From Planctomycetaceae bacterium (lineage in GTDB: Bacteria > Planctomycetota > Planctomycetia > Planctomycetales > Planctomycetaceae): a stretch of 43,853 bases of DNA. The stretch is taken from assembly GCA_024742875.1 (NCBI GenBank), contig JANSXP010000058.1, forward strand, positions 1-43,853. Direction: 5' to 3'. Below are positions 1 through 43,853 of the stretch, piece by piece (the first letter of the stretch is position 1; each line of letters opens with the position of its first letter). A program made the position numbers and the translations under genes. The notes beneath the pieces are model-generated. The model did not search any database, was not told where the DNA came from, and saw nothing but the letters and a program-made list of their open reading frames with translations.

Positions 1-81
1 AACCTTGTCTGAAAATGCGTCGCAGACTTCAGAAATGGCGACCTGTGTGATGCGTTCAATACTGAGGTCGGCGTCAGTCAT
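1..81 (-). CDS. Cassette gene, 5' end only, unknown product
   Basis: An ATG at 81-79 opens a frame that runs without a stop to the window edge, giving 27 residues beginning MTDADLSIERITQVA. It lies just downstream, in cassette direction, of the attC at 133-221, where the next cassette gene is expected, and has the same orientation as most cassette genes. Too little is visible to name a family. Confidence 0.5.
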   Translation of the reverse strand, partial: MTDADLSIERITQVAISEVCDAFSDKV

Positions 82-132
82 GTTGCTGGAAAATGATGTG
101 TGCCATTGACTAGAGCAGCAGCTGGCTTTGGG

Positions 133-221
133 GCATAACGTTTAGCATCAGCCGGTTGCGACGAGTGATGCTCAATGTGAAAACGCGCCGTTCGCAACTC
201 GGCTGCATGCTGTTGTTATGC
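133..221 (-). repeat. attC site of the DMP19-like cassette
   Basis: An 89-bp imperfect palindrome runs from GCATAACG (133-140) to GTTATGC (215-221). The arms AGCAT-CAGCCG-GTTGCGA and the complement of the right arm match, except that the right arm has an extra G and an extra A at the dashes. Extra bases in the gene-proximal half are the known orientation mark of attC sites (extrahelical bases read by IntI), so this site points left, consistent with the gene at 224-769. Confidence 0.85.
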
Positions 222-223
222 GG

Positions 224-769
224 CTAGTCGTCGCAAAATTCGTGGGGAACAGATCGGATCTTCTGGTGCCGCAACTCAGTCAGCTCATCCTGTAGCTCTT
301 CGAACCGGGTGTCAAACGGGCTGAGTGATGAGTGGGCGTATGAATCGACAAATGATTGCTTTGTGGCGTCCGCCTGCATGGATTTCGGAGTTGCCCCTTC
401 ATTTGCTCGTTTGGCGTTAGCCTGCTGCATCAGGTCAGCATGAGCATTGGCGTTAAAGTATCGAAAAGCCTTGATAGCATCGACCGAAAGTCGGTCTGCG
501 GTGTTGCAGTAGAATTGGTTGAAGCCGCCGTTGTTGACCTCTGCTTGCACAATCCAAGTAACCCAGAACGCTTGGATCCCAAGTGGGATGTCATCAAGAG
601 ACCGGTCCGTTTCAATGGAATGAGTCATGTAGTCAACGATTGCCATGTCGAGTTCCGCGTTCGGTATCTCGGCCAAGATCGAGGGCGTGAATCGAGCGTA
701 CCGCGTGCGTTGGTCATGCTTCGCGAACGCTGCCTCAATCGCTCTCAATTCGTCTTTGCTGATTCCCAT
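224..769 (-). CDS. DMP19/DUF4375-like cassette protein
   Basis: This 181-residue protein carries a segment around residues 77-90 reading VNNGGFNQFYCN, which resembles the conserved core of the DUF4375/DMP19 domain. Proteins with this domain are mostly uncharacterised; a DNA-mimic role has been described for the Neisseria DMP19 protein, but I cannot say it applies here. The gene fills its cassette: its TAG stop (226-224) is 2 bp beyond the end of the attC at 133-221, and its start lies 10 bp from the attC at 780-870. No signal peptide or membrane segment is seen. Expression probably depends on read-through along the array or on an internal promoter. Confidence 0.8.
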   Translation of the reverse strand: MGISKDELRAIEAAFAKHDQRTRYARFTPSILAEIPNAELDMAIVDYMTHSIETDRSLDDIPLGIQAFWVTWIVQAEVNNGGFNQFYCNTADRLSVDAIKAFRYFNANAHADLMQQANAKRANEGATPKSMQADATKQSFVDSYAHSSLSPFDTRFEELQDELTELRHQKIRSVPHEFCDD

Positions 770-779
770 TCAGGTTGCC

Positions 780-870
780 GCATAACGCCTGTGATCAGCG
801 GATTGTGGCCAGTGATTCACAAAAACAGAAAACGCGCGGCCCACAATTCCGCTGCATCACTTTGTTATGC
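780..870 (-). repeat. attC site of the 244-residue-protein cassette
   Basis: A 91-bp imperfect palindrome from GCATAACG (780-787) to GTTATGC (864-870). The left arm TGAT-CAGCGGA-TTGTGG-CC pairs with a right arm carrying extra G, A and G at the dashes. Orientation is the same as in the other sites. The stop codon of the gene at 865-1599 is the TAA read on the minus strand inside the right-hand core. Confidence 0.87.
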
Positions 871-1599
871 ATCATGCATTGCGTCAATTGGAAATTCAAT
901 TGGTGTGTCATAGGGCTTCGCAACCACCTGACCCTCTATGGACTTGTACGGGGTCAGAACTACGCGTCGGTCCTTTACTGTGACGGTGCCGCAAAGCAAG
1001 TAGATATCTGAGTGCCTGAATAGTTTAAACGGCTCGGATCGAACCCGTTCCCCGGTTTTGTTGTTGGTGTGCGTTACAAACGCAACGGAACCACCTCCAT
1101 TTGGGCGAATCTGAAACGTGACATCGACAGTGTAGGACTTTGTGCATTTGGTCTTGTGGGTAATTTCTAATGTGGAACCGTTCTCAGCGAGGGCAGACTC
1201 AACTGAGTCGATAGCATCCTTGAGTTGATCGTTGTCTGTTACGTGGCGGAGCGCTGCGAACGTGGCCGTGGCGAGCATCGCTTCACGGTCGGCATCCGAC
1301 AACGCGTTAAAGACGACACGGTCCAAACCATATCGAACGCGTTTCACGCGGTTGTCAGGCAATGCCTCCACTTCGATCTCGCCAGGTTCCGAATCGGCGT
1401 CAAGATCGATGTATAGATGATCAGCACGACCACCAAGCGTGAATCCGTGCTCGCGAAGCTTTCGGGCAATCCGATTCGATGTGTATGCGGAGGACTTTGG
1501 TTGGTGAAATACGTAGCCGAGATACCCAGACGCCGGTTGGCAATCCTCACGATGCACTTCGTAGATGCGGATATCGAGGATGACTTTCACTGGCGACAT
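865..1599 (-). CDS. Hypothetical cassette protein, 244 aa
   Basis: The start was taken as the ATG at 1599 (MSPVKVILDIRIYEV), which lies just inside the cassette boundary; an upstream extension would run back through the attC at 1613-1703. The product is soluble, with no signal peptide or transmembrane segment and a mixed alpha/beta pattern. It has an acidic patch near residues 68-82 (DLDADSEPGEIEVE) and a strand-rich C-terminal third. I do not recognise a family. The stop codon is embedded in the attC core at 864-870, so the gene occupies the whole cassette. Confidence 0.75.
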   Translation of the reverse strand: MSPVKVILDIRIYEVHREDCQPASGYLGYVFHQPKSSAYTSNRIARKLREHGFTLGGRADHLYIDLDADSEPGEIEVEALPDNRVKRVRYGLDRVVFNALSDADREAMLATATFAALRHVTDNDQLKDAIDSVESALAENGSTLEITHKTKCTKSYTVDVTFQIRPNGGGSVAFVTHTNNKTGERVRSEPFKLFRHSDIYLLCGTVTVKDRRVVLTPYKSIEGQVVAKPYDTPIEFPIDAMHDA

Positions 1600-1612
1600 A
1601 ACTGGGATTGAT

Positions 1613-1703
1613 GCATAACGAACAAAAATCACCGGGCCGTGGCCGGTGACAACCCAAACACGCGCGACGGGGACCACGGCTCCGGTGCATTTAGTTGTTA
1701 GGT
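1613..1703 (-). repeat. attC site following the 141-aa-gene cassette
   Basis: A 91-bp palindrome from GCATAACG (1613-1620) to GTTAGGT (1697-1703). The right core fits the GTTRRRY consensus. The left arm AT-CACCGG-GCCGTGG matches the complement of the right arm, which again has an extra G and an extra A. Polarity is the same as its neighbours, although the gene in this cassette (1715-2140) points the other way. Confidence 0.85.
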
Positions 1704-1714
1704 TGACGAACAGT

Positions 1715-2140
1715 ATGGAAGCTTTGGAGCAGATCGCGATCGAACTCGACAGCAAAGATGCGAGCTGGGATATCTGGCGAACAGAGGATCGTCACTGGTG
1801 TGTAAAGATATCAATGTCCCAGCAGACGCAAACCTTTAAGAACGGGGGGCTGACCAAGGCGATGGAGGCTGCCAACAACTGGAAGCCATTGCCACTGGTG
1901 CCGAGGCAGCCACGCCTGTTGTACGAGTCGTTATTTGAGCCCCGAAAATCCGGGAGCAAGTGGGAGTTGCATTACGACGGCAACTACTTTGGCGGTGGCC
2001 TCAAGACTAAGAGGGAGGCGCTAGAGTGTGCGGAGAGGCTGGCTCGTAAGTCGCAAGCGGCTGTCAACGAATGGGACGTGAATTACGGATGGACCGCCGC
2101 CAAGGTGGAGGGCGTCGATTTCAGGTACTCGTCCGCCTAA
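1715..2140 (+). CDS. Hypothetical cassette protein, 141 aa, reversed in its cassette
   Basis: The ATG at 1715 (MEALEQIAIELDSKD) lies 11 bp inside the cassette boundary; codons upstream in frame run back through attC sequence and are unlikely to be coding. The TAA stop at 2138-2140 is part of the GCCTAAC core of the next attC. The protein is small, soluble and Trp-rich (DASWDIWRTEDRHWC near residues 14-28; WDVNYGW near 118-124). I do not recognise the family. The gene is antisense to the array, so it needs its own promoter. Confidence 0.7.
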   Translation: MEALEQIAIELDSKDASWDIWRTEDRHWCVKISMSQQTQTFKNGGLTKAMEAANNWKPLPLVPRQPRLLYESLFEPRKSGSKWELHYDGNYFGGGLKTKREALECAERLARKSQAAVNEWDVNYGWTAAKVEGVDFRYSSA

Positions 2141-2226
2141 CGCTAGTGATCACCGGGCCGCCCCCCAGTGATCTTGATTTTCAGAAAACGCGCCGTGGGC
2201 GGCTCCGGTGCATCACATTGTTATGT
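2135..2226 (-). repeat. attC site of the methyltransferase cassette
   Basis: A 92-bp palindrome from GCCTAACG (2135-2142), a full match to RYYYAAC, to GTTATGT (2220-2226). The left arm GAT-CACCGG-GCCGCCC matches the complement of the right arm with an extra G and A in the right arm. Its polarity equals that of the other attC sites, which shows that the flanking + strand genes, not the sites, are reversed. Confidence 0.87.
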
Positions 2227-2239
2227 GGCATTTAGTTTG

Positions 2240-2980
2240 ATGGTGGAACCATATTACGACCGGGCTGGAATCACGATTTATCACGGCGACTGCTTTACGA
2301 TACTGCATGAACTGGAGGGCATCGACGCATTTGTGACCGATCCGCCGTACAGCAGCGGCGGTGCGTTTCGCAGTGACCGAACAGTCAGCACGGTGAGCAA
2401 ATACGTGCAAACACAGACGCAAGCGTACCGCCCCGAATTTGGTGGCGACAATCGCGACCAGCGGAGTTTTATGACGTGGTGCGGCATGTGGTTGTCCGCA
2501 GCGTACAACGCCAGCAACGCAAACGCGATCGTGTGCAGTTTCATCGACTGGCGGCAGTTGCCGACGTTGAGCGATGCAATACAGGCGGGAGGATGGACAT
2601 GGCGGGGAGTCGCGGTGTGGTCGAAAAAGTTTGGCCGACCGACCCCGGGTCGATTCTCGAATGCGTGCGAGTATGTGGTTTGGGGCAGCAAGGGGCCGAT
2701 GTTGCAGCGAGAGGTGTACCCGCCGGGTGTGTTTGAGTGCAGCCCGCCGAGCGGCGATGCGAAACAGCACATCGCGCAAAAGCCAGAAGCGGTTATGGAG
2801 TGGGTGTTGTCGGTTGTGCCGGACGGGGCGACGGTGTGCGACCCATTCATGGGCAGCGGGACGACGCTGAGGGCCGCGAAGAACGCCGGGTGCAAGTGCA
2901 TCGGGATCGAAGCTGACGAACAGTATTGTGAAATGGCGGCGAAACGACTGCAGCAGGATGTGCTGCCGTTTGCCACATAA
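2240..2980 (+). CDS. Site-specific DNA methyltransferase (N4-cytosine/N6-adenine), cassette-borne
   Basis: The protein has 246 residues, starting at ATG 2240 (MVEPYYDRAG); upstream in-frame codons lie in attC sequence. The catalytic motif DPPY (TDPPYSSGG) is near residues 33-38 and the AdoMet-binding motif DPFMGSGTT near residues 199-207, an order typical of beta-class amino-methyltransferases (PF01555). A long variable segment between them could hold the target recognition region. It would methylate exocyclic amino groups of A or C in a specific DNA sequence. No restriction enzyme gene is adjacent, so it looks like an orphan methylase. Its TAA stop lies in the core of the attC at 2975-3064. 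The gene runs against the cassette direction. Confidence 0.92.
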   Translation: MVEPYYDRAGITIYHGDCFTILHELEGIDAFVTDPPYSSGGAFRSDRTVSTVSKYVQTQTQAYRPEFGGDNRDQRSFMTWCGMWLSAAYNASNANAIVCSFIDWRQLPTLSDAIQAGGWTWRGVAVWSKKFGRPTPGRFSNACEYVVWGSKGPMLQREVYPPGVFECSPPSGDAKQHIAQKPEAVMEWVLSVVPDGATVCDPFMGSGTTLRAAKNAGCKCIGIEADEQYCEMAAKRLQQDVLPFAT

Positions 2981-3064
2981 CGACCAACATCAGCGGGTTG
3001 TGGCCGTTGACGTGGATTTCAGATTGCGGGCGGACCACAACTCCGCTGCATGTTTTTGTTAGCC
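2975..3064 (-). repeat. attC site of the two-gene small-protein cassette
   Basis: A 90-bp palindrome from ACATAACG (2975-2982) to GTTAGCC (3058-3064). The left arm ACAT-CAGCGG-GTTGTGG-CC matches the complement of the right arm, which has extra G, A and T. The cores provide stop codons for both flanking genes: TAA for the methyltransferase on + and TAA for the coiled-coil gene on -. Confidence 0.87.
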
Positions 3065-3379
3065 AGCCGGGTCTGATGACACGCCATGTTTCTGACAGAA
3101 CTGCTCCCAGCCACCGGCAGCTTTGACGTGCTTGATTGCAACGGGAATCAGAAGATCTTCCAGTTCAGCGTCAGACATGTTCTCGGTCTTCGCCCGGTCC
3201 TCAAGTTCCCCCGCTAACGCCTTGATTCGAGAATCAGCACTGACATTGGCAGCCTCGAGCTTGGCGATTTGTTTCTGCAGACGAAGGATCTCCTTGTCGA
3301 GCGCATCGATGTGACGTTGCAAATGCGGGTCTGCGGTAGCGATGGCATCATTGAGGTCGGGTGATCGTGCGTCTGACAT
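3059..3379 (-). CDS. Small coiled-coil cassette protein, 106 aa
   Basis: A central heptad-rich stretch (about residues 20-70: LDKEILRLQKQIAKLEAAN and onward) predicts a coiled coil. It is followed by a short C-terminal region with WEQFCQKHGVSSDP. There is no signal peptide or membrane segment, and no family is recognised. It is the second gene of its cassette, 36 bp downstream of the membrane-protein gene at 3416-3598, and its TAA stop comes from the attC core at 3058-3061. Confidence 0.7.
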   Translation of the reverse strand: MSDARSPDLNDAIATADPHLQRHIDALDKEILRLQKQIAKLEAANVSADSRIKALAGELEDRAKTENMSDAELEDLLIPVAIKHVKAAGGWEQFCQKHGVSSDPAG

Positions 3380-3415
3380 TGTTGGGCTCGATAAAGAAGC
3401 GGCGTGAGTTCACGG

Positions 3416-3598
3416 CTATGGTAAATATGGGTCGTCGTCGTAGAGGTCAGGATCAGCAAGTGGGTCGTATTTGTATGGGTCGGCGTTTGGATCGTAAGGA
3501 GCGATCAGATTGATAACGAAAAAGAATGCGGCAATTGCAAGGACGGCGATGATGATGCATCCCCACGGATTGTCGTCTGGCTTCTTCGATTCTGTCAT
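3416..3598 (-). CDS. Small single-pass membrane protein in cassette, 60 aa
   Basis: Residues about 12-32 (WGCIIIAVLAIAAFFFVINLI) form one strong transmembrane helix. This is followed by an acidic, proline/tyrosine-rich tail (DPNADPYKYDPLADPDLY) with a repeated D-P-x-x-Y flavour. It lies just inside the cassette boundary defined by the attC at 3611-3700 and upstream of the coiled-coil gene. Function is unknown; the pair may act together, but that is only an inference from co-location. Confidence 0.6.
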   Translation of the reverse strand: MTESKKPDDNPWGCIIIAVLAIAAFFFVINLIAPYDPNADPYKYDPLADPDLYDDDPYLP

Positions 3599-3610
3599 GT
3601 GGTCTTTGCT

Positions 3611-3700
3611 GGCTAACGCCTGCCGTAACCGGGCACGAACGGAAGGCTTTGATTTCAGTTGCCGCGTGAATGAGTGCTCCGGTTCACGGCTTTGTTATGT
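3611..3700 (-). repeat. attC site of the first (attI-proximal) cassette
   Basis: A 90-bp palindrome from GGCTAACG (3611-3618), a good RYYYAAC match, to GTTATGT (3694-3700). The left arm GCCGT-AACCGG-GCAC matches the complement of the right arm with one extra G and one extra A. It is the most sequence-divergent stem of the six, yet keeps the two unpaired bases 6 bp apart like the others. Confidence 0.85.
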
Positions 3701-4024
3701 TGCTCGTTGCGGTGCGAACTCACCATCAGCGTGCGTGATTACAAATGGTTGACCTGCAGCCGTGGGAATCCAACCAGAGGTAAGAGCGTATTGGATCGCC
3801 GACCGAACAAAAGCCGGCGTGACGACGTGCGGATCAAACGGTGGTGTATTTTGGTATTCGGGTTCGCACCAGTCTACCCAGCCCCAGTCTACGATGAGCT
3901 TTTGCCCGCGACGGCTGGTGTTTGAGTCAGCGTAGACAGTCAACACGCCATCGAAGCGCCACTGAAACGCTGAATCATCAACGATGATTTTACGAAAGTC
4001 GCGTTTCTTGGTTGGGCGTGCCAT
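3695..4024 (-). CDS. Conserved-looking hypothetical protein, 109 aa, cassette 1
   Basis: The start is the ATG at 4024-4022 (MARPTKKRDFRKIIVDD), which overlaps the TAA stop of the VOC gene as TAATG and indicates translational coupling. Upstream in-frame codons lie in the VOC reading region and are rejected. The protein has a basic N-terminus and a Trp-rich motif (VDWGWVDWCEPE near residues 45-56), and ends in the attC core (TAA at 3697-3695). Similar short proteins occur as uncharacterised genes in environmental bacteria as far as I recall, but I cannot name a domain. Confidence 0.75.
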   Translation of the reverse strand: MARPTKKRDFRKIIVDDSAFQWRFDGVLTVYADSNTSRRGQKLIVDWGWVDWCEPEYQNTPPFDPHVVTPAFVRSAIQYALTSGWIPTAAGQPFVITHADGEFAPQRAT

Positions 4025-4392
4025 TAGACGCTGTGCTGTTGCTTTTGAATGAGTTCGACACGGTGACCATCCGGATCGGCAACGACAGCGCGTAGACCCC
4101 ATTGTGTCTGTTTTGGTTCGGTGAGAACTTCTCCACTCATTTTACGTAGCGAGGCGAGAACGGTGTCGATGGACGCGACAGCGAATCCGATGCGGGATGT
4201 TGAGACCGGAAACCGTTCCGACGCTGGATACAACTCGAATACGGCATCGCCGAGGGCCGTGCTGAAATGCTCCGGTCCTGTACCGTGTTTTTCACGTTCA
4301 AACGCGAGTCCGATTGCGGAGTAGAACTCGACCGCAGATTCGATGTCCGCTACACGCAAGACGATGAGAGAAAGCGACGGGTCGCTGGGCAT
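4024..4392 (-). CDS. VOC (glyoxalase/bleomycin-resistance fold) protein, first cassette
   Basis: The protein has 122 residues, starting at ATG 4392 (MPSDPSLSLIVLRVADIESA); the longer frame upstream runs through the attI-cassette junction. The pattern LRVADIESAVEFYSAIGL is the classical start of a betaalphabetabetabeta VOC module, and GLRAVVADPDGHRVELIQ the typical C-terminal module, with Glu as a probable metal ligand. Family members include glyoxalase I and antibiotic-binding or -modifying proteins; the substrate cannot be told here. It is the cassette gene closest to attI, the position normally best expressed from an integron promoter, and is coupled to the next gene by a TAATG overlap. Confidence 0.88.
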   Translation of the reverse strand: MPSDPSLSLIVLRVADIESAVEFYSAIGLAFEREKHGTGPEHFSTALGDAVFELYPASERFPVSTSRIGFAVASIDTVLASLRKMSGEVLTEPKQTQWGLRAVVADPDGHRVELIQKQQHSV

Positions 4393-4416
4393 ATGTGGGT
4401 GACCCTCGCTGTTGCA

Positions 4417-4621
4417 ACATAACTTTGTATTAGATGGACGTCCGGATAAGCAGTCTCGAATATACCGTCTGCTATCTACGATTCGTGGCCATGCCTCCGG
4501 ATTCCCCGAGTCTACGAGGGGAAATGCCAAGGGGCAATCGCGGCTTATGTGGAATTGGCTGGCTTATGCGGAATCCGTGTAAGCCGCCAAAAGGCTACAA
4601 GTCTGGATTTGGAGCCTATCG
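4417..4621 (-). other. attI-like region between intI and the first cassette
   Basis: The junction with cassette 1 is ACATAAC at 4417-4423, read on the minus strand as GTTATGT, a fit to the GTTRRRY recombination core. Between it and the intI start are no convincing genes. Near intI there is a 14-bp direct repeat GGCTTATGYGGAAT at 4542-4555 and 4561-4574, and an inverted pair GCGGCTTA (4540-4547) / TAAGCCGC (4580-4587). Direct repeats next to the core are a known attI feature (integrase-binding DR sites) but could also be an operator of intI. attI sites are not conserved between integrons, so the assignment rests on position and core. Confidence 0.6.
4459..4464 (-). promoter_or_regulatory. Possible -10 element of a cassette promoter
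   Basis: On the minus strand TATATT lies about 40 bp upstream of the cassette junction and about 70 bp upstream of the first cassette start, a plausible place for a cassette promoter. No clear TTGACA-like -35 element sits at 16-18 bp upstream, so this is weak. Confidence 0.2.
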
Positions 4622-5721
4622 ATGAGCCTGCTCGACGACGTTCGCAATCACATGAGAACCCGCCACATGGCGATCCGTACAGAAAAATGCTACCTGCGAT
4701 GGATTGAAAAGTTTCTGCGGTTCCATCGTTCCCGTGCCGGACAGTGGCTTCACCCCACAAACATGGGGTCAGAGCAGGTGAACCAATTTTTGACATATCT
4801 CGCCGTCACGCGGAAAGCCTCCGCCAGCACTCAACAGCAGGCCCTTGCCGCACTGCTGATGCTGTATCAGGACTTTCTGAAACAAAGGCTCAACCTCGAC
4901 ATCATACGAGCCAAACATCCTGACCATATGCCCGTGGTACTTAGCGTGTCTGAAGTCCGTCAGGTGTTCAGGGCTATCCCGTTTGGAGTCCATCGCCTCA
5001 TCGCGGGTCTGCAATACGGAGCGGGGCTGAGACTTATGGAGTCGATTCGGCTGAGGATCAAAGACATCGACTTTCAAAGAAAGCAGGTGCTTGTCCGAGA
5101 TGGCAAAGGAGAAAAAGACCGCTACGTCCCCTTGCCGCAGCGATTGACCGCCGCGCTGCACCGCCAGATCAGCGGCACACTCGTACAGCATCGAGAAGAC
5201 ATGCAGTTAGGCGCTGGATGGGTCTGGATGCCGTACGCGCTCGCCAACAAGTACCCCACTGCTGGTCGTGATCCGATCTGGCAATATGTCTTTCCCGGGC
5301 GTCGGCTTACGCGAGATCCCCGCAGCGATGACAGGGAACTGGGACTGATGAAGGGACGCGGACGCCATCACATTCATGAGTCGTCTGTGCAGAAAGCTGT
5401 CCGCCGCGCCGTTCAGAAGTCAGGTCTCAACAAAAGAATCTGGTCAAAGGGCGGCTTAACCTGCCCCGGAACGAAGCGTTCCGGAATGCGCTTCGGCTGC
5501 CCCTGCAGCATCAGCCCAATCCGCCTGAATGCTGTCACACCTTTCGACATTCGTTTGCGACTCACCTGCTGGAAAGAGGGGTCGACATCCGCACCATACA
5601 GGAACTGCTCGGCCACAAGGACATTTCCACGACCATGATCTACACACACGTGTCGACACTCGGTGCCACAGCAGTCCGCAGTCCACTCGACTGCCTCAAC
5701 GAGCAGGTCGACCGCGAATAA
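4622..5721 (+). pseudogene. intI: Integron integrase intI, reading frame disrupted near the 3' end
   Basis: The tyrosine recombinase starts at ATG 4622 (MSLLDDVRNHMRTRHM) with GGAG at a suitable distance. Residues 1-90 form the SAM-like core-binding domain. Box I is seen as YGAGLRLMESIRLRIKDIDF, followed by VRDGKGEKDR. An IntI-specific patch (WVWMPYALANKYP, WQYVFPGRR, RHHIHES) separates it from XerC/D. After [11 protein letters not shown] (to 5440) the frame changes: box II and the nucleophile ([33 protein letters not shown], then RSPLD) lie 2 nt out of frame at 5530-5721. Between them is about 89 nt of extra sequence containing a hairpin. The unbroken upstream frame gives a 338-aa product lacking H-x-x-R and Tyr, so it should be inactive unless a frameshift occurs. 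Most integron integrases are 320-340 aa. Confidence 0.9.
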
Positions 5722-6182
5722 CGGCCAATTTCATTGACGAACCAAAATGCGGACTCCGTGCCCCTGGGTGTCAGCAGGTGACTTGCCACCTCACCAAAAC
5801 CACCTCAGCGGACCCTAATGGTTGCTTCACATGATACACGGGTAACGAGCCGGGGAGAAGCCGGTCAGGCGCACTCAGGAAGACAGATCGCCTCACTCCA
5901 GGTTCGCCATTGGGGGGGCAGAATCGGCTCGCAACGGCACAGGACGCAGGATGATTTTCTGCGGCCCACGAGGATGCTGCGGTGAACAGCTGGGCGGATC
6001 TTCGGAGCCTGTGGGTTGTCGCTCTGCGGCGGGAAGATTCGTGGATCGCCCATTTTCGTGTCGACTGATCCCCCAAAGTGGCAAAACGCGGTGTTGACCT
6101 ATTCGGCATTGCGGCGGAGAATTCGCCCCGCGGCAGCAGAGGGCGGGTGTCGCAGTCAATGCTCCCCAGCGGGATGCCGGGA
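5722..6182. other. Intergenic region between intI and murE
   Basis: No supported gene. Frames here are short and overlapping on both strands. There is no attC-like palindrome and no clear terminator after intI. In-frame ATGs upstream of murE (6078, 6159, 6174) fall in its last part, so murE could be slightly longer than annotated. Confidence 0.5.
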
Positions 6183-7694
6183 ATGAAAATTACAGTGGAC
6201 CAGATTGATCGGCTTTTGCCTCAGGCACAGCTGAAGGGCCAGTGGCCGGCTCGCGTGAGTCACATCACGGCCGACAGTCGTCAGGTGCAAAGCGGCAGCG
6301 TCTTTGCGGCTGTCAGCGGATCCCGGCACGACGGGCATCTGTTTGCCGCTGACGCCGTGCGAGCAGGCGCAACAGCACTCGTTGTGGAGCGGCACCTGCC
6401 GGAATTGGATGTGCCGCAGGCCGTTGTCTCCAGTTCTGCTCAGGCGTTTGCTGTGCTGGTGACCGCCAGTCGACTCGGGACAACGCTGCCCACACTGGCG
6501 GGCGTCACTGGAACGAATGGAAAAACAACAACCACCTGGATGCTGCAGTCCATCCTCAAGGCGGCTGCCCTCACCTGCGGCCGCATGGGGACTGTCGACT
6601 GCGATGATGGGCAGCAGGCTGTGCCGACGGCACTCACCACACCTTCCGCTGATCAACTCGCCGACTGGCTGCAGCGGTTGCAGTCCGGCGGAGGGACCCA
6701 CGCCGTTTTGGAGGTCAGCAGTCACGCGCTGCATCAGCATCGCTGTGACGGACTGCATTTTGCCGCCGGCGCGATCACCAACATCACCCGAGATCATCTT
6801 GATTACCATGAAACGACAGACGCCTACCACAGCGCAAAGGCCCAGCTGGCGGATCTGATGTATCCAGATGCCCCGCTGCTGATCAATGCTGACGACGCTG
6901 GCTGTCGCCGTATTGAACAGAATGTCCGCTCGCGGTGCCGCGTGCTGACGTACGGACTGGACTCTGAAGAAGTCGAGCTGCGAGGACGCCTGCTGGAGAG
7001 CGGCCATCGCCGGCAGCGGGTGCACTTTTCGCTTGCTCAGGGAGACGCTGAGGTCAACCTGCGGTTGATTGGTCGTCACAACGCTTCCAACGCGCTGGCG
7101 GCAGCCGGCATGGCCGAACAGCTGGGAATGCCACTGGCACACATCGTCTCCGGCCTGGAATCCCTGAGGATTGTTCCCGGACGGCTGGAGCGAGTGGACG
7201 CTGGTCAGCCTTTTCAGGTCTTCATTGACTACGCGCACACGCCCGATGCCCTGCAACAGGCGGTCGGGGCCGTCCGCAGTTGTGCGCCGGGGCGAATCAT
7301 TTGTGTGTTTGGTGCCGGTGGGGAGCGAGATCGCCCCAAAAGGCCGCTGATGGGAGCAGCCACCGCACAGGCCGATCTGCGAATCGTGACCAGCGATAAC
7401 CCTCGCAGTGAGTGTCCTCAGCAGATTATTCGTGAGATTGCCGCCGGCTTCACGGCCGAGCAGCCCTACCACCCCGTCGTTGATCGGCAGGCCGCCATTC
7501 GACAGGCTCTGGAATGTGCTCAACCGGGCGACGCCGTGCTGATCGCCGGAAAAGGGCACGAAACCACACAGGAAATCGGCGATCAGTCACTCACCTTCGA
7601 TGACCGTGCGGTCGCCCGAGACATTCTTCGTGATCTCAACTCCCAGTCCGCGTCCGATCTTCATCCTGTCTTCACACTGCCCCGCTCAGCGTGA
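6183..7694 (+). CDS. murE: UDP-N-acetylmuramoyl-tripeptide synthetase MurE
   Basis: MurE adds the third residue, usually meso-diaminopimelate, to UDP-MurNAc-L-Ala-D-Glu in the cytoplasm. From ATG 6183 (MKITVDQIDRLLP) the protein has 503 residues, normal for the family. Visible are the substrate domain (SHITADSRQVQSGSVFAA), the ATP loop GVTGTNGKTTTT near residues 114-125, the Mur ligase motif VLEVSSHALHQHR, NITRDHLDYHE, and DNPRSE near residue 404, the motif that selects meso-DAP. It forms a pair with murF, 286 bp downstream. Three earlier in-frame ATGs exist; 6183 is chosen for family length. Presence of murE supports a peptidoglycan-making planctomycete. Confidence 0.95.
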   Translation: MKITVDQIDRLLPQAQLKGQWPARVSHITADSRQVQSGSVFAAVSGSRHDGHLFAADAVRAGATALVVERHLPELDVPQAVVSSSAQAFAVLVTASRLGTTLPTLAGVTGTNGKTTTTWMLQSILKAAALTCGRMGTVDCDDGQQAVPTALTTPSADQLADWLQRLQSGGGTHAVLEVSSHALHQHRCDGLHFAAGAITNITRDHLDYHETTDAYHSAKAQLADLMYPDAPLLINADDAGCRRIEQNVRSRCRVLTYGLDSEEVELRGRLLESGHRRQRVHFSLAQGDAEVNLRLIGRHNASNALAAAGMAEQLGMPLAHIVSGLESLRIVPGRLERVDAGQPFQVFIDYAHTPDALQQAVGAVRSCAPGRIICVFGAGGERDRPKRPLMGAATAQADLRIVTSDNPRSECPQQIIREIAAGFTAEQPYHPVVDRQAAIRQALECAQPGDAVLIAGKGHETTQEIGDQSLTFDDRAVARDILRDLNSQSASDLHPVFTLPRSA

Positions 7695-7980
7695 TATAAC
7701 TGTGGAGGTCAATTGACCGGCCAGGACCATCTGGCGAGAGCGGTTTCAAAACGGTGCCAGGAAGGCCCGTTGAGGTGGCAACAGGCAGGGATGCGAAACC
7801 ATGACGATTATGACGCCTCGAAAGGCGGTCGTCTCCACAATCGGTCCGGTTGGATTCAATGAGCCATTCGATGAGCGTCGATCTTCCGTCTGGAATGATC
7901 GCGACGGCTCTCGGCCCCACCCTGCTTTGCTTTCGTTTCCCCTCCGCCGACAGCCTGCGATCGATGAAAATCGAACGCCT

Positions 7981-9375
7981 ATGCCGTCTGTTACGCTTTC
8001 GCAGTTTCTCGCTCTTACCAATGGTCAGCTCCTCGGTGATGCGGATCTTTCCGCCACCATAGCCGGATGCAGCATCGACAGTCGCACCGTCCAGCCGGGA
8101 GAGGCCTTCTTTGCCCTGCCAGGAAGCAGTGATCACGGCATTCACTTTGCCGACGATGCCGCAAAAAACGGTGCGGTGTGTGCCGTGGTGGATCGCAGCG
8201 TCGGCGTTGCGACGGAATGCCCGCAGGTCATCGTAGACGATGCCGAATATGCGCTGGCTCAGCTCGCGCACCACCATCGCAGTCAGCTGGACACACTGGT
8301 GATTGGCATCACGGGAAGTGTGGGCAAAACAACCACACGTCGGCTGATTCACGCCGTGCTCTCGGCGGCCGGCTCGGGCCAGCAAAGCCCACGCAACTAC
8401 AACAACACGCTGGGTGTGCCGCTGAGTTTGCTGCAGCTCACACAGGACGATGAGTTTGCCGCCATTGAAGTCGCCACGTCCCAGCCCGGCGAGATTGCCT
8501 ACCTGGCCTCCGTTGCCCGTCCCGAAATGGGCGTGCTCACGCGGATTGCTCCCGCCCATCTGGATGGCCTGGCCTCTCTGGAAGACATTCGACAGGAGAA
8601 AACGGAACTACTGCGGGCTTTGCCGGCGGACGGCGTGGGGTTTGTGAACATTGACGACCCGCTGCTGCGTAGTGTTGCCAGTGAACTTTCCTGCCGCGTC
8701 GTGACCTTTGGCGAAGACCCACTGGCGGACGTTCGTGCGTCCGAAGTTGCCTGCGAGAACGATCGCCTGAGTGTGGCCGTCAACGGCGTTACTTATGACG
8801 TGTCCGTATTCGGTCGGCACCACGTGACCAATGTCCTGGCCGCTATTGCCGTGGGACTGGAAGTGGGACTGTCGCCGGAAGCCATCCAGGCCGGACTGGC
8901 ACAGTTTCAGTCGCAGGCAGGTCGCTGCAACTGGGAGACTGTGGGACCGTGGACGGTCATTGATGATGCCTACAACGCGAGCCCCGTTAGTGTGACGGCG
9001 CTTGCTCAGTCGCTGCAGGGGGCTCGCTCAAACGGACGCCGGATTATGGTCCTGGGCGATATGCTGGGCCTGGGCGATCAGTCACTGGACCTGCACTATG
9101 CGGTGGGCGGCGCTTTGGCGGCCTGCTCTGTCGATCACATCCTGACATGCGGGCAGTTCAGCGACAGCCTGGTCGAGGGGTTTCGAAGTGCGGGCGGACA
9201 CATCAGCCGCATTTCCCGATTCAACGATCTGGACACGCTCAACAGCCTGCTGTCCATCATGGCCGCACCGGGCGACCTGATTGCCGTTAAAGGATCACGC
9301 AGCACGCGGATGGAACGTGTCGTGCAATACCTGCGGCAATCGGCCGCCGACGCTCCACTGCGTCGCGCCGCCTAA
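7981..9375 (+). CDS. murF: UDP-N-acetylmuramoyl-tripeptide--D-alanyl-D-alanine ligase MurF
   Basis: MurF attaches D-Ala-D-Ala to the UDP-MurNAc-tripeptide, the last cytoplasmic step of the precursor. ATG 7981 (MPSVTLSQFLALTNGQLL) gives 464 residues, typical for MurF; the 60 codons upstream look non-coding. Motifs are the N-terminal GCSIDSRTVQPGEAFFAL, the P-loop GITGSVGKTTTR near residues 107-118, NYNNTLGVPLSLL, the central AIEVATSQPGEIAYL, and the C-terminal IDDAYNASPVS and VLGDMLGLG. It follows murE in the same orientation and probably shares its transcript, although the 286-bp gap may hold a second promoter. A hairpin with a T-rich tail follows at 9448. Confidence 0.95.
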   Translation: MPSVTLSQFLALTNGQLLGDADLSATIAGCSIDSRTVQPGEAFFALPGSSDHGIHFADDAAKNGAVCAVVDRSVGVATECPQVIVDDAEYALAQLAHHHRSQLDTLVIGITGSVGKTTTRRLIHAVLSAAGSGQQSPRNYNNTLGVPLSLLQLTQDDEFAAIEVATSQPGEIAYLASVARPEMGVLTRIAPAHLDGLASLEDIRQEKTELLRALPADGVGFVNIDDPLLRSVASELSCRVVTFGEDPLADVRASEVACENDRLSVAVNGVTYDVSVFGRHHVTNVLAAIAVGLEVGLSPEAIQAGLAQFQSQAGRCNWETVGPWTVIDDAYNASPVSVTALAQSLQGARSNGRRIMVLGDMLGLGDQSLDLHYAVGGALAACSVDHILTCGQFSDSLVEGFRSAGGHISRISRFNDLDTLNSLLSIMAAPGDLIAVKGSRSTRMERVVQYLRQSAADAPLRRAA

Positions 9376-9447
9376 GCGTAGATCGCCAGAGTCGAGGGCA
9401 GAAACCGGTGCGTTGTTGGATGCGTCATCCAGTCCCAAACAGAACAA

Positions 9448-9480
9448 GGGACGCCGCAGTGCAGCGTCCCTCGTCGTTTG
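9448..9480 (+). terminator. Probable rho-independent terminator after murF
   Basis: Arms GGGACGC (9448-9454) and GCGTCCC (9464-9470) pair around a 9-base loop and are followed by a T-rich but interrupted tail (TCGTCGTTTG). It lies 72 bp after the murF stop and before the convergent SPFH gene. Confidence 0.6.
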
Positions 9481-9565
9481 TTCGTTTCTTCGCCTGATCG
9501 TGCCGTGCAGTCAGCCGCTGTCCGTTCAGCCGCCGCATTTTGGCTGGCCGAACGCGGCACGACTT

Positions 9566-10681
9566 CTATCCGGCCGGCGGCGGTGGAGGGGGCGGTGGGC
9601 TGCCAGCGAACAGCTGAGCCAGTTGCGGGACCTGCCCTGCGGGCGTCCAGCCGTTCATGCCGTTGCACCACACCAGCGACGTGGGCTTGAGTTCTCCGGA
9701 GGCGACACCGGATGACAGCTGCTGTGGAGAGAACGGACCCGTGGTCTGCCCGTTGACCGCCACATGCCAGGCGGCGGGAGGCGGTGGAGGAGGCGCCATG
9801 CCGGGGGCTGGCGCACCGCCCATCATGCCGGGCTGCATCATGCGGCCTGCCATGGCAAAGCCCAGTCCCAGTCCCATGCCGTCGGCCGCGCCACCGCCGG
9901 ACGGATTTTCGGCCGCCGCTTCCATCGCATTACCCATCTGGTACTGCTGGAACTTGTTCATGTCGCCAATCACGCCGATGCTCGTGCGGGTGTCGAGGGC
10001 CTTCTCAACGGCTTCCGGCAGCGAGATGTTCACAATGAACAGCTGTGGAATTTCCAGCCCGTATTCGTCGTCGATGCGTTCCTGTACGGACACGCGCAGC
10101 TGCTCTCCAAATTCCTGATACTTGCTGGCCAGATCCAGAGCTGCCACATTGGATGAGCCGATGACATCGGCAAACGTGCTGATGATGATCGACCGCAGCA
10201 GTTCGGTGACTTCTTCCGCATCCACCACCTTGTCAGTGCCGACCAGTTCTTCCAGCAGCGCTCGTGGTTCAACCGCTTTCACTGCGTAAGAACCAAACGC
10301 CCGAATGCGGATGGGCCCGAATTCCGGATCCCGCAGCATGATGGGGTTGGGCGTCCCCCATTTCAGATCGGTAATCTGCTTGGTGCTGACGAAGTAGACT
10401 TCCGCCTTGAAGGGGCTGTTGAAGCCGTACTTCCAGCCCGCGATGGTGCTCAGCAGAGGCAGGTTGTCCGTTTTGAGTTCGTAATGACCGGGCTCAAAGA
10501 TGTCCGCCACCTGACCACGATGGACGAAGACGGCCGTCTGCCCGGGACGCACAATCAGCTGCGCACCGTTCTTGATTTCATTTTGGTATCTGGGAAATCG
10601 CCAGACGAGCGTGTGACGGGAATCGTCAACCCACTCGATAATGTCAATCAGTTCGTTACGAAGCTTTTCGAACAACCCCAT
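9566..10681 (-). CDS. SPFH-domain protein with C-terminal GYF_2 (DUF4339) domain
   Basis: The protein has 371 residues from ATG 10681 (MGLFEKLRNELIDIIEW). Residues about 20-240 resemble the SPFH family related to virion core protein/YdjI (IVRPGQTAVFVHRGQVADIFEPGHYEL, then AFGSYAVKAVEP and IGVIGDMNKFQQYQ). A Gly/Met/Pro-rich linker follows, then a GYF_2-type module (WHVAVNGQTTGPFSPQQL, WCNGMNGWTPAGQVPQL, about residues 302-355), and a C-terminal run of about eight prolines. No transmembrane helix is evident. SPFH proteins scaffold membrane microdomains or multimeric assemblies, and GYF_2 modules bind peptides, so an assembly or adaptor role is inferred. It is convergent with murF and stands alone. 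Confidence 0.85.
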   Translation of the reverse strand: MGLFEKLRNELIDIIEWVDDSRHTLVWRFPRYQNEIKNGAQLIVRPGQTAVFVHRGQVADIFEPGHYELKTDNLPLLSTIAGWKYGFNSPFKAEVYFVSTKQITDLKWGTPNPIMLRDPEFGPIRIRAFGSYAVKAVEPRALLEELVGTDKVVDAEEVTELLRSIIISTFADVIGSSNVAALDLASKYQEFGEQLRVSVQERIDDEYGLEIPQLFIVNISLPEAVEKALDTRTSIGVIGDMNKFQQYQMGNAMEAAAENPSGGGAADGMGLGLGFAMAGRMMQPGMMGGAPAPGMAPPPPPPAAWHVAVNGQTTGPFSPQQLSSGVASGELKPTSLVWCNGMNGWTPAGQVPQLAQLFAGSPPPPPPPPAG

Positions 10682-11016
10682 TTCAGGTTCTCCAGGTGAG
10701 CAAATGGATTCCGGCCAGTGGCCCGGGACCGGTGAACGCTCAGAGTGTAACCCAAGCGGCCGGCGGTGCCAGTCTGCCCCGCGACGCAGACGTTTGCCGT
10801 CTCGCACCAGTCCGAACAGAGCCACGCCATCTGACAGAACGGTCATTCAGCGACAGCGGATCAGAATTCCCGGCAAAACACGGGCGGAATCAGCCAAATT
10901 TTGCATCGACCTGGCGGCACGGCATCCGCTCCGGGTGCGCGGCTGGCGTTAGCAACGTCGCCGCACAACGCTAAGATAGCTGGCAGCAAGTTTTTGCTTC
11001 CATGAGGAGTCTGTCC
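10682..11016. other. Divergent intergenic region, SPFH gene / sulfatase gene
   Basis: No gene is supported. It must hold the promoters of the two divergent units, but I see no convincing -35/-10 pair. A Shine-Dalgarno GAGGAG at 11004-11009 serves the sulfatase start at 11017. Confidence 0.4.
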
Positions 11017-12747
11017 ATGCGTCGCCGTCTGTCTGTCTTCTTCCTGTGCGGTCTGGTGGCCTGCCCGGCTGCTCCCGCCGGAGAAGAACCACAGCGCCCC
11101 AACATCCTGTTTATCGCGATGGATGACCTCAACGACTGGATTGGATGTCTGGGCGGCCATCCGCAGACCATCACCCCCCATCTGGATCGGCTCGCCGCCA
11201 GTGGCGTGCTGTTTACCAATGCCCACTGCCCAGCGCCAGCCTGCAATCCGTCGCGCTCGGCCATCTTCACGGGGCGTTCTCCGCATAAGTCGGGCCTGTA
11301 CGATAACCGACAGCAAATGCGTGAAGTCATGCCTCAGGAGCGTCTGCTGCCCGCTGCATTGCGGGAGCACGGCTATTTTGCGGCCGGGAGCGGCAAGATG
11401 CTCCACTACTTTATTGATGCCGCTTCGTGGGACACTTACTTCCCGGAAGCAGAATCAGAGAATCCATTTCCCAAGACTCACTATCCCAAACCGCGCCCAG
11501 TGAGCCTGCCGGTGGGTGGGCCGTGGCAGTATGTGGAAACGGACTGGGCGGCACTGGATGTGACCGACGAACAGTACGGTGGCGACTGGGCCGTGTCCCG
11601 GTGGATCGGCGAACAACTGCAGATCGACCATGACGCGCCGTTTTTTCTGGCGTGTGGCCTGTATCGACCTCACGAGCCGTGGTTTGTGCCCAAAGCCTAC
11701 TTTGAGCCGTTCCCGCTGGAAGACATCCAGCTGCCCCCCGGTTATCTGGAAGGCGACCTGGACGACGTGCCATCGACCGGGCAAAAAATGGCGCGAAACC
11801 GATACTTCGCCCACATTCAAAAATCCAAACAGTGGAAACAGGGCATTCAGGGCTATCTGGCATCCATCCATTTTGCCGACGCGATGCTGGGACGAGTGTT
11901 CGATGCCCTGCAGCGCAGTCCTCATCGAGACACGACCATCGTCGTGCTTTGGTCAGACCACGGCTGGCAGCTGGGCGAAAAGGAACACTGGCAAAAATAC
12001 ACGCCCTGGCGGGCCGTCACTCGCGTCCCCCTCATGATGCGCGTGCCCGCTGGTCTTTCGACCAGTCTGCCGGATGGCACGCTGGCGGGCAGCGTGTGTG
12101 ATCAGCCCGTCAATTTGCTGAGCCTGTTTCCCACGCTGCTGCAGTTGTGCGACCTGCCTGCGGACGAACGGCATGATGGCCCCAGCCTGGTGCCGTTGCT
12201 GGAGTCGCCTCAGCGTGCCGACTGGCCCCATGTGTCTGTGACCCACCTGGCCACACCCGGAGCCTACGCCATCAGTGGCCGCACCCATCGCTACATCCAC
12301 TACGCCAACGGCCAGCAGGAGCTGTATGACATTCGGCAGGACCCCTGGGAATGGACAAATCTGGTGGCCAGCGACGAGCACGCCCAGGTGCTGGCTTCGT
12401 TCCGTGAGCGTTCCCCGCAAACGTTTGCCGCAAAAAAGGAGCCATCCGTCGATTCTCTCACACGGCTGAAATGGGAGCCCTTCACGGGCGACGCTGTCCC
12501 CGCTTCGCGTCCCGACGGCAATCCCTTCGGTGTGTATTTTGAAAATCCTCGTGAAGAGCCGCTGGAGCTGTTTTGGATGGATCGCCAGGGAAAGCCAAAA
12601 TCGTACGGGCAGATCGCCCCCGGCAAACGAACGCGGCAGCAGACGCGGCCCGGTGCCGTGTGGATGATTCAGCGTCCTCTCACCGACCAGCCACTGGGAT
12701 ACTTTCGCGTCGGCGACCGCACGGCACTGGCCGTCATCGCCGACTGA
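11017..12747 (+). CDS. Secreted sulfatase with C-terminal VHL-beta-like domain
   Basis: The start is ATG 11017 because GAGGAG lies 7 bp upstream; an ATG at 11002 precedes that site. The N-terminus MRRRLSVFFLCGLVACPAAPA is a signal peptide. The mature part shows the sulfatase fold: NILFIAMDDLNDW (metal ligands), CNPSR at about residues 77-81 (the Cys converted to formylglycine), TGRSPHKSGL, and WSDHGWQLGEKEHW. Overall it resembles iduronate-2-sulfatase-like planctomycete sulfatases. The last about 75 residues (VYFENPREEPLELFWMD, GKPKSYGQIAPG, AVWMIQ) closely follow the VHL beta-domain pattern. It is followed after 54 bp by an N-acetylneuraminate-lyase-like gene. Role: probably release of sulfate from extracellular sulfated glycans; the substrate is unknown. 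Confidence 0.93.
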   Translation: MRRRLSVFFLCGLVACPAAPAGEEPQRPNILFIAMDDLNDWIGCLGGHPQTITPHLDRLAASGVLFTNAHCPAPACNPSRSAIFTGRSPHKSGLYDNRQQMREVMPQERLLPAALREHGYFAAGSGKMLHYFIDAASWDTYFPEAESENPFPKTHYPKPRPVSLPVGGPWQYVETDWAALDVTDEQYGGDWAVSRWIGEQLQIDHDAPFFLACGLYRPHEPWFVPKAYFEPFPLEDIQLPPGYLEGDLDDVPSTGQKMARNRYFAHIQKSKQWKQGIQGYLASIHFADAMLGRVFDALQRSPHRDTTIVVLWSDHGWQLGEKEHWQKYTPWRAVTRVPLMMRVPAGLSTSLPDGTLAGSVCDQPVNLLSLFPTLLQLCDLPADERHDGPSLVPLLESPQRADWPHVSVTHLATPGAYAISGRTHRYIHYANGQQELYDIRQDPWEWTNLVASDEHAQVLASFRERSPQTFAAKKEPSVDSLTRLKWEPFTGDAVPASRPDGNPFGVYFENPREEPLELFWMDRQGKPKSYGQIAPGKRTRQQTRPGAVWMIQRPLTDQPLGYFRVGDRTALAVIAD

Positions 12748-12801
12748 CGACGCGTTCGCGGTCGCCTCCTCACCACACTTCTTCTGACAGGACCCCCAGC
12801 A

Positions 12802-13707
12802 TTGGCAGACAAACTTCAGGGACTGATTGCCGCCACCTACACCCCGCTGCACGCCGATGGCACCGTAAATGTGAGCCTCATTCCGCAGGTCGTTGAACGA
12901 CTGCTGTCGCAGAACATCCGCGGGCTGTACGTCTGCGGCAGCACGGGCGAAGGCATGTCGCTGTCCAGTGAGGAACGGCGGGGCGTCACACAGGCTTATG
13001 TTGAGGCGACTGCCGGCCGGGTACCCGTGATTGTCCAGGTAGGACACAACAGCATCGCTGAAGCCTGCGCTCTGGCGACGCACGCCTGCAAGGTGGGTGC
13101 CGACATCATCTCGGCGACCTGCCCGTCGTATTTCAAAGTGACGACGGAAACCGGGCTGATCGACTGCATGCAGCAGATCGCCGCCGCCGCGCCCCAGCGA
13201 CCGTTTTACTACTATCACATTCCCATGCTCACCGGCTCGCAGCTGGACATGGTAACGTTTCTGCGGCGGGGCGCTGAGCGCATGCCCAACCTTGCGGGCC
13301 TCAAGTACACGTCCTCCACACTGCACGAATTCCAGGAGTGCCTGCAGCTTGATGACGGCCGTTTTGACGTCGTCTGGGGCCTGGACGAAATGCTGCTGGG
13401 CGCTCTGGCCACCGGCACGTGTGCGGCCATTGGCAGCACCTATAACATCGCCGCGCCGCTGTATGCGAAACTCTGGCAGGCGTTCGATCGCGGTGATCTG
13501 ACGACTGCCCGTCGCCTGCAGGCAGACTCCATTCGGTTTATCCGTACGCTCAACGGCTACCCGTTTCACTCAGCCATGAAAGCCGTGCTGCAAATGCAGG
13601 GGCTGCCGATGGGCGACTGCCGTTTACCTCAGGGAAAGCTCTCACAGGACGATGTGAACACACTGCAACAGCAATTGTCTGACATAGGCTTCTTTGACGA
13701 GGTTTGA
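12802..13707 (+). CDS. N-acetylneuraminate lyase-like aldolase (DHDPS superfamily)
   Basis: The protein has 301 residues with a TTG start at 12802 preceded by a weak CAGGA; no ATG is available in frame upstream. DHDPS-family features are GLIAATYTPLHADGTV, the carboxylate-binding GSTGEGMSLS, FYYYHIPMLTG with the family Tyr, and the Schiff-base Lys in AGLKYTSST. The YYYHIP and LKYTSS segments resemble N-acetylneuraminate lyase more than dihydrodipicolinate synthase. It would cleave sialic acid, or a related 2-keto-3-deoxy sugar acid, to pyruvate plus an aldehyde. It lies 54 bp behind the sulfatase and is probably co-transcribed, suggesting sulfated, acidic-sugar-containing glycans as substrate. 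Confidence 0.88.
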   Translation: MADKLQGLIAATYTPLHADGTVNVSLIPQVVERLLSQNIRGLYVCGSTGEGMSLSSEERRGVTQAYVEATAGRVPVIVQVGHNSIAEACALATHACKVGADIISATCPSYFKVTTETGLIDCMQQIAAAAPQRPFYYYHIPMLTGSQLDMVTFLRRGAERMPNLAGLKYTSSTLHEFQECLQLDDGRFDVVWGLDEMLLGALATGTCAAIGSTYNIAAPLYAKLWQAFDRGDLTTARRLQADSIRFIRTLNGYPFHSAMKAVLQMQGLPMGDCRLPQGKLSQDDVNTLQQQLSDIGFFDEV

Positions 13708-13770
13708 CCGTCACAGGGGAATGTCGCGTCGCACTTCCGCCAAACCGCCGTGTTGGCAAACCGGCGCATG

Positions 13771-13798
13771 AAAAAAGGCACGGTCGAAACCGTGCCTT
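13771..13798 (-). terminator. Rho-independent terminator of tRNA-Leu
   Basis: On the minus strand a perfect 10-bp stem (AAGGCACGGT / ACCGTGCCTT, 13775-13798) with a 4-base loop is followed by a T run (13776-13771). It begins 2 nt after the tRNA discriminator base. Confidence 0.92.
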
Positions 13799-13799
13799 A

Positions 13800-13883
13800 T
13801 GCTCTGGAGAGGATTTGAACCTCCACGGGCTTGCGCCCACATGCCCCTCAAGCATGCGTGTCTACCAATTCCACCACCAGAGC
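13800..13883 (-). tRNA. tRNA-Leu (anticodon GAG)
   Basis: The 84-nt cloverleaf has acceptor stem GCTCTGG/CCAGAGC with discriminator A. The D-arm is of class II type (GTGGAATTGGTAGACAC). The anticodon stem CATGC/GCATG has loop TTGAGGG, giving anticodon GAG. A variable arm GTGGGCGCAAGCCC and a T-arm GGAGGTTCAAATCCTCT follow. The long variable arm and D-arm identify leucine. The 3' CCA is not encoded; TAAGG follows directly and the terminator begins at once. Confidence 0.96.
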
Positions 13884-14064
13884 GGAGGTCTGCCGGGCGG
13901 GTACGTGTCAGACAAACGTTTGTCAGACAGCCCCCTGACCCAAAGCAGGTCGGAAGGTTACCGGTGTCGTCTGTTTTCTTCAAGCAAATTGCGTGTTTGA
14001 CTGCAGCACAGGGCCGTTTTGCCAAAGTTTGCCGAGGTTTGGCCGCATTACCCGGATGGACGGC

Positions 14065-15825
14065 CTAGGCCGGCGGAGCGGAAACGGGGGCTGTCGCGGG
14101 TTTCCAGTCATGCAGCTGCAGTTCGACCCGCTCAAAGCCATTCCACGAATTCAGCTGTGGGGCAAAACTGACGGCCAGCGGCCCCTCGACCGCCGCGATT
14201 TCCTCCGCCCATTCGCCCCGGCCAAAAGCAACAGCCCTGAGGCTGGTGCGGTTTTGCTTCACCTTGATGGCTACATGCCGACCGCTTTCACCCATTGTCC
14301 TGGGCGGCTCCGCCAGTTCGACCCGACTGGCCGCAAATCGGGGTTTGGGATTGGCCTCTCCAAAGGGCCCCAGATGTTCCAGCTCAACGACCGCCCGTCG
14401 CGTAATTTCTGACAGGTGCACTTCGGCGTCCACACGCAGAGCGATGTCATCTTCTGTGGGGGAAAAATTCTGCCGGGCCCAGTTGTTGATGCCCACCCGC
14501 AGGTCGTTGACTTTGCCCGCCTCAATCTGCAGTCCAGCGGCCGCTTTGTGACCACCAAAGCCAAGCATCAGTTCTTCGCAGCTGGCAAGCCCCGAGTACA
14601 TGTCGAATCCGGCAAAAGACCGTGCACTACCAGCGCCCGTGCCATCGTCTTTCAGTGAAATCAACACGGTCGGTTTTTCAAAGGACTCGGCAATGCGACT
14701 GGCACAGATTCCAATCACCCCCTGATGCCAGTCGTGGTGGGCCATCACGATGACCGGATCCTCCAGCCACTGCGGATGCGCCTCCAACTGCTCTTTGGCC
14801 TGTTTGGTGATGCGCCGCTCGACCGTCCGGCGGTTCTTATTGAGCTCATCGACATACGCGGCCAGGCTCACGGCCCGATCTTTCCTGTCTGTGGTCAGCA
14901 TTTCCACCGCCAACCGAGCCTGCCCCAGCCGGCCAGCCGCGTTAATCCGCGGCGCCAGACCAAAGCCAATGTCTTCGGCGGTGAGCTTCTTTTTGCTGTC
15001 CAGATCCGCAATCCGCAGCAGTGAGGCCAGGCCGATGGACGGATTCTCACGCAGACTCTGCAGCCCGTATCGCACAATGATGCGATTCTCATCCACCAGC
15101 GGCACCACGTCTGCCACGGTGCCGATGGCCGTCAGCCCCACGGCGGATTTCAAAAAGTCACGCATCCGCGGACTGGCGCGTTTGCCGTCACCGGTGATCT
15201 GGCAGATGGCCCAGGCCAGCTTGAACGCCACGCCCACGCCGCACAGTTCGCCAAACGGATAGTCGGTATTGGGCAGTCGGGGATGCACGAGCAGCGCGTC
15301 AGGCAGTGTTTCACCAATGGTGTGGTGATCGGTGATGATCAACTCCAGCCCCAGCGATTTGGCCACCGCGGCTTCTTCCACACTGGCGATGCCGCAGTCT
15401 ACCGTCACCACCAGACGGTCGGGATCATCTTCGTGCAGTTGCCGCAGTGCTTCGCTGTTGAGGCCATAGCCTTCCGTCATCCGGCAGGGGATGTAGTAGT
15501 CCACATTGGCATTGTGCAGCTTCAGGCAGTGCCACAGCAGGGACGTGGAGGTCACGCCGTCGACGTCGTAATCGCCGTAAATGGTGATCCGACGGCCCTC
15601 TTTGACCGCCTGCACCATTTTCTGCGAGGCTTCCGGCACACCTGGCAGCAGGTTGGGTTCGTGCAGATTGCTGAGCTTGGGTTCCAGAAAGAATTTTGCG
15701 TCTTCCGCCGTATCGTAGCCTCGTGACAGCAGCACCTGCGCCACCAGAGGTGTGACGCGCAACTGACCGCTCAGACGCGTGATGGCCGCCTCATCGTGCG
15801 TGTGGAAATTCCATTTTCGAGCCAC
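14065..15825 (-). CDS. recJ: Single-stranded-DNA-specific exonuclease RecJ
   Basis: A 5'-3' single-strand exonuclease for recombination and mismatch repair. GTG 15825 (ARKWNFHTHDEAA) is chosen because the longer frame would overlap moxR; this leaves 4 bp between the genes and gives 586 aa. Motifs are YGDYDVDGVTST near residue 87, VTVDCGIAS, ITDHHT (the DHH signature), a further GTVADVVPL, and the DHHA1 motif GFGGHKAAAGL near residue 467, with a C-terminal OB-like domain. It is the last gene of the minus-strand run after moxR, probably co-transcribed. Confidence 0.95.
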   Translation of the reverse strand: MARKWNFHTHDEAAITRLSGQLRVTPLVAQVLLSRGYDTAEDAKFFLEPKLSNLHEPNLLPGVPEASQKMVQAVKEGRRITIYGDYDVDGVTSTSLLWHCLKLHNANVDYYIPCRMTEGYGLNSEALRQLHEDDPDRLVVTVDCGIASVEEAAVAKSLGLELIITDHHTIGETLPDALLVHPRLPNTDYPFGELCGVGVAFKLAWAICQITGDGKRASPRMRDFLKSAVGLTAIGTVADVVPLVDENRIIVRYGLQSLRENPSIGLASLLRIADLDSKKKLTAEDIGFGLAPRINAAGRLGQARLAVEMLTTDRKDRAVSLAAYVDELNKNRRTVERRITKQAKEQLEAHPQWLEDPVIVMAHHDWHQGVIGICASRIAESFEKPTVLISLKDDGTGAGSARSFAGFDMYSGLASCEELMLGFGGHKAAAGLQIEAGKVNDLRVGINNWARQNFSPTEDDIALRVDAEVHLSEITRRAVVELEHLGPFGEANPKPRFAASRVELAEPPRTMGESGRHVAIKVKQNRTSLRAVAFGRGEWAEEIAAVEGPLAVSFAPQLNSWNGFERVELQLHDWKPATAPVSAPPA

Positions 15826-15829
15826 AGAT

Positions 15830-16921
15830 CTATCCGTCTTCGTACTTCGGAATGTTGGGTTCCGGCACTTCATCCACCAGTTTGGTGATGATGTCTTCGG
15901 ACGCCATGCCTTCCGCCTGGGCCTGAAAGTTGGTCGACACGCGATGACGCAGCACGGGAATGGCCACGCGACGCACATCGTCGGTCGTCACATGAGGGCG
16001 TCCATCCATGGCGGCAATCGCCTTGGCACCGGAAATCAGATACTGCCCCGCACGAGGTCCGGCTCCCCAGTCCACCAGTTTTTTGACAAACTCCGGCGCG
16101 GCGTCATCACGAGGACGCGTGGCCCGCACGAGCCGGGTGACATAGCTGATGATAAACGGAGAAGCGACGATCTGGCTGATCTGTTTTTGAAGATACAGGA
16201 TGGCCTTGGCCGACAGCACCTTGCGGACTTCCGCCTTCTCACCGGAGGTTGTGGCCTGCAGAATCTTCTCTTCTTCGTCCAGCGTGGGGTAGTCCACTTT
16301 CACGTTGAACATGAATCGGTCGAGCTGAGCTTCGGGTAGCGGATAGGTGCCTTCCTGCTCGATGGGGTTCTGCGTCGCGATGACGAAGAACGGTTCCGGC
16401 AGGTCGTAGGTTGTCTGACCGACGGTGACTTCTTTTTCCTGCATGGCCTGCAGCAGCGCGGCCTGCGTCTTGGGCGGCGTGCGGTTGATTTCGTCCGCCA
16501 GCAGGACGTTGGTGAACACAGGGCCCTCCACGAAGCGAAACTCCCGGCGCCCCTGTTCGGTTTCTTCCAGCACATTGGTGCCGGTGATGTCAGAGGGCAT
16601 CAGGTCGGGCGTGAACTGGATACGGCGAAACTCCACGTCCAGCAGTTTGGCAATTGTGCTGACGACCAGAGTCTTGGCCAGACCGGGGACCCCCACCAGC
16701 AGGCAGTGACCGCCCGTGAAGATGGCCGCCAGAATCTGATCGATCACAGCGTCCTGGCCGATCACCACTTTGTGAAGTTCCTGCACCATCACCTCATGAT
16801 GCTTCTGGAACTTAGTCAGAAATTCGTCGAAGTCGCGTTTGTCAGCCAACGGTCTGCCCTGGGTGTCTGATCCTGAAGAATGGCCGGATGATAGCGTTCT
16901 GGCGAACGGCTGGCTACGCAC
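15830..16921 (-). CDS. MoxR-family AAA+ ATPase
   Basis: Visible are Walker A GVPGLAKT, Walker B LLADEINR, sensor 1 ATQNP and QLDRFMF, with VVIGQDAVIDQILAAIFTGGHCLL at the start of the AAA+ module. MoxR proteins are chaperone-like ATPases that usually act on von Willebrand-domain partners. No such gene is adjacent here, unlike the usual moxR-DUF58-vWA operon. The start is uncertain: the frame opens at GTG 16921, but a TTG at 16849 (LADKRDFDEFLTKF, 339 aa) fits the usual N-terminus better. It ends 4 bp before recJ. Confidence 0.9.
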   Translation of the reverse strand: MRSQPFARTLSSGHSSGSDTQGRPLADKRDFDEFLTKFQKHHEVMVQELHKVVIGQDAVIDQILAAIFTGGHCLLVGVPGLAKTLVVSTIAKLLDVEFRRIQFTPDLMPSDITGTNVLEETEQGRREFRFVEGPVFTNVLLADEINRTPPKTQAALLQAMQEKEVTVGQTTYDLPEPFFVIATQNPIEQEGTYPLPEAQLDRFMFNVKVDYPTLDEEEKILQATTSGEKAEVRKVLSAKAILYLQKQISQIVASPFIISYVTRLVRATRPRDDAAPEFVKKLVDWGAGPRAGQYLISGAKAIAAMDGRPHVTTDDVRRVAIPVLRHRVSTNFQAQAEGMASEDIITKLVDEVPEPNIPKYEDG

Positions 16922-16965
16922 CGAAAACAGCCATCCGCCCGGCAGATTACGTGCCGCCCTGCGAA

Positions 16966-18030
16966 TTACTCGAGCGGTCGCCCGGAGGCCTGCAGGACGG
17001 CCGTCTGCACGGTCAGATCATGTTCGTAGCCGAAATCGTCTGCCTTTTCGCCACGAATCACGCGAGCCATGTCCGCTGCATCCGCCACATACCGACGGTA
17101 GGCGGGCAGTTCAATGTCCTGATAACGTCGCTGGTAATCGCCATGCGGTTCCGCAAACGCCACACGAACCGCCGGTCGGTCCAAAGGCTGCATGTGCAAC
17201 GTCCCCTGAGTGCCGCACACAGCGAGGTGTCGCCGGGCGAAGCCCTCCACTTCGACCGCGCTGGACTTCACGGTTGCCAGGCATGCCGGATATTCAAACA
17301 CGGCCAGCATGTTGTCCGGCAGCGAATCCTGCTCGGCGAGCACCGTGGCGGAAAACGGCCGCACGGCTGCCGGCCGTCCTGCCAGCCCAACCACCAGATC
17401 GATCAAATGACACCCCAGTTCAAACATCACGCCACCGGGATATTCGGCCAGTTGCTGACGCGTTGCCGGCGCAATCACCTTGCTCATGACAGCATGGATT
17501 TCAAACAAATCGCCCAGCCAGCCCTGCTGCAGAAATTCGTGCAGCAGCAGCACGCCGGGGTTGTAGCGGTACATATACCCCAGTTGAATCATCAGCTGCT
17601 GTCGCTGTGCCTCGGCCAGCAGCTGGCGAAACTCGGGCAGTGATTCTCCGGCTGGTTTGTCCAGATGGATGTGTTTGCCGGCCGCCACACAGCGGGACGC
17701 GGTCGCCAAAAGATCGCGAACTTCCGTCTCCACCAGAACCACCTGCAGGTCAGGCACGTTGAGCAGCTGCTCTTCGGTCATCAGGGGCACGTCACGGTAA
17801 ACGGCCGAGGATGCCAGTTGCTCACGTCGGCTGGCATCGGGCTCCACCAGCCCCACCACTTCGTAGTCCGGTGACTCCCGGTAGACCGAGAGCTTGCTGG
17901 CATGCGCATGCCCGGTGCCAATCTGGCCCACTTTGATGGGAGCCGCAGCGGAACGCGGGCTCGCCTGAACGGCCGCAGAGGCCGTGACGGCGGCGGCCGC
18001 CTGCAGCAGGTGACGACGAGTCAGTGTCAT
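16966..18030 (-). CDS. Tat-exported Gfo/Idh/MocA-family oxidoreductase
   Basis: The protein has 354 residues from ATG 18030, with AAAGGGA 8 bp upstream. The N-terminus MTLTRRHLLQAAAAVTASAAVQA has a twin-arginine signal. The Rossmann start is KVGQIGTGHAHASK. The HIHLDKPAGE segment holds the EKP-like (here DKP) catalytic lysine, and ELGCHLIDLVVGL matches the C-terminal substrate motif with the usual H-x-x-D. Such exported planctomycete oxidoreductases act on sugars or sugar alcohols with a tightly bound NAD(P); the substrate is unknown. It lies 31 bp after vsr in the same direction and 44 bp or more before moxR. Confidence 0.9.
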   Translation of the reverse strand: MTLTRRHLLQAAAAVTASAAVQASPRSAAAPIKVGQIGTGHAHASKLSVYRESPDYEVVGLVEPDASRREQLASSAVYRDVPLMTEEQLLNVPDLQVVLVETEVRDLLATASRCVAAGKHIHLDKPAGESLPEFRQLLAEAQRQQLMIQLGYMYRYNPGVLLLHEFLQQGWLGDLFEIHAVMSKVIAPATRQQLAEYPGGVMFELGCHLIDLVVGLAGRPAAVRPFSATVLAEQDSLPDNMLAVFEYPACLATVKSSAVEVEGFARRHLAVCGTQGTLHMQPLDRPAVRVAFAEPHGDYQRRYQDIELPAYRRYVADAADMARVIRGEKADDFGYEHDLTVQTAVLQASGRPLE

Positions 18031-18061
18031 GTCAGCGGTCCCTTTCAATAGAACAAAACAC

Positions 18062-18475
18062 TCAGCAGCCCAGAAACGCTTCCAGCCGCGGGATCACGAG
18101 AGCTTCCGGATCTTTGGTCCAGCACTCCCAAATGGTCAGCACGTCCCAGCCGTCCGCCCGCAGCTGCCGGCGATGGCGGCGGTCCCGCGCGACGTTGCCT
18201 TCGCGTTTGTCCTGCCAGAACTGCGCGTTGGTTTTGGGCGTCACCCGACCGTAGCGACAGCGATGCATGTGCCAGAAGCAGCCATGCACAAAGATGACTT
18301 TCTGATGACGCGGCAGCACCAGGTCCGGCTTGCCAGGCAGATCTTTGCGGTGCAGGCGAAACCGAAATCCCATCTGATGCACCAGACTGCGCACAATCAT
18401 CTCCGGCCTGGTGTCTTTGCTGCGAATCCGCGACATATTGTACGAACGCTGGGCCCGCGTATGAACGTCCGCCAT
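18062..18475 (-). CDS. vsr: Very short patch repair endonuclease Vsr
   Basis: The protein has 137 residues from ATG 18475 (MADVHTRAQRSYNMSRIRSKDT). Its TGATG start overlaps the stop of larB. It carries the family signature: SRIRSKDTRPE at the N-terminus, GKPDLVLPRHQKVIFVHGCFWHMHRC (catalytic Asp and Zn-site His/Cys) and FWQDKREGNVARDRR. Vsr nicks T:G mismatches formed by deamination of 5-methylcytosine and is normally encoded beside a C5-cytosine methylase. Here no such methylase is seen; the neighbours are larB and a transporter. The only methylase in the window, at 2240-2980, is of the amino-methyl class. Confidence 0.95.
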   Translation of the reverse strand: MADVHTRAQRSYNMSRIRSKDTRPEMIVRSLVHQMGFRFRLHRKDLPGKPDLVLPRHQKVIFVHGCFWHMHRCRYGRVTPKTNAQFWQDKREGNVARDRRHRRQLRADGWDVLTIWECWTKDPEALVIPRLEAFLGC

Positions 18476-19356
18476 CAGGTGTCCCCGCCTTTGGCCCTGT
18501 TTGCCGCGCGAGGATGATCGGTCATCTGCCGCACCATCATCCCGGCTACATATCCGCCGCGAAAACCGGCATCGATGTTGACGGTGACAACATTGGAGGC
18601 GCAGCAGGTCATCATCGACAGCAGTGCCGTGATGCCGTTCAGTGAGGCGCCGTAGCCGACGGACGTAGGCACGCCAATCACCGGGCACCCCACATGACCG
18701 CCCAAAACAGACGGCAGGGCGGCCTCCATTCCGGCCACGCACACGACCACTTTCATCCGCTGTAAAAACGGAACGTGCTGCAGCAGTCGCTGCGGTCCTG
18801 CCACGCCCACATCCTCAATCAGTCGGCAGGGCACCTCCATCCAGTTCAATGTGGCGACCGCCTCTTTGGCAACAGGTGCGTCGCAGCTGCCCGCGCTGAC
18901 CACGGCCACCAGCGGTTCTGTCTGCTTAGACGCACGTTGCTGCGAACCATCCACAGCCGCATGAAGTGTGCGGGAGACGCTGTCGTATTTTGCGTGCGGC
19001 AGCCGACGGATCACCGCCTGAGCCTGCTCGTCACTGGCCCGCGTGGCAAACGCGGACTGCCCCGCCTGAACCAGTCGCTGCATAATTTGCGCGACCAGGT
19101 CGGCCGGTTTGCCTTCTGCAAAGACGACTTCCGGAAAGCCGCAGCGACGCTGGCGATCCAGATCGATGGCGGCTCCCTCCAGCTCGGCTGTCTGCCGCGA
19201 AGCCGAAGAGGATGTCATCGACCCGGAAAGCGATGGCGGCATCGACTGTTCGAGATCCTGCAGAATGGCGGCCCGCAGCTGGGGATCTTTGACATGAGAA
19301 TCCAGCACGCTGGCCAGTTCCGTCACGCGTATCGAATTCGGCCCGCCGTCACTCAT
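18475..19356 (-). CDS. larB: LarB-like (AIR carboxylase-related) nickel-pincer cofactor protein
   Basis: The protein has 293 residues from ATG 19356, overlapping the transporter stop as TGATG; a GTG one codon earlier is possible. Motifs are LDRQRRCGFPEVVFAEGKP, SAGSCDAPVAKEA (normally GTSD), VGVAGPQRLLQHV, VAGMEAALPSVLGG, VIGVPTSVGYGA, and VTVNIDAGFRGGYVAGMM. LarB carboxylates and hydrolyses nicotinic acid adenine dinucleotide in synthesis of the nickel-pincer cofactor of lactate racemase and related enzymes. larC, larE and larA are not in the window. The first about 50 residues include a Ser/Thr-rich stretch (SLSGSMTSSSASRQ). Confidence 0.9.
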   Translation of the reverse strand: MSDGGPNSIRVTELASVLDSHVKDPQLRAAILQDLEQSMPPSLSGSMTSSSASRQTAELEGAAIDLDRQRRCGFPEVVFAEGKPADLVAQIMQRLVQAGQSAFATRASDEQAQAVIRRLPHAKYDSVSRTLHAAVDGSQQRASKQTEPLVAVVSAGSCDAPVAKEAVATLNWMEVPCRLIEDVGVAGPQRLLQHVPFLQRMKVVVCVAGMEAALPSVLGGHVGCPVIGVPTSVGYGASLNGITALLSMMTCCASNVVTVNIDAGFRGGYVAGMMVRQMTDHPRAANRAKGGDT

Positions 19357-20783
19357 CACACGAACACCAGCACATACACAGTGGCCAGAATGATCTGCAC
19401 GATAGCAAACGGCACGGCCGCTTTCACAAAGCCGACAAACGACAGTTCAATTTTCTGCCGGTGGATAATCGTCATCGCCACCACTGTGGACGCACTGCCA
19501 ATGGGCGTGATGTTGCCGCCGAGGTTGGCTCCAAAAATGACACACCACCAGTAGGGAGACGCTGCGTCCGTCTGCAGTGCCCCCAGAATTTGTGCCAGCA
19601 TGGCGGCCAGTGGAATGTTGTCCGTCACCGAACTGGCGACCGCCGAACTGGACAACAGCACGATGGAATCCGTGGGTTTTGGCAACCCCAGCATGGCCTC
19701 GATTCCTCGCCCAATGACGGCCAGCACCTGCGCGTCCTCCATGATATGAATCACGACAAACAGAGCGGCAAAGAACGCCAGCAGGTCCCAGTCGACGGCC
19801 GAATAAAATTTGTCGACTTCGCTCTTATAAGCGAACAGCACCAAACCGGCGAAGAACAGGGCGACAAATCCCATCTCCAGCTCTGCAAGCCCCCACGGAA
19901 GCTGAGTCTGACCGGCCAGGCAAACGATGAACCCGCCCAGTGCCGCCACGCTGAACCAGAAAAATCGCTTGCTGGGAATGCTCTCGGTCGGGTCAAAGCT
20001 CTCGACCATCCGCCGGGCTTCGGCCTTTTCTTCGTCCGTCTTCAGCCCCTTGATGCCAAAGATCACTTTGGCCATCAGCAGCGTGACGGCGGTCGCCACG
20101 GCCACATAGGGGGCGGCCACCTTAAAGAACGTGCCAAACTCGATACCGGCCGTCTTGCCCACAATGATATTCGGCACACTGCTGATCAGCGTCAACAGAC
20201 CACCCACATTGGTGAGCAGCCCCTCGGTGAGCAGAAAACCGAGCATCAGTTCTGTGCGATTGAGTTTCTTCAATGAGACGCTGGTCAGCGACCCAATGAT
20301 AATCATGGCGGTGACGTTGTTCAGCACGGCACTAAACAACACGGTCAGCAGGCCGTAGTAGATCAGCAGTTTCCAGGGATCACCGCCGGACTGCCGCGTG
20401 AGTTTGATGGCCATCCACGTAAACACGCCCGAGCGGCTGGTCACTTCCACAAACAAACTGGCGCCCAGAATAATGGTGATCACACCCCAATCGATCGACG
20501 GGATGTAGATGGGCAGGTCAATCATATGGTGGTTGGGCAGTTCCACCGGGCCAAACGTCAACAGCTTCAGCACGGTCGCCAGAATCAGACACAGCCCGGC
20601 AAAGGAGCCCACGATGATCGACTTTTTGGCGTGGATTTTCTCTTCCAGCGCGAGCGCGGCGATCATCGCCATCAGAATGACGCCAAACAGAGCCGTCTCC
20701 CACGTGGGAACGCTGTGCGCCGCGCCGTCTTCGGCAAGAGTCACCAGTTGGAGGAACACACCAGAGGGAATCAGGTCAGCCAT
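19356..20783 (-). CDS. ArsB/NhaD-superfamily ion transporter (probable Na+/H+ antiporter)
   Basis: A 475-residue polytopic inner-membrane protein with about 11-12 hydrophobic helices, starting at ATG 20783 (MADLIPSGVFLQL). Motifs are ILGASLFVEVTSRSGVF, SAVLNNVTAMIIIGSLT, ASSVTDNIPLAAMLAQI and GANLGGNITPIGSASTVVAM, the last two being the paired Asp/Asn-containing helix breaks of the NhaD/ArsB/CitM (IT) superfamily. NhaD-type sodium/proton exchange is the likeliest function, sensible for a marine or saline organism, but another ion cannot be excluded. It is the first gene of a coupled run: its TGA overlaps the larB start. Confidence 0.88.
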   Translation of the reverse strand: MADLIPSGVFLQLVTLAEDGAAHSVPTWETALFGVILMAMIAALALEEKIHAKKSIIVGSFAGLCLILATVLKLLTFGPVELPNHHMIDLPIYIPSIDWGVITIILGASLFVEVTSRSGVFTWMAIKLTRQSGGDPWKLLIYYGLLTVLFSAVLNNVTAMIIIGSLTSVSLKKLNRTELMLGFLLTEGLLTNVGGLLTLISSVPNIIVGKTAGIEFGTFFKVAAPYVAVATAVTLLMAKVIFGIKGLKTDEEKAEARRMVESFDPTESIPSKRFFWFSVAALGGFIVCLAGQTQLPWGLAELEMGFVALFFAGLVLFAYKSEVDKFYSAVDWDLLAFFAALFVVIHIMEDAQVLAVIGRGIEAMLGLPKPTDSIVLLSSSAVASSVTDNIPLAAMLAQILGALQTDAASPYWWCVIFGANLGGNITPIGSASTVVAMTIIHRQKIELSFVGFVKAAVPFAIVQIILATVYVLVFV

Positions 20784-20841
20784 GACAGTTTCTCGTCTTG
20801 ATCAGACAACTACGCAAACAGGGCCCGGGGGATCTCGCCGA

Positions 20842-21705
20842 CTACAGCAGCAACATAGACACGTCAGTCAGTTCCACACTCAGCGAATACGCGCGTCCGT
20901 GCATCGCCAGCTGATCGTCATCTTTGGTGTTGACCACCAGCAGGTCGACGTCGTTGTCTTTAATCAGCGACTGGTAGTCCTGCAGATGATGTCCACGTCC
21001 CACATGTGATCGCACGCTGATGTTGGGGCCGGATTCCTGAATCACCTGCACGCAGCCGTCCACAAATTCCTGTGCATCTTTGAGCAGCTGGTTCTCGATC
21101 AGCACGCGGGCGTCGTCGGAGTCGATCTCCGGAATGCGGGAGATCGCTTCCATGTATCGCTGGAACACACGATCGTCTTCCACGTGGCACAGCCACATCG
21201 AGCCGCCCGTGCGACACATGCGGGCCCCGTAATTGATCAACCGGTTGTCGCCGGAGATGTGATCGGCCACGACCATCACGCGGTCGCAGATGCGTTCCGC
21301 CACGGAACTGGGGGATGCGGCCGAACCCGGCAGCACAAACACGGGGAACGCGGTGGTCTGTGTGAGCACGTCCAGATACACGCCCAGGCTGTGCCGCGGC
21401 ACAAACGACTGTTCGTGCAGGTGACGATGCGTGACCACCAGATCCGTCTGTTCCTGGTCGAGACGCTCCAGCAGCTCGGCAACGGTGCGGAAGTCGTTGC
21501 CGCAAATTGTCCGCCAGTGACTGACGCCTTCCAGTCGCGGCACAAACTTTTTCATCGTCTCAATGGTGCCCGCGGCGACCTCCTGATTCTGATCAGAAAT
21601 GACGGTCACCGCCTGAATGGGCACTTCGACATACTGCAGCAGTTCGCGTTCAGAACGTCGAAAGATCGACTCGAATTCGTCAATGTGGTCTACCAAAACT
21701 CTCAT
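20842..21705 (-). CDS. Universal-stress-protein-like tandem protein, 287 aa
   Basis: The start is taken at ATG 21705 (MRVLVDHIDEFESIF). The length and two alternating alpha/beta halves (IQAVTVISDQN, DLVVTHRHLHEQSFVPRHSLGVYLDVL, FPVFVLPG; then DRVMVVADHISGDNRLINYG, DLLVVNTKDDDQLAMHG) match a tandem UspA fold. The ATP-binding G-x2-G-x9-G-S/T motif is not clear, so nucleotide binding is doubtful. It lies 58 bp upstream of the transporter in the same direction and may be co-transcribed with it. Confidence 0.65.
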   Translation of the reverse strand: MRVLVDHIDEFESIFRRSERELLQYVEVPIQAVTVISDQNQEVAAGTIETMKKFVPRLEGVSHWRTICGNDFRTVAELLERLDQEQTDLVVTHRHLHEQSFVPRHSLGVYLDVLTQTTAFPVFVLPGSAASPSSVAERICDRVMVVADHISGDNRLINYGARMCRTGGSMWLCHVEDDRVFQRYMEAISRIPEIDSDDARVLIENQLLKDAQEFVDGCVQVIQESGPNISVRSHVGRGHHLQDYQSLIKDNDVDLLVVNTKDDDQLAMHGRAYSLSVELTDVSMLLL

Positions 21706-21905
21706 CTCCCGGTTGGAGGGGGCCGTGCAGTGCGAACCATAGCAGGCCCGCCCCCGCTTTTCAGCACGTCCCGACATCGCTGCGGGCGAATTGCGTCCAA
21801 CACTCCTTTTTGTCTCAAATCCGGTTCGGTGGCAACCAAATGGTCAGCGAGGTTTAATCCGAACTGACCGGCCCGCCGTTGTCAGCCTGATTCTTCATTT
21901 TCAAA

Positions 21906-24011
21906 ATGAGTCGTATGTCTTTAAACACTAACCCGATCACTGTCGCCCTGATTGTGGTGGGAATCGTCCTGTGTCTGACTGGCGGGCTCGCCGATGTCCC
22001 GGCCGCCAGCGTGTGGCTGATCGTCGGATGTGCGGCCACCGCCGGAAGTTTGCTGGTGCCACCTCGATCTGCCGCGGTATCCGCCGCCCAGCCCACGCCT
22101 GCGGATCTGCTGGCAGACGAACGCAGAGATTTTGAACAGTGGCAGCAGGAACAACTGCAGCTGCTGGCCACCGAGGCCGATCGGCTGCGAGACAGAAACG
22201 TGGACCTGGCTCAGCGTTCGGCCCGCTTTCAGGAGTTCCTCGAATATCCACTGGAAGATGATGTGCCGACGATGACGGACACGTCCGCGCTGTCTCGTCT
22301 GACGGAACAGGATCGTCAGGTCCATGAACTGCTGGAAGAAGAGGCCAAACGCGTCTACGAGGCCATTCGCAACAACGACTACATTGCAGATGGCAATGTT
22401 GACGTGGACCACATCCGCAATGACGCGCTGGAGATGGTCCGCAAAGTGGCCCGCATTTATGCGCCGGACAGCAAAAATCCTTTGCTGGAAACCAGTTTTG
22501 AGCAGCTGGCCCGCGCGGCCAGTCGCACGTGTCTGCACACGCTGGTGCTGCTCGAACAACTGCCGCTGGATGTCAAAACCTACAGTATCAATGAGCTGTA
22601 CACGTATCTGCGACGTGCCGTCACCGCTTACGGTACGTACAAGCAGGCGGCCCCGTGGCTGAAGCGACTCAGCCGCACCGCCTATGCGGGTCGACTGGTG
22701 GCCAGCAGCAACCCGGTCACGCTGGGCGCCTGGTGGCTGGCCACCGAGGTCACTCGCCGCGGAGCTGGCAGGCTGATTGAGAATGCGGTGGACCGCCAGG
22801 CCATCGCCGTGCTGCACGATATCGTGACCGTACTGGGCACTGAGGTTGCCTCGGTCTACGGCCCCGGGTTTCGTCAGCGCGATCCGGCGTGGATTTACGG
22901 CACCGAGCTGACCGAAATGCTGCACGCGTTTCCCATGTCACGCGAGTCGCTTAGTCAGGGGCTGCAGGAAATCACGCGTCTGGAACTCCGCAGCGAATAC
23001 GATCGGATCTATCTCTACCGCTGCCTGGCTCAGGGGCGCCCGGCCGGAAACCGTCTGGCCGATCCTGCACTGCTGACGCGATCAGAGCGAGAGAACATCG
23101 CCCAGCGTCTCGAATCCTTCTTCCAGAAAAATCTGCACGGCATTACCGAAGACGATCGGCAGTCATGGCAGGAAGGGGCCGAACAGCGACTCGATCTGAA
23201 GATGCAACTCACCGATCAGCCGCACAACGCGACACATGCGGTCGACGCGTTACAGTCTGTGGCCGCCTTTCTGACACGTGTGACGAACGTCGCCCCGGCC
23301 GCGGCCGCCCGCCTGCTGGAACAGGGTCAGCTGTTGCTGCAGTTACCCGTCGAACACAGGACCCAGCTACTGGAACGTCTGGCCAGCGGGGAGGCGATTG
23401 CTGAGCACTTTGAGCCACCTGATATCGACCCGGCCGCCGCACTCACCGGGCACTACCTCAACGACCTGTTCCACACAGCGGTTGCCTCGGGTCAGTGTTC
23501 GGGCCAGATCGAATCGTTGCTGGTGGAAACCGGCGGCTATTTTCGTCGCCCGCAGGAGGAATCGCAGTCGCAACTGGACGCCTGTTTTGCCCAACATCTG
23601 CAGCAGCAATGCTCTGAAGACGTCAAATGTGAGCGACTTGCGCCCGAGGTGGTTCGTGTCATTCTGCAATCACTCACTGAGCAGGATCACATCGTTTCCG
23701 TCTTTGATGATGTGGCGGCCAGCGACGGCAGCGACTCACAGGAGCTGCGCGGCGGTGTGGCGTGCGTGCTTGCCGACCGAGTGCTCGTGTTTGATGCCAA
23801 CACGCCGGACTCACCCGTCTGGCGTTCGGCCGCGGACACACGTGTGAAACGCATCAGAGGCTACGTGATTGACGACTGCGAACTAACGGGCGGACGCTGG
23901 GAAGACGCCCGAACGGCCAGTGTCCGTCTGGCCGGCTCCCTGACCAGTGGTGGCTTTCAACGCCGCTTCGGCCCGCTGCTGGAGCGCTTTGCAGTCGTCG
24001 AAGACGCCTGA
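21906..24011 (+). CDS. Large membrane-anchored protein of unknown function, 701 aa
   Basis: The start is ATG 21906 or 21915 (MSLNTNPITVALIVVGIVL). Residues about 10-52 form two closely spaced hydrophobic segments, followed by a coiled-coil stretch (DERRDFEQWQQEQLQLLATEADRL) and a long, mostly helical cytoplasmic part. The last about 80 residues form a beta-rich module (RGGVACVLADRVLVFDAN). I do not recognise a named family. It is divergent from the USP-like gene and followed by another uncharacterised gene on the same strand. Confidence 0.8.
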   Translation: MSRMSLNTNPITVALIVVGIVLCLTGGLADVPAASVWLIVGCAATAGSLLVPPRSAAVSAAQPTPADLLADERRDFEQWQQEQLQLLATEADRLRDRNVDLAQRSARFQEFLEYPLEDDVPTMTDTSALSRLTEQDRQVHELLEEEAKRVYEAIRNNDYIADGNVDVDHIRNDALEMVRKVARIYAPDSKNPLLETSFEQLARAASRTCLHTLVLLEQLPLDVKTYSINELYTYLRRAVTAYGTYKQAAPWLKRLSRTAYAGRLVASSNPVTLGAWWLATEVTRRGAGRLIENAVDRQAIAVLHDIVTVLGTEVASVYGPGFRQRDPAWIYGTELTEMLHAFPMSRESLSQGLQEITRLELRSEYDRIYLYRCLAQGRPAGNRLADPALLTRSERENIAQRLESFFQKNLHGITEDDRQSWQEGAEQRLDLKMQLTDQPHNATHAVDALQSVAAFLTRVTNVAPAAAARLLEQGQLLLQLPVEHRTQLLERLASGEAIAEHFEPPDIDPAAALTGHYLNDLFHTAVASGQCSGQIESLLVETGGYFRRPQEESQSQLDACFAQHLQQQCSEDVKCERLAPEVVRVILQSLTEQDHIVSVFDDVAASDGSDSQELRGGVACVLADRVLVFDANTPDSPVWRSAADTRVKRIRGYVIDDCELTGGRWEDARTASVRLAGSLTSGGFQRRFGPLLERFAVVEDA

Positions 24012-24256
24012 GCTGGCGGCCGGTTCCGCGGTTCCGCCAGAGAGCCGACCTTTGGCCAGCTGCAGACATTCCGCCACCATGGCGTTCATCGCGTTTCACA
24101 ATAACGACATCTCATAACATCACGGCCGGCCGTGACACGTTGTTCGGGCTGATGCAGAAAAACAACAGTGAGCTCTCGCCGAATTCGCGTTCTTTGCGAG
24201 ATCTTCTCCGTGCGACCGCGATAGATTGGCGTTTTTCAGTCTTCACGGAAGCCACT

Positions 24257-24907
24257 ATGAAGCCCACGGAAACCACCATGTCCGCGCCGGAAACCAGATT
24301 GCAGACAGACGACCTGCTGTATCTGTCCTTCCGCGCCGCCTGGCTGACCACCTTCGACCGCCTGAAGGCCGAATACAGTATTGCCGATTCCTTCAGCAGC
24401 ACTGGTTTTCTGGATCGCCTGCCTCTGGCCTCGGGCTGCGCACCGCAGGTACAGCTGGACCTTCTGCTGGAAACATGGGCCCGCCTGCAGGCCGGCACAG
24501 AATTGAACGATGTCGACAAGTGCGTTTGCTACTGCGTGACGGACGAACTGGCGCTGGTCAGCGAAACTGAGAATGAGCGGCTGATGGCGCAGGTCACCGC
24601 CGGTCCACGAACCGTGGCGACTGTGAACCTCCGCTGGCTGGCCTCCCGCCTGCGGACTCTGCAGATTACCTGGCCATTTGAAACCGACTGTGCCGAACTG
24701 GTCCGCGACGTCAATCGCCTTTCCCCCCAGCTGGACACACCCACCCGCACCGAACTGGCAGAAACGGTCGACAGCCTGCTGGAGTGCGTGGGGCACTGGT
24801 TGGTGAACCCGCGCATCATTGCTCATTCTGCCGGCCTGCTGCAGCAGAATGAGCAGGAAGCTCTGGGCTGCTTCTTCCAGGAACACCCCAATCTGATGAA
24901 TCTGTAG
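24257..24907 (+). CDS. Hypothetical protein, about 216 aa
   Basis: The frame extends from 24140, but ATG 24257 (MKPTETTMSAPETRLQ) or ATG 24278 are more credible starts, since upstream residues look unstructured. The product is mainly helical, acidic, without signal or membrane segments. It has CVCYCV near the middle and WLASRLRTLQITWPFETDCAELV. It ends in ECVGHWLVNPRIIAHSAGLLQQNEQ. No family is recognised. Confidence 0.65.
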   Translation: MKPTETTMSAPETRLQTDDLLYLSFRAAWLTTFDRLKAEYSIADSFSSTGFLDRLPLASGCAPQVQLDLLLETWARLQAGTELNDVDKCVCYCVTDELALVSETENERLMAQVTAGPRTVATVNLRWLASRLRTLQITWPFETDCAELVRDVNRLSPQLDTPTRTELAETVDSLLECVGHWLVNPRIIAHSAGLLQQNEQEALGCFFQEHPNLMNL

Positions 24908-25175
24908 GAACCACCTTCCTGCCTTGCCCAGACAGCGTTTCCGCCCCCCAGACACTCCGCCTGATCGCCCCCAAACGGTCCAAAAATCGTACCAAACTCC
25001 GGGCAGCGACCTGCTTTCATAGAAGCTGCCCCTTCCCGTGGGTATGCTGGCCTGGGTAGAGGCACTCACGGCCAACCCGCCAGCGGGCCCCGACAGCGAG
25101 GTCCGCCAACAGGGCCCGCAGTGATACAAGAAAACAGGATCGCGAGACGCACAGACGTCCAGGAAGGTTGTTCTC

Positions 25176-25769
25176 ATGGCAAAAAAGAAGGCCACTGCCA
25201 AGACCAAGAAGAAGGTCGCGAAAGCCTCGCCCAAAACGGCTCGTAAGAAGACTCCTGCCAAAAAAACGGCCGTCAAAAAGTCGCCCGTAAAGAAGGCCGC
25301 AAAAAAGAAAGTGGCCGTCAAGAAAGCCACCCCCAAAAAAGCGGCCGTCAAGAAGACGGCCGTCAAAAAGACGACTACCAAGAAGGCCGCCGTCAAGAAG
25401 AAGGCGCCCGTCAAGCAGCCTCGCAAGAAGGGCGTTCGTCGGGCCACTTTGTCCAGCGGGATCCGCAAGAAGAGTGATCGTCGTCTGGGCCGTTCCCGCG
25501 TCCCGGCGGATGCTCCGCTGGCCGTCGTCTTTCAGAACGATGCCGAAGCGCAGAAAGCTTTCGCCTTCCTGGAGATTCAAACGATTCGCGAGCTGGAAGA
25601 GTTTGATCCCGATGAACTGGTCCGACGCCTGAGCAGTCCCGCCAAGCAGACGGTTGGCCGCATTCGCAAGATCCTGGCACTCAACAATCGCTGCCTGCAG
25701 TCCGACGAATCCTTCGCTGTCGAATTCCAGGAGATCGCCCAGAACCAAATGAAGATCAAGATTCGCTGA
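25176..25769 (+). CDS. Histone H1-like lysine-rich protein with folded C-terminal domain
   Basis: The protein has 197 residues. Residues 1-90 are a low-complexity basic tail of KK-A/T-V-KK repeats with Pro (many AVKKTA and PVKKAAKK units), like bacterial histone H1/Hc1 tails. Residues about 105-197 form a globular, helix-rich domain (AFLEIQTIRELEEFDPDELVRRL, TVGRIRKILALNNRCL) that resembles a helix-hairpin-helix or RNA polymerase alpha-CTD-like module. The protein should bind DNA non-specifically. It is monocistronic, with a strong terminator 26 bp after the stop. Confidence 0.85.
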   Translation: MAKKKATAKTKKKVAKASPKTARKKTPAKKTAVKKSPVKKAAKKKVAVKKATPKKAAVKKTAVKKTTTKKAAVKKKAPVKQPRKKGVRRATLSSGIRKKSDRRLGRSRVPADAPLAVVFQNDAEAQKAFAFLEIQTIRELEEFDPDELVRRLSSPAKQTVGRIRKILALNNRCLQSDESFAVEFQEIAQNQMKIKIR

Positions 25770-25794
25770 TTGACTCCGGACGAGAATACACCTC

Positions 25795-25830
25795 AGGCCG
25801 CACCGTCGAAAGACCGTGCGGCCTTTTTTT
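25795..25830 (+). terminator. Rho-independent terminator of the H1-like gene
   Basis: AGGCCGCAC pairs with GTGCGGCCT (9 bp), with an inner GTC/GAC pair and a GAAA loop, followed by a run of seven T. It lies 26 bp after the stop of the H1-like gene. Confidence 0.93.
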
Positions 25831-26081
25831 GCGCCGCACAGGCCGGCGAGCCGCGGCGACAGACACACAACCGCCATGATGGAAATTCTGACTGGCTGAT
25901 CCGAACGTTTCCCACTCCGCGCGCTGTGGCATAACTCACACGAGGTCATCAGGGCTGACACGCTTACGTGAATTGCCCACCATTCCCCTGCGGATTGATT
26001 GACTCCGGCGAGCGATGCGCGGAGCATTAAGGCCCCCTGCAATCTTCTTCGCAACCTCACCCACCCAAAAGTGCGCGGCCT

Positions 26082-29000
26082 ATGTTATCCCGATTTTCTC
26101 GTGTGTGTCTGGTGCTGGCAGTTGCCAGCTTCCCCATCTGCTCTGTGCAAGCCCAGCAGGCCACAGCGGCAGCGTCTGCGAAAGTCACCCCGGACGAGTC
26201 TGCACAGACAAAGCCAAACGCAGACACCAAGGCGGAAACTGCTGCGGCCGCTGCCTCAACCAATGAACCCCCAAAGGAGGCCGCGGCAAAAACCGCGTCC
26301 GCCAAACGCGAGAAGAAGACCGGTCGAAGTACGGCCCAGCGTCTGAACGCCATCGAAGAGAAGATTGATGGTATTCAGAAGGCGATCAGCTCGCTGAACG
26401 AGGACACGGCAGAAAAGCCGACGGCAAAACCCACTGGGCAAAAGCCGGCCTCGGAGGAAAAATCGGCCGGTGAGTCAGCTGCCGAAGCAAAGGCAGTCCC
26501 GGCCAGCAAACCCGCCACGGCGGATCGAGGCAAACTGCCCGCCCGACTGAAAATGAAAGACGAGTGGCTCAAGAACGTGCCCTGGAGATCCATCGGGCCG
26601 GCCAACATGAGCGGTCGCATCACCGACCTGCTGGTGCACGATCAGGACCCGTCTCTGTGGTACATTGCCACAGCCGGTGGTGGTCTGCTGAAGACGGCCA
26701 ATCAGGGCGTCACCATTGAACATCAGTTCGATAAGCAAACCTCTGTCAGTATTGGCGCGATTGCCTCAGACCCCAATAACAAAGATGTGATCTGGGTGGG
26801 CACCGGCGAAGCCAATCCCCGCAACAGCGTGTCGTACGGCGATGGCGTCTACAAGTCGACCGACGGCGGCAAGACGTTTGAGCACATGGGACTGAAAGAG
26901 ACGTTTCAGATTGGTCGCATCTGTGTGGACCCCCAAAACCCCGACACGGTTTACGTGGGCGCCCTCGGACGCCTGTACGGAACCAGTCGGGAACGTGGTG
27001 TTTACAAAACGACGGATGGCGGAAAGTCATGGGAGCAGGTGCTGTACGTTGATGATGAAACGGGCGTGATCGACATGATCATGCATCCGGAAGACCCCGG
27101 CGTGCTGATTGCCGCCATGTGGACACGACAGCGCGACGGCTTTGACAGCTGGCCGGGCAGTGTGAAAAAACCGGATGGTGTCGACGGCTATGACCCCATC
27201 AAAAAATACGGCAAAGGCGGTGGCCTCTATAAGACGTCTGATGGCGGCGAAACCTGGACCAAACTGGAAAACGGGCTGCCCACCAGCGCCACAGGCCGCA
27301 TTGGTCTGGACTGGCAGTCCGGCGGCAGCCATTCGATCTATGCGATCATCGACTGCGAAGACATCGGCAAAGGGCCCAAGCCGTTCACTGCGTTTCTGGG
27401 TGCCGTTGGCAGCAATAAGACCGTGGAGAAAAAAACGATCCCCACCATCGTACAGATTCTGCCCGACAGCCCGGCTGCCAAAGCGGGTTTGGTCGTTGGC
27501 GATGTCCTGCAGAAAGTGGAAGGCAAAGACGTTTCCGACTTTGATGAACTGCTGGAAGTGCTTCGCAAAAAGAAGATCGGCCAGAACGTCACGCTGACCT
27601 ACAAGCGCGGTGAGGAATCCAAAGACGTGAAGATTCGTCTGTCGCCCCGTCCGGGCAGCAACCAGCAAATGCCAACCGTCTGGCTGGGTGTCACTGGAGA
27701 GAGTAAAGACAGCACGGTCGTCCTCAAAAGCGTCGTCGACAACAGCCCGGCCGCCAAAGCGGAACTGAAAGTTGATGACGTCATCACTCAGCTGGACGGC
27801 AAAGACATCGCCAGTTACGAAAAGATGATTGAAACCGTGCAGGGCAAAGCGGATGGCGACACCATCAAGCTGACTGTCAAACGCGGCGAAGAATCCAAAG
27901 ACATCACCGTCACCCTGGCCAATCGCCCCACACAGCAGCGACGCAGTGGGCAAAGCTCGGGCTTTATGGGCATTCAGGGAGAAGATGCCGATGGCAAAGG
28001 CGCTCGTCTGACGGTCATCACCGAAGGTGGCCCCACAGAAAAGGCGGGCATCAAAGCGGGTGATGTGGTCGTCAAAGTGGGTGAAAAGAAGATTGCCGAC
28101 TACGCCGGCCTGGTGACAGAAATTCGTGCTCGCGAAGCGGGCGACAAAATGAAGGTGGAAGTCAAACGCGGCGAGAAGATCGTCAAGGCGGAAATCACAC
28201 TCGGTGATCGTCGCGGCGGCGGATCGTCGGGCACACGTCCCTACACGTTCTCTTACTTTGGCCAGCAGGCCAACATTCAGGACATGCAGGGAGCGGACGG
28301 CCATAAGTATGGTGGCATCTATAAGTCCACCGACGCGGGCGAAACGTGGCAGCGTGTGAACTCACTGAACACGCGCCCCATGTACTTCAGCCTGATTCGC
28401 GTCGACCCCTCTGACGACCAGCGGGTCTACATTCTGGGTGTCTCTCAGTTCCGTTCCAGCAACGGCGGGGCCACCTTCACGGCGGACTTTGGCCGTGGTG
28501 TACATGCAGACGGTCACGATCTGTGGATCGATCCAGCCGACGGCCGCCACATGGTGATCGCCGGTGATGGTGGCTTTTACGCGACCTATGATTACGGCGA
28601 CAACTGGGACCACATCAACAACGCGGCCATCGGTCAGTTCTATCATGTGGCCATCAGCCCCAAAAAGCCGTACTGGGTGGTTGGCGGTCTGCAGGACAAT
28701 GGTTCCTGGGCGGGTCCGGCCATCAGCCGCACGGGTGGTGCCATCAATGAAGACTGGATCAGCGTGGCGGGCGGCGACGGATTTGTCTGCCGTGTTGACC
28801 CCAACGATCCCGACCTGATGTACTACGAAAGCCAGAACGGCAACATCGGTCGTCGACATCTGAAAACCGGTGAGCGGGCCTCCATTCGTCCGGCCCGCGC
28901 CCGCGGCGTGGAGTACCGCTTCAACTGGAACACGCCGTTTATCCTGTCGAACCACAACAGCCGCATATTCTACAGTGCCGGCAATTATGTGTTCAAATCC

Positions 29001-30113
29001 CTGGATCGCGGTAACGACCTGCGACGCATCTCTCCGGAGATCACGCTCACCAAACGCGGTTCGGCCACAGCCCTGAGTGAATCACCACGCAACCCGGATG
29101 TGCTCTACGTGGGCACCGATGACGGAGCGCTGTGGGTCACCAAAGACGGGGGCGACAACTGGACGGACATCACAGAAAACCTGGGCATTGCCGATCCTCG
29201 CTGGGTCAACACCATTGAGGCGTCCCGCTATGCCACCGGCCGAGTGTATGTTGTGCTGGATGGCCATCGCTCCGACGACGACAACCCCTATGTGTTTGTG
29301 TCTGAAGATTACGGAGCCACGTTTGCTCCGCTGCACCAGGGACTGCCATGGGGCACCTCACGCTGCCTGCGGGAAGACACGTCCAATCCCAACCTGCTGT
29401 ATCTGGGTACCGAAGTGGGTTTCTGGGTGTCTATTGACCGGGGTCAGACCTGGGCGAAGTTCAATCAGAACCTGCCTGTGGTTGCGATTCATGACATCGC
29501 CCTGCATCCGGCCAATGGCGAAATCGTGGTGGCCACACACGGACGCAGCCTGTGGGCGTGTGATGTGACCGGCCTGCGAGCAGTCAACACAGACAACATG
29601 AAAAAGTCGGCCGTGTTTTATAAGCCGGAAGACGTCACCCGCTGGCGGACCGAGCCGCGACGTGGTCGCACCAACCGTCGCTATGTGGGCCAAAACCCCG
29701 CACGGGGCGCCAACCTGTGGTACTCACTGCCCAAAGATGTCGAGAAAGCCACCATCCGGGTGGAAAACGTCTCGGGGCAGCTCGTCAGCGAACTGCCGGC
29801 TTCCAAAGAAGCGGGCCTGCATCGGGTCAACTGGAATCTGACGCAGTCGTCTCGCGGACGCACACCGCGACAGTCTTCCGGTTTTCGTGGTGGCTTTAAT
29901 CGCCCGGTCAGCAGTGGGGCTTACAAAGTCACGCTGATGCTGGATGACGACGCACTGACCTCGCACGTGATCAACGTGGTCAGCGATCCGTCGCTGCCGG
30001 TGGGCGCCGTCTCGGACGAGGAGTATGAGACGATGCTGCTCATCGACGAAATGAAGAGCCAGAAGAAGTGGGACGCCAAAACAGAAGGCCGTGATTATTA
30101 CACGGACGACTAA
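26082..30113 (+). CDS. Giant secreted sortilin/BNR-type beta-propeller with three PDZ domains
   Basis: The protein has 1343 residues. MLSRFSRVCLVLAVASFPICSVQA is a signal peptide. Residues about 26-165 are Ala/Lys/Glu-rich. A propeller begins at WRSIGPANMSGRITDLL (about 168) with repeated BNR/sortilin blades (GVYKSTDGGKTF, GVYKTTDGGKSW, GLYKTSDGGETW). Three PDZ-like domains follow at about 447-525, 533-612 and 625-713 (DSPAAKAGLVVGDVLQKVEGKDV; NSPAAKAELKVDDVI; GPTEKAGIKAGDVVVKVG). The propeller then resumes (GIYKSTDAGETW at about 743; VTKDGGDNW; VSIDRGQTW). The C-terminal about 170 residues resemble the tail of the large glycosyl-hydrolase-like propeller family (FYKPEDVTRW). It is probably periplasmic or surface-bound with a protein-binding role. 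A strong terminator follows at 30159. Confidence 0.9.
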   Translation: MLSRFSRVCLVLAVASFPICSVQAQQATAAASAKVTPDESAQTKPNADTKAETAAAAASTNEPPKEAAAKTASAKREKKTGRSTAQRLNAIEEKIDGIQKAISSLNEDTAEKPTAKPTGQKPASEEKSAGESAAEAKAVPASKPATADRGKLPARLKMKDEWLKNVPWRSIGPANMSGRITDLLVHDQDPSLWYIATAGGGLLKTANQGVTIEHQFDKQTSVSIGAIASDPNNKDVIWVGTGEANPRNSVSYGDGVYKSTDGGKTFEHMGLKETFQIGRICVDPQNPDTVYVGALGRLYGTSRERGVYKTTDGGKSWEQVLYVDDETGVIDMIMHPEDPGVLIAAMWTRQRDGFDSWPGSVKKPDGVDGYDPIKKYGKGGGLYKTSDGGETWTKLENGLPTSATGRIGLDWQSGGSHSIYAIIDCEDIGKGPKPFTAFLGAVGSNKTVEKKTIPTIVQILPDSPAAKAGLVVGDVLQKVEGKDVSDFDELLEVLRKKKIGQNVTLTYKRGEESKDVKIRLSPRPGSNQQMPTVWLGVTGESKDSTVVLKSVVDNSPAAKAELKVDDVITQLDGKDIASYEKMIETVQGKADGDTIKLTVKRGEESKDITVTLANRPTQQRRSGQSSGFMGIQGEDADGKGARLTVITEGGPTEKAGIKAGDVVVKVGEKKIADYAGLVTEIRAREAGDKMKVEVKRGEKIVKAEITLGDRRGGGSSGTRPYTFSYFGQQANIQDMQGADGHKYGGIYKSTDAGETWQRVNSLNTRPMYFSLIRVDPSDDQRVYILGVSQFRSSNGGATFTADFGRGVHADGHDLWIDPADGRHMVIAGDGGFYATYDYGDNWDHINNAAIGQFYHVAISPKKPYWVVGGLQDNGSWAGPAISRTGGAINEDWISVAGGDGFVCRVDPNDPDLMYYESQNGNIGRRHLKTGERASIRPARARGVEYRFNWNTPFILSNHNSRIFYSAGNYVFKSLDRGNDLRRISPEITLTKRGSATALSESPRNPDVLYVGTDDGALWVTKDGGDNWTDITENLGIADPRWVNTIEASRYATGRVYVVLDGHRSDDDNPYVFVSEDYGATFAPLHQGLPWGTSRCLREDTSNPNLLYLGTEVGFWVSIDRGQTWAKFNQNLPVVAIHDIALHPANGEIVVATHGRSLWACDVTGLRAVNTDNMKKSAVFYKPEDVTRWRTEPRRGRTNRRYVGQNPARGANLWYSLPKDVEKATIRVENVSGQLVSELPASKEAGLHRVNWNLTQSSRGRTPRQSSGFRGGFNRPVSSGAYKVTLMLDDDALTSHVINVVSDPSLPVGAVSDEEYETMLLIDEMKSQKKWDAKTEGRDYYTDD

Positions 30114-30158
30114 ACGGCTTTCTTGACCGCACGGTTTTCCCGGACGACCGTCTTCCGC

Positions 30159-30202
30159 AACAGCGGGTGCGACACAGTGTGTCTCGCCCGCTGTTTTTTT
30201 TT
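30159..30202 (+). terminator. Rho-independent terminator after the propeller gene
   Basis: A long stem AACAGCGGG...GACAC / GTGTC...CCCGCTGTT with two internal mismatches is followed by nine T. It lies 46 bp beyond the stop of the propeller gene and close to the end of the convergent glycosyltransferase gene. Confidence 0.92.
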
Positions 30203-30221
30203 CTGATGGGCCCGCAGGTGA

Positions 30222-31556
30222 TTACGTGTAAGACAGCACTTCTGTCTGATCGATTCCGTTTTGCACGGACAGATCCACAGGCACCGTGTCGGACTCGTCA
30301 CGGCTCAGCAGCCGCTGATACAGCGTTTCCATGCGGGACGCCTTGGCCGACCAGACGTGATTCTGCCGCACGCTATCCAGCGCCGCATTGGCCATGGCTT
30401 CGCACAGCATGGGATGAGTGGCCAGCTGCTCCATGGCCTGCGTGAGTTCAGGAATGAGAGTTTTCTCTGCCTGCATGGCAATCGCGATGCCCGTGCGGGC
30501 GTCAATCAGCTCCGACGGGCCGCCATAGTCCACAATGATGGAAGGCAGGCCGGATGCCATCGCCTCCAGCACCACACCACCACCAAATTCGCGCAGACTG
30601 GGGAACACGAACGCCTGAGAGGCCCGCAGAATGCCGGCCACTTCTTCCTGCGGCATCCAGCCGGCAAACGTGACGCGTTCCGCCAGGCCCAGATCGGCCG
30701 CCAGTGTCTGCAGTCGTTCTTTCTCCGGACCATCGCCGATGATGACAAAGTCGCATTCCCGCAACACGGGAGAAGCCGCCATGGCCTGCAGTGTCAGATG
30801 AAAACCCTTGTACGGCACGAGCCGACCCACAGACACAAACTGAAATCGTTCGCCCGGCGGTGTCCAGGCGTCGGCAATCTGAAATCGCGCTGGGTCGATG
30901 CCGTTTTCCGGCATGTACAGTCTTTGCCCCTGGAAGCCTTCTGGTGTCTCTGACTGCGTGTGACGACTGCCGGCAATCACACCCGCCAGACGCCGGTAGC
31001 TTTTCTGGTACCATGGCAGCTTGCGATAGGCATTGCGCACGGGCACCAGCCACTCGCGTTCTTTGCCCCGCAACTGCGGATATTCCTTTGGCCACGGCAA
31101 GCCGCCATTGAGCGGGCCAATCACCATGGGGACATCTGTCTTTGTGGCCAGCGCACTGGGCAGCGTGGGAGATACGGGCGTGATGCGATGAATGATGTCA
31201 AAAGCGCCCGACTGCAACTCGGACTTCAGCTGGCGAGCTGCCTGCAGTTCAAAGGCAATGTAAGCCGGCCAGTTGACCGCCATGTTGGTCGTCCAGCCGA
31301 GTGACTTGCCGCCCCGCAGCAGCCGTCCCAGCGTGTACAGCGGTTTGGCGATCCACTCGTTGTTGATAAAAACAAGCCGAGCCGCGTTTGCGATGGCATC
31401 CCGCTGCAGCGCCTCCTGGTTGCGAACGTGACTCACAAGTGTCACGTCCAGGTGCGGATTCTCTGCCAGGGCGCGGGCAAAGTTGTAGCCCACCAGCGGG
31501 ACGCTCGTCCATTCCGGATTGCAGGCTTCTGCCATCAGCAAAACGCGCGTGGTCAC
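30222..31556 (-). CDS. GT4-family glycosyltransferase
   Basis: GTG 31556 is favoured because AGGAG lies 7 bp upstream; an ATG at 31577 precedes that site. The protein has 444 residues of GT-B fold. The acceptor half starts TTRVLLMAEACNPEW. The donor half has FVSVGRLVPYKGFHLTLQAM, FVIIGDGPEKERLQ, VTFAGWMPQEEVAGIL and the E-x7-E-like motif FPSLREFGGGVVLEAMASG, typical of retaining GT4 enzymes. It adds an unknown sugar to a glycan, most likely exopolysaccharide, as suggested by the divergent rfbB and ugd genes next door. Confidence 0.92.
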   Translation of the reverse strand: MTTRVLLMAEACNPEWTSVPLVGYNFARALAENPHLDVTLVSHVRNQEALQRDAIANAARLVFINNEWIAKPLYTLGRLLRGGKSLGWTTNMAVNWPAYIAFELQAARQLKSELQSGAFDIIHRITPVSPTLPSALATKTDVPMVIGPLNGGLPWPKEYPQLRGKEREWLVPVRNAYRKLPWYQKSYRRLAGVIAGSRHTQSETPEGFQGQRLYMPENGIDPARFQIADAWTPPGERFQFVSVGRLVPYKGFHLTLQAMAASPVLRECDFVIIGDGPEKERLQTLAADLGLAERVTFAGWMPQEEVAGILRASQAFVFPSLREFGGGVVLEAMASGLPSIIVDYGGPSELIDARTGIAIAMQAEKTLIPELTQAMEQLATHPMLCEAMANAALDSVRQNHVWSAKASRMETLYQRLLSRDESDTVPVDLSVQNGIDQTEVLSYT

Positions 31557-31923
31557 AGTCGATCTCCTGATTCTCATCGCCAGTCTTCTTCAGTTGCGTC
31601 TGATTGGGGGACAATGGTCACTCCACCGATGCAGCTGCAGCTTTCACTGCCAACCCGCCCTGCCGCGGTGCTGTCCGCCGGCGCATAACGTGCCCGTGGC
31701 GTCAGATCACCACAGCGTTATCGGTCGTTTGTTCAGCAACTTGATCGTGGAATGGTGGGCGCAGAAAAACGGGCGGTCTGCCCCCGACCACTGCCGCAAC
31801 TTTGCAAAAAGACGCAGGAAATCCCACCAAAACACGCACGTGGGCCATGACCGCTTCGATGGCAGGCCACAGCGGGCTCCCCGATTGCGCGGGACACCCA
31901 TTCATTTAGCACGGGCAATCCTG
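31557..31923. other. Divergent intergenic region, glycosyltransferase / rfbB
   Basis: No gene is supported; the reading frames here are extensions of neighbouring ones. The region must hold two divergent promoters, but no convincing boxes are seen. A GCATAACG ... GCGTTATC pair at 31683-31723 superficially recalls integron cores but lacks a proper stem. Confidence 0.4.
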
Positions 31924-32943
31924 ATGAACAGACTTTTGATAACCGGCGGCTGCGGCTTTATTGGCTCCAACTTCATCCGCCTGCAACTGGCCGAATATAC
32001 CAATGTGCAGATCGCCAATGTCGATGTGCTTACGTATGCCGGCAATCCGGACAACCTGGCTGACGTGGCCGATGACCCCCGTTACAGCTTCCACCAGATC
32101 GACATCACCGACGAGGCCGCCATTCGTCAGTTGATGGAAGAGTTTCAGCCGGACGCCATCCTGAACTTCGCGGCGGAAAGTCACGTCGACCGCAGCATCC
32201 AGAACTCCTCGCCATTTGTGCAGACCAATATCACAGGCACACAGGTCCTGCTCGATGCGGCAAAACACTTTGGCATTGCCCGCTATCTGCAGGTCTCCAC
32301 GGACGAAGTTTACGGCAGTCTGGGCCCCACCGGCTATTTCACAGAAGAAACGCCGCTGGCGCCCAACAGCCCCTATTCCGCATCAAAGGCATCCGCCGAC
32401 CTGCTCGTGCGCAGCTATCACGAAACATTCAGCCTGCCAGCTGTCATCACCCGCTGCTCCAATAACTACGGCGCCTTTCAGTTCCCCGAAAAGCTGATTC
32501 CGCTGTTTGTCACCAACGCCATGAACGACATCGCCCTGCCGATTTACGGCAAAGGCGACAACGTCCGTGACTGGATTCATGTGCTGGACCACAGCCGCGG
32601 CATTGACGCGGCTCTGCGTCACGGCCAGGACGGCGAGGTTTACAACTTTGGTGGCGACAGCGAACGCACCAACATGGAACTGACCAGCGAACTGCTGCGA
32701 ATTCTGGATAAGCCTGCGTCTCTCATTCGACACGTGGAAGATCGCCTCGGACACGACCGCCGCTACGCCATTGACTTCTCCAAAGCCACGCGTGAGCTGG
32801 GCTGGACACCAGAGGTCACCTTTGAACAGGGATTGCAGGAAACGGTGGAGTGGTATCTGAGCCATCCGGTCTGGATCGAACGCATCAAGTCGGGCACCTA
32901 TCACCAGGCTCCCGCAGAGCGTGCGGCCGCCGTCACGGCATAG
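31924..32943 (+). CDS. rfbB: dTDP-glucose 4,6-dehydratase
   Basis: RfbB converts dTDP-glucose to dTDP-4-keto-6-deoxyglucose, precursor of rhamnose and other deoxysugars. The start ATG 31924 (MNRLLITGGCGFIGSNFI) gives 339 aa, the family length. Seen are the NAD-binding TGGCGFIGSN, DVLTYAGNPDNL, NFAAESHVDRSI, the catalytic STDEVYG and YSASKASAD (Tyr-x3-Lys), RCSNNYG and GDNVRDWIHVLDH. The upstream frame extension is not coding. It is followed 58 bp later by ugd in the same direction, forming a nucleotide-sugar operon. Confidence 0.95.
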   Translation: MNRLLITGGCGFIGSNFIRLQLAEYTNVQIANVDVLTYAGNPDNLADVADDPRYSFHQIDITDEAAIRQLMEEFQPDAILNFAAESHVDRSIQNSSPFVQTNITGTQVLLDAAKHFGIARYLQVSTDEVYGSLGPTGYFTEETPLAPNSPYSASKASADLLVRSYHETFSLPAVITRCSNNYGAFQFPEKLIPLFVTNAMNDIALPIYGKGDNVRDWIHVLDHSRGIDAALRHGQDGEVYNFGGDSERTNMELTSELLRILDKPASLIRHVEDRLGHDRRYAIDFSKATRELGWTPEVTFEQGLQETVEWYLSHPVWIERIKSGTYHQAPAERAAAVTA

Positions 32944-33001
32944 CTGCCCGAAAACAACACATTAAATTCGCATACAACCGTCAGAGCACAGGAAGAAAAC
33001 G

Positions 33002-34342
33002 ATGAAAGTCACAATGATTGGCACCGGCTATGTCGGCCTGGTTACAGGAACCTGTTTTTCAGACATTGGCAATGACGTCACCTGTCTGGACATTGATGAG
33101 GGAAAGATCCAGCGTCTGCGAGATGGCGAGATCCCCATCTGGGAACCGGGCCTGACAGACATGGTCGTCAAAAACCATGCGGCCGGCCGACTGAACTTCA
33201 GCACATCGTACGCCGACTGCATCCCCGGTGCCGACGCCGTCTTCATCGCCGTGGGAACACCGCAGGGAGACGACGGAGCCGCCAATCTCAACGGGCTGTG
33301 GGCCGTCTGCGATTCTCTGGCCCCTCACCTGACGGAAGACACTCTGGTCGTTGTCAAAAGCACGGTCCCTGTGGGCACCAATCGCAGGGTTCAGCAGCGT
33401 CTGGAAGAGCTCACCGGCCGCACCGTCAACGTCGCCAGCAATCCAGAGTTCCTGAAAGAGGGGGCCGCCATCAAAGACTTCACCCACCCCGATCGCGTTG
33501 TGGTGGGCATTGAAAACAAAGCCGCCGCAGAAACACTGCGAGCTCTGCATGCACCATTTCTGGATGAGGACCACCCGTTCCTCGTGATGGGACTGGAAAG
33601 TGCGGAGATGACCAAATATGTGTCCAACTGCATGCTGTCTACCAAGATCAGCTTCATCAACGAAATGGCCGACCTGTGCGAACTGGTGGATGCCGACATC
33701 AGCGAAGTGCGGCAGGGAATCGGGCACGATCAGCGTATCGGCTTTCAGTTTCTTGCTCCCGGCGTCGGGTACGGCGGCAGCTGCTTCCCGAAGGACGTTC
33801 GCGCTCTGGTCGCCATCGCCGAAGCCAACAGGATGCAGCCGCATCTGCTGCGATCGGTCGATAAAGTCAATGACAATCAGAAGGACGTGCTGTTCCAGAA
33901 GATCAGCAACTACTTCAACGGTGACCTGGCCGGCAAAACAATTGCCGTGTGGGGTCTGGCCTTCAAACCCAAAACGGACGACATCCGTGAAGCCCCCGCG
34001 CTGGTGCTGATCAATGCTCTTTTGGACGCCGGCGCCAATGTGCAGGCCAGCGATCCGGTCGCGCTGGAAAATGTGCGAGCCATCTACGGCGACAAGGTGG
34101 CGTTTTGCGAGTGCCCCTACGAAGCCGTGGACGGAGCTGACGCTTTGGCCATCGTGACCGAATGGGACGACTTCAAGACGGCCGAGTTTGACCGTCTGCG
34201 AATCCTGATGGCCAATCCGGCCATCTTTGACGGCCGCAACATTTTCTCGGGAGACCAGGTGAAAAGCGAAGGCTTTGACTACGCCGGCATTGGCGTGGCC
34301 ACTATCACTCGTCAACTCAGCGAACAGCCAGCGGCCGTCTGA
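33002..34342 (+). CDS. ugd: UDP-glucose 6-dehydrogenase
   Basis: Ugd oxidises UDP-glucose twice to UDP-glucuronate, a precursor of acidic polysaccharides. ATG 33002 with AGGAAG upstream gives 446 aa. Seen are the Rossmann [40 protein letters not shown], the catalytic Cys in [16 protein letters not shown], and [16 protein letters not shown]. It is probably co-transcribed with rfbB. Together with the GT4 gene and the sugar transferase at 39057 it indicates extracellular polysaccharide synthesis. Confidence 0.96.
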
Positions 34343-34374
34343 CGACTCTTCGGATTCCCACTGGCCTGCCACAA

Positions 34375-34429
34375 CCAGCTTTGGAAGACTGCACTAGCCG
34401 GACCCGCTGTTTGTCTCTTCCAAAGCTGG
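34375..34429. repeat. Perfect 14-bp inverted repeat after ugd
   Basis: CCAGCTTTGGAAGA (34375-34388) is perfectly complementary to TCTTCCAAAGCTGG (34416-34429), with a 27-nt loop. There is no T run behind it. It could be a transcription-end hairpin, a processed structure or the remnant of a small mobile element. It lies 32 bp after the ugd stop. Confidence 0.7.
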
Positions 34430-34454
34430 CCCCCCCAGCCTGACCGCCAGCAGG

Positions 34455-34475
34455 CACCGCCCTGGGCGGTGTTTG
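34455..34475 (+). terminator. Possible terminator hairpin downstream of ugd
   Basis: CACCGCC (34455-34461) and GGCGGTG (34465-34471) form a 7-bp stem with a 3-base loop followed by TTTG. The T run is short, so termination is only likely. The same stem could also serve the convergent sigma-factor gene. Confidence 0.5.
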
Positions 34476-34590
34476 TCTGGCGTCCCAGTCTCGGTCCCGC
34501 TGTCCGCTGTCTGCTTTCGGCGGATCGGTGGAGCTGCTCCTCAGGCGGTTTTCCGAAAGTCCGCACGGGCCGCACGGGCCGTAAAGAGCG

Positions 34591-35223
34591 CTAGCCCAGC
34601 GACTCATCGTCCGTGCCCAAAGCCTGCCGCAGGCGGCGAATCGCCCTCAGGTACCGCATGCCGGCTGCAGGTGCGGACAGTCCCAGGATCTCGGCCACCT
34701 CACTGTTGCCCAGATGCTCGAAGTGCCGCATCATGATCAGTTCCCGATCGTCATCGGGCAGGTCATTGACCGCCAGCAGAAAGCGTTCCTCCATTTCCCG
34801 ACGCACGGTCGACGCAGCCGGCGTCAGCTCTGCGTCCTTCAACACAGAGGCGAGGTCGGCGGCCGAGCGATCATCGTTGCCCAGACTCACCACGTGCTGC
34901 TCTCGGTCCACACTCCGCCGCTGGGCGGTGCGGTGACGTCGATGCATGTCAATGATGCGGTCTTTGGCCAGCTGTCGCAGCCACAGATGAAACGGCATCG
35001 ACGGCTCAGAAATGTAATCCTCCAGCCGACGACTGGCTTCAAACATGACATCCTGCACGACATCACTGGCATCCACACGGCGTGCGATCGCGTTGTCCAG
35101 ACGCATCTGGATCAAACGACGCACCGCCTGACGATGACGGTCCATCAGACCGTTGACCGCATTCGAATCGCCGTCCTTAATCTTCTGCAGGAACTGCTGC
35201 GTCTTGTCGCCTTCCGGCCACAT
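34591..35223 (-). CDS. RNA polymerase sigma factor, sigma-70/ECF family (planctomycete type)
   Basis: The protein has 210 residues from ATG 35223 (MWPEGDKTQQFLQKI); a GTG at 35259 is possible. Region 2 is seen as RRVDASDVVQDVMFEASRRLEDY and HLWLRQLAKDRIIDMHRRH. Region 4 is DLPDDDRELIMMRHFEHLGNSEVAEILGLSAPAAGMRYLRAIRRL, a helix-turn-helix for -35 recognition. There is no adjacent anti-sigma factor. This group of sigma factors is greatly expanded in planctomycetes. It is convergent with ugd. Confidence 0.92.
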   Translation of the reverse strand: MWPEGDKTQQFLQKIKDGDSNAVNGLMDRHRQAVRRLIQMRLDNAIARRVDASDVVQDVMFEASRRLEDYISEPSMPFHLWLRQLAKDRIIDMHRRHRTAQRRSVDREQHVVSLGNDDRSAADLASVLKDAELTPAASTVRREMEERFLLAVNDLPDDDRELIMMRHFEHLGNSEVAEILGLSAPAAGMRYLRAIRRLRQALGTDDESLG

Positions 35224-35378
35224 AACCGATCTTTCGCTGAGGGAACTCAAAACGTTCACTTAACTATAGACCGATCCCGCAGAATTGCGAACCGCAGATC
35301 ATCCGATCAGTCGGTTCGCATCGTGACACGCCGATAAACGACAGCCTGAGCCGATTCCGCTTATTTGGCTGCGGGGAA

Positions 35379-37862
35379 TTACTCCGCACCGCTGGCCGTC
35401 AGCGTTCCACCGTCCGGAGTGCTCTGGCGTTTGTCCTGCCCGAGCAGTCGCTGCGCTTCTTTGAGCACAAAATCGGGATCCATAAACGGCTCGTAGCTGA
35501 TGTCCTGCCAGCGAATGCGGCCATTGCCATCCACCACGAACGTGCCGTGCAGTGTCAGGTCTTCAAAGTCGTCATAGCACCGCCACGCTTTGAAGGTTTC
35601 CAGACCGGCATCTGAGACCAGCGGGAAGGCGAACTTCTCGTCCAGATCTTTATACGCCATGTGCAGCACCTTCTGCTTGTCCGTGCTGACGGCCACGATG
35701 TCGAAACCGGCCTGCTTAAACTCTTCTGCTTTCGGAGCGAACTTCTGCAACTGCTCGGCACAGTGCAGACAACCGGCCCCCAGATAGAAAATCACGACCA
35801 CAGGACGACCACGATAATCCGACAGCGATCGCGTCCTGCCCTCAGTATCCGCCAGTGACCAGTCCTGTGCCATCTGTGGCTGCCAGCGAAACGGCCCCAG
35901 TGTGTCCAGCGGTGGGCGACCACCCAAATCGTCAGCCAGCACTTCTTCCTGCTTCCAGTCAGTCGGCAGCTCCAGAGCCTTGGCGATGTCTGTCAAACGT
36001 GCAAAGGCAGGCACGTCCAGATCAATTGTGGAAGACTGACCCCGCAGCGTCTCAAACGCCTTGCGGGCTTCGTCCTTCTGACCGGCGGCAAACAACACTT
36101 CCACCTGAGCGGCCAGTGGTCGCACTTCGTTGCGATTGGTGCTCACGTGAGCGTTGATGCGTTTTACAGCTTCGTCTTTCTGCCCGGCCGCCAGCATCCA
36201 CAGCACCTGCTCTTCCACGGGCACACTGCCCGACTTTTTGAACAGCGCCAGAGCTTCCTCATACTTCTTCTCGTGGATCAGAAGGCGACCGTCAATCTCC
36301 TGCACGGCCTTTTCCAGATCGCGGATCTTTGTGCGGAATTTGCCTTCCGCCGTGCCGCGTGCCTTCTTACTGTCTTTGTCGTTCTTCTTCTCTTTGCGAG
36401 CTTTCGCCTCCGCTTCGTCACCCGCCTTTTTCTGCTCCGCCTTCTGCTCGTCCAGCTTTGCCTGCAGTTCGTCCCGCATTTTCTTTGCCTGATCCAGCCG
36501 CCCGGACGACGCATAAGCGCTGGCCACATAGCGGTTGGTCTTCAGGTCTTCGCTCGCATCGCCCGTTGGCTGCAGATAGGGCGTCTTTGAAAAAGCAATC
36601 AACTCGTCATGGAGCTGATACGTTCGCAGCACATCCTGCAGACGCTGACGGCCGTATTTAAAGCTGCCGTACTTTTTGATGGTGTTGTATTTGGGGTGCC
36701 GCGGCATCTCCGTCATGTTGCACGCCAGATCCACCGCATCGTGCACCCGACCAATGTGCACCAGATTGCGGATGCACCACTCATTGTTATGAGCAAAGTT
36801 GTGGATCTGATCGGGCAGCACCTGATCCCGCATCATGTGAGCGTGATCCACCCGCGCCGAAGCCTCCTGCTGATAAACGGCATTGTGATACCGTTTCAGG
36901 CGAGAGTAGATATGCCCCGGCATGTGCCACATATGGGCAATGCCAGGGGCCGACATGCCGCAGCGAGCCGCTGACTCCAGCGCGTTCTCTGCTTTTTTCG
37001 TGTCCCACAGATGGATGCGATAATGATGCGCCGGATGAAACGGAGCGGCCTCCAGAATGTCCTGCAGCATCGAGTCCACGGACGTGTAGCTGCGCATCTT
37101 CAGGCCATCCCGTCGGGCCGACCACAGAAACTCACACATAAACGCCTTCGCTTCCAAATCGTCCGGGTGGTCAATCAGGATGCTGTCCAGAGCAGAAATG
37201 TACTTCTCGGCACGCTTCTGTTTGTCTTCCGACTTGTCCGTCTTCGCGTTGATGTAGTCGCTGAACGCCTTGATGTACGCCTGCTCGCGGGAGCTGACAT
37301 TCTTACTGCGATCACTGGCCTCTTTGATAAAGCCCTTCGCCCGATCCACGTTACGACGGTTGGACATGGCCATGCCCCAATACGCCATCGCGCAGTCCGG
37401 ATCCAGCATCGCACACTGACGAAAGGAACGCTCCGACTCAAAATACCAAAAGCCGTGCAGCTGCGCGACGCCCTGAAGAAAGAAGGCGCGGGCCTGGTCA
37501 TTCTCCGTCGTGATATCAAATTCGACCTGCCCCACGCCATCCATCAGATACGCCGCCTGGCGAGGTCCCTCATTAAAGATCTCTCCATGCAGCGAGTGTC
37601 CTTCGAGTGGATCCGCGTCTTTCGCGTCTGCGTTTTTTGCGTCCGGATCTTTGGCGTCTGCCTCTTTCGCAGCGGCGGCATCGGCCTGACTCGTGTCCAC
37701 CGGCTTTGTGTCGGCCGGCTTTGCGTCCACCGGCTTCGTAGTCTCAGTCTTTGGGGCGTCGGCCTTCTGGGCGTCGGCCTTGTCCTGTGCCAAAGTCGCA
37801 GAAGCTGTCAGCGTGGAACACAGCAGAACGAAAGGGAACCAGCGATTGACGAGTTGTCGCAT
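35379..37862 (-). CDS. Secreted TPR-like protein with C-terminal redoxin (AhpC/TSA-type) domain
   Basis: The protein has 827 residues. MRQLVNRWFPFVLLCSTLTASATLA is a signal peptide. Residues about 26-88 are a low-complexity linker of A/D/K/P repeats (KPVDAKPADTKPVD, KDPDAKNADAKDADP). Residues about 105-640 are helical repeats (AMLDPDCAMAYWGMAMSNRR) including His-rich segments (APFHPAHHYRIHLWD, HMWHMPGHIYSRLKRYH) and a Lys/Glu coiled coil. Residues about 660-805 are a thioredoxin-fold domain (DWSLADTEGRTRSLSDYRGRPVVVIFYLGAGCLHC) with a CLHC motif, and HGTFVVDGNGRIRWQ. It is probably an extracytoplasmic thiol-redox scaffold. Confidence 0.88.
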   Translation of the reverse strand: MRQLVNRWFPFVLLCSTLTASATLAQDKADAQKADAPKTETTKPVDAKPADTKPVDTSQADAAAAKEADAKDPDAKNADAKDADPLEGHSLHGEIFNEGPRQAAYLMDGVGQVEFDITTENDQARAFFLQGVAQLHGFWYFESERSFRQCAMLDPDCAMAYWGMAMSNRRNVDRAKGFIKEASDRSKNVSSREQAYIKAFSDYINAKTDKSEDKQKRAEKYISALDSILIDHPDDLEAKAFMCEFLWSARRDGLKMRSYTSVDSMLQDILEAAPFHPAHHYRIHLWDTKKAENALESAARCGMSAPGIAHMWHMPGHIYSRLKRYHNAVYQQEASARVDHAHMMRDQVLPDQIHNFAHNNEWCIRNLVHIGRVHDAVDLACNMTEMPRHPKYNTIKKYGSFKYGRQRLQDVLRTYQLHDELIAFSKTPYLQPTGDASEDLKTNRYVASAYASSGRLDQAKKMRDELQAKLDEQKAEQKKAGDEAEAKARKEKKNDKDSKKARGTAEGKFRTKIRDLEKAVQEIDGRLLIHEKKYEEALALFKKSGSVPVEEQVLWMLAAGQKDEAVKRINAHVSTNRNEVRPLAAQVEVLFAAGQKDEARKAFETLRGQSSTIDLDVPAFARLTDIAKALELPTDWKQEEVLADDLGGRPPLDTLGPFRWQPQMAQDWSLADTEGRTRSLSDYRGRPVVVIFYLGAGCLHCAEQLQKFAPKAEEFKQAGFDIVAVSTDKQKVLHMAYKDLDEKFAFPLVSDAGLETFKAWRCYDDFEDLTLHGTFVVDGNGRIRWQDISYEPFMDPDFVLKEAQRLLGQDKRQSTPDGGTLTASGAE

Positions 37863-38147
37863 TGGAAGAAGCTCTACCTGAAGGAGGGAACGTTTTCACG
37901 TCGAAGAGGAAGGAGGACTTCCGAGCCAGTGATTTTCACGACAAACACCATGCCCAAGGCACAGCATTCGTCCGGCCCGAAAATGATCGCCTGCCGTATT
38001 TTGCCCACTGAAAAACGTTTGAACAAGCATTGATTGGCAAACCAGTGGGTTCTTTCACGGAAGTCGACCGGCCAATTGGATCTCTCCCCGCCGAACGCTA
38101 CCCTGCCACCTCCAACTCGCCCGACCCACATAATCCACGCCAGTTTC

Positions 38148-38963
<816 letters not shown>

Positions 38964-39056
38964 CCAGCGACGGCTCTCCACCGCAAAGATCACCACGGCA
39001 AAGGGCACGCGTCGTCATCTCGTGAAGCAGACGACGGCCCCACCGCCCGCATCGTT

Positions 39057-39908
39057 TTACAAAGCGCCAAAGCCTGTCAGCATCACGCGACCTGTGCGGA
39101 GCATGATCTTCACGTCATTCCACACCGAGCAGTTCCGCAGGTACATCAGGTCAAACGCCAGCTTGCGCCGATAGCTGTCCAGGTCGTTCGCATACCCCGC
39201 CTCGATCTGCGCGATCCCCGTCAGTCCCGGTTTCAGCCGCAGCCGCTCGGCATAATCAGGGAACTTCTTCGTGAGATCTTCCATATAGTCGATGCACTCC
39301 GGTCGCGGTCCCACCATGGACATCTCGCCCCTCAGCACGTTAATCAGCTGAGGCAGTTCATCAATTCTCGTTCGCCTCAGAAAACGCCCCACACGAAACA
39401 CGCGATCGTCATCCTTCTTCGCGGTGCGCGGCCCGTCACCGTCGGCCGCCACATGCATCGTCCGCAGCTTATAGATCACAAACGGGCGTCCGAAGTTGGC
39501 ATTCTTCCGCCGACACACCCGCACGGCACTTCGTCCGGAGCGGTCATACCGTCGCCGATTCAACCCCACACGCACCTGACGAAAGATCACCGGACCGGCA
39601 GACGTCGACTTAATGGCAACCGCTGCAATCGCCATAATCGGCAGCGCGGCAATCAACAGCATCGCCGCCACAGCAATATCCACACCCCGCTTCGCCCATC
39701 GTGTGGCCCAGGGCAACCCGCCATCCTGAAGACGCACACGCTCGTCGCTCAACTGAACCAGCCAGGCCGGTGGTGTCAGCTGCGGGGCCTCATCCAGCAC
39801 ATCAGGTCCCCGCTCCCCTCCCTCGGCACCCTCCGCAGGAATCGCAGCATCACTGCTGTGGACGGCAGCTTCCGGGCTCAAAACAGGCGGCGCAATCACG
39901 GTCGGCAT
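39057..39908 (-). CDS. Bacterial sugar transferase (polyprenyl-phosphate glycosyl-1-phosphate transferase)
   Basis: The protein has 283 residues from ATG 39908 (MPTVIAPPVLSPEAA). A Pro/Glu-rich N-terminal part is followed by a single hydrophobic segment (GVDIAVAAMLLIAALPIMAIAAVAI). The catalytic domain follows (PF02397): GPVIFRQVRVGLN, FVIYKLRTMH, RRTRIDELPQLINVLRGEMSMVGPRPE, LRLKPGLTGIAQI. It would start an exopolysaccharide or O-unit by moving a sugar-1-phosphate onto undecaprenyl phosphate. It is a short, single-helix, WcaJ-C-terminus-like form. It fits functionally with rfbB, ugd and the GT4 gene, 5-8 kb away. Confidence 0.92.
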   Translation of the reverse strand: MPTVIAPPVLSPEAAVHSSDAAIPAEGAEGGERGPDVLDEAPQLTPPAWLVQLSDERVRLQDGGLPWATRWAKRGVDIAVAAMLLIAALPIMAIAAVAIKSTSAGPVIFRQVRVGLNRRRYDRSGRSAVRVCRRKNANFGRPFVIYKLRTMHVAADGDGPRTAKKDDDRVFRVGRFLRRTRIDELPQLINVLRGEMSMVGPRPECIDYMEDLTKKFPDYAERLRLKPGLTGIAQIEAGYANDLDSYRRKLAFDLMYLRNCSVWNDVKIMLRTGRVMLTGFGAL

Positions 39909-40045
39909 CTTGGTTTCCAGCGTAGAATTCGGTTTCCGAACCGTATCACACCCCTGCCCACCGACCCCAACCCCGCCCATTTCCGCCGCATTCCCGCCAT
40001 AGCTTTTCCTCAACCAACCCTCACAACCGGCCGGCCGGGACGCCC

Positions 40046-40257
40046 CGGCGGGCGGTGGCGTGGATCATCGAGGCTGCGGGCAATGTCCAGCCGCCGAGCG
40101 TTCGCGTTGCTCACGACGACAAACAGCAGGCCACCGCGCTTTACGCTGGTCGGGATAAACCGGCGGGCGGTGGCGTGGAGAGGCCAGGCTGCAAACCACG
40201 TCCAGCCGCCTAAGCGTTCGCGTTGCTCACGACGACAAACAGCAGGCCACCGCGCTT
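40046..40257. repeat. Direct repeat pair, 97 bp units, period 115 bp
   Basis: Unit 1 is 40046-40142 and unit 2 is 40161-40257. Both begin CGGCGGGCGGTGGCGTGGA and end in an identical stretch of over 40 bp containing GCGTTCGCGTTGCTCACG and AACAGCAGGCCACCGCGCTT. The middle parts are less similar. The units fill most of the 453-bp space between the sugar transferase and trhO-rlu genes (39909-40361), which holds no supported gene. A short related piece (TTCGCGTTG) lies near 40302. Confidence 0.9.
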
Positions 40258-40361
40258 CCGACTTTCCGGGGTGGGCCTGGCGGGATTGGGCGTGGCGGTC
40301 GGCGTTCGCGTTGTCCAGCGCAACGTCGGAAACGCAGCTTGCTGAGCGAACCTCAGCAGCG

Positions 40362-42239
40362 TCAATCCTGCGTTGCTTCGCTCTTTGCCCAGTCCGGTTC
40401 TGCCACGCGGAAGACGCGGCGTTCTCCGTCCAGATCGTGCAGAGCAATTTCCAGAGCGTGCAGGCACATCGGCCGTTCGTCCGTATCGAGCGTGCGATTA
40501 CTGCCCGTCTGACCATCCGGAAGATAAGCCGGGTCACCCACAATGGGCAGCCCCAGATGCCACAGGTGCAGTCGGATCTGATTGGTGCGCCCGGTTTTGG
40601 GAACCACTCGCAGCAACGTGGTGCCATTGGTAAACGATCTGATGGTCTCAAACTCCGTCACCGCCTCCTGACCATTCTCGTCGATCAGCCGCAGTCCGTT
40701 CTCTCCCGCCTCTTTGGCAATCCGTGCCTCGCAGGTGAAAGTTTCCTCGCTCACGGTTCCCTGAACACGGGCCAGATACACCTTGCTGACGACCCGCTGC
40801 TCAAACTGCGGCTGCACCACGCGGGCCACTTTCTTTTTGCGGCACAGCACCAGCACGCCCGAGGTGTTGGCATCCAGGCGATGCACGAGCAATGGGTGCT
40901 CCGGAAAATAGATTTGCTGCAGCATGTACTGCAGCGTGTTGCGATTAAAACGGCCCGAGGGATGCAGTGGCAGCGGAGCCGGTTTGTTGACCACCACAAA
41001 CTGATCATCGTCATGCACGATCTCGACGGACCCGCTGACGTCAGGCTCTGTGGTGCCCGGCTGCAAATGCTCAAAGCGTTCGCCCCCGCGAACCACGCGA
41101 TCAACCGACAGCGGCAGGCTTTCCACTTCACTTTTTCGCTTACGCTTACGACGCCCGTAGCGGGCGCCCGGCACAACTTCCGACGCCTCGATCTTGCGTC
41201 GCCACTCTTCAGTGGGCACCTGAGGATGCCAGGACGACAGAAATTCGAGCAGCGTCTGGCCATCAAACCGCGCTGGCACATTCAGCGGGCGTTTATTGAA
41301 GTACGGCTCGCTGCCGGGCAGCGGATTGACGACATCCTGCAGCAACGCGTTTTTTCTCGCCACCCGCTCGGCAATCATCTCCACCGGCTCTCGGTAACAG
41401 CGAGGACACGACACCCCGGCAACATACTGGCTCGACTCCTGCTCTTCCGGCGTCACCACCTCCTGACAGACATAGCACTGCGTGTGCGCTGTCTCCTGAA
41501 GCTGCGGATCCACGGCCACCCGCTGATCAAACACAAAGCAGTCGCCGTCGTAAAAATCGCCGCCGCATTCTTCGAAGTATTTCAGAATGCCGCCTTCCAG
41601 CTGATACACCTGCTCAAAGCCCGCCTGCTCCATAAACGGGCCCGCCTTCTCGCAGCGAATCCCTCCCGTGCAGAACATCACGACGGGTTCCTGCTTCATC
41701 GACTCCGGCAGCTGCTCCACGGCGCTGGGAAAATCGCGGAAGTTGTCGATACCCGGATTGATCGCGTTGGCAAACGTGCCCACTTCAATCTCGTATTCGT
41801 TACGGGTGTCCAGCAGGTGGACCGGACGACCCTCCTTCAGCCATTTGTGCAACTGCTGCGCGGGCATCTTGGGCGACGACTTCTTCAGCGGATCGACCGA
41901 CTCAATCCCAAACGCAATGATCTCTTCCTTGATCTTGATGAGCATGCGGTTGAACGGCTGATAGTCGTTGAGGCTCTCCTTCACCTGCAGATCGGAAAAC
42001 TCGGGCTGCGATCGCAGATACTCGACGAAGGCATCGATGCCCGCCCGATCTGACGCCAGAAACAGGTTCACCCCCTCGGGACTGAGCAGAATGGTGCCGC
42101 GCAGTTTCAGCTGGGCCGTAATCTCGCGCAGACTTTGGCGTCGCTGCTCAAGATCATCCAATGCCACAAACTTGTAAGCGGCAATGTTGACGATGGAACC
42201 GGCAGAACCAGCGGGCAAATCAGTTTCGCAGCGAGACAT
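40362..42239 (-). CDS. Fusion of tRNA uridine(34) hydroxylase TrhO (rhodanese-like) and RluA-family pseudouridine synthase
   Basis: The protein has 625 residues from ATG 42239. Residues about 15-275 match TrhO/YceA: AAYKFVALDDLEQRRQSL, GTILLSPEGVNLFLAS, LLDTRNEYEIEVGTFANAINP, and the rhodanese loop MFCTGGIRCEKAGPFM with the catalytic Cys. A Cys-rich piece follows (CYVCQEVVTPEEQES, CPRCYREP), suggesting a zinc site. After a basic linker (YGRRKRKRKS) residues about 395-625 form the pseudouridine synthase: HRLDANTSGVLVL with the catalytic Asp, KTGRTNQIRLHLWHLG and IVGDPAYL. Both halves modify RNA uridines, so the chain may act on tRNA twice or couple tRNA and rRNA modification. Confidence 0.93.
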   Translation of the reverse strand: MSRCETDLPAGSAGSIVNIAAYKFVALDDLEQRRQSLREITAQLKLRGTILLSPEGVNLFLASDRAGIDAFVEYLRSQPEFSDLQVKESLNDYQPFNRMLIKIKEEIIAFGIESVDPLKKSSPKMPAQQLHKWLKEGRPVHLLDTRNEYEIEVGTFANAINPGIDNFRDFPSAVEQLPESMKQEPVVMFCTGGIRCEKAGPFMEQAGFEQVYQLEGGILKYFEECGGDFYDGDCFVFDQRVAVDPQLQETAHTQCYVCQEVVTPEEQESSQYVAGVSCPRCYREPVEMIAERVARKNALLQDVVNPLPGSEPYFNKRPLNVPARFDGQTLLEFLSSWHPQVPTEEWRRKIEASEVVPGARYGRRKRKRKSEVESLPLSVDRVVRGGERFEHLQPGTTEPDVSGSVEIVHDDDQFVVVNKPAPLPLHPSGRFNRNTLQYMLQQIYFPEHPLLVHRLDANTSGVLVLCRKKKVARVVQPQFEQRVVSKVYLARVQGTVSEETFTCEARIAKEAGENGLRLIDENGQEAVTEFETIRSFTNGTTLLRVVPKTGRTNQIRLHLWHLGLPIVGDPAYLPDGQTGSNRTLDTDERPMCLHALEIALHDLDGERRVFRVAEPDWAKSEATQD

Positions 42240-42475
42240 AGCTGAGCAGCATCAAACAGAGCACTGAGGACATCAAAGGCCGCCGGCCATCAATCGGGGC
42301 CGAGCGGGGGCAACATTCTAAAAGGACCATCGGCCACACCAATGTCTCATTGCCACTCTGCCGACAATTCCTCGCAAAAAGGCGGGCGATGTGCCCCCTT
42401 GACACACGACGACACGGCTGCGGGCAGCAAGTGCACACCCCGATGCGCCACTCGGCCAGCACAGACGGCACCTGC

Positions 42476-43002
42476 TCATGGCAACCATTTTTGCCACCAG
42501 GAACGGTCCACAATCCCCCAGGCTCGCTTGTGAATTCTCACAAAGAACTCGCACAGTTCACCAATCGGCGTGTCGCTGGGACACCAGCGATCAACGACAT
42601 GGTAGCGACCGCCGACAGACGCTTCTACGACGTGGTGTCTGCCGCCGAGCGCATCGACCGGCGTGACTGTGTCCAACGCCCAGAAATCTCCGCCAAAGTA
42701 AGCTTCACCTCAGATGACTCAAATGTGAAATTGCGGCCGACACCGGTGTAGTCAGCAATTCGTTTGCAGACCGCGTGTGAGTGATTCAGGTCTAAGCGAA
42801 CGACTCCAGCGTATTGCCCCTCAATCGTGAAATACCGGTAACCATCAGCGACGCTATCCAACCGCATCGACGACTCACGCATGTTGGTGAGGAACTCTGC
42901 GTATACGCCGTCATGCAATCTGTAACGTGGTTCCACAGAACCGGGTGGGAAGAATTGTGGGTGGAATTCAATTAGGAGGTCCTTGCCACATCGCACCTGC
43001 AA
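42476..43002 (-). pseudogene. Broken gene of unknown function, single frameshift
   Basis: Two minus-strand frames join into one coherent protein. The first, from about 43002 (start uncertain, partly inside the attC-like site), reads to FTFESSEV at about 42708. A second, 1-nt-shifted frame continues as EAYFGGDFWALDTVTPVDALGG and on to a stop at 42476. One missing base near the GAGGTGAAGC segment would explain it. The joined protein would be about 175 aa. No family is recognised. It sits directly downstream of the decayed attC, where a next cassette would begin. Confidence 0.55.
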
Positions 43003-43077
43003 TCACCGGGTTGCCGCCAGCGACATGGACTTCCAATTCAGCCCGGCCGGCAACTCCGGTGCATTGTATTGCTATCC
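42988..43077 (-). repeat. Decayed, isolated attC-like site
   Basis: The 90-bp site has the same stem as the array sites: CAAT-CACCGG-GTTGCCG on the left and its complement with an extra G and A on the right. The cores are mutated: ACATCGCA replaces ACATAACG at the left end, and GCTATCC replaces GTTAGCC at the right end. Loss of AAC and GTT should prevent recombination. The TAG stop of the gene at 43072-43632 comes from the mutated core, as in real cassettes. It points the same way as the array 38 kb to the left. Confidence 0.8.
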
Positions 43078-43632
43078 ACTGTTTTCCGCGTGACGACGTC
43101 TTGCCAGCTCCAGTTTCTTTAGATGGACCGATGGTAAGAGATCTTCAAACGGGGTTAAGCCTGAAATATAACTGGCATACTGTTTCTGGTCAAAGAGAAG
43201 GGCAGATGCAGCAATCGTCTCATCAAGCATACGTTGTCGCTGCGGGAGATCGTCCTCCCGGCGACGGGCTACGACTTGTGCCTCGGATAACCCTTTGCGC
43301 TTAGCGTCGTAGATCAGCGCAAAGAGTTCGTCGAGGTTGCCTTTGAGATAGGCGTCAAAGTACGGCAGGAAAACGCTGGGTTGGTCGGGGGCCGTTTCGG
43401 ATACGTACTGAATGCGAGCCACGGACAGCATCACGGACAACCCGTCAGTGGGATTCATGCATCCAGATCCATCAAGCCAATTGTCGTCATCAATAAACAG
43501 TGACACGAAAGAGAATTCAGACCAGTCGACTTGCGAGATGGTGGTCGAGACCAAATCGAAGGTTGGGGATTCCGAGACGATTACCTCGGGGCCGTCCATC
43601 GTGTTTGTCTTAAGGATCATCTGTCGTGGCAT
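43072..43632 (-). CDS. Hypothetical protein, 186 aa, cassette-like
   Basis: ATG 43632 (MPRQMILKTNTMDGPEVIV) is the best start; upstream codons run toward the mobile element. The product is soluble with a beta-rich first half (SEFSFVSLFIDDDNWLDGSG) and a helical C-terminus (DELFALIYDAKRKGLSEAQVVARRREDD, KKLELARRRHAENSG). No family is recognised. Its stop lies in the decayed attC, so it is the cargo of an old cassette. Confidence 0.7.
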   Translation of the reverse strand: MPRQMILKTNTMDGPEVIVSESPTFDLVSTTISQVDWSEFSFVSLFIDDDNWLDGSGCMNPTDGLSVMLSVARIQYVSETAPDQPSVFLPYFDAYLKGNLDELFALIYDAKRKGLSEAQVVARRREDDLPQRQRMLDETIAASALLFDQKQYASYISGLTPFEDLLPSVHLKKLELARRRHAENSG

Positions 43633-43679
43633 AAAGAATCCATGAAAGCCGTGTGGGGCGTTGGGTGTTAGCCTGACGC

Positions 43680-43695
43680 CCTGGGATACCCCAGG
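43680..43695. other. Small hairpin upstream of the IS110-family gene
   Basis: CCTGGG (43680-43685) pairs with CCCAGG (43690-43695) around ATAC. It lies 57 bp before the recombinase start, in the segment that could be the left end or guide-RNA region of an IS110-type element. No ends of the element can be fixed from this window. Confidence 0.35.
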
Positions 43696-43751
43696 AGCTG
43701 GCTGCATAGTGCAGTCGCTCATCAACATCACACGTTGAAAGGTCACACGGC

Positions 43752-43853
43752 ATGAAGATTCTCGCACTCGATCTGGGAAAGTTCAAGACGGTTGCCTGCC
43801 TCTACGAACAGTCCCCCGATCAACCGCAACACTGGGATTTCATCACCGTGGAC
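43752..43853 (+). CDS. IS110-family transposase/recombinase, 5' end only
   Basis: The first 34 residues from ATG 43752 (with GAAAGG upstream) read MKILALDLGKFKTVACLYEQ and match the start of the DEDD (RuvC-like) domain of IS110-family transposases, with D in ALDLGK as the first catalytic Asp. These enzymes move circular elements by site-specific integration guided by a bridge RNA. The gene leaves the window, so completeness is unknown. The neighbourhood, an old cassette with attC, fits the known preference of one IS1111/IS110 subgroup for attC sites. Confidence 0.85.
   Translation, partial: MKILALDLGKFKTVACLYEQSPDQPQHWDFITVD

Follow-up and report, generated by a model that had tools for sequence, protein, structure and literature searches.

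The window, i.e. the whole stretch of DNA that was analysed (43,853 nucleotides, all of contig C127), contains in its first 5,721 positions the intI-proximal end of the array of a chromosomal (sedentary) integron. Judging from its sequence, this is probably a planctomycete integron whose array was built by IntI and whose intI gene was interrupted afterwards, leaving the array most likely frozen. It would have been active in the past and would be inactive now, with attI presumably at the place listed further below. Downstream of intI lie murE and then murF, so the integron is chromosomal, as the original prediction had it.

Six imperfect palindromes of 89-92 nt each were found in positions 1-5721, and one more towards the other contig end. 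They are listed with their scores in R1, the covariance model built from the six; the strand given (+) is the bottom strand, expected to be the recombining one.

133..221, + strand: attC 1, 91.7 bits
780..870, + strand: attC 2, 99.3 bits
1613..1703, + strand: attC 3, 82.2 bits
2135..2226, + strand: attC 4, 93.6 bits
2975..3064, + strand: attC 5, 91.2 bits
3611..3700, + strand: attC 6, 83.5 bits
42988..43077, + strand: seventh attC, single and decayed, its R boxes altered, close to the opposite end of the contig, 64.5 bits

The prediction of six attC sites of nearly constant length was borne out, the six scoring 82.2-99.3 bits and covarying beyond shuffles. With filters off, the opposite strand of these sites reached at most 27.8 bits, and the next place that is not an attC gave 12.5 bits. 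Under a structure that we set ourselves, 93.3% of the cells were paired across the six sites, with two-sided change in 14 of 25 pairs, while slid controls of this structure were only 31-43% paired. Among 500 shuffles, none matched the paired percentage, the covariation score or the number of cells with two-sided change, one matched the count of pairs with two-sided change, and 41 matched the number of further pair types. Both R boxes (AAC and GTT) are intact in 6 of the 7 sites of the window. Polarity marks are present as well, namely a G following the AAC of R′, and an extrahelical T-N6-C/G on one arm only (R″-L″). An Rfam scan of the window returned nothing but a tRNA. In the mechanism that we propose, the bottom strand of attC would fold into a hairpin, marked as that strand by its extrahelical bases (T-N6-C), and IntI would join cassettes at attI, so that the array would read away from intI.

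An ordinary dispersed repeat of REP or MITE type, instead of attC, is a very improbable reading of the palindromes; it is the outcome that the original prediction named as its refutation. Sites do occur elsewhere in the host genome, a draft of 168 contigs that is 98.1% complete: the R1 scan detected at least 49 on 15 contigs, 12 of them on a single contig (C144), a lower bound because 150 of 2237 first-look candidates were scored. Some are lone decayed copies, but most stand in same-strand series, at cassette spacing and with an ORF between neighbours. Counting the intervals between 42 of the 49 sites (seven were left out as lone or more than 3 kb from the next), 29 of 33 had their longest ORF running in the cassette direction, which argues against an ordinary dispersed repeat; outside the window, 20 of the 27 longest ORFs were scanned. 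Both R boxes are intact in 30 of the 42 sites outside the window, i.e. 36 of 49 genome-wide. Sites of this kind are also common in the host family, where 118 of 150 sampled genomes had attC-like sites (at most 29 candidates scored per genome), including 82 of the 112 genomes devoid of an intI over the cut-off; this abundance without integrase would suit a dispersed repeat. R1 nevertheless finds sites beside intI in other phyla, and the polarity marks also speak for attC. In nine genomes, array stretches that had been selected for arrays gave a longest ORF in the cassette sense 104 times and antisense 12 times, with 4 intervals lacking an ORF. Set A2 comprised 49 of 50 rows and set A6 81 of 82, one reverse-strand duplicate being left out of each, and set A7 102 of 104 rows, one duplicate and one cut-off match being left out.

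The search beside intI in other genomes, mostly of other phyla, covered 78 of 80 loci (L191 and L195, whose titles name human pathogens, were left out). R1 found attC sites with the same bulges in 29 of these 78, among them loci of Pseudomonas, Marinobacter, Luteimonas, a cyanobacterium and an acidobacterium. This cross-phylum control led us to reject the idea that the two attC bulges, a C and, six bases further in, a T, are peculiar to the lineage. Outside Planctomycetota, the T bulge was spaced identically in 48 of 73 sites and was one base off in 15 more, and the other bulge was a G in 30 and a C in 28 of the 73, a sample that leans to sites like those of the window since it was found with R1. 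T-N6-G and T-N6-C sites are both reported to be excised efficiently (PMC3053210), in line with the rejection. Against it, as does the leaning of the sample, speaks the statement of another paper that the base that is C in the window is almost exclusively G among known sites (PMC2727003).

The array itself reads as follows, from the intI side outwards.

4410..4440, − strand: candidate attI crossover region, G^TTATGT, by position and look only
4024..4392, − strand: cassette 1 gene a, VOC/glyoxalase-type protein (PF00903, 47.7 bits, cut-off 20.6)
3695..4024, − strand: cassette 1 gene b, 109 aa, no family, homologues at 63% in genus g24
3059..3598, − strand: cassette 2, ORFs 3416-3598 (60 aa) and 3059-3379 (106 aa), no family over cut-off
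2240..2980, + strand: cassette 3, N6/N4 DNA methyltransferase, antisense to the cassette direction (PF01555, 98.5 bits; PADLOC MTase_II, 199.9 bits)
1703..2140, + strand: cassette 4, ORF for a 145 aa unknown protein, antisense to the cassette direction
865..1599, − strand: cassette 5, ORF for a 244 aa unknown protein
224..769, − strand: cassette 6, DMP19-like protein (PF14300, 71.9 bits, cut-off 25)
1..132, − strand: start of a seventh cassette, cut at the contig end, with an ATG at 81 by eye

For the attI-like junction of the original prediction, a G^TTATGT lies in the expected place and is a candidate attI; a simple pattern did not retrieve this core upstream of intI in 13 relatives. The longest ORF has the cassette sense in 4 of the 6 window intervals and is antisense in the other 2. 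The cargo is mostly unrecognised, as foreseen, with 5 of 8 window ORFs having no Pfam family over the cut-off. Around homologues of 3695-4024, no attC was seen in the 8 of 14 homologue loci searched, with flanks of ∼1.5 kb each, and this one-gene test leaves cassette exchange neither shown nor excluded. The array runs past the contig end; an attempt to connect C127 to the other array contigs by end overlap, with 15 stretches tried, gave no join, the sole overlap being one of 32 nt between C71 and C88.

The gene next to the array is interrupted.

4622..5440, + strand: N-terminal part of intI, first frame, 273 codons (TIGR02249 profile 1-259), with active-site R and K
about 5441..5529, + strand: 89-nt insert with a hairpin inside intI, frame-shifting, absent from the frames of relatives
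5530..5721, + strand: C-terminal part of intI, other frame (TIGR02249, 101.9 bits, profile 260-315)

The first frame alone matched TIGR02249 with 291.6 bits, over the cut-off of 265, and the profile exceeded its cut-off in none of 14 control genomes. The gene is therefore an integron-type integrase as predicted, yet an interrupted and frame-shifted one. Its N-terminal part is 60% identical to an intI of the same genus (L093). The insert shifts the frame upstream of the catalytic H-R-H-Y, which sits in a different frame from R and K, and a single intact R-K-H-R-H-Y frame is absent. An intact intI of the same genus has its best solved relative in IntI4 (PDB 2a3v, which we take to be that of Vibrio cholerae), matched with 260.2 bits over residues 4-326 of 328; in contrast to it, the window copy is broken before the last stretch of the active site. 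As intI lies on the + strand, and the attC polarity and most cassette ORFs on the − strand, intI is transcribed away from the array. The original prediction mentioned neither the break in the intI frame, nor the seventh attC, nor the antisense longest ORF in two of the six cassettes.

The insert was missing from all 34 open intI frames of relatives that span this point. Its core recurs at three places in the host genome, once on contig C19 and twice on C149, as stretches of 29-37 nt at 89-93% identity in a DNA search. This partial recurrence, together with the absence from the 34 frames, fits a real insertion. A 27-base insert pattern with three free positions also gave four perfect matches, but it was written after the copies were seen and matches them by construction, so that the DNA search is the unbiased evidence. 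The fold of a 111-nt stretch over the insert is modest (z −2.09). We propose that a hairpin-bearing repeat of 89 nt later interrupted the resident intI and shifted its frame before H-R-H-Y, in which case the array would most likely be frozen unless another integrase acts.

An integron still active today, through an assembly error, ribosomal frameshifting or an intact intI acting in trans from a missing piece of the genome, appears unlikely, but it is the most serious of the alternatives. The lesion seen is a single one, and the two intI parts match consecutive stretches of the profile (1-259 and 260-315); R boxes are largely intact in the window and beyond it; and in a draft of this many contigs, the assembly may lack a further intI that is intact; the insert may also be an artefact of assembly. 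Against this, the insert is found in part at three other places and is absent from all relatives' frames, and no second intI over the TIGR02249 cut-off was detected in the host genome, all 23 candidates being scored.

We return to the reading of a resident integron with an interrupted intI. In the intI tree, the window copy groups as sister with the copy of G077, from the same genus (99/95), and both fall inside a clade (99/97) that has 14 rows, four of them named and each of these four from Planctomycetota. From this placement the host is presumably a planctomycete, in keeping with the planctomycete array that was predicted. A recent lateral acquisition of the platform, instead of long-standing residence in the lineage, is quite improbable on the same grounds, and across the genome the attC sites resemble one another, by eye and among sites found with R1. 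It would nonetheless account for the scatter of the host family's 22 rows, which stand in several places of the tree and not in one clade, with two further same-genus copies (G042 and G098) in a distant group. The murE/murF neighbourhood, looked for as a sign of a conserved insertion place, was likewise not found at 30 other intI loci, a search with no positive control and with many short flanks.

In the host family sample, 38 of 150 genomes had an intI over the cut-off (at most 13 candidates scored per genome), and arrays with no recognisable intI were carried by two genomes that are closed or almost closed. In two genomes estimated 100% complete and lacking a recognisable intI, both R boxes were intact in 28 of 36 sites of selected array stretches. 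These 28 sites and the 82 intI-less genomes with attC-like sites were counted for a broader proposal, namely that in this family arrays generally persist longer than their integrase and stay recombination-competent through IntI acting in trans (from other strains or mobile elements) or through another recombinase, the window being a platform just after integrase loss. We hold this to be improbable.

Planctomycetes have many attC-flanked genes of unknown function, and the host genome provides at least 49 sites. With the two closed or nearly closed intI-less genomes, it puts directly the question of how arrays survive integrase loss and whether exchange among them goes on. The window offers a clean case, a platform that bears one lesion, by all appearances a recent one. 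Integrons of planctomycetes, attC clusters that have no integrase and intI genes that have been inactivated have all been published before. A literature search on integrons and attC in Pirellula found no paper. By its description in an excerpt, the Planctomycetes attC set of Ghaly et al. 2021 (PMC8352920) is comparable to the present sites, being chromosomal and uniform enough to support a covariance model specific to the taxon. The term CALIN (attC clusters without integrase; IntegronFinder 2.0, PMC9024848, from an excerpt) fits the 14 of the 15 attC-bearing contigs of the host genome that carry no intI on the same contig, bearing in mind that contig breaks within arrays can mimic CALIN. The window may now be a CALIN functionally, but it keeps a recognisable though interrupted intI, whereas a CALIN is defined by at least two attC and no intI. 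Also close are the sedentary integrons of Xanthomonas in which intI has been inactivated (PMC12444791). They are likewise chromosomal, with many poorly known cassettes, and their arrays persist after intI loss by frameshift, stop, truncation or deletion. They belong to a different phylum, their intI usually lies by ilvD and that of the window next to murE, and the lesion in the window differs from theirs in being an inserted small hairpin-bearing repeat.

The window makes up all of C127, one of the 168 contigs in a draft genome of 8.18 Mb (98.1% complete); the contig end at window base 1 is what cuts the array short. On the minus strand, part of a seventh cassette gene can be made out by eye, with its start at position 81. 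The features on which the analysis bears are the following:

133-221, attC site
780-870, attC site
1613-1703, attC site
2135-2226, attC site
2975-3064, attC site
3611-3700, attC site nearest the integrase gene (attC 6)
4622-5440, plus strand, first frame of the integrase gene intI
about 5441-5529, insert in intI
42988-43077, additional attC site

The first six sites are palindromes of 89 to 92 nt with terminal AAC and GTT boxes; the structure named for them has 18 pairs in its inner stem. Under that structure 93.3% of the cells were paired (inner stem 97.2%, R stem 83.3%), and two-sided change was seen in 14 of the 25 pairs. Among 500 shuffles, none was as good as the alignment in paired percentage or covariation score, 1 was in pairs with two-sided change and 41 were in further pair types; slid-structure controls were only 31-43% paired. 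R1, the covariance model built from the six sites, scored them at 82.2-99.3 bits with filters off, values that are high by construction as these are its own training sites, so that the independent test lies in other sequence. In the rest of the window R1 found a seventh attC (42988-43077, 64.5 bits, R boxes altered), and the best place outside the attC sites and their reverse strands reached 12.5 bits. In other genomes, 29 of 78 IntI loci, mostly from other phyla, gave 82 matches (E ≤0.01), and the remaining 49, many of them with short flanks, gave none; within the family, 19 of 30 intI loci had matches (flanks of about 1.5 kb). Scores, covariation compared with shuffles and matches at foreign loci all sustain the original prediction of six attC sites.

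Two bulges share one arm of the window sites, a C and then a T six bases further in, and a G follows the AAC of the opposite arm in 6 of 6. By polarity marks published in PMC2727003 and PMC3053210, the window plus strand is the attC bottom strand; the direction of the cassettes is that of the minus strand, away from intI. Over the genome's 49 sites, the C bulge was present in 42 and the T bulge in 41; in 48 sites from relatives, the T was present in 42, the other bulge being a G in 25 sites and a C in 19, and the same arrangement was common in R1-found sites of other phyla. A passage of PMC2727003 describes the base that is C here as almost exclusively G in sites known in 2009; the C bulge departs from that description, but not from the R1-found sample.

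Over the genome, R1 detected at least 49 attC sites (E ≤0.01) on 15 contigs, a lower bound given that scoring covered 150 of the 2237 first-look candidates: 12 on C144, 7 on C127, 5 each on C20 and C81, 3 each on C88 and C139, and nine others with 1 or 2 apiece. On 13 of the 15 (exceptions C20 and C149) an attC site is no more than 2 kb from a contig end, as expected if similar sites break the assembly; C71 and C88 share a 32-nt overlap at their ends. The longest ORF per interval (n=33, attI-attC counted) was in the cassette sense in 29 cases and antisense in 4, 2 of them in the window; in nine genomes, for stretches picked for arrays, 104 intervals were sense, 12 antisense and 4 without ORF. 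The palindromes do recur elsewhere in the genome, yet mostly with cassette genes, and the alternative of a dispersed repeat lacking such genes was not borne out. At L017/L101 (G064), L025/L108 (G087) and L181 (an Acidobacteria MAG), attC sites lie past the intI 3′ end and the cassettes share the orientation of intI, the opposite of the usual layout. A near-identical variant of attC 6 (3611-3700; with GCACGAACGGAAG or close) was noticed by eye in L106, L110 and L118; its presence in three other family genera hints at cassette exchange between genera.

Cargo was indeed mostly unrecognised: only 3 of 8 window ORFs matched a Pfam family above its cut-off, one as a VOC/glyoxalase-type protein, one as DMP19-like and one as an N6/N4 DNA methyltransferase. 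For the last, PADLOC gave MTase_II at 199.9 bits; none of the window ORFs scanned was recognisable as a restriction gene. For further cassette ORFs the figure was 5 of 20 (DUF6368, NADAR, SUKH-1, HEAT_2, DUF1559). The NADAR-domain gene (L077:3794-4249, on C144) also matched the PADLOC candidate PDC-M42C, at 61.5 bits.

The MurE and MurF genes follow intI, and the place is therefore chromosomal, as predicted; neither was found in the 30 other intI loci where they were looked for. A tree of 100 IntI rows, whose bootstrap was not fully settled, put the window intI as sister to that of same-genus G077 (99/95). The clade holding it has 14 rows (99/97): the window, nine from its family and four with names, each of these four being Planctomycetota. 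The assignment to the planctomycetes is inferred. The 22 family rows did not form a single clade and the same-genus copies of G042 and G098 were far away, which means that intI moved or multiplied within the group. At the right contig end (43631-43853), an insertion sequence-like repeat starts, with an ORF beginning MKILALDLGKFKTVACLYEQ that we take to resemble a DEDD/IS110-type transposase. Copies of about 170 nt (98% identical) lie on C71 and C106, and one of about 215 nt (91%) on C159, contigs that bear attC sites too.

The integrase gene is broken. Its first frame (4622-5440) scored 291.6 bits against the integron integrase profile TIGR02249 (cut-off 265) over profile positions 1-259, and the remainder, 260-315, lies further on in a different frame (101.9 bits). 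Open frames of relatives spanning the break point have 3 nt where the window has 92, in 34 of 34 (two or three being partial genes, and a few alignment ends extrapolated without gaps), hence an insert of 89 nt. It contains a hairpin, but the folding advantage of the 111-nt stretch over shuffles was modest (z -2.09; equalled or bettered by 8 of 200). A DNA search found 29-37 nt pieces of it, at 89-93% identity, once on C19 (L010, 90596) and twice on C149 (L011, 12304 and 12395, 91 nt apart), and the flanks of the C149 pair look mutually complementary by eye. Its 23-nt core (one free position, one mismatch allowed) was found in 0 of 149 other family genomes. This strain may carry a small structured repeat of which the insert is a copy, and the lesion looks single and recent. 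Judged from the gene as sequenced, the product's active site would be without its H-R-H-Y part; an intact same-genus IntI aligns with the solved IntI4 over nearly its full length. All 23 intI candidates of the genome were scored, and none besides the window's reached the TIGR02249 cut-off.

An intI over the TIGR02249 cut-off was found in 38 of 150 family genomes (≤13 candidates scored per genome), and an R1 site at E ≤1e-5 in 118 of 150 (≤29 scored per genome, stricter filters). Of the 38 genomes with intI, 36 had such attC-like sites, as did 82 of the remaining 112. Because many family genomes are drafts, the absence of intI can reflect a gap in the assembly. G033 and G074 (genus g34; L219-L222) are in one and two contigs, estimated 100% complete; they have 24 and 25 attC-like sites, of which 10 and 12 stand in series, and neither has an IntI that passes the cut-off. 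Their best matches to intact IntI cover the C-terminus only (57 bits) and are probably Xer-type. Among the sites in the stretches fetched, both R boxes were intact in 28 of 36 from G033 and G074, 16 of 18 from G042 and G077, which have intI, 37 of 37 from three drafts without intI over cut-off, 11 of 11 from G050, where intI remnants are present, 6 of 7 from the window and 30 of 42 from the rest of its genome's contigs. The many genomes with attC-like sites and no intI over cut-off, G033 and G074 included, point to integrase loss with array survival, which looks common in the family; the window fits. G080, in which no IntI passes the cut-off, has a divergent fragment of a tyrosine recombinase close to one end of a long attC array (L227, G080:C337:27010-27573; 40.8 bits, 27% identical to IntI).

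Integrons of Planctomycetes were already listed, as excerpts of PMC2426708 (2008) and PMC8618304 indicate, and according to part of PMC8352920 a Planctomycetes attC model has been out since 2021. Integrase-less clusters (CALIN), along with their overcounting in drafts, are described in PMC9024848. In Xanthomonas, by the account in PMC12444791, inactivated intI genes go together with arrays that persist. The window adds one more integron, presumably planctomycete, with a clear intI lesion; it is of a kind already known.
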